Shown here: positions 1-58,284 of the stretch, in pieces | Layout of the letters: every line of letters starts with the position of its first letter | Position numbering within the stretch: position 1 is the first letter of the stretch | Assembly (NCBI GenBank): GCA_014728085.1 | Contig: WJMF01000109.1 | Coordinates: 1-58,284, forward strand | Direction of reading: 5' to 3' | DNA length: 58,284 bases | Source: Candidatus Zhuqueibacterota bacterium | GTDB lineage: Bacteria; Zhuqueibacterota; Zhuqueibacteria; Residuimicrobiales; Oceaniaggregativiventaceae | Program-made: the position numbers and the translations under genes | Notes under the pieces: generated by a model | Database searches by the model: none | What the model was told of the DNA's origin: nothing | Seen by the model: the letters and a program-made list of their open reading frames with translations, nothing else

Positions 1-2
1 AG

Positions 3-233
3 GGTAAAGTCACATATGGACCGCTTGAAAGCGACGCCAACCTCCTCTTCGCTTCAGTCAGGGGAGAAGAGCTGTATTGGGCCGCTTCGAACATGATTAA
101 GGTGAAATATAAGGATCATCTCCTGCATCAAAGCCTTGAAATGTCCTTTGGCCTGCAACCGGATGGCGCACCGCCGCGCGACAATCGGGCCAAATGGCGG
201 TGCTGGGAGGAAACCACAAAACTGAAAAAATAA
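3..233 (+). CDS. C-terminal fragment of an unidentified protein (5' end outside window)
   Basis: An open frame enters from the left edge and runs to a TAA at 231-233, giving the last 76 residues of a protein. The fragment contains the stretch LLFASVRGEELYWAA and a basic end (TTKLKK). I see no catalytic motif and do not recognise the family. It lies 54 bp upstream of a heparinase II/III-like gene on the same strand, so it may be another member of that polysaccharide-related group; this is inference from position only. The frame is credited because it has no stop over 230 bp and ends just before a gene with a good ribosome-binding site. Confidence 0.55.
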   Translation, partial: GKVTYGPLESDANLLFASVRGEELYWAASNMIKVKYKDHLLHQSLEMSFGLQPDGAPPRDNRAKWRCWEETTKLKK

Positions 234-287
234 ACGCATATGCAGCCGACAACAGGGTCTTTTTATCCAGATTAAGGAGTCTTAACA

Positions 288-2468
288 ATGAGAATAATCT
301 GCATCTTGTTTATCGTTTCATCTTTATTCGGACAGAGTTATATCACCAAAGAAGATTATCTCAATCATATCAAAACCGCAGCAGAAACAGCATGGCAAAA
401 GTATCAGCAAGCCCTGCAAGCGTGGCAGCAAAGCGATAACAAACAGCGAAACAACACCCCGCCGAGCCCGGGGCTCTATCCGGCGCGCCGGGACGCGCTT
501 TTGTACAGCGTTACCGGTGAACAAAAATACGCCGAGCGGGCCAAAGCGATTCTGCTCGCTGCTGAAAACGGTCACGCCTACTATTCTCTTTGGATACTCG
601 ACCAAATCAGAGAGGCGGGCGTGCTGTCAGCCGAAGAGCTGAAAACCATCGAAATAAAAATATTCGACCACGCGCAGCATGCTCTGAACTATTGGGTCGA
701 GTGGGGAACGATGAATCACTGCTCCAATCACATCGTCAATGCGCTGACCAATGTGATGCAGCATTATCCCGATCACCCGGATTATGAAAGGTGGCGGCAA
801 AAACGGGATATCAATCTCTCGGCAAACCGGGGGTTGTGGTCGATAGAGGATTCGCACCATTATATACCAATATGGCTCAAGCCGATGGTACAACACGCCG
901 AGTTAACCGCCACCGAAAAAAAATTTTTCAATCTGCCCACAACAAAATACTATTTCGATTATCTGGTTCAACTGGTTACGCCGGATGGCCAGATCGTCGA
1001 ATTCGGCGACGGCAAATGGGGGCGATATACCTGGTATTGGTCACTATCGCTTTTGGAAAAAGGCGCTTCCGTTTACAGAGATGGTAGGATGAAATGGGCT
1101 GCACACCGCTTGTTTCAACGCCATGTCAATGAAATGGGCCTCAGTGCTCATCCCGAGCTGGTGGAAGCTTACCTGTGGGCCGATGATTCTATTGAGGAAG
1201 AGATTCCGGATGATCCCAGCCGGCTCGTTCTCGAGGATTATGTCGGTAAAAAAGTGGTGCTGCGCAGCGGCTGGGATGTCAACGCCGCTTATCTTTTTTT
1301 AAATTTCCTCGACGACCCGCCCTTCGGCATCGACGGCAAGGAATTTCTCCTCAACACCATCAATGTGGAAGCAGAAAAAAACCATCACGGCCATGCCGAC
1401 GAAAACGCCATCAACTGTCTGATGAAGAACGGTGCCGTGCTGCTGCACGATTCGGGCTACCGCGAAACCTCCTCCACAGGTCCCGACGGCCAGTATCGCG
1501 CCGACCACTTTCACAACAAACTGGTGGCCAGGCAAGGGCTGGCCGACCCCAACCGGCGGCTGATGCCGTTTCTGCTCGACGGCGGCCGCTATAAATTCGT
1601 CAACACCAAACTGATGCATTTCCGGCGCTATCAGGACGTCGATATCAGCCGCACCCGGCTCGAAGATGAGCATCTCAACTACCAGTGGGATCGCCTCATC
1701 ACCTTTTTCAAACCAAAGGAATGGTTTATCCTTTTCGATATCGTCAAAGTCCTGAAAAGAGATGCCTACACCTTTGCCAATCTCTTCTATACCGACATCA
1801 TCGCCGAATCCGATACAGAAGATCAGGCCTGGTACGACACTTATTACCGCACCATCGTCGGCCGGCCGATTTATCCGCCTCAGGGTGCGGCGGATCCAAA
1901 TACGCGATTGTTGATTTACTTTCCGCAGGCACAATCGTTCCGCCAGGGCGCCGAGCAACTGCGCCGTGCCTATCAGCGCGAGACCTGCATCTATTCAGCC
2001 TTTTCCGACACGCTGGAACAGGATACAGTGCTGGTCTTTCCAACACTGCTTATTCCGCATGAAAGCGATGTTGCGGCACAATCCATTGTAGATGAACTGC
2101 GGCAAATGAAAATATTCAGAGACCGAAACGGTATGGCGATACAGCTGCCACATGAGGATGGATTCGTACAATTCAACGCCATGCTCGACCTGGAAGCAGA
2201 GTACCTCGAGGCGAACACCCGGCCGCGGTACAATTTTGAATCGGGCCGCAATCAATACGGTGATTTTATCACCGATGCGCGATACGGCTATCTGAAAAAA
2301 ACAAAAAAGGATATGCACTATGCCTTTTTCAAAGCCGGCAAGCTGATCTATAACAATCAGTTGCTCTTTGAAGCACCGTCGATGTTGTTCGGCCAGGACA
2401 ATGGCATCTACCGCCGTGCCGGTGTACCCAAGTGGATGGCGTGGGAGGATGTTGTGCCGCTGGATTGA
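288..2468 (+). CDS. Secreted heparinase II/III-family-like protein (candidate polysaccharide lyase)
   Basis: The start follows AAGGAG at about 275-280. Residues 1-16 form a short signal peptide ending FGQS, so the 726-residue product should be exported. The N-terminal half is alpha-helical with an N-H-C-S-N-H motif near residue 143, as in the alpha/alpha toroid of heparinase II/III and alginate lyases. The middle has H-G-H-A-D-E-N at about 367-373, the hallmark of the heparinase II/III beta-sandwich domain. Such enzymes cleave uronic-acid polysaccharides by beta-elimination; the substrate here cannot be read. Its neighbours are a glycosidase-like protein and a carboxypeptidase on the same strand, suggesting extracellular polymer breakdown. 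The family call is fairly secure, lyase activity less so. Confidence 0.75.
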   Translation: MRIICILFIVSSLFGQSYITKEDYLNHIKTAAETAWQKYQQALQAWQQSDNKQRNNTPPSPGLYPARRDALLYSVTGEQKYAERAKAILLAAENGHAYYSLWILDQIREAGVLSAEELKTIEIKIFDHAQHALNYWVEWGTMNHCSNHIVNALTNVMQHYPDHPDYERWRQKRDINLSANRGLWSIEDSHHYIPIWLKPMVQHAELTATEKKFFNLPTTKYYFDYLVQLVTPDGQIVEFGDGKWGRYTWYWSLSLLEKGASVYRDGRMKWAAHRLFQRHVNEMGLSAHPELVEAYLWADDSIEEEIPDDPSRLVLEDYVGKKVVLRSGWDVNAAYLFLNFLDDPPFGIDGKEFLLNTINVEAEKNHHGHADENAINCLMKNGAVLLHDSGYRETSSTGPDGQYRADHFHNKLVARQGLADPNRRLMPFLLDGGRYKFVNTKLMHFRRYQDVDISRTRLEDEHLNYQWDRLITFFKPKEWFILFDIVKVLKRDAYTFANLFYTDIIAESDTEDQAWYDTYYRTIVGRPIYPPQGAADPNTRLLIYFPQAQSFRQGAEQLRRAYQRETCIYSAFSDTLEQDTVLVFPTLLIPHESDVAAQSIVDELRQMKIFRDRNGMAIQLPHEDGFVQFNAMLDLEAEYLEANTRPRYNFESGRNQYGDFITDARYGYLKKTKKDMHYAFFKAGKLIYNNQLLFEAPSMLFGQDNGIYRRAGVPKWMAWEDVVPLD

Positions 2469-2470
2469 GA

Positions 2471-2648
2471 CCACAGATTGCGCAGATTACACAGATAAAA
2501 AGATTAGCGGAAAACACAGATTACGCAGATTGCACGGATTTTTAAGATTGAACAGATTAAAACAATATAAACAGCGAATGAAATGACCTAAACAAAAAAT
2601 TTTATAAACTGATTGATAAATACAATCTGGTTAATCTGTGAAATCCGT
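2471..2648. repeat. Intergenic cluster of ACAGATTA-type repeats with an inverted arm
   Basis: The gap between the heparinase-like and glycosidase-like genes is filled with variants of CACAGATTACGCAGATT in direct orientation (about 2471-2558), followed by the inverted form AATCTGGTTAATCTGTG at 2624-2640. The arms 2534-2558 and 2624-2648 are imperfect reverse complements of about 25 bp. Low-complexity units of this kind recur in intergenic DNA of many environmental bacteria; their origin is not known to me. The sequence does not encode a plausible protein and could fold as a long hairpin between the two genes. Confidence 0.7.
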
Positions 2649-2681
2649 CGTTAGAATCCAGGGTTAGCATAAAGGACTATT

Positions 2682-5006
2682 ATGAAAAAATGTAAACTCG
2701 TATCATTCTTTTTAATCATGCTCTTACCCCCTCTCCTGATTGCCGGCGACATGACGGTAAAAGACGCCCTGCATCAAACCCAATATATCCTTTATCCTCA
2801 GGACGGCTACCCCGTTGATGCTACGGTGGCAAAAGAGCTTCAAAAAAACCTGGCACCGCAGGCACAGTTTGCCCTCATCACACCTGAGGAGATACAGATC
2901 GAAGGCACTCACGTCTTGAAAATTTCAATTGCGGAGGAAGGTTTGACCCGTTATGGACGGGAAAACACGGAAAAAGACTGGATGTTTTTTCAGATCGACT
3001 CCGGTGGCAGCGGTGAGCTCACCTGCTCGAAACCGCATTTGCTCTATGCATTGTTCTGCCGCCTGCAAGAGGAGTGGCTTGATCTGCCGGTTTCTCAATT
3101 CAGCCGCGGCAGAATTGATTATCCGGCTTTTCAATGGCTTACCGGCCGCGATCTTTACTATGGCTGGAGATACCGGTTCAGCAAACATTATGATCCGCAT
3201 GCCACGATTCGTGAGATCGCCCGCATGGGATGTTCTCATGTTGCGGTCAACGCCCTGGCACAACCTTTTCCACTCGAGGTCAATGAGCCGGGTGAAATTT
3301 ACTATCGTTTCTATGTCTCGGGACCGGACTTTGACCAGTTTGTCGAAACCGATCTCAATAAAGGCACTTATCCGCCGGAATACCTGGCTGCCAATCTCGA
3401 TTTCATGAAAACAAATGCCGACCTGGCGATAAAATACGGCCTGACACCCGGCATGGTCGTGGCCAATCCGCGCTCGGTTCCGCAGACACTGATCGAACGC
3501 TATCCCTATCTTGTCGGGCCGCGCATCGATCACCCCTATCGCGCTTACCGGCCGCGCTATGCCCTCACCACTGCTCATCCGGTGGTGCGCTGGCATTATG
3601 CGGAAATGCTGAAAAAAATATTGCATCACATTCCGCAAATGGGGTTCATGTATACCTGGCTCAACGACAGCGGCTCCGGCTTTGAACACACCGTTCGTCT
3701 CTATGCCGGCAGAAACGGCGGTCCTTACCTGATACGGGAATGGAGAAGCAACGAAGCGTTTGCCCGGGCGGCGGCGAAAAACATTCTGCGCTATTACCGC
3801 GCCCTGCGCGATGCGGCGCGGGAAATCAACCCCCATTTTCGCATCATCGCCGGCTTGCGCGCCATCGAGGAAGAAGAAGATATCATCCTGAATGGCATGG
3901 AAAATGGATTGGACACTCAGAGTTCTGTTGCCGATCACAATGATCCACAGAAATGGCAAAAACAATCAGCACTAAGAGAACGGGGGTCTTATCTGCACAG
4001 TACGGTGGCACTGCGGATCAATGCGGCCATTCTCGGCATCCCCTTTCCCTGGCTGGCCTTTTCCCGCCTGCAGGACCAGCTCGGGGCCACCCTGGATAAA
4101 GTGAGTATTGTTTTCGATCCGCCCTCTCTGGCACCCTACGACATTAACCGTGAGGTTCTCAAAGCCTTTCATCTCGATCCGGAAGGTGATATCGATCAGG
4201 TCGTTCAGCAAAAGGCGCGGCAATGGGTGGGAGCGGAAAACGCCGACACGCTCCTGCAGGCCTGGAAGCTGGCAGATCGGGCTGTGGCGGCATTCCCCGG
4301 TATCCCCCTGTACGATGGTTATGGTTTTATCCCCAATCGCCTCTGGGTACGCCCGCTTGTACCCGATATCGGCAATATTCCGACGCAAAAACGGCAGTAC
4401 TATGAAAAATATGTCCTGTCGGTGTTCAACAACCCCCACAATATAGATCTCAATGCCGATGCGCTGTGGGAATTTTTGACTGTGAAAGAGGCCGATAACA
4501 TTGTTCAGCAATGCGACGAAAAAATGTGGGGCCCGCTCAACAAGGCCATCACCCTCTGTGAAAAAACCGTCAAAGCAACCGATTCCCAATCCGTAGCACA
4601 GAGTGTCCTCATCGATCAGCATGACCGGCTGGTGGCAGCGCGCTGTTATTACCGCACACTGCGAAACGTAGCCGCCTGGATTGCCGGCGTGCACGGCTAT
4701 TTGCAGGCGGACAATGAGCCGGAAAAAAACAGGCGCCTGCAACAGGTGCGGGACATGATCGACAATGAGCTGCAGAACACGCAGATTTTGCTCGAGCTGT
4801 ACACCTCCAGCAAGATAACCTTTATGCCGGTATTTCAACACGGGGAAACCTGGTACCTGTATGGCGATAATTTTCCAAAGCTGTTAAAGAAAAAAATCGA
4901 CCTGATGAAAGCACATAAAAACGACCTTCCCCGCATCGATCCCGATTATCGCTGGCGCATGCCGGCTGATTTTCCGGTCGAACCGGAGGAGTATTTAAAG
5001 TATTAG
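2682..5006 (+). CDS. Secreted glycoside-hydrolase-like protein, family uncertain
   Basis: This 774-residue product begins with a clear signal peptide (MKKCKLVSFFLIMLLPPLLIAG) and an AAAGGA ribosome-binding site. Residues about 25-140 look like the small alpha/beta domain that precedes the catalytic barrel in GH20-, GH67- and GH84-type enzymes. From about residue 150 (FQWLTGRDLYYGW) a TIM-barrel-like region follows, with D-L-N and W-L-N-D-S-G segments, and the last 200 residues are helical. I cannot place it in one GH family or name catalytic acids with confidence. Its position between a heparinase-like lyase and an M14 peptidase supports extracellular glycan degradation. Role is inferred. Confidence 0.55.
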   Translation: MKKCKLVSFFLIMLLPPLLIAGDMTVKDALHQTQYILYPQDGYPVDATVAKELQKNLAPQAQFALITPEEIQIEGTHVLKISIAEEGLTRYGRENTEKDWMFFQIDSGGSGELTCSKPHLLYALFCRLQEEWLDLPVSQFSRGRIDYPAFQWLTGRDLYYGWRYRFSKHYDPHATIREIARMGCSHVAVNALAQPFPLEVNEPGEIYYRFYVSGPDFDQFVETDLNKGTYPPEYLAANLDFMKTNADLAIKYGLTPGMVVANPRSVPQTLIERYPYLVGPRIDHPYRAYRPRYALTTAHPVVRWHYAEMLKKILHHIPQMGFMYTWLNDSGSGFEHTVRLYAGRNGGPYLIREWRSNEAFARAAAKNILRYYRALRDAAREINPHFRIIAGLRAIEEEEDIILNGMENGLDTQSSVADHNDPQKWQKQSALRERGSYLHSTVALRINAAILGIPFPWLAFSRLQDQLGATLDKVSIVFDPPSLAPYDINREVLKAFHLDPEGDIDQVVQQKARQWVGAENADTLLQAWKLADRAVAAFPGIPLYDGYGFIPNRLWVRPLVPDIGNIPTQKRQYYEKYVLSVFNNPHNIDLNADALWEFLTVKEADNIVQQCDEKMWGPLNKAITLCEKTVKATDSQSVAQSVLIDQHDRLVAARCYYRTLRNVAAWIAGVHGYLQADNEPEKNRRLQQVRDMIDNELQNTQILLELYTSSKITFMPVFQHGETWYLYGDNFPKLLKKKIDLMKAHKNDLPRIDPDYRWRMPADFPVEPEEYLKY

Positions 5007-5017
5007 AAAGGATGACT

Positions 5018-6484
5018 ATGCGATATCGAAAAACAATAGTACTGTTTATTTTAATAGGATGTTTGAGCGCTTTAGCACAACCCAAAAAAGTGCCTAAAAC
5101 CCGTCTGGTTCGCCTGACCCTCGATGATAAAGCCTACGACGACCTCAAGGCGATGAAAATTGAATTTGTTACCGGACTGGAAGACACAACGGCCCTGGCC
5201 GTGGTAAGCGATGCAGAGTCTGCAGTGCTCGATGAACGCGGTTATCACTACGACCTGGTGCTGCAGAATGAAGAGAAAGTGGAGCTCTACAAACACGCGC
5301 TTTATGGGCCGGAGCGCAAACTCGACCTGGTCTATCATACCTATGAAGATATTCTTGCAGAGATCAGAGCGTTGCAGGTAAAACATCCCGAACTCGTGCA
5401 TATCGAAAAAATCGGCAAGACCTCGCAGGAAAAACGGGATATTTATGCCGTCAAATTATCCGATAACGCCGATATAGAAGAGGACGAGCCCTCTATCCTT
5501 TTCAGCGGCGCCATACATGCGGATGAGCTCGCCGGTACGGAAATTTGTATGACATTGATCAACAACCTTGTCGACCGTTATGAAATAGAGGAACGGGAAA
5601 CGGACTGGGTGAACGACTATGAAATCTGGTTTATACCGGTTATCAATGTAGACGGGCATCACGTCGTCACCGCAAATATCGATCCGCGCTGGCGGAAAAA
5701 TACAAGAGATACCAATAATAACGGTACTTTATACGAATATGGGGATGGGATTGATCTCAACCGGAATTTTGATTATAACTGGGCACATGGCGGCAGCGGT
5801 GACAGCAGCAGTCAGCGCTATCGCGGTACGTTTCCCTTTTCCGAAAGCGAGTGCGTTGCCGTGGCCGGCCTGGCAGAAAGACAAAAATTCCTTTTATCGG
5901 TCACCTATCACAGCCAGGGTGAGGTCATCTACTATCCCTGGGACTGGCGCGGCCGTAAAGCGCCGGATGACAAGGTGCTGACCCGCATCGCCAACGGTCT
6001 GGGTGCATCGATTACAACCCTGAACGGTGATACCACCTATATTCCGCACTATGGCGCCGGGACCGTCGGCCAGACCTATCCCTGGCTTTATGGTGCCGTC
6101 GGCACTCTGGATTTTGTCGTCGAAACCGGTAAAAACCGCCACATCTTTGCAAAAGAATCGCTGCAAAAGATCATCGCGAGCAATCTGCAGGGCGCCTGCT
6201 ATATGCTGGAGCAGATGAAAGGGCCGGGAATCAGGGGACATGTAAACGATGCCGTTACCGGTCATCCGCTGCAGGCTGAGGTCTTCTTGCCGGATATCGA
6301 TACTAAAGATATCGATGTCAGAACAAGCGATGCCATGTTCGGCCGCTATGACCGGATATTATCGGCCGGCTCACATCGGCTGATCATCAGAAAACCGGGT
6401 TATCAGACACGTGTTTTTGATACCGTCACGGTGAATCAACAAGGCTGGACCACCCTGAACGTACGGTTGATGCCTGAATTTTAA
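5018..6484 (+). CDS. Secreted M14-family zinc carboxypeptidase with C-terminal regulatory-like domain
   Basis: I chose the ATG at 5018 over 5012 because GAAAGGA is correctly spaced only for 5018; the gene begins 11 bp after the previous stop. The 488-residue product has a signal peptide ending SALAQ, a pro-region to about residue 95, and a catalytic domain at about 100-390. Zinc ligands are visible as H-A-D-E near 167-170 and the histidine in V-T-Y-H-S-Q; the substrate-binding segment N-R-N-F-D-Y-N-W and the catalytic glutamate in V-V-E-T-G-K are present. Residues about 405-488 resemble the beta-sandwich carboxypeptidase-regulatory domain (GHVNDAVTGHPLQAEVFL). M14 enzymes remove C-terminal residues from peptides or peptidoglycan stems. 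The family call is secure, the substrate unknown. Confidence 0.9.
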   Translation: MRYRKTIVLFILIGCLSALAQPKKVPKTRLVRLTLDDKAYDDLKAMKIEFVTGLEDTTALAVVSDAESAVLDERGYHYDLVLQNEEKVELYKHALYGPERKLDLVYHTYEDILAEIRALQVKHPELVHIEKIGKTSQEKRDIYAVKLSDNADIEEDEPSILFSGAIHADELAGTEICMTLINNLVDRYEIEERETDWVNDYEIWFIPVINVDGHHVVTANIDPRWRKNTRDTNNNGTLYEYGDGIDLNRNFDYNWAHGGSGDSSSQRYRGTFPFSESECVAVAGLAERQKFLLSVTYHSQGEVIYYPWDWRGRKAPDDKVLTRIANGLGASITTLNGDTTYIPHYGAGTVGQTYPWLYGAVGTLDFVVETGKNRHIFAKESLQKIIASNLQGACYMLEQMKGPGIRGHVNDAVTGHPLQAEVFLPDIDTKDIDVRTSDAMFGRYDRILSAGSHRLIIRKPGYQTRVFDTVTVNQQGWTTLNVRLMPEF

Positions 6485-6513
6485 AATGGAATAACGATCC
6501 ATTATTAAATTGA

Positions 6514-6581
6514 TCTCGCACGGAGAGACAAAGTCACAAAAATGTTCTCTATTCTTCGCGGCTTTGTTCTCTGTGCGAGAG
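6514..6581. terminator. Long imperfect hairpin between convergent genes
   Basis: Arms at 6514-6533 (TCTCGCACGGAGAGACAAAG) and 6562-6581 (CTTTGTTCTCTGTGCGAGAG) pair over about 18 of 20 positions around a 28-nt loop. The element lies between the stop of the M14 gene (+) at 6484 and the stop of the RidA-domain gene (-) at 6614. Position suggests a bidirectional terminator or mRNA-stabilising structure, but neither side has a strong T-run. The CTCTGTG-rich wording resembles the low-complexity intergenic repeats at 2471-2648. Confidence 0.5.
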
Positions 6582-6613
6582 GATTAAGGATGTTGAGTGG
6601 AAGATAAAGCTTG

Positions 6614-7180
6614 TTATTTCTCGCTTTCACCGCATTCGTGTCCGCTTTCACCGCATTCGTGTCCGCTTTCACCGCATTCGTGTCCGCAGTCACCGCATTC
6701 GTGTCCGCAGTCGGTTTCCTTAACCGCCACCATCATCACCTCACAAAGTCCACCGGCCGGAATACGGGATACTTCGAGCACAGCGCGTGCAGGGAAATCA
6801 CCTTTGAAAAACTCTTTATAGACAGTATTGAAAACGGCATAGTCGTCCATGTTTTTGACAAACACCTGGCACTGCACCACATCTTTGAGGCAAAATCCGG
6901 CTGCTTTTAAAATTGCCACCTGATTGTTCAGGGCCTGGCGCGCCTGGGCTTCGATACCGCCCTCGGCAAATTCACCGGTTGCCGGATCCATGCCCAGCTG
7001 TCCGGACAAATAGAGCATATTGCCGACCTTGACAGCCTGTGAATAGGGACCGATCGCTGCGGGTGCCTGATCGGTTGCAATAATTTCCTTTTTGACACAA
7101 TCGCAATCACCTTCACATTCCTGCTCGCCACAAGCAAAGAGAAAAACCAGTAGAATCAACAACGGAAATAAGCGTTTCAT
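6614..7180 (-). CDS. RidA/YjgF-family lipoprotein with Cys/His heptad-repeat tail
   Basis: The ATG at 7180 sits behind a perfect AGGAGG. The 188-residue product starts with a lipoprotein signal (MKRLFPLLILLVFLFAC), and the mature N-terminus is Cys- and acid-rich (ECEGDCDC). Residues about 32-158 are a RidA/YjgF/UK114 domain: ATDQAPAAIGPYSQAV, YLSGQLGMDPATGEF, and FPARAVLEVSRIPAG, whose arginine corresponds to the one needed for 2-aminoacrylate deamination in RidA. The last about 30 residues are heptads of the form G-H-E-C-G-E/D-S/C. RidA proteins are normally cytosolic and carry neither a lipobox nor such a tail. The tail could bind metal; that is inference. The domain call is secure. Confidence 0.88.
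   Translation of the reverse strand: MKRLFPLLILLVFLFACGEQECEGDCDCVKKEIIATDQAPAAIGPYSQAVKVGNMLYLSGQLGMDPATGEFAEGGIEAQARQALNNQVAILKAAGFCLKDVVQCQVFVKNMDDYAVFNTVYKEFFKGDFPARAVLEVSRIPAGGLCEVMMVAVKETDCGHECGDCGHECGESGHECGESGHECGESEK
6624..6711. repeat. 21-bp tandem repeat, four copies plus partial, inside the RidA-domain gene
   Basis: The unit CTTTCACCGCATTCGTGTCCG repeats at 6624, 6645, 6666 and 6687, with a one- or two-base change in the last copies (CAG for CTT), then a partial unit to 6711. Each unit is exactly seven codons and encodes the Gly-His-Glu-Cys-Gly-Glu/Asp-Ser/Cys heptad at the C-terminus of the minus-strand lipoprotein. Near-identity at DNA level points to recent slippage expansion. 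Confidence 0.95.
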
Positions 7181-7517
7181 GTGTACCTCCTTGGGGGTTA
7201 GTAATGTTGAATTTAGTTTATTGTCAGCGTACAAGCTCTATACACCTGTATCATTCATCGAAACATTTTAACACGAGAGTATAAACAGTATCGCTGGTGC
7301 AACCGGATATTCTCCAAATGAATATTATATAATATAAGAATTCTTTTGAATTATAAAACATAAAAACGCTAATTTTCAGGGCGAAAATCATTCCCGCCTC
7401 GCAGCGCAGCGGTGTTCGCGCAGGGGCGGGAGCCGCCTGCGCTGAGACCAGGGAGAATAAGATTTTGGTGAATTCTTTATTTTTCCCCTGCCAGGGATGG
7501 GATTTCCTGATAACTGC
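7181..7517. other. Intergenic region with a GC-rich, hairpin-forming patch
   Basis: These 337 bp separate the RidA-domain lipoprotein start and the M28 peptidase stop, both on the minus strand. Positions about 7262-7380 are very AT-rich and probably hold the promoter of the lipoprotein gene, but I could not fix -35/-10 boxes. Positions 7393-7446 are abruptly GC-rich, with CCCGCC/GGCGGG and CAGCGCAG/CTGCGCTG complementary pairs that interleave, so two alternative hairpins are possible. A T-rich stretch on either side is not adjacent enough to call a terminator. No gene is visible. Confidence 0.5.
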
Positions 7518-8984
7518 TCATTCAGATTCATTCTCAACATAATCAAAGGTGATTTCATCACAATTGGCAAGATGATGAATCACCATATAGTTGAGCCTGG
7601 CTACCTGTTCCAGAGTTTCTACATCAAGCGTATCGTAGGTATCATTCGGCGAATGGTAGGTTGGTGGCCCACCCATACAATACATAAATAACGAAGGAAT
7701 GCCCTTGTCGTAAAAATGCCAGTGATCGGAATTTTTCGACATCCAGCGCCGCTTGACCTCCATAAATCCGAGCTTTTCAGCATAGCCCTGGTACAACTCT
7801 GCAAATGCGGGATAAGAATGTCCTCCCACCAGCATAAAACCCTGATCACCCGCTCCGACCATATCGAGATTAATCATGGCCCGGGATTTTTCGATCGGCA
7901 GCAGAGGATGGTCGGTATAGTATTCCGCGCCCAACAAACCGGCTTCCTCACCGCTGAAAGCTATGAACAAAATTGACCGTTTTGGCCTCTCTGCATGACG
8001 CGTAAATACTTCGGCCAGATGGGTAATGACCGCACTCCCGGATGCATTGTCATTGGCCCCGGGGAAAATAACATCTCCCAGTTTACCCACATGGTCGAGA
8101 TGTGCTCCCACAATGATATATTCATCTTTGAGGTCGGCATCCTGGCCGGTCAACAGGCCGACAACATTCATGGTCTGAAGGGAATCTACATAATGACTGT
8201 TGATGGTGATCTGGGCGCGGTTGGCAAGGGGAACGGCGACCGGTGCTTTTAGCGTTTTTATGGAATCGATAATGCTCTGCGCAGTGATATCCCTGGTTTT
8301 GAAAAGAGAATCGAGAATACATTGCCGCAAAGCGATGGCTGGAATGGTCCGTTTTGTGGAGATACCGCCGATTGGTTTTTGACACAAGTGAATAAAGCCG
8401 GCGGCACCGGCGTTTTCCGCATGCTTTACCTTGTTGCGCGAACGGCCGGAACGGCCGAAATCGAGGCTGTCCATTTGCGGCGTACCGTCAAGGGCGATTA
8501 CGATTTTGTCGGTGACGTCTATCCGTTCATAATCGTTCCACTGGCTATCCGGAGAAACAATTCCATAGCCGGCGAAAACAAGAGGCTTTGTCGTATGCGC
8601 GGGTGCGGAGGAAGCGAAGGGCAGGTAATCGTCATAAAACTTGAAATATTGCCAGTGATCCTTGTCATACTCGATCGCAAAGGCACAGCGCTGATCGATA
8701 AAATTACGGGAAACATAAAAAATCTGATAATGGGTCGAATCGGTTCCCGGAGGCGGCATCAGACCGGCATCCAGAAAGCGCTCTGAAACATATTTTGCGG
8801 CATAACAATATCCCTGAGCTCCGGTTCCCCGGCCCTCCAGCGTGTAATCGGTGAGATTTTGAACGTGCTCCAGACAGCGTTCGCCATCAATCGCCTGAAG
8901 CGCCCGCTCATCGATATCAAGCAACGTTTGTGCAGACAATGAAACCGATAAGGTAAACAAGATCAAAACGATAAACTTTTTCAT
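7518..8984 (-). CDS. Secreted M28-family aminopeptidase with PA domain
   Basis: The start at 8984 has AGAGGA upstream and opens a signal peptide (MKKFIVLILFTLSVSLSAQ). The 488-residue product has a protease-associated (PA) insert around residues 115-240 and an M28 catalytic domain from about 275. Zinc-site motifs are all present: H-L-D-H-V-G, N-D-N-A-S-G, F-S-G-E-E-A-G-L-L-G, N-L-D-M-V-G and S-D-H-W-H-F. In this family the double glutamate supplies the general base and a zinc ligand. M28 enzymes release N-terminal amino acids from extracellular peptides, which fits the nearby M14 carboxypeptidase. The family call is secure, the specificity is unknown. Confidence 0.93.
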   Translation of the reverse strand: MKKFIVLILFTLSVSLSAQTLLDIDERALQAIDGERCLEHVQNLTDYTLEGRGTGAQGYCYAAKYVSERFLDAGLMPPPGTDSTHYQIFYVSRNFIDQRCAFAIEYDKDHWQYFKFYDDYLPFASSAPAHTTKPLVFAGYGIVSPDSQWNDYERIDVTDKIVIALDGTPQMDSLDFGRSGRSRNKVKHAENAGAAGFIHLCQKPIGGISTKRTIPAIALRQCILDSLFKTRDITAQSIIDSIKTLKAPVAVPLANRAQITINSHYVDSLQTMNVVGLLTGQDADLKDEYIIVGAHLDHVGKLGDVIFPGANDNASGSAVITHLAEVFTRHAERPKRSILFIAFSGEEAGLLGAEYYTDHPLLPIEKSRAMINLDMVGAGDQGFMLVGGHSYPAFAELYQGYAEKLGFMEVKRRWMSKNSDHWHFYDKGIPSLFMYCMGGPPTYHSPNDTYDTLDVETLEQVARLNYMVIHHLANCDEITFDYVENESE

Positions 8985-9064
8985 CAACCAATCCTCTGAA
9001 TCGTCAATAAAACTGAACATTTAACCATTTCACATCATTTCAAATAGTATACGATAGTAATACT

Positions 9065-10810
9065 TTATGGTTTCAAAACGGTATTTTTAAATCCGGGCAA
9101 CAGGCTATTCTGCTGTAAAAAAATATAAACCATCTCCTGTCCCGGTTCAACGAATTGATATCCCGTAAGGGTGTTGCGCTGAAAATCCCTGGCCTCACAA
9201 TAGAGTACATAGTTTGTATCGCTTGAAAAATCTTTCGGAATTTCCACATCTCTTTGTAAACAGCAATCAAAGTTGGTTTGCCAGACGGGTGAACTTTTAT
9301 CAAGAGGGTAATCTTCTCTTACCAACTGCAAACTCACATACGGCGGACGCTGATAATAAAGCCCCACATAACGGTCATCGCAAAAGGGCTCTCCCTGCAA
9401 AATCACCCGGCAACGCCAAACATTGTCATCAGATGCCTTCAGGGGAACCATGCCGGCAGCTTCATCCAGAGTAGACATATCCCGATAGCGGACTCGGGGG
9501 TCAGACCAGCGCAATCCGCCGTCGGTGCTTATATAAGCAACAGCACCGGTGTACAGGGCCAACTCGCCGGTCTTTTGATCAAAACGCAGTTTTTCTCCGG
9601 CGCTATCAAGGTGCCAGGACATGGGATGCCAGTTATTCACATTGGAATCAGGGTGCTTTCGATAGACGGGCGGAATACCGTCCGACAGCATATAGATATA
9701 GGTGTCTTCCAATTGTGCAACCACTGTGTCCTGAATAGAGACTGGCGGAAAACCATTGCTCTTGAAGGACCAGGTGTTGCCGCTGTCATCAGAACGGTAA
9801 ACACCGATATTGGTACCGGCATAGACAGTAGCCGGGTGTTGCGGATCGACAGCCATGGTTCTGGCAAAACGACAGGTCAATGTCGCTCCCAACTCCTGCC
9901 AGGATAGCCCCCCATCAATGCTCTTCCAGTTGGAAAAGTCACTACCGCTGTAAAGGATATTCGGATTCCGGGGATCATAGGTTAGACCGCTGATTAAATA
10001 GGCGCCATAAAAAGGTGTTCGCTTTTCCGGGGCTATTCCCCGGCTCATACTTAGCCAGCTCTTACCGTTGTTATAGGAAACAAAAAGACCCTGATGATGT
10101 GTACCGACAAAGATACGATCGGGATCGGTGGGATGAAAAATGATTGGATCCACACGCCGAAACATGCCGGAAATCCACTTGTGTTGCCATGTTTTACCAC
10201 CATCATTGCTGCGATGATAGCCTCCTTCCCAGCGACCACCGATAAAAATTTGTTCCGGTTGGTGTGGATTGACGGCGATTTTTTGGAAGCGGCTATATGG
10301 CCAGGGCCGATGCGGATAGGGCACCGGATGTTCTTTTTGAAAACGAAGGTAATCAAACAGCTGTTTCCATTCCTTTCCGTTTGTATCCGAAGAATAATAG
10401 ACGCCATCCCTTGCCAGAACGTAAACAATATTCGAATTTCGCGGATGAAAAACGAGGTCGCAAATGGTTTGATCATCCATCCCTGCGCGGCTCCAGGTTT
10501 TGCCCTGATTCCGGGAGACCCATACCCCGCTGTCACGGCCACCGCAGATCAATCTGTTATGATTTCGAGGATCTATGCGGATGACGTGAAACGCCGTCGT
10601 TGTATCACAGTCATCAATTCTTTGCCAGTTTTCACCGCGGTCAACGCTTTTGTAAAGACCGGCACTGGTGGTGGCGGTGTAAATAATTTGCGGTTGCTGC
10701 GGATCAATGGCAAGGTGTTGAATATAGGCTTTGCCCGGCTCACCTGACCCGGATATGGCGGTCACAGCGGAAGACAACAATAGAATCGCGTACATCAGAA
10801 TGGGTTTCAT
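9065..10810 (-). CDS. Secreted Asp-box (BNR/sortilin-type) beta-propeller protein
   Basis: This 581-residue product begins with a signal peptide (MKPILMYAILLLSSAVTAIS) behind GGAGC. At least seven Asp-box motifs of the S-x-D-x-G-x-x-W type follow at intervals of about 45-65 residues: SVDRGENW, SRNQGKTW, SNDGGKTW, SYNNGKSW, SIDGGLSW, SDDSGNTW and STDGGLRW. Each is preceded by a hydrophobic strand ending in an ILYSGS- or VYAGT-like segment, the pattern of a beta-propeller. The C-terminal 170 residues are beta-rich and unassigned. Related proteins include sialidases, photosystem assembly factors and many FCB-group secreted proteins of unknown role. I see no sialidase catalytic set, so an enzymatic function should not be assumed. 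Confidence 0.8.
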   Translation of the reverse strand: MKPILMYAILLLSSAVTAISGSGEPGKAYIQHLAIDPQQPQIIYTATTSAGLYKSVDRGENWQRIDDCDTTTAFHVIRIDPRNHNRLICGGRDSGVWVSRNQGKTWSRAGMDDQTICDLVFHPRNSNIVYVLARDGVYYSSDTNGKEWKQLFDYLRFQKEHPVPYPHRPWPYSRFQKIAVNPHQPEQIFIGGRWEGGYHRSNDGGKTWQHKWISGMFRRVDPIIFHPTDPDRIFVGTHHQGLFVSYNNGKSWLSMSRGIAPEKRTPFYGAYLISGLTYDPRNPNILYSGSDFSNWKSIDGGLSWQELGATLTCRFARTMAVDPQHPATVYAGTNIGVYRSDDSGNTWSFKSNGFPPVSIQDTVVAQLEDTYIYMLSDGIPPVYRKHPDSNVNNWHPMSWHLDSAGEKLRFDQKTGELALYTGAVAYISTDGGLRWSDPRVRYRDMSTLDEAAGMVPLKASDDNVWRCRVILQGEPFCDDRYVGLYYQRPPYVSLQLVREDYPLDKSSPVWQTNFDCCLQRDVEIPKDFSSDTNYVLYCEARDFQRNTLTGYQFVEPGQEMVYIFLQQNSLLPGFKNTVLKP

Positions 10811-10851
10811 TGCAGGCTCCGTTTCAGTCGTGTACGATAAACTGGATTACA

Positions 10852-10885
10852 TAAAAAACCCCAGGGACAATTTTCGCTCCTGAGG
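10852..10885 (-). terminator. Probable rho-independent terminator for the 11008-11601 gene
   Basis: Read on the minus strand, CCTCAGGAG (10885-10877) pairs with CCCTGGGG (10866-10859) through about seven pairs including a G-U, around an AT-rich loop, and is followed directly by TTTTTT (10858-10853). It lies about 120 nt beyond the stop of the small membrane-protein gene and just upstream of the Asp-box gene. Confidence 0.6.
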
Positions 10886-11007
10886 CCGGAATAAGATATA
10901 ACTTTTTCTGCGAAATTCAAAACAATTCCATCAAGGCAACGGATAACCTTGCTTGCCCGTTTTGATTTGTCATCCGCTCGGTTTCCGAAAACCGCACATG
11001 ATTGGTT

Positions 11008-11601
11008 TTATTCGTTCCGCTTTTCCTGTGCTTTGCGCATCAGATGGCGCTGTTCGCGGGTGTCGGGGCGTTGGATAACCGGGGCGGAATCATACAGCTT
11101 TTTCGAGTGGGCAATACTAATATGTTCACGGCAAATGCTATAGACCTCCATAACGTTTGTTTTAACCGGCATTTTAACATTGCTCTTGAGCGGTTGATCA
11201 GAGATCAGTTTAACGGAATCATCACTGTAGCTACAGGTCTTATAATCACCCCAGTATCCCATGCGCGTTTCCCCCTGGCCGGTTTTGCTTAAATAGGTTA
11301 CCTTGTAACCATTTTCGTACAAGGTCCATTCCTGATCTTTGCCCTGTTTTTGAAAATTTTGTAAAATCCAGCCCAAAGCCATAATGATCCCATAAACCGC
11401 AAGAGCCGGAATCTTTTTCAGAAAAGGCAGGATTTGATCCAGATAGGAATAAGCGAAAAAAACAGCGACCGCCACTATGGAGAGCAACGCAAAAATCCAT
11501 TTGCTGGATTTTTCCGGTTTGTACATCCAGGAATAGAGCGATGTGCCCAGAGAGTGGTTACTCTCGTCTTTGTTCAGGCCTTGTTTTAAAAAATTTTGCA
11601 T
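11008..11601 (-). CDS. Unidentified membrane protein with two transmembrane segments
   Basis: The 197-residue product has a short polar N-terminus, two hydrophobic stretches at about residues 36-52 and 64-78 (IFALLSIVAVAVFFAYSYL and ALAVYGIIMALGWIL), then a 115-residue soluble domain with WTLYENGYKVTYLSKTG and YWGDYKTCSYSDDSVKLI. The second part reads like a PH-like beta barrel as found in small bacterial membrane proteins, but I do not recognise a family. No strong ribosome-binding site precedes the ATG. A terminator-like hairpin follows at 10852-10885. It is transcribed alone. Confidence 0.65.
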   Translation of the reverse strand: MQNFLKQGLNKDESNHSLGTSLYSWMYKPEKSSKWIFALLSIVAVAVFFAYSYLDQILPFLKKIPALAVYGIIMALGWILQNFQKQGKDQEWTLYENGYKVTYLSKTGQGETRMGYWGDYKTCSYSDDSVKLISDQPLKSNVKMPVKTNVMEVYSICREHISIAHSKKLYDSAPVIQRPDTREQRHLMRKAQEKRNE

Positions 11602-12404
11602 CGTAATGTTTGCCCGAAAAATATGATAGTGCCCGAATCTATGATCGGCTTTTGCTCGACGGACAGGCTCTTATATGCAGTGTCGACATCAAGAGGCTGT
11701 GTGAAATCGAAAAATTTTATATCAAGAGGGTCTGGTAAGACTTGTAACCAACCAAAAAGGACGCGAAGAAAACAAAGCATAGAAGAGCAAGTCAAATAAA
11801 AACAACATATTAAAACATTTCTCTCAGCGGCCTTTGCGGTTTATCCTTTGTCAAATAAAACACAATTGATAAAAATGACTCTGTTTTCACACACTCTCCA
11901 AGGGTTGGGACCCAAGCTTGTCCGGATTGATAAAACTCTGATATATCAGTATAAATAAAATTATTTAAAATGCCAAGAAAATTCAGCGATTTTTAGCAAA
12001 AAAATCTTGATTACGAATAAAGGAACTGTTATTATTGTCTACAGTTTATATCCAGGGGATGACGGGGCATGGTAAGGGACCAAACGAACGATAACGGGCA
12101 AAGTAAGAGATTATTGTTCCACAACCGGGTGATAAATTTATATTGGTAGAGGTCTGATTATTCTGCTTCAATTAACCATTTTTAGCATAGCCGCTATGGA
12201 AACAAGGCATCCATGGGATAGTTGCAAAAGGATCGAGACTGTCTTTTGGAATTTATGTAACAAATCCTTGTCGGGCAAAAAGAGATAAAAGCAGGCCTGG
12301 TGAATTTCATCTCTGGTTCATAAAGAATGGAATCATTACTAACAGTGCGATGCTATGTATTGTCCCGACATTCCAAACTTGTCTTATAGTGACTTGGTCT
12401 GAAA
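11602..12404. other. AT-rich, gene-poor intergenic region
   Basis: About 800 bp without a convincing gene. It contains the candidate MITE at 11693-11899, with GGACGCGAAG and CCTTTGCGG phrases typical of low-complexity intergenic repeats. From about 11920 to 12404 the sequence has many stops in all frames and only tiny open frames without ribosome-binding sites. It lies directly upstream of a damaged radical SAM gene and may hold the decayed 5' part of that locus. Confidence 0.5.
11693..11899. mobile_element. Candidate MITE or insertion-sequence remnant with TGTGTGAAA inverted ends
   Basis: The ends GAGGCTGTGTGAAATCGA (11693-11710) and CTGTTTTCACACACTCTCC (11881-11899) are imperfect inverted repeats sharing TGTGTGAAA, a wording seen at the tips of several IS families. 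The 207-bp interior has no transposase and no long open frame. I see no clear target-site duplication. The element is therefore a guess based on the inverted ends and their position beside a damaged gene. Confidence 0.3.
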
Positions 12405-13133
12405 TTGCACCAAGCGTTGCCTGGTCAAAACATTCCTCTTGCGGGTAGTATAGAACTTACCGAACGATGCAATTTGTCCTGCCATTATTGCTACATCAAT
12501 AAACCGGCCGCAGATAAAAATTGCCTGGATCGGGAGCTGAAAACAGCTGAATTCAAACAGCTGATTTCCGGGGCTGCCGCAATGGGGTGTCTCTGGCTAT
12601 TAATAACCGGCGAAGAGCCTTTGCTTCGCCCTGATTTCGCCGAGCTTTACAAAACCGACAAACGCAAGGGGATGCTGGTTACCATTTTCACCAATGCCAC
12701 CCTCCTGACCGCCAAACTCTGCCGGCTGTTTGCCGACATGCCACCATTTGGCAAAGTCACCCTTTGTGCTCGCAGAGAAAAAACCTATGAACGCATTACC
12801 AGCATAAAAGGTGCTCACCCAAAATACCTGAAAGGCATTGATTTGCTGCTGCAGTACAATCTTCCCCTGAGAGTAAAAACGCCTGTTTTCGCAGACAACC
12901 TGGTTGAACTCGATCTCTTGAAAGCATTTACCAAAGAACGCTCGTTGGAATTTCGCTTTGATCCTGTTCTCAACTTACGCACAGACGGCGGCAAAGCGCC
13001 CGGCCAATACCGCCTCTCTCCCGAAAAGGTGGTTGAGCTGGACTGCAACCGCATGGCTTCCCAGGGATGCCTCACCTGGTACCGATACTTTGCAAAAAAT
13101 GATCCAGCAATTCATCAAAAGCGTTTTCGATAG
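12405..13133 (+). pseudogene. Degraded radical SAM gene, SPASM-type maturase remnant
   Basis: The frame opens at a TTG without a visible ribosome-binding site and encodes the radical SAM cluster motif L-T-E-R-C-N-L-S-C-H-Y-C-Y near residue 22, then a (beta/alpha) barrel resembling SPASM-class peptide maturases up to YRLSPEKVVELD near residue 213. Two defects are visible. The usual GGEP motif reads G-E-E-P (ITGEEPLLRPDF), and the C-terminal cysteine-rich SPASM domain is missing. The frame instead runs 62 bp into the convergent lipoprotein gene, whose coding starts at about 13072 on the other strand. No precursor peptide is apparent nearby. A truncated, probably inactive gene is the simplest reading; a divergent functional enzyme is less likely. 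Confidence 0.7.
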
Positions 13134-13662
13134 CCAAACTGGTGGCATGGGCAGTGCCGTCGCCGCCGGGTTTTTGAATTTTTTGCCGTTTCTCAATCAT
13201 TCCCTGCCAGATATGCTGCTGCTCTGCCTGACTTGCAAAACGAGCCCGGAGATGAAAGACAACGCTTCGATTTTGATCGTCGACAACCTCTTTCAGATCC
13301 ATCAAATCGATTTCAAGAACCCAAAAATCATCATCAAGCGGCGGACGATCGGTCGTCATGCTGAACACCCCTGTGCTGCGAAAATACTCCAATGCTTTGC
13401 GGCGCAATAACTTCACCGGCGGTTCAACCCATCGGCGGTAATGATCAAAACGAATCTCATAAGGAGATAGCTGATAGATCATTTTTTCCTGTTGATAAAT
13501 CGGTGCGCTCTGAACAGGCATTATATAAAGTGGCTGTCCGGTGGATTTTTCGCTCCCATCCTTGCCAGGGGGGACTTGCAGGCGGTAATAACGTATTTGA
13601 GGCATATGACCGCATGCCCAAAATAGCGCCACAATTGAAATTATTATTGCCTTCTTGATCAT
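13072..13662 (-). CDS. ABC-transporter auxiliary lipoprotein, PqiC/DUF330 family
   Basis: The 196-residue product has a lipoprotein signal (MIKKAIIISIVALFWAC) behind GAGGAGA and the features of the ABC_trans_aux (DUF330, PqiC) family: an early Y-Y-R-L segment, then I-M-P-V-Q, and YQLSPYEIRFDHYRRWVEPPVKLL, in which the family's tyrosine- and tryptophan-rich motif is recognisable. Proteins of this family sit on the inner face of the outer membrane and partner with MCE-domain lipid transporters. It is the last gene of the MCE operon, 9 bp after the MCE-protein stop. Its 3' end overlaps the degraded radical SAM frame. Family call is secure. Confidence 0.85.
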   Translation of the reverse strand: MIKKAIIISIVALFWACGHMPQIRYYRLQVPPGKDGSEKSTGQPLYIMPVQSAPIYQQEKMIYQLSPYEIRFDHYRRWVEPPVKLLRRKALEYFRSTGVFSMTTDRPPLDDDFWVLEIDLMDLKEVVDDQNRSVVFHLRARFASQAEQQHIWQGMIEKRQKIQKPGGDGTAHATSLAIENAFDELLDHFLQSIGTR

Positions 13663-13671
13663 ATTCTCCTC

Positions 13672-14571
13672 TTATTCGGCCAAGTCCCTCTCTTCGGGAT
13701 AGTCTTTACGTATTAATCTCCACGGATGTTCCTTGATATTCCGGCTGAACTCGCTCAAATTTTGACTGGTTCTCAGAAGATTTTCCATCGCCGTATACAT
13801 GGATTCCCGATTTTCAACGATCGTTCCCCGGCTCAATTCCATAACATCTGCGGCACTATGCATTGCTTTTCGGGTCTCCTGTAAAAGCGAATCAAGCTGT
13901 TGAAAATTATGTTTTACCAGAACATTATTATCACGAATAAAATGACTCATAACCTCAACCGTTTCACTCACCTGAATAGAGAGTTCGGTGGTGTGATCAA
14001 TAAGATCGTCAATCTTTTCAGCATTTTGAGATGTCATTTTACTCATCGTCTGCAACATTGCGGACAAATGTGCCCGATTCTCGGCATTAAACAGCTGATT
14101 TAGATTCCCGAGCAACATCTGTAATTCATCCGTTGCTTGTCCAACAGGGTCGAGAAGCTGGGAAAAACCCCTGACATCTTTTCCGGGAATGAGTGAGCCA
14201 GGGGGCAACAACGGAGCATCGTTAGTGCCGGGTGATATTTCAACATAGTATGACCCCATTAATCCGATTGTGGTTAATCGAGCCTCGCTATTGCTTCGCA
14301 CCGGAATGTCTTCCTTCAACTCCAGGACCAGCTCGATATTGGCTCGTTCCGGTGTCGGCAAACGGATTTCCTTAACCTGGCCAACATGGAGCCCGGCAAA
14401 GCGGACCACAGATCCCTCTTCCACACCACCGGCAAAACGGAATTGACAGCGGTAGATGACGCTATCCGACCAGTACTGATTACCGATAATAATGGCCAAA
14501 AAGGCGATAAAAACCAGGATAGAGATCAAAATAAAGAGTCCGGCTTTGATTTCACTTGATTTATAATTCAT
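13672..14571 (-). CDS. mlaD: MCE/MlaD-family substrate-binding protein
   Basis: I prefer the ATG at 14571 (AGGAAG seven bases upstream) over 14589. The 299-residue product has one N-terminal membrane helix (KAGLFILISILVFIAFLAIIIG) and then an MCE domain: FAGGVEEGSVVRFAGLHVGQVKEI, LTTIGLMGSYYVEISPG. The remaining about 150 residues are helical with coiled-coil heptads, which in this family extend as a periplasmic helical bundle. MlaD-type hexamers carry phospholipids between the two membranes together with MlaE and MlaF, both encoded immediately upstream. The symbol reflects family membership rather than a proven orthologue. Confidence 0.9.
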   Translation of the reverse strand: MNYKSSEIKAGLFILISILVFIAFLAIIIGNQYWSDSVIYRCQFRFAGGVEEGSVVRFAGLHVGQVKEIRLPTPERANIELVLELKEDIPVRSNSEARLTTIGLMGSYYVEISPGTNDAPLLPPGSLIPGKDVRGFSQLLDPVGQATDELQMLLGNLNQLFNAENRAHLSAMLQTMSKMTSQNAEKIDDLIDHTTELSIQVSETVEVMSHFIRDNNVLVKHNFQQLDSLLQETRKAMHSAADVMELSRGTIVENRESMYTAMENLLRTSQNLSEFSRNIKEHPWRLIRKDYPEERDLAE

Positions 14572-14581
14572 GGTCTTCCTG

Positions 14582-15388
14582 TTATTCATTAATCAGCGTG
14601 TTAAAATATTGTTCGGTATCGATAATATCCTGATCCGGTTTTCTGTCGATAAATTGCCGAACGATTGGATTGTCACTCTTTTTCATTTCTTCCTTGTTTC
14701 CCAGAAAAACGATCCTGCCGCCGTCCATAAGAGCGATGCGGTCGGCGATGGTAAAAACCGATTCAAGTTCATGCGTGACGACAACGATACACATTTTAAA
14801 GGCGCTTTTGAGCTTAAGGATCAGCTGATCGATTCCCACTGCAACAACAGGGTCAAGGCCGGCCGACGGCTCATCGCAAAAGAGGATCTCGGGATCCATT
14901 GCAAGGGCGCGGGCCAGAGCGGCTCTTTTCTTCATACCTCCCGAGAGCTGTGACGGATAATGGTGTTCAAATTCAGCCAATCCGACAAGATCGAGCTTAA
15001 TGCGGCCCATGATGCGAATGGTAGAAAGCTCCAGAGGGGTATGCTGTTTGAGAGGGAGGGCAACATTATCGCCCACAGTCATCGAATTGAACAGGGCACC
15101 GTTTTGAAAAAGCATTCCCACTTTGAGCAGAGTCTGCCGTTTTTTCTCGTCATCTGCATGGATAATATCCACCCCTTTTATGTGAATATCACCGCTCTCC
15201 GGCTTTTGTAAACCGATCAAATGGCGCAAAAGGGTGCTTTTACCGCATCCTGAACGACCCAGAATAACAAACGTTTCTTCAGGATAAATATTCAGGTTTA
15301 TGCCTCTGAGTACCTGCCGGTCTCCAAACCGGGTATAAACATCTTTGATTTCAATAACTGGTTTTTTGCTGTTCACAAGGCTTTTCAC
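14582..15388 (-). CDS. mlaF: MCE/Mla-type ABC transporter ATPase
   Basis: The 268-residue product has the full ABC ATPase set: Walker A G-R-S-G-C-G-K-S-T near residue 44, signature L-S-G-G-M-K-K-R-A-A-L-A near 150, Walker B I-L-F-C-D-E-P-S-A-G-L-D, and the switch histidine in V-V-T-H-E-L. The sequence SGGMKKR is typical of the Mla/Ttg2A subgroup. The start is a GTG. The gene lies between the permease gene and the MCE-protein gene, the standard mlaE-mlaF-mlaD order, and powers phospholipid movement across the envelope. Confidence 0.93.
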   Translation of the reverse strand: MKSLVNSKKPVIEIKDVYTRFGDRQVLRGINLNIYPEETFVILGRSGCGKSTLLRHLIGLQKPESGDIHIKGVDIIHADDEKKRQTLLKVGMLFQNGALFNSMTVGDNVALPLKQHTPLELSTIRIMGRIKLDLVGLAEFEHHYPSQLSGGMKKRAALARALAMDPEILFCDEPSAGLDPVVAVGIDQLILKLKSAFKMCIVVVTHELESVFTIADRIALMDGGRIVFLGNKEEMKKSDNPIVRQFIDRKPDQDIIDTEQYFNTLINE

Positions 15389-15419
15389 GTTGATTGGTTA
15401 TTATTTTCCGTCTGTTGCG

Positions 15420-16223
15420 TTAAAAAGTCGAATAAAAGAGGGCGGTAAAAAGAACGTCCGCCAGAATAATCAAAAAAATAGCGCTTACGACGCTGATTGT
15501 GGTGGACTTGCCCACACCTTCCGCTCCACCCCGCACCTGAAATCCCTGATAAATGCCGATTTGAGAAACGATAACGGCAAAAACGCCGGATTTAATCAGG
15601 CCGGTAAGAAAGTCTTTGGCCAGAATAGCCTCGGCGCTCTGACGAAAATAGGCTGAAAACGGTATCTCGAGTTGAGTAACTGCAAAAAGCACGCCGCCAC
15701 CAATACCGACGAGATCAGCGAGTATTGTTAAACAGGGCAGCACAACCACCATCGCCAGCGTTCTTGGAACAGCCAGAAACCCGATTGGGTCGATGCTCAT
15801 GGTTTTAAGCGCATCAATCTCCTCTCCGACTTTCATGGTTCCCAATTCCGCGGCAATGGCCGATCCACAGCGACCGCTGACCAGTATAGCGGTAATCAGA
15901 GGGCCGAGCTCGCGGGTGATGGATACACCGACGAGATTGGCAACATAAATAGAAGCCCCGAATTGATGCAGCTGATAGGCCGCCTGCATAGCTAAAATAA
16001 GTCCGATAAAAAAAGAAATAACAATAACGATGGGCAACGAATCGACACCGATTCGTACCATCTGTACAAAGACATCATGCCATTCAATTTTTTTCCGGCT
16101 CAGTGGGGCGGTAAGGAGCCATTTAAATGTTTGCCAGCTGAGCAGAAAAAATTGCCGTACGGATTTGAAAAAACCAAACAGCTGGCGGCCCCAGCCACCC
16201 AGTACCTCATAGACCTTGTTCAT
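15420..16223 (-). CDS. mlaE: MlaE-family ABC transporter permease
   Basis: The 267-residue product is an MlaE/YrbE permease. After an amphipathic N-terminal interface helix it has five to six membrane segments and the family signatures SFFIGLILAMQAAYQLHQFG and ITRELGPLITAILVSGRCGSAIAAELGTMKVGEEIDAL. This is the membrane part of the MCE lipid transporter. Its ATG overlaps the stop of the upstream STAS gene by four bases (ATGA), so the two are translationally coupled, which ties the STAS protein to the transporter. Confidence 0.93.
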   Translation of the reverse strand: MNKVYEVLGGWGRQLFGFFKSVRQFFLLSWQTFKWLLTAPLSRKKIEWHDVFVQMVRIGVDSLPIVIVISFFIGLILAMQAAYQLHQFGASIYVANLVGVSITRELGPLITAILVSGRCGSAIAAELGTMKVGEEIDALKTMSIDPIGFLAVPRTLAMVVVLPCLTILADLVGIGGGVLFAVTQLEIPFSAYFRQSAEAILAKDFLTGLIKSGVFAVIVSQIGIYQGFQVRGGAEGVGKSTTISVVSAIFLIILADVLFTALFYSTF

Positions 16224-16564
16224 GCTGCCATGGTCTCCAAAGCGGTTTCAGAGTCATAATATATCTCAAAGACCTTGTCCAGCCGGGTCAATTCAAAAAC
16301 CTCTTTTACTTCGGCCCGCAATCCGGCGATGGCAAAGCGGCCCTGGTACTGATTTGCCCGTTTCAGGCCTTCGATTAAAGTGGCCACTCCGGAACTGTCC
16401 ATATAACGGACATTTTCCAGATCGATAAGAATAGCCAGAGGCTTGGCTTTGATCGATTCCAGAATCGTTTTGCGCAATTGCGGTGATGAATAGAGATCGA
16501 TCTCTCCCCCTATTTTGATCACCATAACACGATTCCGATTTTTTATATCAATATCCAGATTCAA
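16220..16564 (-). CDS. STAS-domain protein, anti-sigma-factor-antagonist type or MlaB-like
   Basis: The 114-residue product is a single STAS domain. Its phosphoacceptor motif is intact: Y-M-D-S-S-G-V-A-T-L with the serine at position 58, as in SpoIIAA. It is encoded 3 bp after a SpoIIAB/RsbW-like kinase and overlaps mlaE by 4 bp. Two roles are possible. It could be MlaB, the STAS subunit that binds the ATPase of Mla transporters, or a partner-switching antagonist phosphorylated by the neighbouring kinase. The kept serine and the adjacent kinase favour phosphoregulation, and both roles could apply to one protein. The domain call is secure, the partner is inferred. Confidence 0.88.
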   Translation of the reverse strand: MNLDIDIKNRNRVMVIKIGGEIDLYSSPQLRKTILESIKAKPLAILIDLENVRYMDSSGVATLIEGLKRANQYQGRFAIAGLRAEVKEVFELTRLDKVFEIYYDSETALETMAA

Positions 16565-16567
16565 GAT

Positions 16568-16993
16568 TTACTCTCCCTTGGTCATATATTTAATCATTGT
16601 CAATTCATTGCCGCTGTCGACAAGGTTTTTATAGCGCACCCGGTCCATGACACTTTTGATCAAGTGAACTCCCAACCCCCCGGGCCGGATTTCATCAAGG
16701 GGCCTGGGTTTGATTTTTTTGGGATCCACCTGTATACCGTGATCGACAATTTTGATCCTTAACAGATTTTTCTCAATGGTACATTTTATGTATATTTCCT
16801 GATCAGGTTCATTTAAATAGGCGTGGCGTATAACATTAGAGCAAGCCTCATCAACAGCCAGAACAATTTTGCTGGACTCTAACCGGTTAAACCCGGCAAT
16901 CTGACAAACCTGATCAATCGTGGCCCGAATCAACCTCAGGTATTCGGGATTGCTGTTGCTGTACAACTCTATTTTTTTTAAAAGTCTGATCAT
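16568..16993 (-). CDS. SpoIIAB/RsbW-like serine kinase (GHKL ATPase fold)
   Basis: The 141-residue product is a small histidine-kinase-like ATPase of the anti-sigma family. The N-box V-D-E-A-C-S-N-V-I-R-H-A-Y lies near residue 47, followed by I-V-D-H-G-I-Q-V-D-P (G1 region) and R-P-G-G-L-G-V-H-L-I-K (G2 lid) near residue 110. RsbW-type kinases phosphorylate a serine on a STAS partner and sequester a sigma factor or another target. A STAS gene starts 3 bp downstream. No PP2C phosphatase or sigma factor of that class is adjacent. It is the first gene of the Mla operon. Confidence 0.88.
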   Translation of the reverse strand: MIRLLKKIELYSNSNPEYLRLIRATIDQVCQIAGFNRLESSKIVLAVDEACSNVIRHAYLNEPDQEIYIKCTIEKNLLRIKIVDHGIQVDPKKIKPRPLDEIRPGGLGVHLIKSVMDRVRYKNLVDSGNELTMIKYMTKGE

Positions 16994-17135
16994 GAGTTTA
17001 AAGGCTTGTTATAATGTTATTCCCTGCAGGAGGTGCTTTGCAGGCCACTCTGCTGAATTTTGAACAACAACCGGATACCATATCAATGTTTAAGATCAGA
17101 CAACCCGGACCAGAGACTATTCGTCAATATACCGG

Positions 17136-19829
17136 TCAATGCGCATCGAGCCAGTTATCAGCATAATTATATTCTACTTTAATGGGTACATCCAGTTGAA
17201 TGGCGTCTTCCATTTCCGTTGGTATCCAATCTTTAACGACGTCCAATTCGGCTTTTGGTACTTTGAAAATCAATTCATCGTGTACCTGCAGCAACATTTT
17301 TGTTTTTAATCTTTCTTTTTTCAAACGTTCATGAATATGAATCATGGCAATCTTGATTAAATCAGCAGCGCTGCCCTGGATAGGCATATTGATCGCCGTT
17401 CTTTCGGCAAACTCTCGTATACGCCGGTTCTCGCTTAAAATTTCGGGCAAATATCGTCGTCGTTTTAACAGTGTGGTCACATATCCCTGTCTGCGCGCCT
17501 CTTCGGTTATTCTCATCATGTATTCATGAACCCGGGGATAACTGGCAAAATAGGCCTTGATAAAACTATCCGCTTCTTCCGGTGTGATACAAAGTCGCCG
17601 GGACAATCCATACGCCCCCATGCCGTACATGATTCCAAAATTTACTTCTTTGGCTTTACGCCGTTGATCAGCGGTTACGTTGGTTTCATCAACAGCGAAA
17701 ATCGATGCCGCTGTTCTTGTATGGATATCCTGGTCTTCCCTGAAAGCGGAAGAGAGGTTATCATCCTGTGAAAGATGAGCCATGATGCGCAATTCTATCT
17801 GCGAATAATCGGCATCAAATAACAGATGCCCGCGATCGCGGGGAATAAACGCTCTTCGGATTTGACGACCGATTTCCGTACGAATGGGAATATTTTGCAA
17901 ATTCGGATCACTGGAAGAGAGCCTTCCCGTTGCGGTTACGGTTTGATTGAAAGAGGTGTGCAAACGGCCGGTTTCCGGATTGACCAGTTTTGGCAAAGCG
18001 TCGATATAAGTACTTTTAAGCTTGATCAACTGACGAAAATCCAGCAATAATTTGGGCAACTCGTGCTTTGGTGCCAATTCTTCCAGAACGTTGACGTCGG
18101 TGGAGTAACCGGTTTTGGTGCGCCGAATAACCGGTAATTGTAATTTTTCGAACAGGATAACCGACAACTGCTTGGGGGAATTGATGTTAAATTCTTCACC
18201 GGCCAGGGCAAAAATTTTCTTTTCGAGCTGTAATAATTTTTCGCTGACCTTTCCCGACATCTCTTTGAGAACAGGTATATCCAGTGCGATACCGCTCTTT
18301 TCCATTTCACACAGCGTGTATACCAACGGTATTTCCACGTCTTCAAAGAGCTGACGTAAATGCATCTCTTTGAGCTTTTTCTCAAGATGAATCTTTAACC
18401 TCCAGGTCATGTCCGCGTCTTCGCAGGCATAAGCTGTGACTTTTGCTAACGGTACCTTCTCCATCGTTATTTGCTTTTTACCGGTTCCGAGCAAATCGGT
18501 CACGGGAATCTTTTTAATATTAAAACAGGATAAACTCAGCGCATCGAGATTATGCTGACGTAGTGACGGGTTGATCAGATAACTGGCGATCATACTGTCG
18601 AAAACGAGATTGTTTACATACACGTCCTCTCTGTCGAGGACGAGCATATCGTATTTGGCGTTGTGAGCACACTTTTCGGTTTCTTCGCTCTCGAAGACAG
18701 GCTTAATCAGGGAAATGACTTTATCCTTTGCGAGCGGGCGCGTGCTACTCTCCTCGGGTGCTTTAACCGGAACATAATAGGCAGTACCCTCCTGAAAACA
18801 GAAGGACAGACCGACCAATTCAGCTTCAAGCGGATTGACACTCGTGGTTTCCGTATCAAAGGCGAAACGCTTTGTCTCTCTGAGGGCCTTGATCAGCGTA
18901 TTCAGTTCCGCTTCTGTTGCCACGAGTTTATAATCTGTTTCAATTTTTTTTCTTTCCGAATACCGGTCAATGAAGGACTGTATTTCCAGCTCCTGAAAAA
19001 ATTCCACTGCGGTATCGGGCTCCGGTTCACCGATTAAAAGTCGTTCGATATCGGTTCCGAGGTCGAGATCACAACGCAAGGTGACCAGCTGCCGGGACAA
19101 TTTGGCCTGATCGATCGATGCTTCAATGCTGGTGCGCACGCGTTGATTACGGATTTTTTCCCTATTCTCAAGAATTGCATCGAGCGAACCGAACTCCTTT
19201 AACAAGGCCTTTGCACCTTTGGGCCCTACCCCTTTAACACCCGGAATATTATCCGATGAATCTCCTGTTAATGCCAGATAATCGATTATTTCATCGGCCC
19301 GAACACCGAGTTTCTCCTTCACGGCATCTGCATCGAGCCATTCTGATTCCTCCCCCGAGCGTTTAGGATTATAGACGCAGATACCCTCGGAGACCAGTTG
19401 CAACAGATCTTTATCTCCGCTTACGATAACGGTTTGCACTCCCGATTTTTGCGCTTTTTTGGCCAGGGTGCCGATAATATCATCCGCTTCATAGCCGGGT
19501 TTGGTGATCATCGGAATTTTAAGCACGGACAACAGCTGTCGGATTCTCGGTAGCTGTTCAACCATATCTTCCGGCATTGCAGCGCGCTGCGCTTTATAGT
19601 CCTCATACATTTCATGTCGAAAGGTCGGCTCGGGCGTGTCAAAAATCACGGCAAAATAATCCGGTTTTTCAGAGTCAATCATATTGAGTACTGTTTTGGC
19701 AAAACCAAAAACCGCACTGACATTTTCGCCTCTGGAATTGATCAGAGGGTTGCGGATAAAGGCATAGTAGGAGCGATAGGCCAGCGCTGAGCCGTCTATG
19801 AGAAAAAATGTTTTTTCTTTGTCGTTCAT
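17136..19829 (-). CDS. polA: DNA polymerase I
   Basis: I chose the ATG at 19829 because GGAAGGA lies six bases upstream and MNDKEKTFFLIDGSALAYRS is the normal N-terminus; longer frames upstream lack support. The 897-residue product has all three domains: a 5'-3' exonuclease (about 1-290, with G-Y-E-A-D-D-I-I-G and D-S-S-D-N-I-P-G-V), a 3'-5' proofreading domain with intact D-T-E-T, N-A-K-Y-D and Y-A-C-E-D-A-D-M-T-W motifs, and a polymerase domain with D-Y-S-Q-I-E-L-R (A), R-R-K-A-K-E-V-N-F-G-I-M-Y-G (B) and V-H-D-E-L-I-F (C). It fills gaps and removes primers in replication and repair. It appears to be transcribed alone. Confidence 0.98.
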   Translation of the reverse strand: MNDKEKTFFLIDGSALAYRSYYAFIRNPLINSRGENVSAVFGFAKTVLNMIDSEKPDYFAVIFDTPEPTFRHEMYEDYKAQRAAMPEDMVEQLPRIRQLLSVLKIPMITKPGYEADDIIGTLAKKAQKSGVQTVIVSGDKDLLQLVSEGICVYNPKRSGEESEWLDADAVKEKLGVRADEIIDYLALTGDSSDNIPGVKGVGPKGAKALLKEFGSLDAILENREKIRNQRVRTSIEASIDQAKLSRQLVTLRCDLDLGTDIERLLIGEPEPDTAVEFFQELEIQSFIDRYSERKKIETDYKLVATEAELNTLIKALRETKRFAFDTETTSVNPLEAELVGLSFCFQEGTAYYVPVKAPEESSTRPLAKDKVISLIKPVFESEETEKCAHNAKYDMLVLDREDVYVNNLVFDSMIASYLINPSLRQHNLDALSLSCFNIKKIPVTDLLGTGKKQITMEKVPLAKVTAYACEDADMTWRLKIHLEKKLKEMHLRQLFEDVEIPLVYTLCEMEKSGIALDIPVLKEMSGKVSEKLLQLEKKIFALAGEEFNINSPKQLSVILFEKLQLPVIRRTKTGYSTDVNVLEELAPKHELPKLLLDFRQLIKLKSTYIDALPKLVNPETGRLHTSFNQTVTATGRLSSSDPNLQNIPIRTEIGRQIRRAFIPRDRGHLLFDADYSQIELRIMAHLSQDDNLSSAFREDQDIHTRTAASIFAVDETNVTADQRRKAKEVNFGIMYGMGAYGLSRRLCITPEEADSFIKAYFASYPRVHEYMMRITEEARRQGYVTTLLKRRRYLPEILSENRRIREFAERTAINMPIQGSAADLIKIAMIHIHERLKKERLKTKMLLQVHDELIFKVPKAELDVVKDWIPTEMEDAIQLDVPIKVEYNYADNWLDAH

Positions 19830-20236
19830 TTTTCCTTCCATTCTCGGTTTGATAAGGCAAATTTCAGGCCAAATGGATGTAGTTTTCAATGTAATCAAAA
19901 GAACATAATCATGCAATGCTAATTTGTGCCGGAATAATCATAAATAGCGCTATAATTCATTAAAATTTAACCTATTATAAAAGAACGATCCGTTTACGCA
20001 GATTTCGCCAAAGGATGTATACTAGAATACAGGTTGAGTTGGCCGTTTATGCATCAACGATAATGAAATTCGTGTTCTTTGCTGAGACAGATTGTCCCGC
20101 ATGGCGTGACAATTTTTATTTCTTTACATTTAACAGGAATATTAGTATCATAAAGGTCTGTTATTCAATTTGCATCATGTATTATTATACCAACATTGAT
20201 GATCGACCCTTTATCTGAATGAGACAGGAGAAGAAA
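19830..20236. other. Divergent promoter region between polA and the DUF3467 gene
   Basis: These 407 bp lie between two divergent starts and are AT-rich, as expected for back-to-back promoters. I could not assign -35/-10 boxes with confidence on either strand. A 67-codon open frame at 20015-20218 on the plus strand has no ribosome-binding site and no recognisable product. I see no RNA gene. Confidence 0.5.
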
Positions 20237-20566
20237 ATGCCCAATGATCCAAAATCAAAACAAATCAACATCGAGGTTGGTGAAAAAGAAGCGGAAGGCA
20301 TTTATTCCAATTTAGCCTTAATCAGCCACTCACCGGCAGAATTTGTTATCGACTTTACCAGAATGTTGCCCGGTGTGCCCAAAACCAGGGTCTATGCCCG
20401 GATTATCATGACACCGCAACATGCCAAATCGTTTTTAAAGGCGCTAAATGATAATGTGGAAAAATATGAAAAACAGTTTGGAGAAATAAAAATTCACAGC
20501 GAGCTACCAAAGCCGGGAAATCCTATAGGATTCAATCCCCAAAGCGGTCAATCAGGTCAGCAATAG
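20237..20566 (+). CDS. DUF3467 family protein
   Basis: The ATG at 20237 follows AGGAGA; an ATG 18 bp upstream lies before that site and is rejected. The 109-residue product matches DUF3467: a start rich in charged residues (KQINIEVGEKEAEGIYSN), the core LALISHSPAEFVIDFTRMLPG, and YARIIMTPQHAKSFLKALNDN, ending in a Pro/Gly/Gln-rich tail. The fold is small and cytosolic, found widely in FCB bacteria and archaea, with no established function. It is followed after 24 bp by a predicted outer-membrane barrel gene. Confidence 0.9.
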   Translation: MPNDPKSKQINIEVGEKEAEGIYSNLALISHSPAEFVIDFTRMLPGVPKTRVYARIIMTPQHAKSFLKALNDNVEKYEKQFGEIKIHSELPKPGNPIGFNPQSGQSGQQ

Positions 20567-20590
20567 ACCAGCTACAAACGGGATATTTTG

Positions 20591-21190
20591 GTGAGAACGT
20601 TTAGCGTAAATATGCTGTTTCTCTGCTGTGTCTTTGTGGTTGCCACATCAGTCGCTCAGACAGCTGATAAAAGTCACAGTGCCGCTATTGGGGTGCAGGC
20701 AGGTATATGGAAACCGATTTCTCTGGACGATAATCCCAGTCAGCCCTTCAAACCGGTTCGTGGTTCTGATTATGCTCCGGGTATCTATCTGATCACCCCT
20801 GACTGGCAAGGGATCTCCCTGCGATTTACTTTTTTCCACTGGCAACACCTGGAGAAAAATCATATCGATCAATCGATCAAATTGCGTCATCTGTCGGTTG
20901 ATATCAAACAGCAAATCATATCTCAGGCCCGCATCAGTCCGTTCATGACAGCAGGGTTCTCGGGTATCTTTGCCCATGGCCGGGAACATACGGCGGAACA
21001 GGACAGGGCCGACTATCAACGCGTCGGTTATGGTATTAATGTCGGGGCGGGAATTGATTTCATCCTTTTTCGTCACTGGACTGCAGCGATAGAGTACCAG
21101 TATCTTTATGCCAAATTTGATAACATTCTCAGAGAAACACATAATTATAGCGGACCCAACCTTAGCATGAAAGTGCAGTATTGTTTCTGA
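20591..21190 (+). CDS. Predicted outer-membrane beta-barrel protein
   Basis: The start is uncertain: GTG at 20591 or ATG at 20612, each giving a signal peptide that ends in VATSVAQ. The roughly 200-residue product has alternating aromatic and polar strands, such as GVQAGIWKPIS, RFTFFHWQHLE and AAIEYQYLYAKF, and ends NLSMKVQYCF. The closing strand with a C-terminal aromatic residue is typical of OmpA/OmpW-like 8-stranded barrels. The function is unknown. It lies 24 bp after DUF3467, so the two are probably co-transcribed. Confidence 0.7.
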   Translation: MRTFSVNMLFLCCVFVVATSVAQTADKSHSAAIGVQAGIWKPISLDDNPSQPFKPVRGSDYAPGIYLITPDWQGISLRFTFFHWQHLEKNHIDQSIKLRHLSVDIKQQIISQARISPFMTAGFSGIFAHGREHTAEQDRADYQRVGYGINVGAGIDFILFRHWTAAIEYQYLYAKFDNILRETHNYSGPNLSMKVQYCF

Positions 21191-21330
21191 GCGGTGTTCA
21201 AGCCTGATGCAAGCCTGTTCGGGTTTGAAACATTCTCAGCGCCAATTACACCAGGCACACCAAAAACGCCTCCCCCTATGGTAAACACATAAATACGCAC
21301 TAAAAAAACAATAACTTGGCAACAGTAATA

Positions 21331-21348
21331 AGGTCGAAATAACGACCT
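21331..21348. other. Small perfect hairpin in the leader of the giant surface-protein gene
   Basis: AGGTCG (21331-21336) and CGACCT (21343-21348) pair around a six-base AAATAA loop, about 88 bp before the start codon of the giant gene. There is no T-run behind it. It could be a weak terminator for the upstream barrel gene or a leader structure. Confidence 0.3.
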
Positions 21349-21423
21349 GCGGCTGATTTCTGCATCTGTATAGGTATGATTTTTGCCTCTTTTGCTCGAT
21401 TGAATAGTGAACCCTTTGCCAAC

Positions 21424-21438
21424 AGGAGGTCCGAGTTG
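21424..21438 (+). promoter_or_regulatory. Ribosome-binding site fixing a TTG start
   Basis: AGGAGG at 21424-21429 stands six bases before TTG at 21436. The next codons encode a typical signal peptide (LSLRKQLFYHIWVIVFGLLL as genome-frame residues, the first read as Met). A longer reading from 21376 has no ribosome-binding site and would place 20 polar residues before the signal peptide. Confidence 0.8.
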
Positions 21439-24400
21439 AGTTTGCGTAAACAACTGTTTTACCATATATGGGTTATCGTTTTTGGTCTTTTGCTTTCATC
21501 TATAGTGGAGGCGAAACCGTGGCGAATCATGGCCGTTGGAAATTCCATCACCAAGGGTGTCGGAAGCACGGACGATTATGGATTTCGAAAAAAACTGTAC
21601 AGCGGTCTAACCAACGCCGGAATCCAGTTCCAAATGGTCGGACCGGACGGAGAACCGTTTAATGCCTATTTCAAGCCCGGTGCCGATATTGAAGATTTTC
21701 TGCCGGGGGGAGAAAAACCTATTTCTCAGGCTGTGATGAATAATTATCAACCCAATATGATCATATTGCATCTGGGAACCAACAATATTCAAAACAGCGA
21801 CGAATCGTTAAAGGATGCAAAAAGAGAACTTTTGCAACTGCTGCGGGAATTGACAAAATACACCGATGGTACCCTGGGAAATTATCTCGAGCGCATCATT
21901 CTTTGTAAAATACCTCCCAAGAAAATCGCCGATAATGCCAGTCCATATGTTGACCTGTTCAATGCCTATATAGACGAATTGTTTTTCGAGCGGCCTGCCG
22001 GCGTTGCGAGAAACAAAATTACGGTTTGCAACACACCAATAAATGTGGCTGATTTGGTCGATGGAATACACCCGGATGATTATGGCTATGCCAAAATCGC
22101 AGGTGATTTTGTAGATATTATCCGCGGATTATCAGCCGCTTCGGACAATTATGCGCCGGGACGTTTGGCCTGGGGACCAAGCCGCGCTATCGATGGGGAA
22201 ACCGCCTTGCTGCAATGGCGGGCCACCGGAGATGACGGTAATTTCGGCAAAGCGAATTTATATGAACTTCGCTATGCAACATATGAACTCACTGCGGAAA
22301 ATTTTAATACCGGTGTGCTGGTTTCCCTGGGTAAGACGAAAAACGTCTTTGAAGATGAACAGGCTCAAATTGATAAATTAACACCCGGAATCACATATTT
22401 TTTCGGTCTCCGCGCCTATGATGAATGGAACAATGCCGGGAAACTCAACTTTTTTTCCCTGGAGATGCCGGCCGCCACCAAAAATGAATTTTGTGATGAT
22501 TTTATCGACACAGAACTGACGGACTGGTCCTATAATCCGGATTATACCGTGGTGGATGAATGTCTTTCCAATACCAACAGTGCTACCGGCTGGAACGCTC
22601 TTGCCGTTTATCAAAACGGCAGTTATACGGCGAACTCCAAATCCATCACCGTTACCTTAACATGGTCGGATATCGCTGATTTTAACGGCATGGAAGGCAC
22701 CGGTATCGCCATGATGCTGGATGAACCCTCTTCTGAAACTACAGAAGGATATCTGGTAAAAGTATCGATCGATGAAGGAAAGGCCACCGGGATCTCGCTG
22801 TTCAAACTGACCATCAATTATAGTGTGGCATCGTTACAATATCTGGATTCGGAAGGGGTACAGGCTGATCCGAACGCTCCCGCAATACCACAGGGATCCA
22901 ATCTGAAAGTAAAATATTCTCTGAGCTATACCGATGGCTATACCTTTAGCGTCTATTTAAATGACATCCCCCTCGGTATTGTAACCGATCCCGAAATGGA
23001 ATTGGGGCAGGCCGATCAGCTCTATTCCGGTCTCATGCTCTACGGTGGCAGTGAAAATAACATCGATAAGTACTGTATAGAAGTTCCTCCCCTGGATCCG
23101 CATCATTTGGTCAAATATGGCGGCGATGGTCAAAGCGGTCCGGTGACCAAATCCCCGCCGGAATTTATCAAAGTCAAATCTGAGGATATCAACAATCTCG
23201 GCGTACCCAATGTTGTGGTGGAATTTTCAACTGTACAGGGAAACGGTTTTCTCAGCACGGATTCAATTGCCGACCAGTTCACCGGTGATATCTGGCTGGA
23301 AGCAGAAGATGGATTTTTGGATGTCTACAGCAAAAATGCCGATGGCAATGCTTCCGGAAGCCAGTATATTTCCGTCCCCACCGGAATTGGCGAGCTTTAC
23401 AACAAAGGGGAAGCTCTCTATAATGTCTATGTCCCCAAAAACGGCATCTATAACGTCTGGTTGCGCCTGATAACGCCGAGCGACAAACAGAATTCGCTCT
23501 ATCTCGACATTGACGGCAACACAGTAGAGTGGTCTCCCATCAACGTGACGACCTCCTGGGCCTGGTTTCAGAAATACGCCTTTCGCATGGATAAAGGGCT
23601 TGTCCAGTTTAAAATCAAAAACCGGGAACCGGGCACCAAGGTCGATAAAATCTTGTTGACAACAAACGCTTACGGAAGTATTCCCGGAACCGGAGGATCG
23701 CCGGTCCGTTTTTCCAATGTTACCGACGGACTGGGTATAGCCTATACTCGCGTCACCTTTCCGGAACACGCAGATTCACTCAAAGTCCGCGCTTATGCCC
23801 CTACGGTACCCAATGATAACGAACAGGTCTTTACGGTATATGCTGAGGCTCTTGAACCGGCCAGCATGGTCTACGCCTCGGCCCGAGATACAATCGTCAA
23901 GGCAGGTGACCTGGTAAATCTTCAGGTTCAATTACAGGATCAATATGGCAACAACTGCCAGAGCTATCCGGTACTTTATACCGTTGTCAGCGGTGACGGC
24001 CGTTTTGCCGCGGATACGATTTCTACCGAGGTCTCATCCGATGCAAATGGAACCGCTTCGGCCAAATTGAGAATGGGCTTTATTTCAGATGTAACCACCG
24101 TCCGGGCAACCCTCCCCGGGGAACCGGACATCCCCGCCCTCGAATTTACCCTTCGCAAGGGCGAGGGACCCACGGAAATCATCAAACTGCCTGAAGGAGA
24201 TCTGCAAGCTGCACCGGTAAACAGTGAACTCGCTGCTCCGCTTCGGGTCAGAGTAGTCAATGCGCAGGGGGAACCATTTGCGAATTTTCCCGTCCCGTTT
24301 GAAATCATCAGCGGTGATGGTTTGATCAACGGTCAATACAAATCACTCGTCGATACCACGGATCAAAATGGTATCGCCGCTGTAGGCTTAACCGTGGGCA

Positions 24401-27400
24401 AAGCAGCCGGAGATAGCATTAATGTCGTTAAAATTGATGTGGCGTTGTTAAATGCTCCTCTTTATTTTTACGCTCATGGTCTTGCCGGCCAGGCCAGAGG
24501 ATTGCTTAAAATTCATGGTGATAACCAACAACGCTCGGCAGGAAGAACCTTTATAGATTCCCTGGTGGTTAAAGTGGTAGATGAATATGGGAACGGCAAG
24601 CCAGGCTACAGCGTCCGTTTTAGCGATCATTTTACCGACGGTCATTTTGAAGGGCAACAGGAAGTGACGCGGGAGAGCGATGCCAACGGTTTTGTATCGG
24701 TCTATTATACCGCCGGCCGCATAGCCGGCAGCCGCAATATTACGGTTGAAGGTATACCGCAGCTACCAAACGGACAAGTCACCTTTAGCCTTACTGTACT
24801 ACCTCCTGCCGCCAGCCAAATTGTCATCGTTTCAGGCAATAAAAAAAGATACGAGGTCAATTCGATTGTTACCGAACCGCTCAAAGTAAGAGTTCTCGAT
24901 CCTTTTGGAGATTTCGTTGCCAATGTTAATGTGTGGTTCAAGGTATTACAGGGAAATGGCAAGCTTACTGGTCTGGACTCGATGCAAATCCAGAGTGACA
25001 GCAATGGTGAGGCAATGGTCACCACCTTTCGGCTCGGCACAGAAGCCGGCTTCCTGAACAATGAAATTCTGGTGTATCTACAGGATAAAACTGTAGACCC
25101 CGTTTTATTTCAGCTTACCGGAGATCCCGGTGCTGCTTACGTTATGGAAGTATTGGGCGATACCACCTTTTATGCGCAGCCCGGACAGGAGGGCATTCAA
25201 CTCGGGGTCAAGGTCAGAGATGCTTTTAACAATCCCCGCCCGGGTCATAAAGTGACGTTTACAACCGAAGGATCGGGCAGTTTTATCGATGGGAAGAGCT
25301 ACATAGATACATTTACGGACAATGACGGTAATGCTATTGTCGACTATACGATGGGCAAAAATCCTCTGTTTGCAGAAAAAATATCTGCAATTTCTTTCCG
25401 CCCCAAAATTTCGGGAGCACATCTGTTGGGCAGTCCGGCTCGCTTTCACGGTCAATATTTATCCGGTGATGTTTTCAGGCTAATCAAAATTTCCGGAGAC
25501 TTGACACAGAGCGCCGATGTTATGAGCACTCTGGGCCAACCATTTGTGGTGGAAGCGCAGGATCTGTATGAATTGCCTGTTCCCAATCTGGAATTGGTTT
25601 TCAAGGTCATCTCCGGCAGCGGCAGTATCGGTTTGAACGAAGAGGTGGTTGTCAAGACAGACAATAATGGCAGAGCAAGCGTTATGCTCACCGTTGGCAA
25701 AAAAGCAGGAGATCGTAATCAAATCGTTCGTGTTTCGGTTAAAAACAATGCAGATGTCGCGTCGGTTCAGTTCAGCGCTTCTGCCAAAGCCGGAGATGCC
25801 GACCTGCTGGTGGTAAACGGAGACACCGCCTGGACCGGCTCTGTAGATATGAACCTGTCCCCCACCGTTATGGTAACAGATCTTTATGAGAACCCCAAAC
25901 CGGGATATCCGGTATTTTTCGAAATCATTCAGGGAGAGGGTAAAGTCAACGGTCAGGATACACTGACTCTGTTTACCAATAACAACGGCATCGCCCGGGT
26001 AAGCTGGACACTGGGTAACCAACCCGATTCCAACCGGATAAGAGTAACAGCTGAAATGGCCAACGGCGAGCATTTGCGTCATTCGCCCGTGATATTCAGT
26101 GCATATACAAAATCTGCGAATCCGGTCTATATGATACTGCAATCGGCACAAAACGACACGGGCGTCATCGGACAACCGCTGCATCAACCGATCCGTGTTC
26201 TGATCACCGATTATTATAATAATCCGGTTCCCAATCATCGCGTTGATATCAATGTTATCTCCTTTTCACGAACAGCGCATATTGAAAACATAGCGCCATC
26301 TGATACCGCTTATATTGTGACCGATGCAAACGGCATAGCCACGGCTCAATTGATTCTGGGAAATGCAGCGGAAAAAGTTTGGGTGCATATTCGTTCCTCC
26401 TTCAACGGTCAGCCCTTGATCAACAAAAATGAAAGTGCCTCTGTTATCACGGTCACGGTTGAATCCCTGCCAACTTTTGCCCATAAAGTGACCCTTCTCG
26501 GTGATTCTCTTGTCACGGCAGCGGCAGGATCAACAGTGGAAGTAAAGGTTCAGATCGAGGACCGAAACGGTCAGCCTCTGACGTTGCCTCATCCTGTCTA
26601 TTTCAGCATTCAAGACCAGGAAAGTACACTGGGACAGGATGGCAATAACTTTCAGATACAGAATAGCAACGATGGAAGGGCAAACATTCTCTGGAATCTG
26701 GGTACAACTGCCGGTGAAAAAACAAACCAAATGCGCATTCAGGTTAAAAACAATGAAAAGGATGTCGTTAACTCACCTTTGACCGTATGGGCTTCTTTAT
26801 TATCCGGAAGGCCGAACAATATCAAATCAAACCTCACAGCCACCGGACCGGTTCTGGCCAACGGCACTTCTCAATCCGAGGTCACCGTTGAATTAAAAGA
26901 TCAATATGGCAACCCTGTTGCCGGGAAAATCGTTTATCTGCAGATCAGCGGTGAAGGCAACACCGTTCATCAACCTTCAGAAGTGACAAATGCAGAGGGG
27001 AGGGCGATCGGTTACATCAAATCCACCAAAGCGGGACCTAAAACCGTTCACGCACGGATCAGCGACAGCCCTTCATTCGATATTTCAACACAAGTCGATT
27101 TTTATTCCGATGATCCCAGAAATTTAGTCGTGGTGGCCGGCGATAAACAAAGCGGCAACCGCGGTACAATATTACCCGATCCATTTGTCATTAAAGTCGA
27201 GGATAGCAATCACAATCCCGTACGCGATATCGCCCTTCAGTTTACAATAAGCCAGGGCCAGGGTCAGTTCAAGGAGAATGATGCGACATCCTTCATGACA
27301 ACCACGGATTCAGCCGGACTCGGCCGGGCCTTTTTGGTATTGGGTACGGAAAATAACAGCGCAACTTACGTACGGGTTACCAGCCCTCATCCAAATCTGC

Positions 27401-29484
27401 AGGGACTCGTTCAAACCTTTCTGGCCTATGCCGTCGACGGGGAGCCGGCAGAAGTGCAATTGATTTCTGAATCACCGCTCGAAGGCACGGTTGGGGATAC
27501 TTTGTCAAAACCGCTTCAAATCAGGGTTGTGGATCACAACGGGCATCCGCTCTATGATGTGCAGGTCAACTTTGAGCCATTATCGGCGGATGCGGACATT
27601 ATTCAGCCACAACCGGTAAAAAGTGACCGAAATGGTATGGCCATGGCCACATATCGACTGGGTAGCAAGGCAGGTTCACAAAAAGTTCTGGTCAGGCTGG
27701 CAACAACGGACTCTTTGGAGATAACCGTCACAGGAATGCCCGCAGCGCCCGCGGATATCGTTGCCTCCAGTGGTACGCCGCAGTATTGTACCGTAAAACA
27801 GCAACTACAACTCCCCTTTAGAGCGATGATTACCGATGCATTTGGCAATCCGATTCCCAATATCAAAATCAATTTTCAAATGATCGATGGAAACGGAGGC
27901 CGGTTTGTCGGTCCGGATACCGTCCTGACCAATTCAGGTGGTGTAGCTGCTGTTTACTTTGTAGCGGGCGAGAAAGCCGGCGACTATATTATTCGGGCAA
28001 AATCTCCTTCCCTGATCAGCCGGTCAGCCCTCTTCCACTGTACCGCTCGGGCAGATATTGCTTCCACCATCCAGATCATAGACGGGAACAACCAGGAAAT
28101 GACGGCAGGCAGACAACTGCTGGATCCGCTAAAGGTAGGCATCAGAGATCAGTATGACAATCCGGTACCGGATTTTGTGGTCAATTTCTACCCATATCAG
28201 GGATCGGTATTACAATCAGCAGATACCACCAACGATCAAGGCATAGCCCACTGCACCTGGCTGTTGGGTAACTCGCCGGGTAATAATGTGCTGCATGCCG
28301 GCAAAGCCGGCCAACCGGATTTCCGGGTTACATTTACAGCAACAGGCGTTACCAATGAATTTCCCTACTTTGTCAATATACCTGAAGATACCCTGTCGAT
28401 TTGGTATGGACAGGAATTTATTCAAATGGTAAAAATAGCAGACGGAGATAATGATCCTGTGGTGGCAACGGTGGAAAATAAACCCTTTTCGGCAAAATTT
28501 TCAGTCACCTCGGATCCTGCACAATATATGTTTCAGTGGACGCCGCAAGTGAATGATCGCTATGGTGTGCGCAAGCTGAAATTCCTCGTTCAGGATAATC
28601 AGGGTGGAATGGGTAAGGACTCTCTCTTTATCAGGGTTATTGGAAATTATCCGCCGACGCTTATCTATGCCAATGATTTACCGGTTACGATCACCAAACC
28701 GGATACGGTTCAATTCAGAGTTTTGGCAGCCGACCCGGAAGGGGATAATATTGTTTACACCTGGTACGTCGATGGCAAGGTGGTATTACAGGGCAAAAAC
28801 AGCTACATGTTCATTACCAGTCATTACTCCAGTGAATATCATAAAATCAGCTGTACAATATCTGACGGCGAACAACAGATTGAAAAAACCTGGTACCCCC
28901 TCTTAACCCATGTCGAGCTCGGTCATTTTTCAGCAACCCTGAAACCTTTTAAAGGGACGACACTGGAATGGCAGACACAATATGAAGCGGATAACATGGG
29001 CTTCCAGATTCTTCGCAGCTCCAGAGAAAACGGAGATTATCGCATCCTGACGCCGGACCTGATCGCATCGTCGCCACAGGGATTATATAGCTATCAGGAC
29101 AGCACAACAGAAAGGACTCGAGACTATTATTATAAATTAAAAGCATTCGGATCGGATGGCGCGACGCAACTCTATGGTCCGGTCAAAGCAAAAGCCTCAC
29201 TGCCGGAAACGTTCAAAGTCTATCAAAATTTCCCAAATCCCTTTAACCCGGACACCAAGATCCGGTTTCAACTGCCTCGCTCCACCCATACCAGGATTAT
29301 TATTTACAATGTTCAGGGACAACAAGTCAGAACACTTGTTGATGATCAGCTGTCGCCGGGTTATCATGAAATACACTGGGATGCTCTGAATAAAAATGAA
29401 AAACGGGTTGCATCAGGCGTATACTATTACCGCATCGAAGCTGGTCAATTTAGCGCTCTCAAAAAAATGGTTCTGTTAAAATAA
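21436..29484 (+). CDS. Giant secreted SGNH-hydrolase / Ig-repeat protein with type IX sorting domain
   Basis: The TTG start gives 2682 residues and a signal peptide ending IVEAKP. Domains in order: an SGNH/GDSL hydrolase (about 28-232; G-N-S at 35, G-T-N-N at 114, D-G-I-H at 209-212, so catalytic Ser, Asn, Asp and His are present); a fibronectin-III-like domain (about 238-335); a laminin-G/concanavalin-like beta domain (about 350-555); an Ig-like (invasin Big_1 type) unit split by a CBM6/35-like insert (about 618-745, IWLEAEDGFL); 14 further Ig-like units to about 2304, each with a D-x-x-G-N-P-x-P-like strand and an S-D-x-N-G-x-A-type strand; cadherin-like and fibronectin-like units; and a sorting domain from about 2595 (YQNFPNPFNPDTKIRF). 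It is probably a cell-surface esterase-adhesin. The substrate is unknown. Confidence 0.9.
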   Translation: MSLRKQLFYHIWVIVFGLLLSSIVEAKPWRIMAVGNSITKGVGSTDDYGFRKKLYSGLTNAGIQFQMVGPDGEPFNAYFKPGADIEDFLPGGEKPISQAVMNNYQPNMIILHLGTNNIQNSDESLKDAKRELLQLLRELTKYTDGTLGNYLERIILCKIPPKKIADNASPYVDLFNAYIDELFFERPAGVARNKITVCNTPINVADLVDGIHPDDYGYAKIAGDFVDIIRGLSAASDNYAPGRLAWGPSRAIDGETALLQWRATGDDGNFGKANLYELRYATYELTAENFNTGVLVSLGKTKNVFEDEQAQIDKLTPGITYFFGLRAYDEWNNAGKLNFFSLEMPAATKNEFCDDFIDTELTDWSYNPDYTVVDECLSNTNSATGWNALAVYQNGSYTANSKSITVTLTWSDIADFNGMEGTGIAMMLDEPSSETTEGYLVKVSIDEGKATGISLFKLTINYSVASLQYLDSEGVQADPNAPAIPQGSNLKVKYSLSYTDGYTFSVYLNDIPLGIVTDPEMELGQADQLYSGLMLYGGSENNIDKYCIEVPPLDPHHLVKYGGDGQSGPVTKSPPEFIKVKSEDINNLGVPNVVVEFSTVQGNGFLSTDSIADQFTGDIWLEAEDGFLDVYSKNADGNASGSQYISVPTGIGELYNKGEALYNVYVPKNGIYNVWLRLITPSDKQNSLYLDIDGNTVEWSPINVTTSWAWFQKYAFRMDKGLVQFKIKNREPGTKVDKILLTTNAYGSIPGTGGSPVRFSNVTDGLGIAYTRVTFPEHADSLKVRAYAPTVPNDNEQVFTVYAEALEPASMVYASARDTIVKAGDLVNLQVQLQDQYGNNCQSYPVLYTVVSGDGRFAADTISTEVSSDANGTASAKLRMGFISDVTTVRATLPGEPDIPALEFTLRKGEGPTEIIKLPEGDLQAAPVNSELAAPLRVRVVNAQGEPFANFPVPFEIISGDGLINGQYKSLVDTTDQNGIAAVGLTVGKAAGDSINVVKIDVALLNAPLYFYAHGLAGQARGLLKIHGDNQQRSAGRTFIDSLVVKVVDEYGNGKPGYSVRFSDHFTDGHFEGQQEVTRESDANGFVSVYYTAGRIAGSRNITVEGIPQLPNGQVTFSLTVLPPAASQIVIVSGNKKRYEVNSIVTEPLKVRVLDPFGDFVANVNVWFKVLQGNGKLTGLDSMQIQSDSNGEAMVTTFRLGTEAGFLNNEILVYLQDKTVDPVLFQLTGDPGAAYVMEVLGDTTFYAQPGQEGIQLGVKVRDAFNNPRPGHKVTFTTEGSGSFIDGKSYIDTFTDNDGNAIVDYTMGKNPLFAEKISAISFRPKISGAHLLGSPARFHGQYLSGDVFRLIKISGDLTQSADVMSTLGQPFVVEAQDLYELPVPNLELVFKVISGSGSIGLNEEVVVKTDNNGRASVMLTVGKKAGDRNQIVRVSVKNNADVASVQFSASAKAGDADLLVVNGDTAWTGSVDMNLSPTVMVTDLYENPKPGYPVFFEIIQGEGKVNGQDTLTLFTNNNGIARVSWTLGNQPDSNRIRVTAEMANGEHLRHSPVIFSAYTKSANPVYMILQSAQNDTGVIGQPLHQPIRVLITDYYNNPVPNHRVDINVISFSRTAHIENIAPSDTAYIVTDANGIATAQLILGNAAEKVWVHIRSSFNGQPLINKNESASVITVTVESLPTFAHKVTLLGDSLVTAAAGSTVEVKVQIEDRNGQPLTLPHPVYFSIQDQESTLGQDGNNFQIQNSNDGRANILWNLGTTAGEKTNQMRIQVKNNEKDVVNSPLTVWASLLSGRPNNIKSNLTATGPVLANGTSQSEVTVELKDQYGNPVAGKIVYLQISGEGNTVHQPSEVTNAEGRAIGYIKSTKAGPKTVHARISDSPSFDISTQVDFYSDDPRNLVVVAGDKQSGNRGTILPDPFVIKVEDSNHNPVRDIALQFTISQGQGQFKENDATSFMTTTDSAGLGRAFLVLGTENNSATYVRVTSPHPNLQGLVQTFLAYAVDGEPAEVQLISESPLEGTVGDTLSKPLQIRVVDHNGHPLYDVQVNFEPLSADADIIQPQPVKSDRNGMAMATYRLGSKAGSQKVLVRLATTDSLEITVTGMPAAPADIVASSGTPQYCTVKQQLQLPFRAMITDAFGNPIPNIKINFQMIDGNGGRFVGPDTVLTNSGGVAAVYFVAGEKAGDYIIRAKSPSLISRSALFHCTARADIASTIQIIDGNNQEMTAGRQLLDPLKVGIRDQYDNPVPDFVVNFYPYQGSVLQSADTTNDQGIAHCTWLLGNSPGNNVLHAGKAGQPDFRVTFTATGVTNEFPYFVNIPEDTLSIWYGQEFIQMVKIADGDNDPVVATVENKPFSAKFSVTSDPAQYMFQWTPQVNDRYGVRKLKFLVQDNQGGMGKDSLFIRVIGNYPPTLIYANDLPVTITKPDTVQFRVLAADPEGDNIVYTWYVDGKVVLQGKNSYMFITSHYSSEYHKISCTISDGEQQIEKTWYPLLTHVELGHFSATLKPFKGTTLEWQTQYEADNMGFQILRSSRENGDYRILTPDLIASSPQGLYSYQDSTTERTRDYYYKLKAFGSDGATQLYGPVKAKASLPETFKVYQNFPNPFNPDTKIRFQLPRSTHTRIIIYNVQGQQVRTLVDDQLSPGYHEIHWDALNKNEKRVASGVYYYRIEAGQFSALKKMVLLK

Positions 29485-29581
29485 GGTCACGTCAAGAACA
29501 GAGGAAAGGGAAAAAATCACAACGCCTTTAGAAAACAGCCGATTACCCGGAAGAATTCAACAAGATGATTGGTATCGGTTT

Positions 29582-30991
29582 TTGGCCATTTTTCTGCTGC
29601 ATATCATGATAGCGCTGACCGTTAAGGAGTTGTTCGGACTTTATATTCAAAACGAGTCCGGAAGATATACATGGGACTGGTTCTGGCAAACCCTGCCGGC
29701 ATCAGCTCTGCAGATGGATTGCTGCAGGAGTATATACTATTTGCATGCCCAACCTCCCTTTTATAATCTGATCGGTGCCGGTTTTATAAAATGTTTTACG
29801 TCGAATTCTCTGGAGGCGATTCACTATTTTCATATTTTACTCGGTGGCCTGATGTCTGCCTCTGCCTATTTTATTCTTTTCTCCTTTAGCCGGAGCAGAG
29901 CATTTTCTCTGCTGCTGGCTATGATTCTGGCCATCCATCCTGCTCTATTTCTTTACCAGTCATACGCGTTGTATACGATTTTGGCGGCATTTCTGGTGAT
30001 GGCTGCTCTCTTTTTCCTGATCATGCATCAGCAATACAGACGCGATTATTTCCTGCTCTTGTTTCTTTTCAGCCTCAACCTGCTCGTTTTGACCAGAAGC
30101 GTTTTTCATATTGTCCTGCTTATTCCGGCCCTGGCTCTGGTGGCTTTAATCTGTAAACAAAAAAAACGCATCATGCTCTTCGCGCTGCTGATATCGCTGT
30201 TATCCATCTCCTGGTATATCAAAAATGAAATTCAATTCGGTTTTTTTGCTGGCAGTAGTTGGGGAGGATTGGGATTATGGAAAATCACCATGCAAAATTA
30301 TACAACGGAAGAGATGCAGGAATGGGTTGACAAGGGTGTGGTTGATGAATGCGTTGTTGACCACTATCCCTTTACACCTCCGGCTGCATATGAAATCTGT
30401 GGTTTTTCCCGTAAAGCAGAGCATGCGGTTCTGTCACAAAACGATTACAACAATATCAATATAATCGATATTTCCGGACTTTATCAGAGGAACGCGCTCC
30501 GGCTGATCCGTCACGATCCGATACATTATCTGAAAAACTGTATGTACGCTTTTATCAGGTTTACCCGTCCGTCAAGTCAATTCAAACATCTCGCCAACAA
30601 CCGGGAAAAGATTCATTTTCTTGATTATCTCTATGCTGATATTTTGCAGGGTCAATTCATTAAATCACGATTAAGGGGTATTCCTTTCGGTCCGGTCCTG
30701 TTCCTGCTTTTACCGACCGGAACGCTCTTTTTTCTCGTCCTCCTGTTGAAAACCAGGCCAACGGCAAAAACCTGGATCAAAACCATCAACAGAGAGGCTC
30801 CCCTGGTATTTACTGTCTGTATCGTGATTTACACCCTTCTGGTTGGTTCTATGCTCGAGTATGGCGAAAACGACCGGTTCAAATTTCTCATAGAGATGCC
30901 GTTATGGTCCTTTTTACTCTCTCTCCCCTATATTTACAACCGGTACACTCACCTTTTGAGAACACCGGATTCCGCTCCAAATCAAAATTAA
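29582..30991 (+). CDS. GT-C-type polytopic membrane glycosyltransferase-like protein
   Basis: About 469 residues with 9-11 hydrophobic segments and a large loop with YYLHAQPPFYNL before the second, the layout of ArnT/PMT-like GT-C enzymes that move sugars from lipid carriers. A loop at about 225-310 carries several cysteines. The start is a problem. TTG at 29582 has no ribosome-binding site and starts inside the first helix, while the frame stays open back to 29480 without ATG, GTG or TTG. The GAGG of 29501-29504 would best serve an ATC at 29516, adding 22 polar residues (ending QQDDWYRF) that read like a real N-terminus. I list the canonical TTG. Family by topology only. Confidence 0.65.
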   Translation: MAIFLLHIMIALTVKELFGLYIQNESGRYTWDWFWQTLPASALQMDCCRSIYYLHAQPPFYNLIGAGFIKCFTSNSLEAIHYFHILLGGLMSASAYFILFSFSRSRAFSLLLAMILAIHPALFLYQSYALYTILAAFLVMAALFFLIMHQQYRRDYFLLLFLFSLNLLVLTRSVFHIVLLIPALALVALICKQKKRIMLFALLISLLSISWYIKNEIQFGFFAGSSWGGLGLWKITMQNYTTEEMQEWVDKGVVDECVVDHYPFTPPAAYEICGFSRKAEHAVLSQNDYNNINIIDISGLYQRNALRLIRHDPIHYLKNCMYAFIRFTRPSSQFKHLANNREKIHFLDYLYADILQGQFIKSRLRGIPFGPVLFLLLPTGTLFFLVLLLKTRPTAKTWIKTINREAPLVFTVCIVIYTLLVGSMLEYGENDRFKFLIEMPLWSFLLSLPYIYNRYTHLLRTPDSAPNQN

Positions 30992-31061
30992 GTTTTGCAT
31001 ATTGGCTTTATTCGGTTATATTTATAAATCTTTAATCGAATTGATCCATAAGGAAGGGAAG

Positions 31062-31964
31062 ATGTCTGAATTTTTATATATCGGCGAAACCGCAGCGCTG
31101 ACAGCTGCATTTTTATGGGGCGGCTCCACGCTGGTGTTTGAACATACCGGGAAAAAAATGGGATCATTTACCACCAATCTCCTTCGAATAATGATTGGTT
31201 TGATCTTGATGTGTCTTGTTTTATATATTCAAAAAGGATACATCTTCCCCTTACAGGCCAGCAAAGAGCAAATGTTTTGGCTGGGACTATCCGGAATTGT
31301 CGGTCTGGCAATTGGTGATGGTGCCTTGTATGTAAGCCTTGTCATTATCGGACCACGACTGGCAACGCTCTTGTTGTCCCTTGCACCTCCCATTACAGTG
31401 GTTCTGGCCTGGATTTTCATCGACGAAAAACTGGGGTCGCTGGCGATTGCAGGCATTATTCTTACCGTTGCAGGGATTATCTGGGTGGTGAATGAAAAAA
31501 ACCTTCCGGAACAGATTTCCGGCTCAAAAATCAAGGGGATACTCTTTGGAATCCTGGCAGCTGCCGGACAGGCAACAGGGGTTTTATTGGTTAAATATGG
31601 ATTTCAACAGGAGCTCGATGCGCTTTCTGCGACTGTTTTACGCATGCTGCCGGCGACTCTATTCTTGCTGATTATTGCATTACTTCGCGGGCGGCTGGTC
31701 AGGATTTTTCGGGCGGTCAACAATCGCCAGGATGCATTGCTCATCTTCTTCGGATCTATTATCGGTCCGTTTCTCGGGGTATGGCTCTCGATCGTAGCGG
31801 TCAAATACACAGAAGCAGGTGTGGCGGCAACCTTGCTGGCAACCGTTCCCATCACCGTTATTCCTCTGATCATCATCATTAAAAAATTCAAACCCTCTCC
31901 AAGAGCAATTCTGGGGGCGGTGCTTGCAGTGGCAGGTGTGGCGTTGATCTTTTTGCGCCAATAA
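31062..31964 (+). CDS. EamA/DMT-family exporter
   Basis: The ATG at 31062 follows AAGGAAGGGAAG. The 300-residue product has ten predicted membrane helices in two EamA repeats: the first with ALTAAFLWGGSTLVFEH and the second from about residue 155 (GILFGILAAAGQATGVLLVKYG). The ends of the repeats show the usual LGSLAIAGIILTVAGIIWV and AILGAVLAVAGVALIF segments. EamA proteins export amino acids, nucleosides or other small metabolites; the substrate cannot be read. A bidirectional terminator follows. Confidence 0.92.
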   Translation: MSEFLYIGETAALTAAFLWGGSTLVFEHTGKKMGSFTTNLLRIMIGLILMCLVLYIQKGYIFPLQASKEQMFWLGLSGIVGLAIGDGALYVSLVIIGPRLATLLLSLAPPITVVLAWIFIDEKLGSLAIAGIILTVAGIIWVVNEKNLPEQISGSKIKGILFGILAAAGQATGVLLVKYGFQQELDALSATVLRMLPATLFLLIIALLRGRLVRIFRAVNNRQDALLIFFGSIIGPFLGVWLSIVAVKYTEAGVAATLLATVPITVIPLIIIIKKFKPSPRAILGAVLAVAGVALIFLRQ

Positions 31965-31967
31965 TCA

Positions 31968-31994
31968 AGCCGCAAAAGCAAAGCTCTTGCGGCT
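31968..31994. terminator. Bidirectional terminator hairpin between EamA and pyrophosphatase genes
   Basis: AGCCGCAAAAGC (31968-31979) and GCTCTTGCGGCT (31983-31994) pair over 11 of 12 positions around an AAA loop. It starts four bases after the EamA stop and lies 55 bp beyond the stop of the convergent pyrophosphatase gene, so it can serve both. T-runs are short on both sides. Confidence 0.75.
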
Positions 31995-32049
31995 TTGAGT
32001 GTTCAGGGAAAACCCTTTTGCCGGGAAAAAAAGTCTGGTTTATCAATAT

Positions 32050-34245
32050 TTAGAGCAACGAAAAGGCAACCGTAACACCGGCCATAACGATCGCGACCAT
32101 GCTCATCAATTTGATAAGAATATTCAGGCTCGGACCGGAAGTGTCCTTAAAAGGGTCGCCCACGGTATCACCGACAACAGCGGCTTTATGGGCATCGGAT
32201 CCTTTACCACCAAGATTACCTTCTTCAATATATTTCTTGGCATTGTCCCATGCACCACCGGCATTGGCCATAAAGATTGCCAGAACAAATCCGGCTCCCA
32301 GACCGCCGACGAGCAGGCCCATAACCCCGGAAACGCCCAAAACGATACCGGTCAATATGGGGATAATAATCGCCAGCAATGACGGCAGCATCATCTCTTT
32401 TTGAGCGCCGCGTGTGGATATTTCGACGCAGGTGGCATAATCCGGTTCGGTTTTACCTTCGAGTATTCCGGCGATTTCACGGAATTGGCGGCGCACTTCA
32501 TCAACCATTTTAGCAGCAGCGCGTCCCACGGCCTGCATGGTCAGTCCACAGAATAAAAACGCCATCATGGAACCGATAAAAACACCCACCAGAACCTTGG
32601 GATTCATCAGGGTGACGTTATAATAGGACATAAAATCGTAAAGTCCGGCTTGAGCTGTATCCACCAGGGTGCCGTCGGCGAGTTCAAGCGTTGTTTTTCC
32701 GATTCGGACCAAACCGATTTTTAATTCTTCGATGTAAGAGGCGAGTAACGCCAGGGCGGTCAGCGCTGCAGAGCCAATGGCAAATCCTTTACCAGTCGCT
32801 GCCGTTGTATTGCCCAGTGCATCCAACGCGTCGGTGCGGTTTCGAACCGTCTCTCCGAGTCCGCTCATCTCTGCATTGCCGCCGGCATTGTCGGCGATAG
32901 GTCCATAGGCATCCGTAGCCAGGGTTATACCGAGCGTAGAGAGCATCCCCACTGCGGCAATACCGATTCCATAGAGTCCCATACTCACATTCTGCAATTG
33001 CCATTCAGCTGCGAACAGATAAGACAGCAACATACCGGTTACGATAGAGAGTACGGGAATCGCAGTAGAAAGCATTCCGGTACCCAGACCGGAAATAATG
33101 AGCGTGGCCGGTCCGGTTTCCGAACTCTCAGCGATTCGACGCGTGGGCGAAAAAGAGTGAGAGGTAAAATACTCGGTTGCCTTGCCGATGATGATACCGG
33201 TAACCAACCCGACGATAATGGAAAAGGTAAATCCGACTGCATTGGGCAAACCAAGCAGATGCATAATCACAAAGGCGAAAACAACGATCAGAACAGAACT
33301 GAGGTTAACGCCCCGGGACAGTGCTTTGAGGAGATCGCGCTGGCCGGCGTCTTCCCTGGTCCGGACAGAGTAAATACCGAGAATGGAAAGCACGGTACCC
33401 ATCGCACCGATCAGCATGGGAGCGATAACACCTTTAAACTGTACTTCCACGCCGAGTTTCAGAAAAGCGGCTGCGCCAAGTGCGGCGGTTGCCAAAATAG
33501 AGCCGGCATAAGATTCATAAAGATCGGCGCCCATACCGGCGACATCGCCGACATTATCACCAACGTTATCCGCTATGGTTGCCGGATTGCGCGGATCATC
33601 TTCCGGTATATTGGCTTCAATTTTTCCTACCAGGTCCGCGCCGACATCGGCAGCCTTTGTATAAATACCGCCTCCGACACGAGCAAAAAGAGCCTGGGTA
33701 GAAGCACCCATTCCGAATGTAAGCATGGTAGTGGTAATTATCACCAGATTATGGGTACTGTTCGCAGCAGGATAAACAAGGTTCAGGGCATAGAACCAGA
33801 TTGAAATATCGAGCAGTGCCAGACCGACGACAACAAGTCCCATCACCGCACCGCTGCGAAAGGCGATTTGCAGTCCGGCATTTAAAGAATTTCTCGCAGC
33901 ATTGGTTGTTCTGGCGGAAGCATAGGTAGCGGTTTTCATGCCAAAGAAACCAGCCAGTCCCGAGAAAAAACCACCCGTTAAAAAGGCAAAAGGGACCCAT
34001 GGATTTTGCAACTTGAAAACATAGGCCATCAATGAAAAAAGACCGGTCAAAACGATGAAAACAATCGTTACCACTTTGTACTGCTGTCTCAAATAAGCCA
34101 TGGCGCCCTCGCGAACGTGGGCTGCAATCGTGGCCATTCTTTCAGTTCCTTCACTTTCCTTCATCATTTGGCGAAAGAATACAACGGCAAACGCCAGCGC
34201 CAAAACAGAAGCAACAGGAACAATCCAAAACAGTCCGTTAAGCAT
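32050..34245 (-). CDS. hppA: Membrane-bound ion-translocating pyrophosphatase
   Basis: The 731-residue product has about 16 membrane helices and the family's pyrophosphate/magnesium motifs: [20 protein letters not shown] and [20 protein letters not shown] near residues 208-245, and a C-terminal [21 protein letters not shown]. The segment [10 protein letters not shown] near residue 476 has alanine where K+-independent enzymes carry lysine, pointing to the K+-dependent subfamily. Whether it pumps H+, Na+ or both cannot be decided by eye. The enzyme couples hydrolysis of pyrophosphate from biosynthesis to an ion gradient. It appears to be a single-gene unit with CGGAGA before the start. Confidence 0.97.
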
Positions 34246-34496
34246 TTCGTGTTCTCCGTTTAATTTACTTTAGGTTTATATATTCATATTGACATATTTA
34301 CACATCTTTTACGGCCAATAACATTCTGATCGAACTCGCCCCTACCGATTTAAAAGGGTAAAAGGACAAAGAGAGATGAACTCTGGATGAGACGAGCATT
34401 TTGAAACTAAAATTGAACCGGTTCAGATAGAACTTCAAATATACATTATTTCTTAATTAATGTCAATATCAATTCAAAAAAAATTGTAAAAATAAC

Positions 34497-35426
34497 TCAG
34501 GATATTTTATCCACCTCGTTGTTGATGAGAGATTTTTGCGCCCGCATGAGAAAGAGGCTGCCAATGACCAGCCCGATGCCGGCAATCCACTGCACAGGGG
34601 AAAGGCGTTCATTAAAGAGGAAAAATGAGAAAAATGCGGTTATAAAAGCAGAGAGCAAATTGCTGGTCGATGCAATGGCAACGCCGATTCGTTTAACCGC
34701 GACATAAAAAAAAGTATGAGCACCGGTAATACCGATCAGACCGGAAAGGAGAATAAGGAGCTGCACCGAACGCGGCGCTTCGAGAGCGTCCCGGTAATCC
34801 CCGAAAAGCAACATAACCAGAAGCAAACCAACCGCTGTATAGGATGAGATGACGCCAAAAGCGGTGCGTGAATCGATTTCCGACATATATTTACGCACGG
34901 AAACCTGATACCCTGCCCAAAAAATACCGGCAAAAAAGACCAAAATAATTCCCGTTAAAAATGTAGAGGTATCCGAGGCCTTGATCTTGCCGGAAAAAGA
35001 CATAAAAACAAAACCGGTAACCACCAATATGAATCCGGTCCAGAAAACAGGGTTTCTAATCAGCCGTCGTTCATCATGGAAAAGCACAAATGAACTCAGC
35101 ACCGCCCACAAAATGGAAATTCTGACCAAAAAGGCCATCAGGCCGGGATCGATATAATACGGCGTCCAGGCCCACAAAACCTGGCCGACGAAATTGATGG
35201 CAGCCGGTACAATGGCCGCCCGGAAAATTTTACGCTGCAAGCGCCCTTTACGCCATTCATGTAAAATCCAGGGAAGCAGAATGATCGCAGCAAATGGATA
35301 GCGAATCCCATTCGATGTCCAGCCATCTATATAGCCCGTAAAATATTTTAAAAAGAGCGGTACAGCACTCCAGCACAGTATAGCGCCAAATAGTGCTATG
35401 GTCGCTCTGGGATCAATATGCCGCAT
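34497..35426 (-). CDS. EamA/DMT-family exporter
   Basis: The 309-residue product has ten predicted helices in two EamA halves: AIFGAILCWSAVPLFLKYF-like start (ALFGAILCWSAVPLFLKYF), FVGQVLWAWTPYYIDPG, and in the second half IILVFFAGIFWAGYQVSVRKYM and LSPVQWIAGIGLVIGSLFLM. It is unrelated in detail to the other EamA gene at 31062 beyond the shared family. The substrate is unknown. It lies 251 bp downstream of the pyrophosphatase start on the same strand and is preceded by its own gap, so it is probably transcribed alone. Confidence 0.9.
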   Translation of the reverse strand: MRHIDPRATIALFGAILCWSAVPLFLKYFTGYIDGWTSNGIRYPFAAIILLPWILHEWRKGRLQRKIFRAAIVPAAINFVGQVLWAWTPYYIDPGLMAFLVRISILWAVLSSFVLFHDERRLIRNPVFWTGFILVVTGFVFMSFSGKIKASDTSTFLTGIILVFFAGIFWAGYQVSVRKYMSEIDSRTAFGVISSYTAVGLLLVMLLFGDYRDALEAPRSVQLLILLSGLIGITGAHTFFYVAVKRIGVAIASTSNLLSAFITAFFSFFLFNERLSPVQWIAGIGLVIGSLFLMRAQKSLINNEVDKIS

Positions 35427-35513
35427 TACATATCTTTCTGCTACTTTGGGTACGCAGCTGACCTACGGAGGGAGGCTATGATTTTATGTTGAGGTAATGC
35501 ACGATATTCAGGA

Positions 35514-36494
35514 TTATTCAACTCCGCGTATTTTTTGCATAAACTGGTGACGTAAATAGAGATCCGGATTTTCGGTCCGTTTAAATGACACTTTGCCTTT
35601 AAAATCATCAAGTGATTCAAAATCATGCGTCTTCATCCAGGATGCAAACTGCTCGTTGAGAGTTGAAAGGGTCTGCACCCCCTTTTTATAGAGAACCGAT
35701 GCGACCTGGACAGCCGAGGCGCCTGCCAGAATCATTTTGGCAACGCCTTCCGCGTCGTGTATACCGGTGGTGGCGGCAAGGTCACATGAGATTTTACCGA
35801 ATAAAAGCGCAACCCATCGCAAACTGTTGTGGTAATCATTTGCAGTGGTAAATTGAAAAGTAGTGGTCGGCTTTAGTTTTTTAACATCAATATCCGGATC
35901 CGTAAAGCGGTTGAACAGAACCAGGCCTCCGGCACCTGCCTCACAGAGTTGGTGAGCCATGTTGGCAAGAGAAGCAAAATAAGGCGCTATTTTCAGGGCA
36001 ATGGGCAAATGGGTGTTTTCCCGAACGCCACGAACGATCTCAATGTACCGCTCTTCGACTTGCTGCGATGTGGTTTCTATATCCGCAGGCATTGAATAGA
36101 CGTTGAGCTCAATGGCATCCGCACCCGAATTTTGCAGTTGTTTGGCATAACTCGGCCATCTTTCCGAGGAAACGCAATTCACACTGGCGATAACAGGGAT
36201 ATCCACACGCTTTTTAGCCTCTTCGATGGTTCGGCAATATTCTCTGGGGCCGTACTGCAGTTCCAGCTCTGAACGCAGATAATCATACGCCTCGGTATGA
36301 TAGCCGGTGCTGTCTTTAATTTCATAATCCTGTTGTGCTAAAACCTCTTCAAACAGACTTTTTAAAACCACAGCTCCTGCGCCTGCGTCCGCACAAGCTT
36401 TTACATCATCAGCAGATTTGCTCAAGCCGCTGCTTGCCACAATAACCGGACTTTGCAATTCCAATCCCAACCAAGTCGTTTTCAGATCTGGCAT
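35514..36494 (-). CDS. Dihydroorotate-dehydrogenase-like flavoprotein
   Basis: Strong AAGGAG precedes the ATG. The 326-residue product is a DHOD-like TIM-barrel protein: TTWLGLELQSPVIVASSGLS at the start, VVLKSLFEE, VIASVNCVS, AIELNVY, ALKIAPYF, GLVLFNRFTDPDID, and a phosphate-binding ATTGIHDAEGVAKMILAGASAVQVASVLY. The family normally binds FMN. It belongs to the paralogous group often annotated as dihydroorotate dehydrogenase-like, found outside pyrimidine operons, and no pyr genes are near. The catalytic cysteine in N-C-V-S sits where class 1 enzymes differ, so I do not claim the pyrimidine reaction. Confidence 0.88.
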   Translation of the reverse strand: MPDLKTTWLGLELQSPVIVASSGLSKSADDVKACADAGAGAVVLKSLFEEVLAQQDYEIKDSTGYHTEAYDYLRSELELQYGPREYCRTIEEAKKRVDIPVIASVNCVSSERWPSYAKQLQNSGADAIELNVYSMPADIETTSQQVEERYIEIVRGVRENTHLPIALKIAPYFASLANMAHQLCEAGAGGLVLFNRFTDPDIDVKKLKPTTTFQFTTANDYHNSLRWVALLFGKISCDLAATTGIHDAEGVAKMILAGASAVQVASVLYKKGVQTLSTLNEQFASWMKTHDFESLDDFKGKVSFKRTENPDLYLRHQFMQKIRGVE

Positions 36495-36569
36495 TCACGA
36501 GCTCCTTATGTTCCACTTTTTAAATCATAAAATATAAATATATCAAGATAAAATTCTTTGCGCCGAAAA

Positions 36570-37355
36570 TCAACAACTTTCTTTTTGTAGATAAAACATA
36601 AAGATACCGCTGGCCACGGCAACATTGAGTGAATCGATGTCGCTATTGATGGGAATCATCACTTTGCGATTGCATTGCTCCAGCCATTGTTGACCAAGGC
36701 CCTGTGCTTCATTGCCCAGTAAAAGAGCCCATTTCTCCGGCACAGATAACCCTTCAAGCGGAGCAGCATCCTCCGCAATAACACTGCCCAGAATAGCGAT
36801 ACGCCGAGATTTTAAATCGCCAATATCCCGGAAGAGATCTGCCGACCGGATGATCGGCAGTTTAAGCGCTGCGCCCATACTGGCCCGCAACGCTCTTCGG
36901 CTAAAAGGATCAGCGCACGTAGGCCCAATGAGCAAAGCATCGACGCCAAATGCAGCTGCATTTCTTATAATGACGCCCAGATTTTCAACATCATTGATTT
37001 CAGGACAAACCACCAGACGATGCAAAGGAGATTGCCATTGTTGCAGGAGAATATCCGGCTTGCGTTTTCCAAGTGCCAGAACCCCTCGGTGAAATTTAAA
37101 TCCGACAACTCTGGAAATCAACGCTTCTGAAACGAGATAAACTTTTGTTCGAGATGGAATAAAGTCCAACCCGGCAGCCCGTTTCGGCGTCGAAAGAACA
37201 GAGTGCACCTCAAAATCGCTTTGCACCAGTCTTTTGACCAGATGCTTCCCCTCAACAAGGAAAAGTTGATGTTCTTTATATAGCCGTTTTTCTCTGATAT
37301 CGTTATATAAACACAATCTGGGATCCTTGTAAGAAAAAATAGTATCCGTTTTCAT
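36570..37355 (-). CDS. TrmH/SpoU-family RNA 2'-O-methyltransferase
   Basis: The 261-residue product (from ATG at 37355; a TTG at 37385 that overlaps the upstream TGA is an alternative) has an N-terminal RNA-binding domain (KEHQLFLVEGKHLVKRLVQ) and a SPOUT knot domain with the three SpoU motifs: IRNAAAFGVDALLIG, LLGNEAQGLGQQW, and MIPINSDIDSLNVAVASGIFMF. It should methylate a ribose in tRNA or rRNA; the target site is not readable. It follows the KamA-type remnant with overlap if TTG is used. Family call is secure. Confidence 0.92.
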   Translation of the reverse strand: MKTDTIFSYKDPRLCLYNDIREKRLYKEHQLFLVEGKHLVKRLVQSDFEVHSVLSTPKRAAGLDFIPSRTKVYLVSEALISRVVGFKFHRGVLALGKRKPDILLQQWQSPLHRLVVCPEINDVENLGVIIRNAAAFGVDALLIGPTCADPFSRRALRASMGAALKLPIIRSADLFRDIGDLKSRRIAILGSVIAEDAAPLEGLSVPEKWALLLGNEAQGLGQQWLEQCNRKVMIPINSDIDSLNVAVASGIFMFYLQKESC

Positions 37356-37381
37356 GTTGAATGTATCTTTCTTTTGTCGCT

Positions 37382-37969
37382 TCAAGTTTTGTCTTTTTGC
37401 TTGTCCAGCATAAAATCCCGCGTATGCTCAAGTCCCGGAACCATAATAATGGGATGTCCATCTTTACCCACTTTACTATCAGCTGGATAGGCAAAAGAAG
37501 GATCCATGCTTTGATAATATTCCCGGCAATAAGGTTTTAGTTTAATGTATATTCTGCCCTCCTGATCAGATGTTGCCTCTGAACAAAGCCCAAAATCAAC
37601 GTCACCTAATGGAGTGGAAATAATAAAACGGGGAATACCACGTCCGCTCTCCTTGCGCCGGAGTGCTGTGGCAATATCAATTATAATGGATAGTTCTATC
37701 GGATGCGTTTCACACCAATCAACCTGTACAGGGTGCCCGGCGATATAGAGATGATGAAACTCTATTCCACTCGACCTGCAACCATAAGCCAATCGCCCGA
37801 TTTCATCTTCAGATAAATTGATCAAGGGCAATAAGGGGGTATTGTTATAAACAGTAATTCCTTTTCTACCAAGGGATATAGCCAATTTGTTATGCTTTGG
37901 CGTCATTTCATCAGCCTGCAGGAACTGCGTCTCGATTTCCAGACGTTGGGGATTGACAATAGAGATAGT
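37382..37969 (-). pseudogene. C-terminal remnant of a KamA-family radical SAM aminomutase-like gene
   Basis: Residues encoded from about 37969 to the stop at 37382 resemble the C-terminal half of lysine-2,3-aminomutase-like radical SAM proteins: LEIETQFLQADEMTPKHNKL, LGRKGITVYNNTPLL, GIEFHHLYIAGHPVQ and PRFIISTPLGDVDFGL. The N-terminal half, with the CxxxCxxC cluster site and the GGEP-like segment, is absent. The frame does continue upstream to an ATG at 38143 that overlaps the URO-D stop (TGATG), but those 58 residues are hydrophobic and Cys/Phe-rich and do not match the family. A deletion that joined unrelated sequence to the 3' end is the simplest explanation. Inactive as a radical SAM enzyme by inference. 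Confidence 0.7.
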
Positions 37970-38142
37970 ATTGAGTTTACCCAAAAGAATGAAAAGCAAT
38001 AAACAAATAGAGTTTAAAAGACCCGGGCATTCTTGATAAAAGCTACAGAATGACCAGTTCAATAAGATTATATGAGTGCACCCCGGAACGCGCCAGTCGA
38101 AAAAACAAAACGATTCTTCTGAAGAACCCGGGTGAACCCGCA
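37970..38142. other. Junction DNA between URO-D gene and KamA-type remnant
   Basis: About 170 bp that are open in the remnant's frame but encode an unfamiliar Cys-, Phe- and Leu-rich peptide (SFCFFDWRVPGCTHII). A second minus-strand frame is also open across it. Neither looks like a natural domain. It probably marks the deletion or insertion point that removed the radical SAM core. Confidence 0.4.
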
Positions 38143-39177
38143 TCAGATATTCTGATACTGTAAAAAAGCTTCATAAAGCGCGATGACGTTATCCAGCGGC
38201 GTTTCCGGCATGATGGAATGACTGGTACCGCCGATATAGCCGCCATTATGGGCGCCAAATGTTTCAATCAGCTCATCAACTTCTGTTTTGACCTCATCGG
38301 GAGTTGACGAAATCATGGTGCCCTGTACATCAACACCGCCGTTAAAACAAAGCTTGCCGGAAAAATGTTTTCCGAGCTCTTTTATATCCATTGCCTGTGG
38401 TTGCACCGGATTTAAAACATCGAGTCCGATATCAATCAGATCCGGAAGGATGGACATAATGTTGCCGCAAAGATGCATCCAGACATGTGCACCACCGGCG
38501 TGTACACGGTCAAAAAGACGCTTGTAGGCATCCCGGTAATATTTGCGCCAATCATCCGGCTGTATCAACAACCCCCGTTGGGTACCCCAGTCGTCAGAAA
38601 AAAATACTGCATTCACCCCCCTGGCGAGCCATTGATCGATGACTCCCAGATTATGCTCTACAAGGCGATCCCGCAAATCGAAAAAATCACTTTGGTGCAG
38701 ATAGGGATCCATCAGCATGTTTGAAAATCCCCTCAACATCCACAAACGTTCAAAAAGCGTAAACCAGATCGATGCCCGGGCATATCGGCCGCAACGCTCC
38801 TGCAAAGCGATCTCTGCAGGCCTGAACCGCTCTGTCGAAGCCTGATCCGGAAAGCTAAACCCCCGCAATGCTTCATATCCGTCGCTCAATGGATAACGCA
38901 CCGGACGGGCGCCATGCCCATCATCCTCCCACCCCGTATTCCATTCATCCCGCCACCGACGGAGCTGTTGATCTTTGTTTAAATCGAGATAATAGACCGC
39001 AACATCAAGATCGTCGAGCAAATCCGTTCTGAACTGACTCTTGAGATCGAGACAATAGCGGCGTTTACCCTCATCCTTGTCGATCAGCCAGTCAAGATCA
39101 ACTTCAAGAACGGCGGGTATATATGCCGGACCGCTGAATTCTATGGCACGGATAAAATTTTCAATACCTTCTATCAT
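38143..39177 (-). CDS. URO-D-family protein (corrinoid-methyltransferase-like)
   Basis: AAGGAG precedes the ATG. The 344-residue product belongs to the uroporphyrinogen decarboxylase superfamily in the branch that includes MtaA/CmuA-type methyltransferases: LLDDLDVAVYYLD, RGVNAVFFSDDWGTQRGLLIQ, H-V-W-M-H-L-C-G-N-I near 237-246, LDVLNPVQPQAMD, and KLCFNGGVDVQGT. H-x-C and the later cysteine could form the zinc site of methyltransferases. True HemE has an N-terminal RPPxWxMRQ-like motif that is missing here. No corrinoid-protein gene is adjacent. The reaction is therefore unknown. Confidence 0.85.
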   Translation of the reverse strand: MIEGIENFIRAIEFSGPAYIPAVLEVDLDWLIDKDEGKRRYCLDLKSQFRTDLLDDLDVAVYYLDLNKDQQLRRWRDEWNTGWEDDGHGARPVRYPLSDGYEALRGFSFPDQASTERFRPAEIALQERCGRYARASIWFTLFERLWMLRGFSNMLMDPYLHQSDFFDLRDRLVEHNLGVIDQWLARGVNAVFFSDDWGTQRGLLIQPDDWRKYYRDAYKRLFDRVHAGGAHVWMHLCGNIMSILPDLIDIGLDVLNPVQPQAMDIKELGKHFSGKLCFNGGVDVQGTMISSTPDEVKTEVDELIETFGAHNGGYIGGTSHSIMPETPLDNVIALYEAFLQYQNI

Positions 39178-39504
39178 CTTCTGCTCCTTTTGCGCTCGAA
39201 AACACCCATAAAGGCATAATCATTACCACGCCGACGGATTTAATTTGGCGAACCAATGCAATTTACACCGCTGCATCGAGGGCGAGTAAAAATGTACAAT
39301 AAAATCGAAACCCATGCAAAACAATTCTTGATAAAAAGAAAAGAGAGAAAAGATAATTGGAAAAGAAAATATCACCGGTTTTCCGCTTTTGGCACAAAAC
39401 GTTGATACGGCAGTAACCGGAAGGGTTCGTTCGAAACAAAACGAACGAACAGAGATTGTGCGGTTCTTTGGCAAGGTGAATCCCCCCCCCGATTTCCCGG
39501 GCAT
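39178..39504. other. Intergenic region with small inverted repeat and poly-C run
   Basis: 327 bp between the URO-D start and the TPR-lipoprotein stop, both minus strand. GTTCGTTCG (39425-39433) and CGAACGAAC (39442-39450) form a perfect 9-bp stem with an 8-base loop about 55 bp past the TPR stop and may terminate that transcript, though no T-run follows. A run of nine or ten C lies at 39481-39490. An open frame across the region is not convincing as a gene. Confidence 0.5.
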
Positions 39505-41196
39505 TTATTTAAAGACGGTAACCTCCCGTTCGATGGTGATTTTTCTTGGAGTTGCGACTTGCCTGGCTTTTGGCAGCCACTCTTTTGCCGGTGAATAATC
39601 GGGATTGATCTGCAGGCAGGTTTCCCATGACTCGATGACGTTCTCCCAGTCCGCGAGTTCCCAATAAGCAATGCCCAGATTGAAAAAAGCCGGTGCGGAG
39701 TCAGGATTCAGTGTAATCGCCCTGTTAAAATCCTCAATAGCGCGCTTGTGCTGTCCCAGCTGGTTGTGGGTGAGACCTCTGTGATTATATACCATGTCGT
39801 TCGATGCATCGATTTCGATCGAACGACTGTAATCCAAAATCGCCTCGTTATAGCGGCCGCTGAGACGATAACGATCTCCCCTTTTGTGATACAGCTTGGC
39901 ATTATCAGGATCGTGGTCAATTGCCCGATGATAATCCTGTATGGATTCATTGTGCGCTTCCAGTCCGGCATAGCAGGCTGCTCTGGAGATATAGAGCCTG
40001 GAATCCGGGGAATCGAGGTCGATGGCACGGCTATAATCTCTTATGGCATTGCGATATTCCCCCATCTCCTGATAGATATGAGCGCGATTCACCAGTACAG
40101 CCGATGCGTTGGGATCCAGCTCGAGGGCTTTATTGTAATCCTGCAAGGCGTGAAGCGGTTGATCCAGCTTTTGGTAAATATTACCGCGATTGTTAAATGC
40201 TTTCGTATATAAAGAGTCAAGCTCGATGGCACGGCTGTAGTATAAAATTTTTTCAAGTGGATTGCCTGTGTTTATCGCCACATGAAACCAATCCACAGCG
40301 GTTTTTGCCTCTTTTACAACTTTTTGATCCGGCTTTATAGACGCAGAAGAATGCTCATTTTCTTTAATCAGCTGTCGTATTTCTTTGGATTCTTCGACCT
40401 GCTGCCAAAACTCCGGCTCCAATTCCTTTCTCGTCCTCTGTTTCAGCCCGGTCACAACCGTTTCAGCATATTGGCGAATCTCCGGATCGGTTTCCGTTTC
40501 CAACCGGGTTTTTAGACGGCTGATCATCTCTCCTTTTTGAATATAAATCCCTTTTGCGCTTCGCTGAAATGGTTTATAACCGGATTCTGATTTTAATAGA
40601 TCGATCTCGCGGGTCATTCTGTCAATGGCCAGCCACGCCCGCTTTTTCTCGTCTTTTTCCTCAAGAGATGCCAGCATGCGGATAATATCCATCAATGCAC
40701 TTGATTTGGCCTTGCTGAATTTTTGGCTCGCCTGAATATAAGGCAGCATCATGGAGACTTTTTTGTCGAAAACAAATCCCTTGTGTCGTTCCGGAGCGTT
40801 AAAGATATCCTCCATCTGTGACTGAGTTCCGCTAAAGACCTTAAATTCAAATTCTTTGGCCGCCAAAGCCAGATGAGGCGTCTCCTGCTCAGCAGCAACT
40901 TTTTCGATCATCCGGTCCCATCGGGTGATTTTTTCCAGCTTTTTTTCCAGCTTTTCAAAATTATCATCTATCGAAAATCCCGGCGAAGAGGCGCACAAGC
41001 TGTCAAAGAGTGTCGTCATCGCTGCAATTCTATCCCCGGATAGCGGCTCGCCCTGGGATATTGGCTCTTCCGACAACCGCGAAAGCCACTGAAACGTATC
41101 TTCATCTCCCGGCCCCCGTTCAAGCATTGATCGTTGGGATGAACATGCCAGAAAAACAAACAGGGCTAAAATATGAATTTTTAGAAAATAGTTCAT
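39505..41196 (-). CDS. TPR-repeat lipoprotein
   Basis: AGAGAGGA precedes the ATG. The 563-residue product has a lipoprotein signal (MNYFLKIHILALFVFLACSS). Residues about 20-300 are helical and charged, without a recognised domain. From about 310 onward there are seven consecutive 34-residue TPR units with the usual pattern, for example AFNNRGNIYQKLDQPLHALQ-type, AVLVNRAHIYQEMGEYRNAI, LYHKRGDRYRLSGRYNEAIL and AFFNLGIAYWELADWENVIE. TPR lipoproteins act as scaffolds for envelope complexes; no partner is evident. It lies downstream of the protease genes, across a gap of about 150 bp. Confidence 0.85.
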   Translation of the reverse strand: MNYFLKIHILALFVFLACSSQRSMLERGPGDEDTFQWLSRLSEEPISQGEPLSGDRIAAMTTLFDSLCASSPGFSIDDNFEKLEKKLEKITRWDRMIEKVAAEQETPHLALAAKEFEFKVFSGTQSQMEDIFNAPERHKGFVFDKKVSMMLPYIQASQKFSKAKSSALMDIIRMLASLEEKDEKKRAWLAIDRMTREIDLLKSESGYKPFQRSAKGIYIQKGEMISRLKTRLETETDPEIRQYAETVVTGLKQRTRKELEPEFWQQVEESKEIRQLIKENEHSSASIKPDQKVVKEAKTAVDWFHVAINTGNPLEKILYYSRAIELDSLYTKAFNNRGNIYQKLDQPLHALQDYNKALELDPNASAVLVNRAHIYQEMGEYRNAIRDYSRAIDLDSPDSRLYISRAACYAGLEAHNESIQDYHRAIDHDPDNAKLYHKRGDRYRLSGRYNEAILDYSRSIEIDASNDMVYNHRGLTHNQLGQHKRAIEDFNRAITLNPDSAPAFFNLGIAYWELADWENVIESWETCLQINPDYSPAKEWLPKARQVATPRKITIEREVTVFK

Positions 41197-41349
41197 CTGA
41201 AATCCTCTCTGGGTATTTACTATACATATTCAACCCAGACCATCCGGTTTTGTTTCATATTGATAAAAGATATCCCTGTATATTGAGATCACTCTGCCAT
41301 GTTCATAACTCTATTCTCTTGTTTAAATCTTTCGTCTGCTTGATAATTT

Positions 41350-42717
41350 TCACTGCCGGTAGAGACAAAGCCTTCCCAGGTGTTGTGAGGTTCCGGCATC
41401 TGAACGTATGGAACGCGTCAGGGCATGATATCCTTTATGGAACCCATAAAATTTCAACTGTTGTTCTCTTGGAATGCTGAGAACGAAAAAACCGTCTTCA
41501 TCGCTCTGAGCGACCTGATAATAGAACTCTCCTTCAAGCACTTGTTGAGCATCGGAACTGAGGTCTTGTTTTGATATGTTTCGGGAGATGATTTGACGGA
41601 CAGCGGTAATGGGAATATCAAAATAGGCGGCAATGTCCTCGACTTTCGCGCCGGCTTTGTACATCTGTTGAAACATAAAGACAACGACCACACCTTGCAA
41701 CTCAAGATGAAGCTGGCTGATCTGATCAAACGTACGGTCGGGACGAGTAACCATCACTGCTGCTGGAATCGGTTCCTTTGAATGAGCGGAAATCAACTTA
41801 CCGCTGAGATAGATGTTTTCAGCCGTTTCGTCGCTGTTATAATCCTTTTGCAGCCATTCAGGTGGAATCTCCGGCACATCAAGATTAAACTTTTTTTCAG
41901 CAATGGTGAGTACCTTGACCGCCCAGGTGACCGGGTGAATGTACCCCATATCTGAGCCGGCCAGGGTGGGCAACGTCACGGCGGTGGGCACACCGATAAG
42001 CCGGGATTGATGCAGTGCTGATCCGCCGCTATTGCCCGAAGACATGGCTGCATCTGTCTTGATAAAACCATCGAGGCCGCCATACTGATCATTCATATAA
42101 TAACCCAGAAATTTACCATCACTTACCGTAATGGTTTTGCCTCCTTTTGACGGATAGCCAAGGATCAGCAATCTCGAATTTAATGGCAAAGAAAAAGGGT
42201 CTCCGATTTCTACAAAAGGGAAGGAAATTTGTTCGATGCTATTTCCCTCGGCATCGCCAACGATCCGCAGCAAGGCAGTATCATGCTTTTCATCCAGCGC
42301 GACCGGCTCGGCTGTAAATTGCATCACCGGAGATTTTAGCGGGTCATTATCTTCAAGACCATAAACGATCAGAGAACGGTTTGCCGGCTCGATGATTTGC
42401 AATTGCCTGGATTGATTGTCATAGCGAATCCGCCGATCCATTTTATAAACATGATGGTTGGTCAAAATTAAGCCATCAGGACTTATAATGGTGCCGGAAC
42501 CCATGGGCACCTGAGTAATTTTTTGGTCCGTCAGCTGACCGGTTCTTAATAATTGATTATTCTCTTCATTGAAAACCGGGTTTTTAAACATCATGATATT
42601 GACTGTTCGCTGAAGCTGCACAAAAGGTCGCATCTCCTGAGGAATCTCCTGAGATGGAAGATTCTGCCACAGGAGTAAAAAAATCAACACCCGGCCACTA
42701 CATTTATTTAACAACAT
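41350..42717 (-). CDS. Secreted HtrA-like (S1C-type) serine protease with interrupted C-terminal beta domain
   Basis: The ATG at 42717 follows GCAGGAGG and overlaps the upstream PrsW-family gene by 14 bp. The 455-residue product has a signal peptide and a trypsin-like domain with intact triad: His in L-T-N-H-H-V-Y, Asp in E-K-H-D-T-A-L-L-R-I, Ser in M-S-S-G-N-S-G-G-S-A. No PDZ domain follows. Instead, from about residue 298, comes a carboxypeptidase-regulatory-like beta domain (YLSGKLISAHSKEPIPAAVMV ... DEDGFFVLSIPREQQLKF) interrupted by about 65 residues that contain GAKVEDIAAYFDIPITAVRQII, which reads like a helix-turn-helix. Protease call is secure; the insert is odd. Confidence 0.88.
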   Translation of the reverse strand: MLLNKCSGRVLIFLLLWQNLPSQEIPQEMRPFVQLQRTVNIMMFKNPVFNEENNQLLRTGQLTDQKITQVPMGSGTIISPDGLILTNHHVYKMDRRIRYDNQSRQLQIIEPANRSLIVYGLEDNDPLKSPVMQFTAEPVALDEKHDTALLRIVGDAEGNSIEQISFPFVEIGDPFSLPLNSRLLILGYPSKGGKTITVSDGKFLGYYMNDQYGGLDGFIKTDAAMSSGNSGGSALHQSRLIGVPTAVTLPTLAGSDMGYIHPVTWAVKVLTIAEKKFNLDVPEIPPEWLQKDYNSDETAENIYLSGKLISAHSKEPIPAAVMVTRPDRTFDQISQLHLELQGVVVVFMFQQMYKAGAKVEDIAAYFDIPITAVRQIISRNISKQDLSSDAQQVLEGEFYYQVAQSDEDGFFVLSIPREQQLKFYGFHKGYHALTRSIRSDAGTSQHLGRLCLYRQ

Positions 42718-44149
42718 TCCGGCCTCCTGCTTTCTGCCACTTGACACTCTGCAATATATTCTCGTACAGATATAAACCAGACGTGAAATAGCGCGAAGAT
42801 GCACGATAGGTAAAAATAAAGAGCTGATTATCTATCTGAATAAAATCTTTATATACCTGAACAAGAGCAGGAAAAATTTCTTTTGGTTCTTCGTTCTCTT
42901 TCAGGTAACTGAACGCTAACCGTTTTCCCGCCCTATGATTTATATTTACCGGCTGAATATTGACGCTGACAGGAGCGGAATGATGGATATAAGAAGTTAA
43001 ATCAAGAGCCGCCAGGTCCTTGTTGGTTATAACAATTGATAGTGAAAAAACAAACTGCGGAGAGGGCATGTTTCGCGAAATGAACAATACCCTGTCCGTT
43101 GGCGGAGCAAAGGTCGGCTCGGTATATTCCTGAAAGGGAAATCTTGACATGGAATGAGGAAAACAAAAGCGAACGCCGTGCTTGAGATCTTTGAATACCT
43201 TCCCCTGCAAACCATAATGAGAGACCACTCCGCCTGCCAGCAATAGCAGAAGAAGAGTTGCTGATGAAAGTACGTCCAGCCGATTGCGGACCCGGACGCT
43301 TCGATGAAGGTCCTTTCGTGTCAACCGTTTCATCATCCGAGTACAAAATAAAAGTATGAGGAAAACATAAACCAGGGTCAGAAAAAAGGAAAGCCAAAAA
43401 GCATGGGCAAAGCCGTATATAAAAATGAACTCATCGAGCAAAAAATAGCCTCCGAGGAGAAATGTGCCGACAAAAATCGCAAGTGCAGAGGAAAAATCGA
43501 TGGACTGATCGCTAAATTTTGCTTTTCCGATGGCGTAACCGATAACCGCCCCCACACCAGAGTAGATGAGAACATGGGTGGTGGCTGTGTAGCCGATGGC
43601 AAATATCGTATTGTCCGAATATGTCCATCCATACACCACGGAATAGACAAATGCCATTCCACAGCCGGCAAAAGCACCATAGACCATGCCATCCACCGGT
43701 TCATCAAATTCACGGCTGGAATAAAATCCATATCGCAGGATAAAATATAAAATGATACAGATTACTGGCGCATAGACAAGAAATGAGCCAAAGACAAAAA
43801 GCGATGACGATTCATGGATCCATTCCTGCAGGCGGAACAGCGTCCGGTGTAGCGGCAATATGACCAGGCCCATACCGGCCATGCCGGCGAGAAACGAAAG
43901 CAAGGTATAGGAGACCGGTTCCGGTTCACGCCGATCCCGTATATAAAAAAACAAAGTCCACAGAATACTGGGTATAAAAACGATTATAATCAGCACCGCG
44001 GCGCGAATGAAGGGGGGCGCAGTCAACTCTTTCTGGTTTCCCCAAAGATAAACGAGCAGCAAAAAGACGACCTGCGAGATAAAGTTCACAAAGCCTGCCC
44101 GCGATACATTTTCAAGGCGCCTGAAAGCTTTGAGATTGGGCTCTGCCAT
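42704..44149 (-). CDS. PrsW-family intramembrane metalloprotease-like protein
   Basis: I prefer the ATG at 44149 (TGGAG upstream). The 481-residue product has about eight membrane helices in residues 20-300 with PrsW-family signatures: FYIRDRREPEPVSYTLLSFLAGM, EFDEPVDGMVYGAFAGCGMAFVYSVVYG, and AHAFWLSFF with a histidine in a later helix. The last about 175 residues form a soluble domain (LKHGVRFCFPHSMSRF) not found in the short Bacillus PrsW. PrsW cleaves the anti-sigma factor RsiW in B. subtilis. Here an ECF sigma/anti-sigma pair lies just upstream and a secreted HtrA-like protease is encoded directly downstream with overlap. The link is inference from position. Confidence 0.82.
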   Translation of the reverse strand: MAEPNLKAFRRLENVSRAGFVNFISQVVFLLLVYLWGNQKELTAPPFIRAAVLIIIVFIPSILWTLFFYIRDRREPEPVSYTLLSFLAGMAGMGLVILPLHRTLFRLQEWIHESSSLFVFGSFLVYAPVICIILYFILRYGFYSSREFDEPVDGMVYGAFAGCGMAFVYSVVYGWTYSDNTIFAIGYTATTHVLIYSGVGAVIGYAIGKAKFSDQSIDFSSALAIFVGTFLLGGYFLLDEFIFIYGFAHAFWLSFFLTLVYVFLILLFCTRMMKRLTRKDLHRSVRVRNRLDVLSSATLLLLLLAGGVVSHYGLQGKVFKDLKHGVRFCFPHSMSRFPFQEYTEPTFAPPTDRVLFISRNMPSPQFVFSLSIVITNKDLAALDLTSYIHHSAPVSVNIQPVNINHRAGKRLAFSYLKENEEPKEIFPALVQVYKDFIQIDNQLFIFTYRASSRYFTSGLYLYENILQSVKWQKAGGRNVVK

Positions 44150-44375
44150 CGTAAACTCCACTTTTCGTTTTACGGAGAATATACCTACTGTTTATTTTTT
44201 TAATATAAAAGCCCTGGAGGCAAAATGCAAATAAAATTCCGGAGCTTGGCTGCTACCTTTTTTGATATCAATCAATAAAACCTGCTATTTCATAATAAGG
44301 TGATCTCATCCGGTAAATAAAAAATTATAGCATGTTCCCCTGCCATCCTGCGGAATCCACGTAACCGCAAACAAA

Positions 44376-44407
44376 AAGGTCACCTGTTTTCGAACACAGG
44401 TGACCTT
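44376..44407 (-). terminator. Rho-independent terminator after the sigma/anti-sigma operon
   Basis: A perfect 12-bp stem AAGGTCACCTGT / ACAGGTGACCTT (44376-44387 and 44396-44407) with an eight-base loop lies 33 bp past the stop of the coiled-coil gene. On the minus strand it is followed by a short T-rich tract (TTTGTTTG). It should separate the ECF-sigma operon from the PrsW/protease operon. The remaining 44150-44375 is AT-rich and shows no gene. Confidence 0.85.
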
Positions 44408-44439
44408 ACCGCTTTAATCTTCGAAGGTGAGCGACAGAT

Positions 44440-45054
44440 TTACCAGCGCAACTCGTCCCGGTTTTGTGTAAGCATATTTATACGATGATCGATGATTTGT
44501 TGTTTGTTTTCGGCCCGCTCCTGCAGGGTCTGGCGCAATTTTTCCAAACGCTGTTCCATTTTAGCGATTTGATCGCGACGATCCAATTCTCTCAAGTCAA
44601 AAAGTTCATCCAATACCGATCTGAGTTCACCCAGAATCTGTGGTTTCTCATCCTCGGCAGTATTTTTATATTCCGACGCCAGGCGTTTTTCCTTTACTTC
44701 GAGTTGTGTCATTTTTCGCTTGCGATCATACAGTTCCGGTTCTTCATCCTCAAAGGCCTGCAATTTTTTCATTTCCCTGAAGATGAGCAATATGCGGCGT
44801 TTATAAGCTTCGGGATTGCTGCTTTCAAGTTCCTGCAACTGCTTTACGGACGGCGGATCCAGTTGATTGAGAAATTCCAGTGCCTGTTGTTCCTGTTCCG
44901 GGCTTAGGCGTCCTGCCAGGCGATCGATTCTTTGCTTAATACGGGTTCTATCCTGGGGCTGTGATCTGTTTTTGCGGATATTGATCTGTCCGTTTACTAT
45001 TGTCGTCATGGCAATAAAAATAAAAACCAGCAAATAGATAATTGAGCGTTTCAT
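44440..45054 (-). CDS. Periplasmic coiled-coil protein of the ECF-sigma operon
   Basis: AAAAGGAGAA precedes the ATG. The 204-residue product has a signal peptide (MKRSIIYLLVFIFIAMTTIVNG) followed by almost uninterrupted charged helix, including RLSPEQEQQALEFLNQLDPP and LEKLRQTLQERAENKQQIID. The size, export and helical, charge-rich make-up recall small periplasmic chaperone or metal-sensing proteins of the CpxP/Spy/ZraP type, but I see no LTxxQ motif, so this is only a comparison. It is the third gene of the sigma/anti-sigma operon, 14 bp after the anti-sigma gene, and probably belongs to its stress response. Confidence 0.7.
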   Translation of the reverse strand: MKRSIIYLLVFIFIAMTTIVNGQINIRKNRSQPQDRTRIKQRIDRLAGRLSPEQEQQALEFLNQLDPPSVKQLQELESSNPEAYKRRILLIFREMKKLQAFEDEEPELYDRKRKMTQLEVKEKRLASEYKNTAEDEKPQILGELRSVLDELFDLRELDRRDQIAKMEQRLEKLRQTLQERAENKQQIIDHRINMLTQNRDELRW

Positions 45055-45068
45055 CTCTTGTTCTCCTT

Positions 45069-45587
45069 TTAAAAAGTTGAAAAATCTCCTTGTAATTCTG
45101 TCAAATCATTTTGCAGATTTCGAATAGCATCATCGATATACTCATCGTCCTGATAAGAACCGGCTAAAAGCCATTCCTCATCTTCCCACCGGTTCAGGGT
45201 ACTATCCAGTTCTGAAATGGTTTGATCGATGGCTGTTGCATCCCATTGCACTTCCTGACTTGAAGACCGGTCCAGCCCAATCCATAGCGCAATGAACAAT
45301 GATGCAGCCAGGGCCAAAACAGCAGCTGTTTTTGAATATGGATACAACAAGGACTTTTGCTCCAGCCGTTGCCGTGTTTTTTCGAATTTTAAATCGTCAA
45401 TATCATCCTGACCGATCCGGCCATAAGCTTCCAGGGTTTGACGTATTTCCACATAATTTTTCCGGCAGTCGGAACACGTTTTCAGGTGTGAATTCCAGGC
45501 CGCCATTCCGGTAACGGAAAGAGCGTTATCCATGTATAACCATATTTCTTCTGAGAAGGTATTGCACATTTTTCTATTCGATTGCAT
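45069..45587 (-). CDS. Membrane-anchored zinc-finger anti-sigma factor
   Basis: The 172-residue product starts with a zf-HC2 (anti-sigma zinc-finger) domain: cysteine at residue 8, then H-L-K-T-C-S-D-C near 34-41, the H-x3-C-x2-C site. A membrane helix (TAAVLALAASLFIALWIGLD) lies at about 85-104, followed by a short acidic periplasmic tail. Its start overlaps the sigma-factor gene by 14 bp. The layout is that of anti-sigma factors that hold an ECF sigma factor at the membrane until cleaved. The partner should be the upstream sigma factor. Confidence 0.87.
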   Translation of the reverse strand: MQSNRKMCNTFSEEIWLYMDNALSVTGMAAWNSHLKTCSDCRKNYVEIRQTLEAYGRIGQDDIDDLKFEKTRQRLEQKSLLYPYSKTAAVLALAASLFIALWIGLDRSSSQEVQWDATAIDQTISELDSTLNRWEDEEWLLAGSYQDDEYIDDAIRNLQNDLTELQGDFSTF

Positions 45588-46128
45588 GATTCTCTCTTAA
45601 AAATGTTTTTATTTTTTTTACGGCATAGTGCATATGGCTGAGAACCGTATTCAGGGGTTCGTTCATGACCTCTGATATCTCCTTAAAACTTAATTCACCG
45701 TGTTGCCGCATCAGAAAAACCTGTCGTTGTTTTTCCGATAATAATCTCACCGCCTTTTTGAACAACGCCTTTGTTTCCTGTGCAGTAAGCTCTTCCAGCG
45801 GATCATGGTGATGCGGGGTCTCGGGCAATTCATCCAGCTGACGAAAAATACTGCGCCTTTTCTTTTTCCGCAACGCATCTACACTGGTGCGATAGGCAAT
45901 ACTGAACAGCCACGAGCCGAATTTGTAACGCGGGTCAAAAGTATCCATTCCTTTCCATACCTTTATGGTGGTCTCCTGAAACAAATCCTCGGCTGTACTT
46001 TGATCCTGACACAGGCGAAGTAAATAGGAAAACAGTGGACGCCTGTAGAGGTTCAGCAACTCTGCGAATGCCTGATGGTCTTTATCCTTGCAGGCAATGA
46101 TCAGTTTGTTTTCATTATTCTCAACCAT
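45574..46128 (-). CDS. ECF-family RNA polymerase sigma factor
   Basis: The 184-residue product has sigma-70 region 2 (HQAFAELLNLYRRPLFSYLL and TAEDLFQETTIKVWKGMDTF, SWLFSIAYRTSVDALRKKKR) and region 4 (LLSEKQRQVFLMRQHGELSFKEISEVMNEPLNTVLSHMHYAVKKI) with no region 3, which defines an ECF sigma factor of the RpoE type. The ATG at 46128 is taken; an in-frame GTG lies six bases upstream. It is first in a three-gene operon with its anti-sigma factor. ECF factors usually activate their own promoter, but I could not fix the -35/-10 pair here. Confidence 0.92.
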   Translation of the reverse strand: MVENNENKLIIACKDKDHQAFAELLNLYRRPLFSYLLRLCQDQSTAEDLFQETTIKVWKGMDTFDPRYKFGSWLFSIAYRTSVDALRKKKRRSIFRQLDELPETPHHHDPLEELTAQETKALFKKAVRLLSEKQRQVFLMRQHGELSFKEISEVMNEPLNTVLSHMHYAVKKIKTFLRENHAIE

Positions 46129-46176
46129 TTTCACTCAGATATACGTCTTTCAACAAAATTTATTGTCTTGATAAGC

Positions 46177-46211
46177 AAAAAAAAAAGCCCTGAAATATCA
46201 ATTTCAGGGCT
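46177..46211 (-). terminator. Strong rho-independent terminator of the Lrp gene
   Basis: A perfect 11-bp stem AGCCCTGAAAT / ATTTCAGGGCT (46186-46196 and 46201-46211) with an ATCA loop is followed, on the minus strand, by ten T (46186-46177). It begins 20 bp after the stop of the Lrp-type regulator gene and insulates it from the ECF sigma gene. Confidence 0.95.
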
Positions 46212-46230
46212 CGTTTGGCAATCAACAGAA

Positions 46231-46704
46231 TCAGGATTTATAATAGTTCAAAGGTAAAACCGTTGTTTCCTTTGAAGTGGATAGAACAATGTGGGTTTTG
46301 GTATTGGTCACGCCCGGAAGATCCTGAATTTTCATCAACAGCCTTTCCAGCGTATCGGTACTTTGCGTTCTTACCTTTAGGATATTAGATCCCTCACCGG
46401 TTATGGTGTGGCACTCCAAGACTTCGTCGTTAACGGTGATTTGCTTGAGAATTTCAACATAATTACTGGCAGGCTCGGTACTGATAATGACAAAGGCTGT
46501 CACTTGCAGGCCGATTTTACGCGGTTCTACAATAGCATTGTAGGTTTTGATGACGCCGGCTTTTTCCATTTTATGCATTCGTTCGCTGATTGATGGAATA
46601 GAAAGATTGACCTGTTCAGCGAGTTGATTGCGTTTCGTACGCCCGCTCTTCTGGAGTAATTCCAGAATTTTCAAGTCAATAGCATCCAATTTGTCTGCAT
46701 GCAT
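46231..46704 (-). CDS. Lrp/AsnC-family transcriptional regulator
   Basis: The 157-residue product has an N-terminal winged helix-turn-helix (DAIDLKILELLQKSGRTKRN, LAEQVNLSIPSISERMHKME) and a C-terminal RAM effector-binding domain (VTAFVIISTEP, NVDDEVLECHTITGEGSNILKV-like: VNDEVLECHTITGEGSNILK). Lrp-family proteins sense amino acids and act as dimers or octamers on nearby promoters. It is divergent from cydAB and a saccharopine-dehydrogenase-like gene, so it may regulate these or itself. A perfect terminator ends its transcript. Confidence 0.93.
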   Translation of the reverse strand: MHADKLDAIDLKILELLQKSGRTKRNQLAEQVNLSIPSISERMHKMEKAGVIKTYNAIVEPRKIGLQVTAFVIISTEPASNYVEILKQITVNDEVLECHTITGEGSNILKVRTQSTDTLERLLMKIQDLPGVTNTKTHIVLSTSKETTVLPLNYYKS

Positions 46705-46930
46705 TGATTAACCCTTTAGTTTATGAAATAAAAAATTCGTCACCTAAAAACTGCTCTTTGAATAAGGTACTGAATTTACAATAATAAAAGTTATAAAATA
46801 ATTTAAAAGACGCAAGGCAAATTTTAATTTATTTGACTGACACAGAGAATCGCCTTATTTAATAAATTTAATACAACCACAGCTTGCGCTGAAAAATGCA
46901 TCGCCAGGCGGCTTTGATTGACGGATAATC

Positions 46931-46959
46931 TTGACATTAATCGGGGATTTTAGTATGTT
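46931..46959 (+). promoter_or_regulatory. Candidate sigma-70 promoter of the cydAB operon
   Basis: TTGACA (46931-46936), a 17-bp spacer and TATGTT (46954-46959) match a vegetative promoter well and would give a leader of about 27 nt before the cydA ATG. AGGAAAA at 46982-46988 is the ribosome-binding site. A second, weaker pair, TTGACT at 46833 and TATTTA at 46856, lies upstream. No Lrp or redox-regulator site could be assigned by eye. Confidence 0.55.
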
Positions 46960-46992
46960 TTTCGTAAATATGTAAACTTTCAGGAAAAGTTG

Positions 46993-48342
46993 ATGGACGC
47001 CGTCTTGCTGTCGAGAATACAATTCGCTCTTACTGTTGGGTTTCACTATCTTTTCCCACCTCTGAGTATCGGGTTGGGCTTGTTCCTGGTTATCATGGAA
47101 GGTCAGTATCTACGAACAGAAAATCCGCTCTACATAAAGGTCACCAAATTTTGGGTAAAAATCTTTGCTCTTATTTTTGTTCTCGGTGTAGCCTCCGGAA
47201 TCGTAATGGAATTTCAATTCGGTACCAATTGGTCGGAATATTCCCGTTTTGTGGGAGATGTTTTCGGCAGCGCCCTCGCTGCTGAAGGCCTGTTTGCTTT
47301 TTTTCTCGAGTCAAGTTTTCTGGCGTTGCTCCTTTTTGGCTGGAACCGGGTCAGCCCCGGGATGCATTTCTTTTCAACGATCATGGTTGCGTTTGGAGCC
47401 CACCTCAGCGCCCTGTGGATTATCATCGCCAATTCCTGGCAACAAACACCGGCGGGACATCATATTGTTGAAACCGAAAACGGCGTCAGGGCAGAGATCG
47501 TTAATTTTTGGCAGGTGGTTTTCAATCCCTCAACCATAGACCGGTTTACCCATGTTATCTTCGGGTGCTGGTTAGCCGCAGCCTTTCTGGTATTGAGCGT
47601 GGGTGCTTATTATATGCTTCGCAAAAGAGATATCGAGTTCGCTAAACTCAACCTCAAGATCGGATTGGTTATAGCGGTCCTTGCCTCGATTTTGCAACTG
47701 CAAACGGGACACCTCAGCGCCATAACCGTAAGCGAAACTCAACCAGCAAAATTGGCCGCTTTTGAAGGACATTACACCACCAATCAACCGGCAGATATGT
47801 ATTTATTCGGCTGGGTCAATGAAAAAGAGGAAAAAGTGCAATTTGGAATCCGCCTTCCTGGCTTTTTAAGCTTTCTGGTTCATTTCGACAGCCAGGCGCC
47901 GGTTGTCGGATTGGACAGTTATGCCCTTGACGACCGTCCGCCTGTTAATATTGTTTTTCAAACCTATCATCTCATGATTACCATCGGTATGGGATTGATT
48001 TTTCTCTCTCTTCTCGGCCTTTACCTGTGGTGGCGAAAAAAACTCTTTACAGCGCGCTGGTATCTGTGGATTCTGGTTTTTTCTGTTTTACTTCCTCAAA
48101 TTGCCAACCAGGTCGGCTGGATTTCGGCTGAGGTGGGACGCCAGCCTTATATCGTTTATAATCTGCTGCGCACCGAGGAAGCCATTTCCACGACGCTTTC
48201 CACCGGTGAAGCATGGGCATCCTTAATTTTATTTTCCCTGATCTATGCGCTCCTTTTCGCCTTGTTTATCTATCTTTTCAATCATAAAATCCAAAATGGC
48301 CCTGAAGAACTTGAGCAAAATCAGGGAGAACAAGCAGGATGA
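46993..48342 (+). CDS. cydA: Cytochrome bd oxidase subunit I, short Q-loop type
   Basis: The ATG at 46993 follows AGGAAAA. The 449-residue product has about nine membrane helices and the family landmarks: His18 in [12 protein letters not shown] (haem b595 ligand), the Q-loop start K-L-A-A-F-E near 253-258, and G-R-Q-P-Y-I-V-Y-N in the second half. The Q-loop between helices 6 and 7 is short (about 80 residues to [10 protein letters not shown]), unlike the long loop of E. coli CydA. The enzyme oxidises quinol and reduces oxygen at low oxygen levels. It overlaps cydB by four bases. Confidence 0.95.
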
Positions 48343-49367
48343 ATTTTAGCCTGGATTTGAATACGGTCTGGTATCTTCTTGTCGGCGTGCTTTTAAGCGG
48401 TTATGCCATCCTCGATGGATTTGATCTGGGAGTTGGTACGCTTTATCTTTTTAATAAAAAAGAAAAGGAACGCCGTTTGCTCCTCAATGCCATCGGGCCG
48501 GTATGGGATGGTAACGAAGTTTGGCTCATTACCGGCGGCGGAGCGCTTTTCGCCGCTTTTCCCGAAGTATATGCTACCGTTTTTTCAGGATTTTATATCG
48601 CTTTTATGTTATTGCTCTTTTGTCTCATCTTTCGGGCCACCGCAATAGAGTTTCGCAGCAAGCTTGAAATGAACTGGTGGAAAAAGGTATGGGATACAAG
48701 TTTTTCAATCAGCAGCACAGTCGCCGCCCTGCTCGTTGGCGTCGCCCTCGGCAACATCATCGCCGGAATCCCGCTCGATCAGAACCACGATTTTACCGGC
48801 TCTTTCTTCAGTTTGCTCAATCCCTACGCTATCATCGTCGGCATCACCACAACAATACTCTTCGCTCTGCATGGAGGGCTTTTTGCAGCCGTAAAAACCG
48901 AGGATGAACTGCAACAGCGAATGGCCGGTTATGCCAAAAAACTCTTTTGGATCGTTATTTTTCTTTATGTCATTATTAATATTTACACATTTACCGCCTT
49001 CGATCGGCTGACAACCAACCTGCTCAATCGCCCTTATCTCTTTCTGATTCTGGCGCTTAATCTCTATTTTCTCGTCGGCATCTACAGACAACTAAAAAAA
49101 ACCGCCTTTAAACGGGCTTTATTGTTTTCCGCTCTCAACATTTTATCCTGGTTTATCCTTTTTGGACTCGATCATTTTCCGCAACTGGTCTATAATACGG
49201 CAAATCCCGACAACAGTCTGAATATCTACAATGCCGCCTCATCCTCCAAAACGTTGACGATCATGCTGATTATCGCAATCATCGGTTTTCCCCTGGTTCT
49301 TTTTTACACCACTTTTATTTACAAAACCTTTGGCGGTAAAGTTAAACTGGATTCATCAAGCTACTAA
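48339..49367 (+). CDS. cydB: Cytochrome bd oxidase subunit II
   Basis: The ATG overlaps the cydA stop (ATGA). The 342-residue product has about nine membrane helices and CydB signatures: YAILDGFDLGVG near residue 22, IGPVWDGNEVWLITGGGALFAAFP, and FRSKLEMNWWKKVWD. CydB lacks haem ligands but forms the oxidase dimer with CydA. No cydX-like small gene is found before the next gene, which begins 9 bp after the stop. cydDC assembly genes are not in the window. Confidence 0.95.
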   Translation: MNFSLDLNTVWYLLVGVLLSGYAILDGFDLGVGTLYLFNKKEKERRLLLNAIGPVWDGNEVWLITGGGALFAAFPEVYATVFSGFYIAFMLLLFCLIFRATAIEFRSKLEMNWWKKVWDTSFSISSTVAALLVGVALGNIIAGIPLDQNHDFTGSFFSLLNPYAIIVGITTTILFALHGGLFAAVKTEDELQQRMAGYAKKLFWIVIFLYVIINIYTFTAFDRLTTNLLNRPYLFLILALNLYFLVGIYRQLKKTAFKRALLFSALNILSWFILFGLDHFPQLVYNTANPDNSLNIYNAASSSKTLTIMLIIAIIGFPLVLFYTTFIYKTFGGKVKLDSSSY

Positions 49368-49376
49368 AGGACGAAT

Positions 49377-50510
49377 ATGAAAAACATCATAATTCTGGGA
49401 ACTGGTCAGGTAGGCAGAGCAATGGCTCTGGATTTATGCAGAGATTTTTCGGTTCTTGCTACCGACAAGGATGAAAAGGCCCTTTTCAAACTGAAAACGG
49501 TAGAAAATCTCGAAAAAGAGCTCCTGGATGTTAACGATAGCGGCAATCTGCAAAAAATGGTAGAACCCTTTGATCTGGTCATCAACGCCGTCCCGGGCAC
49601 CATTGGATTTGCTACCTTTAAACGCATTGTCGACCTGGGAAAACCTCTTGTTGACATTGCCTTTTTTGAGCAGGATCCTTTTGCGATGCATAAAACCGCA
49701 GTTGAAAAAGGCATACCTGCGTTTGTGGATTGCGGCGTGGCTCCCGGTATGAGCCATATTCTTCTGGGCTATTGGACGCAGTACATGGACGTAGATGACT
49801 ATATCTGCTATGTTGGCGGGTTACCCAAAAAGCGCCAATGGCCTTATGAATACAAAGCCCCCTTTTCCCCTGTCGATGTTTTGGAAGAATATATTCGCCC
49901 TGCTCGTTACGTCGTTAATTATCAGGTCGTGACCAAACCCGCTCTCAGCGATCCCGAACTTGTCGATATCGATCCCATAGGCACGCTGGAGGCCTTTAAC
50001 ACCGACGGGTTGCGTACGCTTTTAAAGAACCAACTCGCTCCCAACATGATCGAAAAAACCCTGAGATATCCCGGTCACCGTCAAATCATGCAAATCCTTC
50101 GGGATAGCGGATTCCTGAACAAAAACAAAATACAAATAAAAGACCAGTCGATCAGACCCATCGATTTAACTTCCCGGTTACTCTTTGAACAATGGTATCT
50201 TGACGACACAGAGGAAGAGTTTACCGCCATGCAGGTATTGATGCGGGGGTCCCGTAAGGGAAGAAAACGGCAAATTCGCTATGACCTCTTTGATACGTTT
50301 CATAGTGAAACGAAAACGTCTTCGATGGCCAGAACCACCGGTTATACGGCCACAGCAATCGCAAGGCTCTATTTGCAAAACAGGTTAAAGCAGACAGGGG
50401 TAATACCGCCGGAATCGATCATCAGAAACAAAGCCGACTTTGAATATCTGATGCAGCTTTTTGAGGAGAGAGATATTTATTATCATTTTTCGCAGCAAGA
50501 GGATGAATGA
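49377..50510 (+). CDS. Saccharopine-dehydrogenase-family oxidoreductase
   Basis: AAAGGACG precedes the ATG. The 377-residue product starts with a Rossmann motif (NIIILGTGQVGRAMALDL), continues with DLVINAVPGTIGFATFKRIVD and FVDCGVAPGMSHILLGY, and has the C-terminal domain typical of the saccharopine dehydrogenase / homospermidine synthase superfamily (KTLRYPGHRQIMQILRDSGFL). It should reduce or oxidise a glutamate- or lysine-linked imine with NAD(P). The exact reaction is not readable. It lies in one run with cydAB and trmB; the divergent Lrp-type regulator would suit an amino-acid gene. Confidence 0.88.
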   Translation: MKNIIILGTGQVGRAMALDLCRDFSVLATDKDEKALFKLKTVENLEKELLDVNDSGNLQKMVEPFDLVINAVPGTIGFATFKRIVDLGKPLVDIAFFEQDPFAMHKTAVEKGIPAFVDCGVAPGMSHILLGYWTQYMDVDDYICYVGGLPKKRQWPYEYKAPFSPVDVLEEYIRPARYVVNYQVVTKPALSDPELVDIDPIGTLEAFNTDGLRTLLKNQLAPNMIEKTLRYPGHRQIMQILRDSGFLNKNKIQIKDQSIRPIDLTSRLLFEQWYLDDTEEEFTAMQVLMRGSRKGRKRQIRYDLFDTFHSETKTSSMARTTGYTATAIARLYLQNRLKQTGVIPPESIIRNKADFEYLMQLFEERDIYYHFSQQEDE

Positions 50511-51163
50511 GCAGGAGCAAGCTGGAACGATTCACCGAGCTCGAAACCTTTGCCAATACGTTTCAAATTCAAAGCCACTTGAAGGGGCGCTGGCATCAGG
50601 ACTATTTTCGCAACAATAATCCCATTACGCTGGAGCTGGGATGCGGCAAAGGAGAATACAGTCTTACTCTGGCAAAAATGTTTCCCGCCAGAAATTTTAT
50701 AGGGGTTGATATCAAGGGCGCAAGGTTATGGAACGGCGCTAAAAAAGCCCTTGAGGACAAGCTTTCCAACGTTGCGTTTTTGAGAATGCGTATCGAAGAT
50801 ATTGATCGGGAATTTGCCAGTGGGGAAATTTCAACCATATGGATCCCTTTCCCGGATCCGTACCCCAAACACAGCAAGGCAAATAAAAGAATGACTTGTC
50901 CCAGGTTTTTACACCTCTACAGCCGCATACTGCACGATGGGGGAAAAATCCATTTGAAAACCGATGATGACAATTTATATCGCTATACGCTCGATACACT
51001 CAGACGGAATAACCACCCGATTCTCGACAATTATACCGACCTCCACCACGTCTCCGTTCCCGAACCGGAATGGCTGGTACAAACCACATTTGAAAAAAAA
51101 CAAGCGCTTGCCGGTCACAGCATAAAATACATCTCATTCAAGCTCAATCATCAACAAGACTAA
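50507..51163 (+). CDS. trmB: tRNA (guanine-46-N7)-methyltransferase
   Basis: The ATG overlaps the previous stop (ATGA). The 218-residue product has the S-adenosylmethionine site L-E-L-G-C-G-K-G-E-Y and F-I-G-V-D-I-K-G-A near residues 44-70, the family motif W-I-P-F-P-D-P-Y-P-K-H-S-K with R-M-T-C-P-R-F-L, and the C-terminal T-x-F-E-K-K segment. It methylates G46 of tRNAs. Its last 20 bases overlap the 3' end of the convergent tolC-like gene. Confidence 0.95.
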   Translation: MSRSKLERFTELETFANTFQIQSHLKGRWHQDYFRNNNPITLELGCGKGEYSLTLAKMFPARNFIGVDIKGARLWNGAKKALEDKLSNVAFLRMRIEDIDREFASGEISTIWIPFPDPYPKHSKANKRMTCPRFLHLYSRILHDGGKIHLKTDDDNLYRYTLDTLRRNNHPILDNYTDLHHVSVPEPEWLVQTTFEKKQALAGHSIKYISFKLNHQQD

Positions 51164-52658
51164 CGTTATGTTGCCAATCGTACATGGTTTTTCGTTTTAA
51201 ATCCGCTATTGCCAGTTTAAAATCAATATAGGCGTTTAAATAAAGGGTTTTGGCTTGAACAAAACGATTTCGGTCGAGAGCCAGATCCTGGCTGGTAATG
51301 TCGCCGTTGTTAAAGCGTTCAACCGATATTTCAAACGCTCTTTGGGCAACGGCTTGATTCCGGGTTAAAACATCGAGTTTATTTTCAGCTTCTCGTAAGC
51401 GCCTGACCACTTCGCGGACCTCGCGAACAATGGTTTTTTCCTGTTCCTCAAGAGCGAGGATATCGTTTTTCATTGACGCCCTGGCAGCGGCAACCTCGGC
51501 ATTGTTGACTCCCCAGTCCCAAATAGGTACGGAGAGCGTAAAAATCACTCCCCGGTTATTGGGGCGGCGCTCCATATCATCAAGACTCGAGTTCCACAAT
51601 TCATCCCAGGGTGTTCCGAAGGGTAAATTGGGATTACTGATACCGGTCAAATCGTAAAATACGGTCAGATCACCGCGTATTTCACTGCGGGCATCTGCCT
51701 CTTTTATCGCAATCTTTGCCAACTCTAAATCAATTTCGGCTTCACGTATTTCCGTGCGGTATTTTACAGCCTTGTCAATGGCCGCTTGCAGATCGACATT
51801 GATTTTTTCCCGTTCCAGATCTGTTTTGATGGCAACGGAATCGGAAAGCTGCAAGCCGATCAATTGTTTAAAAGCGTCTCCCATGCGCATTGTTCTGGCT
51901 TGAGCAGACAAAAGTTCGTCCTGAGCTTCAGCCAGGTCTACTTCCATCTGTAAAGCTTCGACTTCTGGAATGAGACCGGCATTAAATTTCTTTTTTGCCA
52001 GCTCATAAAGCTCTGTTTGCTGTTCTACATTGTCCCTGGTGATTTGCTCCTGACGGCTGGCCTGGTAAAGATTGAAAAAGTATTGGGTAACCAGATAAAC
52101 GACATTGAGCTGACTGCGCTTATATCGTTGCTCGGTGCGATCATAACTCAGATTGGCGTTTTTCAGACCGAGCTTGAGTTGATTGATGGCAAAAATCGGC
52201 TGGGTATAACGCAGAGTTAAATTGGTATACATTTCGCTGCGTTTTTGCTCACGATTTGCCTGTGTCAGATAGGTCGACACTTCACGATGATAGGCTCTGC
52301 TGCTGAGCACCAATCGTCCATCAGTCGGCAGGGGCTGGGTAATATCCAGCGATCCCATGTAACGAAGCGTTCCGGTGGTATTGAACTGCGGCAACTGTCC
52401 GGGGACCATGATTTCAGTGACATTTTCCTGCCATCTGGGAACATCCAGCGACATATCCACATGCGTTCTAAAACGTCCTTTTGCAGCAACAAGATTTTCC
52501 TCCGCCTGTAGCAATTCCAGTTTCAGCCGTTTCGAATCATAGCTTCTTTCGAGAGCAATGTCAATCGCATCCTGTAATGTCAGCGTTTGCGACCAACCCG
52601 TGTCGCTGAAGATGATTAGAAGGGAAAGAAAAAAAAGAGATACTATTGCGCGGTTCAT
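51144..52658 (-). CDS. TolC-family outer-membrane efflux protein
   Basis: ATG codons at 52661 and 52658 both follow TTGGAGAGA; 52658 has the better spacing. The 504-residue product has a signal peptide ending TGWSQ and two OEP repeats with long helical coiled-coil hairpins, such as EQITRDNVEQQTELYELAKKKF-like and LRYTQPIFAINQLKLGLKNA; the sequence is rich in Ala, Glu, Gln and Arg. TolC homologues form trimeric channels across the outer membrane. It is the distal gene of an operon with a MacB-type permease and two adaptors, 30 bp after the permease stop. Confidence 0.92.
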   Translation of the reverse strand: MNRAIVSLFFLSLLIIFSDTGWSQTLTLQDAIDIALERSYDSKRLKLELLQAEENLVAAKGRFRTHVDMSLDVPRWQENVTEIMVPGQLPQFNTTGTLRYMGSLDITQPLPTDGRLVLSSRAYHREVSTYLTQANREQKRSEMYTNLTLRYTQPIFAINQLKLGLKNANLSYDRTEQRYKRSQLNVVYLVTQYFFNLYQASRQEQITRDNVEQQTELYELAKKKFNAGLIPEVEALQMEVDLAEAQDELLSAQARTMRMGDAFKQLIGLQLSDSVAIKTDLEREKINVDLQAAIDKAVKYRTEIREAEIDLELAKIAIKEADARSEIRGDLTVFYDLTGISNPNLPFGTPWDELWNSSLDDMERRPNNRGVIFTLSVPIWDWGVNNAEVAAARASMKNDILALEEQEKTIVREVREVVRRLREAENKLDVLTRNQAVAQRAFEISVERFNNGDITSQDLALDRNRFVQAKTLYLNAYIDFKLAIADLKRKTMYDWQHNVSLVDD

Positions 52659-52688
52659 CATTCTCTCCAATTTTGAGCACATCAGTAA

Positions 52689-53918
52689 CTATTCATATCT
52701 CAGGGAAACAATCGGCTCAACCTTTGCGGCCTGCATTGCCGGATAGAGTCCAAAAATAATGCCGACTGCAGCTGAGACGGAAAAGGCGAGGAAAATGGCA
52801 AACACTGAAACAATGGTCCGCCATCCAGCATAAAGAGCAATCATTTTGGTGAGCGCGAATCCAAAAAAGACCCCCATCATCCCCCCGACAAAGCTGAGAA
52901 TCACCGCTTCGACCAGGAACTGTCCCAAGATGTCATTCCGTTTTGCCCCGACAGCACGGCGCACACCGATTTCCCGAGTACGCTCCAATACTGAGGCCAG
53001 CATGATATTCATAATACCAATTCCACCAACCAATAGCGAAATGCCGGCAATCGCACCCATGACGATATTGAAAATTCTCTGAGTTTGTTGCCGTTGTTTC
53101 AAAAGTGCTTCCGGAATGGTAATGGTATAATCATCGGTCTGATTATGACGGCGAGCCATGGTTTGATTGACGATATTGGCTGCATTCTGGATTTTGTCGG
53201 GGTCGTTGACACGCAGAGTGATGCGATCTATTTCACTTTCAAAAGGCAAATAATTAAATCTCTTGATTGCCGAGGTAATGTTAATAAAGATCGACTGGTT
53301 AACGTGAGTGCCCTTTTCGGATGCGTCTCCCACCACGGCTTTGGGCGCCAAAACACCGACAACCGTAAACCATTGATCTTCGATTTTGATCTGTTTACCG
53401 ATTGCGTTATGGAATTTAAACAGATGAGATTTAACCTCCGAACCGAGAACGCAGAGTCGCCGGTCTTCCCTGACATCCCGGTATGAAAAAAAACCGCCTT
53501 CCTGCAGATGATAAGACATCACCGTTTCAATGTCGGGCAAGGTACCGATCACCTGAGCATCCATATGAACTTTATTGTAAACGACCCGACAGGTCAAATT
53601 TCTTTGTGGTACCACCGTTTCGATCAGTGGATTGATCTTGGATAAAGAGTAAGCATCTTGAAGCGTTAATCCCTGTGATAAATTGCTGCGTCCTTCACCC
53701 TCTTCTTCGTCCTGCACAGGGATATCGTTGATAATGATATTATTCATCCCCATAACTTGTATCTGTTCGATGGCTTGCTGTTTTGCACCTTCGCCGATCG
53801 AGAGCATCGCAACAACCGCTGCAACGCCAAAAATGATTCCCAAAGCCGTCAGGATCGAGCGCAACTTATGATGGCGAATCCCTTCAAAGCCAATCAGTAT
53901 ACTTTCACGATAAATCAT
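52689..53918 (-). CDS. MacB/FtsX-type ABC permease without ATPase domain
   Basis: The 409-residue product has one N-terminal helix (ILTALGIIFGVAAVVAMLSIG), a MacB-like periplasmic domain of about 240 residues (MNNIIINDIPV, VVGVLAPKAVVGDASEKG), and three C-terminal helices with ERTREIGVRRAVGAKRNDIL between the first two, the cytosolic coupling region. True MacB is fused to its ATPase; here the nucleotide-binding domain is missing and no ATPase gene is in this operon. MacB-type pumps push substrates from the periplasm through TolC. It starts 2 bp after the adaptor stop. Confidence 0.93.
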   Translation of the reverse strand: MIYRESILIGFEGIRHHKLRSILTALGIIFGVAAVVAMLSIGEGAKQQAIEQIQVMGMNNIIINDIPVQDEEEGEGRSNLSQGLTLQDAYSLSKINPLIETVVPQRNLTCRVVYNKVHMDAQVIGTLPDIETVMSYHLQEGGFFSYRDVREDRRLCVLGSEVKSHLFKFHNAIGKQIKIEDQWFTVVGVLAPKAVVGDASEKGTHVNQSIFINITSAIKRFNYLPFESEIDRITLRVNDPDKIQNAANIVNQTMARRHNQTDDYTITIPEALLKQRQQTQRIFNIVMGAIAGISLLVGGIGIMNIMLASVLERTREIGVRRAVGAKRNDILGQFLVEAVILSFVGGMMGVFFGFALTKMIALYAGWRTIVSVFAIFLAFSVSAAVGIIFGLYPAMQAAKVEPIVSLRYE

Positions 53919-53920
53919 CG

Positions 53921-55240
53921 CTATCCTATCCTAATCATTCTTTGGGAACTTTTTTTATTGCTTTTCGGCTTGTTTTCCTGTATTGAGGGAGCCTCTTTTC
54001 CCAAGTCCCGTATGGGTTTTGACGGGTCATATAGCGAGACCTTTTGACCCTGCTCAAGTCCGGCTCTGACCACAATAAAATTATTGTTTTGTACGCCAAG
54101 TTCGATGGGCAAGGCCTTGAATCCTCTACTCTTCGGATAAACCACTGTGGTATCCATCTTTTGAAACACGCATTCGAGCGGGATGTACAGTTGGTCGGGA
54201 ATCCGGTCAGTGATGATATCACATTGAGCCGTCATTCCCGGGCGCAATCTGGAATCTGAGCTCTGCAAAAGAATTTCGATATCAAACTCTTTAATCTCGG
54301 AACCCCGTTCACGCGTTGCCAGTTTGGCAACCCTGGCCACCTGACCATAAAACGTTTCATCCGCCAACGCATCGACTTTGACAATCACCTGTTGTCCCTC
54401 AGCGACCTGGCTGATGTTGATTTCGTTAATTTTGGCTTTAACCATCATCTGGGAAAGATCAGGTATTTCGACCAGGGTCATACCACGCCAGGGCGTGTCT
54501 CCGACTTTGACTTTGGCCATACCATTTGGACCCCAGATTTCCTTGTGTACAACCAATCCACCGATAGGCGCCCGCAGAGTCAGACTTTCAAGCCTGTGCA
54601 GGTCTTCATTCAATCGCAATTGCCTCTGCTTTACCTGAAGCCCTGCTTTTGCGATATCTGCCTCGTTGATAATTTTCTGGGATTGAATCTTCTTCTCCGC
54701 CTGTTCCAGCATCAATTCTGCTTTTTTTAAATTCAATTCCTGTTCCCGCCTTTTAGCCGCCGCTTCATATTTCATTTGTTCGTATCGCAGTTGTGCTTGT
54801 TCGTAAGAATACTTTTGCGTTTCAAACGTGGTTCTGAGCTGGGCCATGGTTGACTTGATATTGGCCTTCAGACTTGCCAGTTCGGCTTTGGCCTTTTCCA
54901 ATTCATTGCGACTTTCCTCAACTTCCTGAGAAGCCTCACTGGTATCAAATTGTACGAGAAACCCCCCTTCTTCAACCCTGGAACCATCCTCGGCAAGCGC
55001 AACAATGCGTAAATTACCTCGGACATGCCGGGGAACATTAACGGAAACGGATTTTACCGCCTGCAGCTCTCCCCGCTCTTCCAGATTAATGACAAACTCT
55101 CCATATTGCACCTCAGCAATGGGGATATTCGGTGCCGCGGCGCTCTGGGCAATCAAAACAATCACAACCAGCACTATGAAAATCGCTGCAACCATTACAG
55201 GCCATCGCCACTTGCCTAAACGATTAAACCATTGAACCAT
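53921..55240 (-). CDS. HlyD/MacA-type membrane-fusion adaptor
   Basis: I prefer the ATG at 55240, behind AAGGAGA. The 439-residue product has one membrane helix (WPVMVAAIFIVLVVIVLIAQ), a split lipoyl domain (EVQYGEFVINLEERGELQAV and LRAPIGGLVVHKEIWGPNG), a long alpha-helical hairpin at about 95-195 rich in Glu, Lys and Gln, and a beta-barrel with VVKVDALADETFYGQVARVA. Such adaptors join an inner-membrane permease to TolC. It is one of two adjacent adaptors in this operon, only distantly alike. Confidence 0.92.
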   Translation of the reverse strand: MVQWFNRLGKWRWPVMVAAIFIVLVVIVLIAQSAAAPNIPIAEVQYGEFVINLEERGELQAVKSVSVNVPRHVRGNLRIVALAEDGSRVEEGGFLVQFDTSEASQEVEESRNELEKAKAELASLKANIKSTMAQLRTTFETQKYSYEQAQLRYEQMKYEAAAKRREQELNLKKAELMLEQAEKKIQSQKIINEADIAKAGLQVKQRQLRLNEDLHRLESLTLRAPIGGLVVHKEIWGPNGMAKVKVGDTPWRGMTLVEIPDLSQMMVKAKINEINISQVAEGQQVIVKVDALADETFYGQVARVAKLATRERGSEIKEFDIEILLQSSDSRLRPGMTAQCDIITDRIPDQLYIPLECVFQKMDTTVVYPKSRGFKALPIELGVQNNNFIVVRAGLEQGQKVSLYDPSKPIRDLGKEAPSIQENKPKSNKKSSQRMIRIG

Positions 55241-55297
55241 TAAAATCTCCTTCATATACCGATAACCGGCATGTTTATTCTTACGCTAAAATCATCC

Positions 55298-56842
55298 CTA
55301 AAATGATCTGGACTTTGTTTTTGATGAATCGATGCTGATTTGCATACCTTCGGATTGTTTTGATCTGGTTGCTCTTTTTCGTCTGACACTATCATCATTA
55401 GCGGGAATTGACATCTTTCCAAACCTGCCTCTAAAGCGTTCTACCTGAACATCTTCGGATACGGAATCTCTTTCCGAATCGACGGGTTTTAGTCGACCCT
55501 GTTCATAGTCAAACGCAAGGCCCAGTTGTTGCATCGAATCAAAAGCTGCAGAGAAATAGGGCGGGGCTTTTAAGGCCGCGCCGGCAAAATCTGCATAGCC
55601 AAAACGTCTCATGGTGTGAGCCGGCGAACTGGTGATCAATTCATCTCCAGGGTGAATATCTTCGGAACGGATTTGCACAAACTGGTCATTTCGCTTTGCC
55701 GTTTTAACCTCAACCGGAGAGTCCAAATCATCCTTGCGAAATACAACCGCCTTACCATTTGATTCGAAAATCGCAGTGACAGGAATATATATAATATCTT
55801 TCAGCGTTTGTAAATGAATTTTTGCTCGTGCGGTCATGCCCGGTTTTAACAGAGGATCGGATTGATCGATTCGAACAATCACATGAAAAAACTTTACGGT
55901 TTCCTCATGCTCGGTCTGGGCCAGTTTTGCAATCTCTACAATCTCTCCGGAAAAGGTGTGTTCCGGATAAGCATCAAGTCTGATGGTTGCTTTTTGCCCA
56001 ACCGCCATTCTCAGGGCATCCATTTCATTGACGATCAATTTAACCTGCATGGTATTCAAGTCCGGAATCTGAATGACCGTTTCTCCCGGTCTCGCTTTAT
56101 CACCAATCGCGGCTTTATGGCGGCTGTTCCATCCGCCGATTGCATTATAAACCACCATACCGTCTCGTGGTGAATAAAGGGTTAAACTCCCGATCTTGTC
56201 CCGAAGCTCTCTCAAGTCAGCCCGGGCTTTGAGGATACGGAGTTCTGTATTATTCAGTTGGGCGTCATGGATAATACGCCTGGATTCTATATTGGTTTTT
56301 GCTTCTTCCACTTGAATAAGAGCTTTTCGCCGATCCAGTTCCGCATCCTGGCGTTGAACATCTGCCTCATATTTCAGCAATTCCACCTGCAACTCTGCGA
56401 TTTCACGCGAATATTCGGCCATATCGCGTTCGATTTCGAGCTGTTTCATTTCCGAAGCCTGCTGAGCCAGCAATTTTTCCTTGTCAGCCAGAGCAGACGC
56501 CAGTCGGTCCTTTGCCAGGTCCAGCTGATCTTCAAGGGTAGAGGTGTCAAAGCGCAGTAAAAAGTCGCCTTTTTTTACAGACTTGGCCTCTTCCGCCATA
56601 TCGATGATCTGTAATTCCATTCGCCATTCCATCGGCGCCTTGATATCGCTGTAATAGACGGCCTCGATTTCTCCGCTTTCGACCAGGGATACAGGAAGGT
56701 CCCCTTGTTTCACCGTTGTAAAGGTCACCACGGCAGGCTCCAATTCAGACTCTCCGGTCGAAAAAAAGACAAAAAACAGCATAATAAACAAAACAATAGT
56801 ACCGATTTGAACCTTGCGATCCTTTGCCAGACGTTTGAACAT
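55298..56842 (-). CDS. HlyD-family adaptor with extended C-terminus
   Basis: I prefer the ATG at 56842, behind GGAGAAAGA. The 514-residue product has a membrane helix (IGTIVLFIMLFFVFFSTG), a lipoyl half (VKQGDLPVSLVESGEIEAVYYS), a helical hairpin (about 85-190), the second lipoyl half (LYSPRDGMVVYNAIGGWNSRHK), a barrel domain (ATIRLDAYPEHTFSGEIVEIA), and a membrane-proximal domain. The last about 110 residues are extra and end in a basic Ser/Lys/Arg-rich tail (RRKRATRSKQSEG). It is separated from the second adaptor gene by 57 bp. Confidence 0.9.
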   Translation of the reverse strand: MFKRLAKDRKVQIGTIVLFIMLFFVFFSTGESELEPAVVTFTTVKQGDLPVSLVESGEIEAVYYSDIKAPMEWRMELQIIDMAEEAKSVKKGDFLLRFDTSTLEDQLDLAKDRLASALADKEKLLAQQASEMKQLEIERDMAEYSREIAELQVELLKYEADVQRQDAELDRRKALIQVEEAKTNIESRRIIHDAQLNNTELRILKARADLRELRDKIGSLTLYSPRDGMVVYNAIGGWNSRHKAAIGDKARPGETVIQIPDLNTMQVKLIVNEMDALRMAVGQKATIRLDAYPEHTFSGEIVEIAKLAQTEHEETVKFFHVIVRIDQSDPLLKPGMTARAKIHLQTLKDIIYIPVTAIFESNGKAVVFRKDDLDSPVEVKTAKRNDQFVQIRSEDIHPGDELITSSPAHTMRRFGYADFAGAALKAPPYFSAAFDSMQQLGLAFDYEQGRLKPVDSERDSVSEDVQVERFRGRFGKMSIPANDDSVRRKRATRSKQSEGMQISIDSSKTKSRSF

Positions 56843-56932
56843 TAAAATCTTTCTCCATATAAACAACAATTATAAGACGATAAAAAGGCAAAAAGGTTCT
56901 GGATTTTTTAAGAAAAAAGCTGAATCCCGGAT

Positions 56933-58156
56933 TTATTCATAGATCAGATACTTTTCTCTGGTCTGTTTAAAATTTTGCAACTCTTCATGCCACGATTGAA
57001 TAATTTCATCCGGCGGGATCTGTGCTTTCAGCATGGAGCGCAATGCGTCCGATCCCGCTGCTTTATCAAACGATGAAATGCGATGAGTCGCAAATATATC
57101 GTTCTCGGGAAACAGTTTAATCATTGCAGACAAGAGATGGACCTGGGTCCGGATCGGCTCAAAATGCGTTTGGTCCAAAATATGTACATGTACACCCTGA
57201 ATCGGTTGGTTGGCAAAATGATAGTAAAAGGGCTTGAAATAAATCGGTCTAAACGTAACGGCGGGTAATTCACGGCCGTTCATTTCCTCTGCCAGAGCCG
57301 TAGCATCCATCCACGGCGCAGCGACCAGTTCGAAGGGAATCGTATAGCCGACACCAATATTAACGGTGTTGAGCTCGCCGACGATACCGGTGGTGGGGTA
57401 ATAGAATGCGGTAATGGCGTGCGGGATATGAGGTGAAGTCGGCAACCATGTCAGGCCGGTATCTTTGAACACCATATTCCGTTTCCATCCTTTCATTTCA
57501 ACAACAGTAAGGTCAGCATCGATTTCATATTCCTGATTAAAAAAACCGGCCAACTCTCCAACCGTCATACCATGAACATAGGCGATGGGATAATAACCAA
57601 TATTGGAACGGTAATCCATATCGAGCATAGGACCCTCCAGCAGCACACCTCCCAAAGGATTAGGACGATCAAGAACCACAAAGGCAATATTGTGTTCTTT
57701 GGCTGCCTGCATGGCATATGCCATGGTGGAAATATAGGTATAGGAGCGGCAACCTATGTCTTGTATATCAAAAACAAGGATATCGATGTTTTCCAGCATT
57801 TCCCGAGTGGGTTTCATGGTTTTACCATAAAGGCTAAACATGGTGATTCCGGTTTTTTCATCAACCATATGGGAAATTTTTTCGCCCCCGGCGAAATCGC
57901 CACGAACACCATGTTCAGGGCCAAACAAAGCAACCAAATTCACTTCGGGATGCTGATAGAGGGCATCAACCGTAGAGCTTAACGTCCGGGTCACCCCCGT
58001 CGGATTGGTGATCAAACCGACCCGCTTGCCGGCAAGCACTTTCATGTTTTGTTCAATAAGGACATCTATACCGGTCAATACTTTGAAATCATTCAAGTCG
58101 CAACCTGCCAGGGAAAAAACAGTCGCCAAAAGTAAAAACCAAACTATCTTTTGCAT
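56933..58156 (-). CDS. NamZ-like exo-beta-N-acetylmuramidase (DUF1343) lipoprotein
   Basis: CAGGAGA precedes the ATG. The 407-residue product has a lipoprotein signal (VFSLAGC) and is a full-length DUF1343/NamZ protein: GKRVGLITNPTGVTRTLSST, LFGPEHGVRGDFAGGEKI, DILVFDIQDIGCRSYTYIST, FVVLDRPNPLGG, and TGIVGELNTVNIGVGYTIPFE. NamZ of Bacillus subtilis removes terminal N-acetylmuramic acid from peptidoglycan fragments, so this is probably a cell-wall recycling enzyme in the envelope. It precedes the adaptor genes by 90 bp and may be co-transcribed. Family call is secure; activity follows the family. Confidence 0.92.
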   Translation of the reverse strand: MQKIVWFLLLATVFSLAGCDLNDFKVLTGIDVLIEQNMKVLAGKRVGLITNPTGVTRTLSSTVDALYQHPEVNLVALFGPEHGVRGDFAGGEKISHMVDEKTGITMFSLYGKTMKPTREMLENIDILVFDIQDIGCRSYTYISTMAYAMQAAKEHNIAFVVLDRPNPLGGVLLEGPMLDMDYRSNIGYYPIAYVHGMTVGELAGFFNQEYEIDADLTVVEMKGWKRNMVFKDTGLTWLPTSPHIPHAITAFYYPTTGIVGELNTVNIGVGYTIPFELVAAPWMDATALAEEMNGRELPAVTFRPIYFKPFYYHFANQPIQGVHVHILDQTHFEPIRTQVHLLSAMIKLFPENDIFATHRISSFDKAAGSDALRSMLKAQIPPDEIIQSWHEELQNFKQTREKYLIYE

Positions 58157-58284
58157 TTTCTAGTCTCCTGTATATATTCAATCCCTTTAGTAAATAATCA
58201 ACCCTGTTCTGCTACATTTGATCCTTTTCGATTCAGCCCACCCCTGCACGATACCGAAGGACACCCCGAATGACCTGATGGGTG

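Follow-up and report, generated by a model that had tools for sequence, protein, structure and literature searches.

An Mla-type lipid transport operon that begins with an RsbW-like kinase and a STAS protein: a candidate phospho-switch on intermembrane lipid traffic

The operon and its surroundings

The sequence considered here, referred to as the window, is the entire stretch of 58,284 nt that was analyzed, taken from a genome of the phylum Zhuqueibacterota (the host phylum in what follows). A first-pass annotation had described six minus-strand open reading frames in the order kinase, STAS, mlaE, mlaF, mlaD and PqiC-like lipoprotein. All six were confirmed, both in strand and in position:

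16568-16993, minus strand: RsbW/SpoIIAB-like serine kinase (HATPase_c_2), 141 aa; PF13581 at 5e-30, phmmer match to RsbW (6m36) at 5.6e-16, member of the mlaE-linked kinase clade
16220-16564, minus strand: STAS protein, 114 aa, TTG start, MlaB-like in position with a SpoIIAA/RsbV-type fold; PF01740 at 2e-23, AlphaFold pLDDT 95.6, Foldseek
15420-16223, minus strand: mlaE permease, 267 aa; PF02405 at 5e-79, TIGR00056 above cut-off
14582-15388, minus strand: mlaF ATPase, 268 aa, GTG start; ABC_tran (PF00005) at 1e-31, similar to solved MlaF chains
13672-14589, minus strand: mlaD/MCE substrate-binding subunit, 305 aa; PF02470 at 2e-16
13072-13662, minus strand: PqiC-like auxiliary lipoprotein (ABC_trans_aux), 196 aa; PF03886 at 3.7e-6, barely above cut-off

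The genes are closely packed. Kinase and STAS genes are separated by 3 bp and the STAS gene overlaps mlaE by 4 bp (ATGA, 16220-16223), both as claimed earlier, and the remaining junctions are a gap of 31 bp (mlaE/mlaF), an overlap of 8 bp (mlaF/mlaD) and a gap of 9 bp (mlaD/lipoprotein). Matches above cut-off to PF02405, PF00005 and PF02470 in adjoining genes place an MlaE permease, an ABC ATPase and an MlaD/MCE protein in one operon; the MlaF model PRK11831 is the second-best NCBIfam match of the mlaF product and falls under its own cut-off. By its gene content, then, the operon encodes a lipid ABC transporter of the MCE/Mla type, together with a predicted partner-switching module for its control.

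Upstream of the kinase, on the same strand, lies an open reading frame (17136-19916) that reads as DNA polymerase I (polA), and a promoter scan of the region 5' of the kinase gave a single weak match, not above chance. At the other end a short radical-SAM-like open reading frame on the opposite strand converges on the operon and extends 62 bp into the end of its lipoprotein gene.

Distribution of the gene set and conservation of the kinase

The host phylum was surveyed by searching 82 genomes with MlaE and examining the resulting 108 mlaE loci, those of the window's own genome included. The order kinase-STAS-mlaE was found at 58 loci, counting the window, and the remaining 50, a group that includes the window genome's second mlaE, have neither kinase nor STAS. 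A STAS gene lacking the kinase was found at none of the 108. Some MlaE proteins of the phylum are longer, at about 370 aa, and I suspect in these a possible N-terminal STAS fusion.

The first-pass annotation had noted that the kinase keeps its N-box and lid. Both were found, as was the G1 motif:

16835-16849, minus strand: N-box, E49 to N53 (EACSN); both end residues, E49 and N53, kept in all phylum loci (58/58) and throughout a wider alignment (81/81)
16736-16744, minus strand: G1 motif, D84-x-G86; 58/58 phylum loci, with D84 in 80 of 81 sequences of the wider alignment and a gap in the other
16670-16687, minus strand: lid/G2 segment, R103-PGGLG; PGG-x-G invariant in the phylum set

Throughout the 58 loci, E49, N53, D84, G86 and PGG-x-G of the kinase and the D-S-S-G of the STAS protein are all invariant. 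The nearest solved sequences to the window kinase are RsbW (6m36, E 5.6e-16) and SpoIIAB, and the mlaE-linked kinases, as judged from these motifs, retain residues that catalysis would be expected to require.

Relatives in other phyla were sought by a kinase-alignment scan of 84,980 species, from which the best 80 of 559 matches were retained; being led by the kinase, the scan is biased towards loci that carry it. STAS and mlaE were present in the fetched stretch for 75 of these 80, including 21/21 from Nitrospirota, 8/8 from Acidobacteriota, 6/7 from Planctomycetota and 7/8 from Thermodesulfobacteriota, the eighth being cut by the edge of the fetched stretch. Linked loci among the best 80 came also from Calditrichota, Auribacterota, Nitrospinota, Pseudomonadota, Omnitrophota and Tectimicrobiota, so that the linkage spans about ten phyla. 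The synteny predicted for related genomes is thus borne out, and since the gene order is repeated at 58 loci within the host phylum and again in about ten other phyla, it lies far above chance.

Outside the host phylum, the module is a minority trait. A kinase match (E <= 1e-15) was found in 12 of 61 Nitrospirota genomes, in 10 of those adjoining STAS and mlaE. Matches were found in 35 of 60 Acidobacteriota genomes; among the 30 loci that were fetched, linkage to mlaE was confined to the starting genome. Fifty-nine Desulfobacterota genomes gave three linked kinases, one of them divergently transcribed. In Desulfotignum a phosphatase-kinase pair (in one case the kinase alone) is transcribed away from mlaF-mlaE-mlaD-STAS, an arrangement which implies that the association of kinase and mla genes persists despite altered gene order. 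A search led instead by STAS, through 148 Desulfobacterota genomes, found three STAS proteins with the helix-2 signature described below, all three in mla loci that also encode a kinase, in line at two of them and divergently at the third; 27 lower-scoring STAS proteins had neither the signature nor mlaE in the fetched stretch.

Kinase phylogeny was examined with 147 sequences, 95 of them mlaE-linked. A single branch (SH-aLRT 82) sets all 95 apart from the other kinases, except for three unlinked ones (L148, L153 and L186) that lie among them. The tree was built from few columns and leaves many forks unresolved; in it the mlaE-linked kinases form essentially one clade.

A third gene completes the pattern in many relatives. 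Of 133 loci, at least 85 have a gene for a SpoIIE/RsbU-type PP2C phosphatase just 5' of the kinase, a lower bound set by a strict distance rule. The 133 comprise the 58 phylum loci and the 75 wider ones; 19 of the 75 have kinases identical to those of the phylum set and are therefore counted twice, leaving about 114 distinct loci. All four upstream phosphatases that were scanned carry Pfam GAF and SpoIIE domains. This position of the PP2C gene implies that the partner-switching set is complete in most relatives. No PP2C gene adjoins the kinase in the window, where polA takes its place, nor in the window's family, nor in the sampled Acidobacteriota or the Planctomycetota; in the window genome the role would thus fall to a PP2C that is displaced or shared. 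Fifteen SpoIIE-type domains are encoded elsewhere in that genome, and one of them belongs to a candidate: L236, a GAF-PP2C truncated where contig C238 ends, which matches mlaE-linked PP2Cs best. L225 scores about equally, and L236 is therefore no more than a candidate for the cognate phosphatase.

The families with no adjacent phosphatase, the window's own and some others, are what one might expect if the kinase domain had become a structural or chaperone partner of STAS and phosphorylation had been lost in this lineage. I regard this as highly improbable, given the invariant residues of N-box, G1 motif and lid and a genome that offers SpoIIE-type domains, including a GAF-PP2C resembling those linked to mlaE.

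The STAS protein and its probable contact with MlaF

Among solved sequences, the window STAS comes closest to a Thermotoga anti-sigma antagonist, to SpoIIAA and to RsbV. Against the curated MlaB model NF033618 (NCBIfam) it scores 22 bits where the cut-off is 90, and for this reason I class it as MlaB-like only in its place in the operon. The AlphaFold model (mean pLDDT 95.6) agrees: its top Foldseek match is RsbV of the RsbV/RsbW complex, with Escherichia coli MlaB (6xgy) at rank 48, and it includes a strand (100-102) and a helix (105-113) that are extras of SpoIIAA missing from MlaB. The window STAS is, on this comparison of sequence and predicted fold, SpoIIAA/RsbV-like along its entire length.

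The D-S-S-G motif previously reported in this protein is present, but Ser58, to which phosphorylation had been assigned, does not align with the phosphosite. In SpoIIAA and RsbV the phosphate is carried by the first of the serines that follow the conserved Asp, Ser58 in the one and Ser56 in the other. Alignment with SpoIIAA points to the first Ser of the window motif:

16394-16396, minus strand: codon of Ser57, predicted to correspond to MlaB Thr52 and to the phosphoserine of SpoIIAA and RsbV

Ser58 is discounted also by the Ala found at that position in three loci (L144, L147 and L150), all with intact kinases. In the model helix 2 starts with Ser57, and E. coli MlaB has Thr52 at the same position as the SpoIIAA phosphoserine (PMC5016091, PMC7367683). 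The position of Ser57 is invariant in 151/151 kinase-linked STAS proteins. It is invariant as well in 41/41 unlinked STAS proteins, and gammaproteobacterial MlaB proteins that have no kinase show Ser or Thr there in 4/4 cases. In E. coli, MlaB T52A abolishes ATPase activity while the complex is still assembled (PMC5016091). Conservation of Ser57 is thus no proof of phosphorylation, and the residue may have a role other than phosphorylation.

More discriminating are two residues further along helix 2. Linked STAS proteins have A61 in 150/151 and E65 in 150/151, and in the 41 unlinked proteins the usual residues are G at 61 and S or G at 65. In this comparison the A61/E65 signature is specific to the STAS proteins of transporter loci.

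The other side of the presumed contact is found in MlaF. In E. coli, Tyr261, Leu265 and Leu266 of the C-terminal extension of MlaF fill a groove beside MlaB (PMC7367683). A similar extension ends the MlaF of the window:

14585-14650, minus strand: MlaF C-terminal extension, residues 247-268, with Tyr260, Leu264 and Ile265; tail motif and predicted helix 258-266

The protein ends in TEQYFNTLINE, and the motif residues lie in the helix, which is predicted at moderate confidence. A regular expression for the tail, defined post hoc from tails already inspected, matched MlaF in 42/49 and 62/67 kinase-STAS loci (two sets), in 4/4 MlaB loci without kinase and in 2/2 truncated loci with a kinase, and it matched none of the MlaF proteins from loci where STAS was not detected (0/42 and 0/28, together 0/70). 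Tail length by itself separates loci with and without STAS less well outside the host phylum. Because the motif accompanies STAS and is absent where STAS is absent, docking of STAS on MlaF through an MlaB-like tail contact is probable.

These results bear on whether the kinase and STAS constitute an ordinary anti-sigma/anti-anti-sigma switch that governs expression of the operon, merely co-transcribed with a transporter that it does not regulate. Such a switch would account for a STAS protein nearest to SpoIIAA/RsbV rather than to MlaB in sequence and fold, and clusters of kinase, PP2C and STAS without mla genes are common elsewhere. It would leave unexplained why an MlaF tail resembling the MlaB-docking one tracks the presence of STAS and why linked STAS proteins carry a helix-2 signature missing from unlinked ones. 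A Latescibacterota genome is instructive here: some 11 kb separate phosphatase, kinase and STAS genes from mlaE-F-D, apparently on one contig as judged by equal length, and its MlaF (ending in EEYERSLLGN) keeps the tail nonetheless. Furthermore, no SigB/F/G sigma factor scored above the TIGR02980 cut-off in the window genome (97.9% complete), and the two full-length matches to that model are RpoD-like. An anti-sigma role is thereby weakened as the main reading, and I consider mere co-transcription quite improbable. The possibilities that kinase and STAS would be found apart from the mla genes, beside a sigma factor, or that a separate mlaB lies elsewhere, had both been raised at the outset; the trio was found together across phyla, and no other STAS of the genome was found adjoining mlaE.

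A related possibility is that information flows in the reverse direction, with STAS reporting transporter occupancy or the state of the envelope to the kinase, and free kinase acting as an anti-sigma factor or other regulator, so that the operon is a sensor rather than a valve. The kinase belongs to a family of anti-sigma factors, and a STAS protein that binds both MlaF and the kinase could signal either way. This seems to me unlikely, considering the sigma-factor result (within the SigB/F/G classes it covers), a conserved gene set that contains no sigma gene, and the PP2C adjoining the kinase, which suggests the phosphatase as the point of input.

A proposed switch and known systems

What I consider likely, instead, is that the kinase and a PP2C phosphatase set the phosphorylation state of an MlaF-bound STAS protein and thereby gate lipid transport. 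A kinase, usually with a phosphatase, encoded beside the STAS of a transporter in many little-studied phyla suggests phospho-switching of intermembrane lipid traffic, and the notion of a dedicated kinase for a MlaB-like subunit is strongly supported by synteny, the kinase clade, the STAS signature and the MlaF tail. I infer the following course of events. STAS would sit on MlaF as MlaB does and be required for transport; in E. coli, MlaF is not retained on the transporter without MlaB (PMC7367683). The kinase would phosphorylate Ser57, or grip STAS by the same helical face, releasing STAS from MlaF and lowering transport. The helical face of E. coli MlaB binds MlaF, with Thr52 near the center, and T52E weakens the complex (PMC7367683), and the kinase interfaces of SpoIIAA and RsbV encircle the phosphosite (PMC11418112). 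If both interfaces hold here, it follows that kinase and MlaF would compete for one face of STAS, phosphorylation freeing STAS from MlaF. A PP2C answering some signal would then strip the phosphate and restore transport, and in the window genome this PP2C would be one encoded elsewhere, displaced or shared.

A broader proposition, to which I would give about an even chance, is that about ten phyla share an old and widespread class of lipid transporter in which an Rsb-type kinase and phosphatase, acting on a STAS subunit, directly gate the ATPase. An ABC transporter would then carry an entire post-translational signaling circuit, and E. coli MlaB may be a reduced form that has lost its kinase. 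Were the proposed switch real, partner switching would reach beyond gene expression to membrane lipid traffic, and there would be a hint of the origin of MlaB.

The first-pass annotation considered such control not to have been described for Mla. This holds in part: phosphorylation of E. coli MlaB was proposed in 2016 and again in 2020 with no kinase named (PMC5016091, PMC7367683), and the latter study left the regulation of active MlaB as an open question. No paper linking an RsbW-type kinase to Mla was found in the open-access literature, and a review of STAS switches leaves Mla and lipid transport unmentioned (PMC8256260). Partner switching and Mla are each known; their combination, its spread, and a candidate kinase and phosphatase appear to be unreported in the searchable literature. 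With the candidate kinase, candidate phosphatase and residue named, and co-encoded with the transporter, the idea of MlaB phosphorylation becomes directly testable.

The operon resembles E. coli MlaFEDB in its MlaE, MlaF and MlaD homologues and co-encoded STAS, in an MlaF tail with Tyr-x3-Leu-Leu-like spacing, and in Ser/Thr at the position of MlaB Thr52. It differs in that the E. coli mla operon has no kinase or phosphatase gene, in that the STAS gene of the window lies 5' of mlaE, behind the kinase, and in the STAS protein itself: at about 97 aa, E. coli MlaB is pared down to a minimal STAS in which the final strand and helix are missing, whereas that of the window is RsbV-like at 114 aa. 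With RsbU-RsbV-RsbW and SpoIIE-SpoIIAA-SpoIIAB of Bacillus subtilis the module shares the PP2C, STAS and HATPase_c_2 families, with genes often adjoining in relatives, and the window STAS has its phosphosite position in common with RsbV and SpoIIAA. The window itself, unlike those systems, has no adjacent phosphatase. The output of the B. subtilis switches is a sigma factor, whereas here the conserved neighbor is a lipid ABC transporter and no SigB/F/G sigma exceeds the cut-off. Among non-canonical STAS switches, SypE-SypA of Vibrio fischeri and BtrUVW of Bordetella are comparable in that phosphorylation of STAS acts outside classic sigma release (PMC8256260), as is predicted here; they govern biofilm formation and type III secretion, rather than lipid transport.

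Variants of the kinase-STAS-mlaE arrangement

Six loci from Planctomycetota (L170, L176, L180, L185, L200 and L208) have the gene order kinase-STAS-mlaE, followed in most of them by mlaD. The SpoIIE-type phosphatase is absent from this arrangement in all six, and no mlaF was detected near it; their ATPase must be encoded elsewhere or else have been missed.

In three loci (L144, L147 and L150), the kinase-linked STAS protein has S-S-A-G in place of D-S-S-G, retaining the phosphosite Ser (Ser57 in the window) and losing the adjacent Asp and Ser. The kinase is intact in each.

Other ORFs of the window

12405-13133, + strand: short radical-SAM-like ORF (242 aa, TTG start, N-terminal CxxxCxxC motif)
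21376-29484, + strand: very large ORF (2702 aa)

The first, possibly truncated, is convergent with the lipoprotein gene and overlaps its end by 62 bp. The second appears from its sequence to combine an SGNH-like hydrolase at the N-terminus with numerous Ig-like repeats and, at the C-terminus, a sorting-like domain.

Related genes elsewhere in the genome

Another mlaE-mlaF-mlaD operon (L002, contig C231) has neither STAS nor kinase, and its MlaF has no C-terminal tail. Upstream, an ORF resembles a phosphate acyltransferase.

On contig C174 (L005, L012, L224-L228 and L230), several SpoIIE-type phosphatases are clustered around a different STAS-kinase pair. This cluster has no linkage to mla genes; it is a partner-switching centre of its own.
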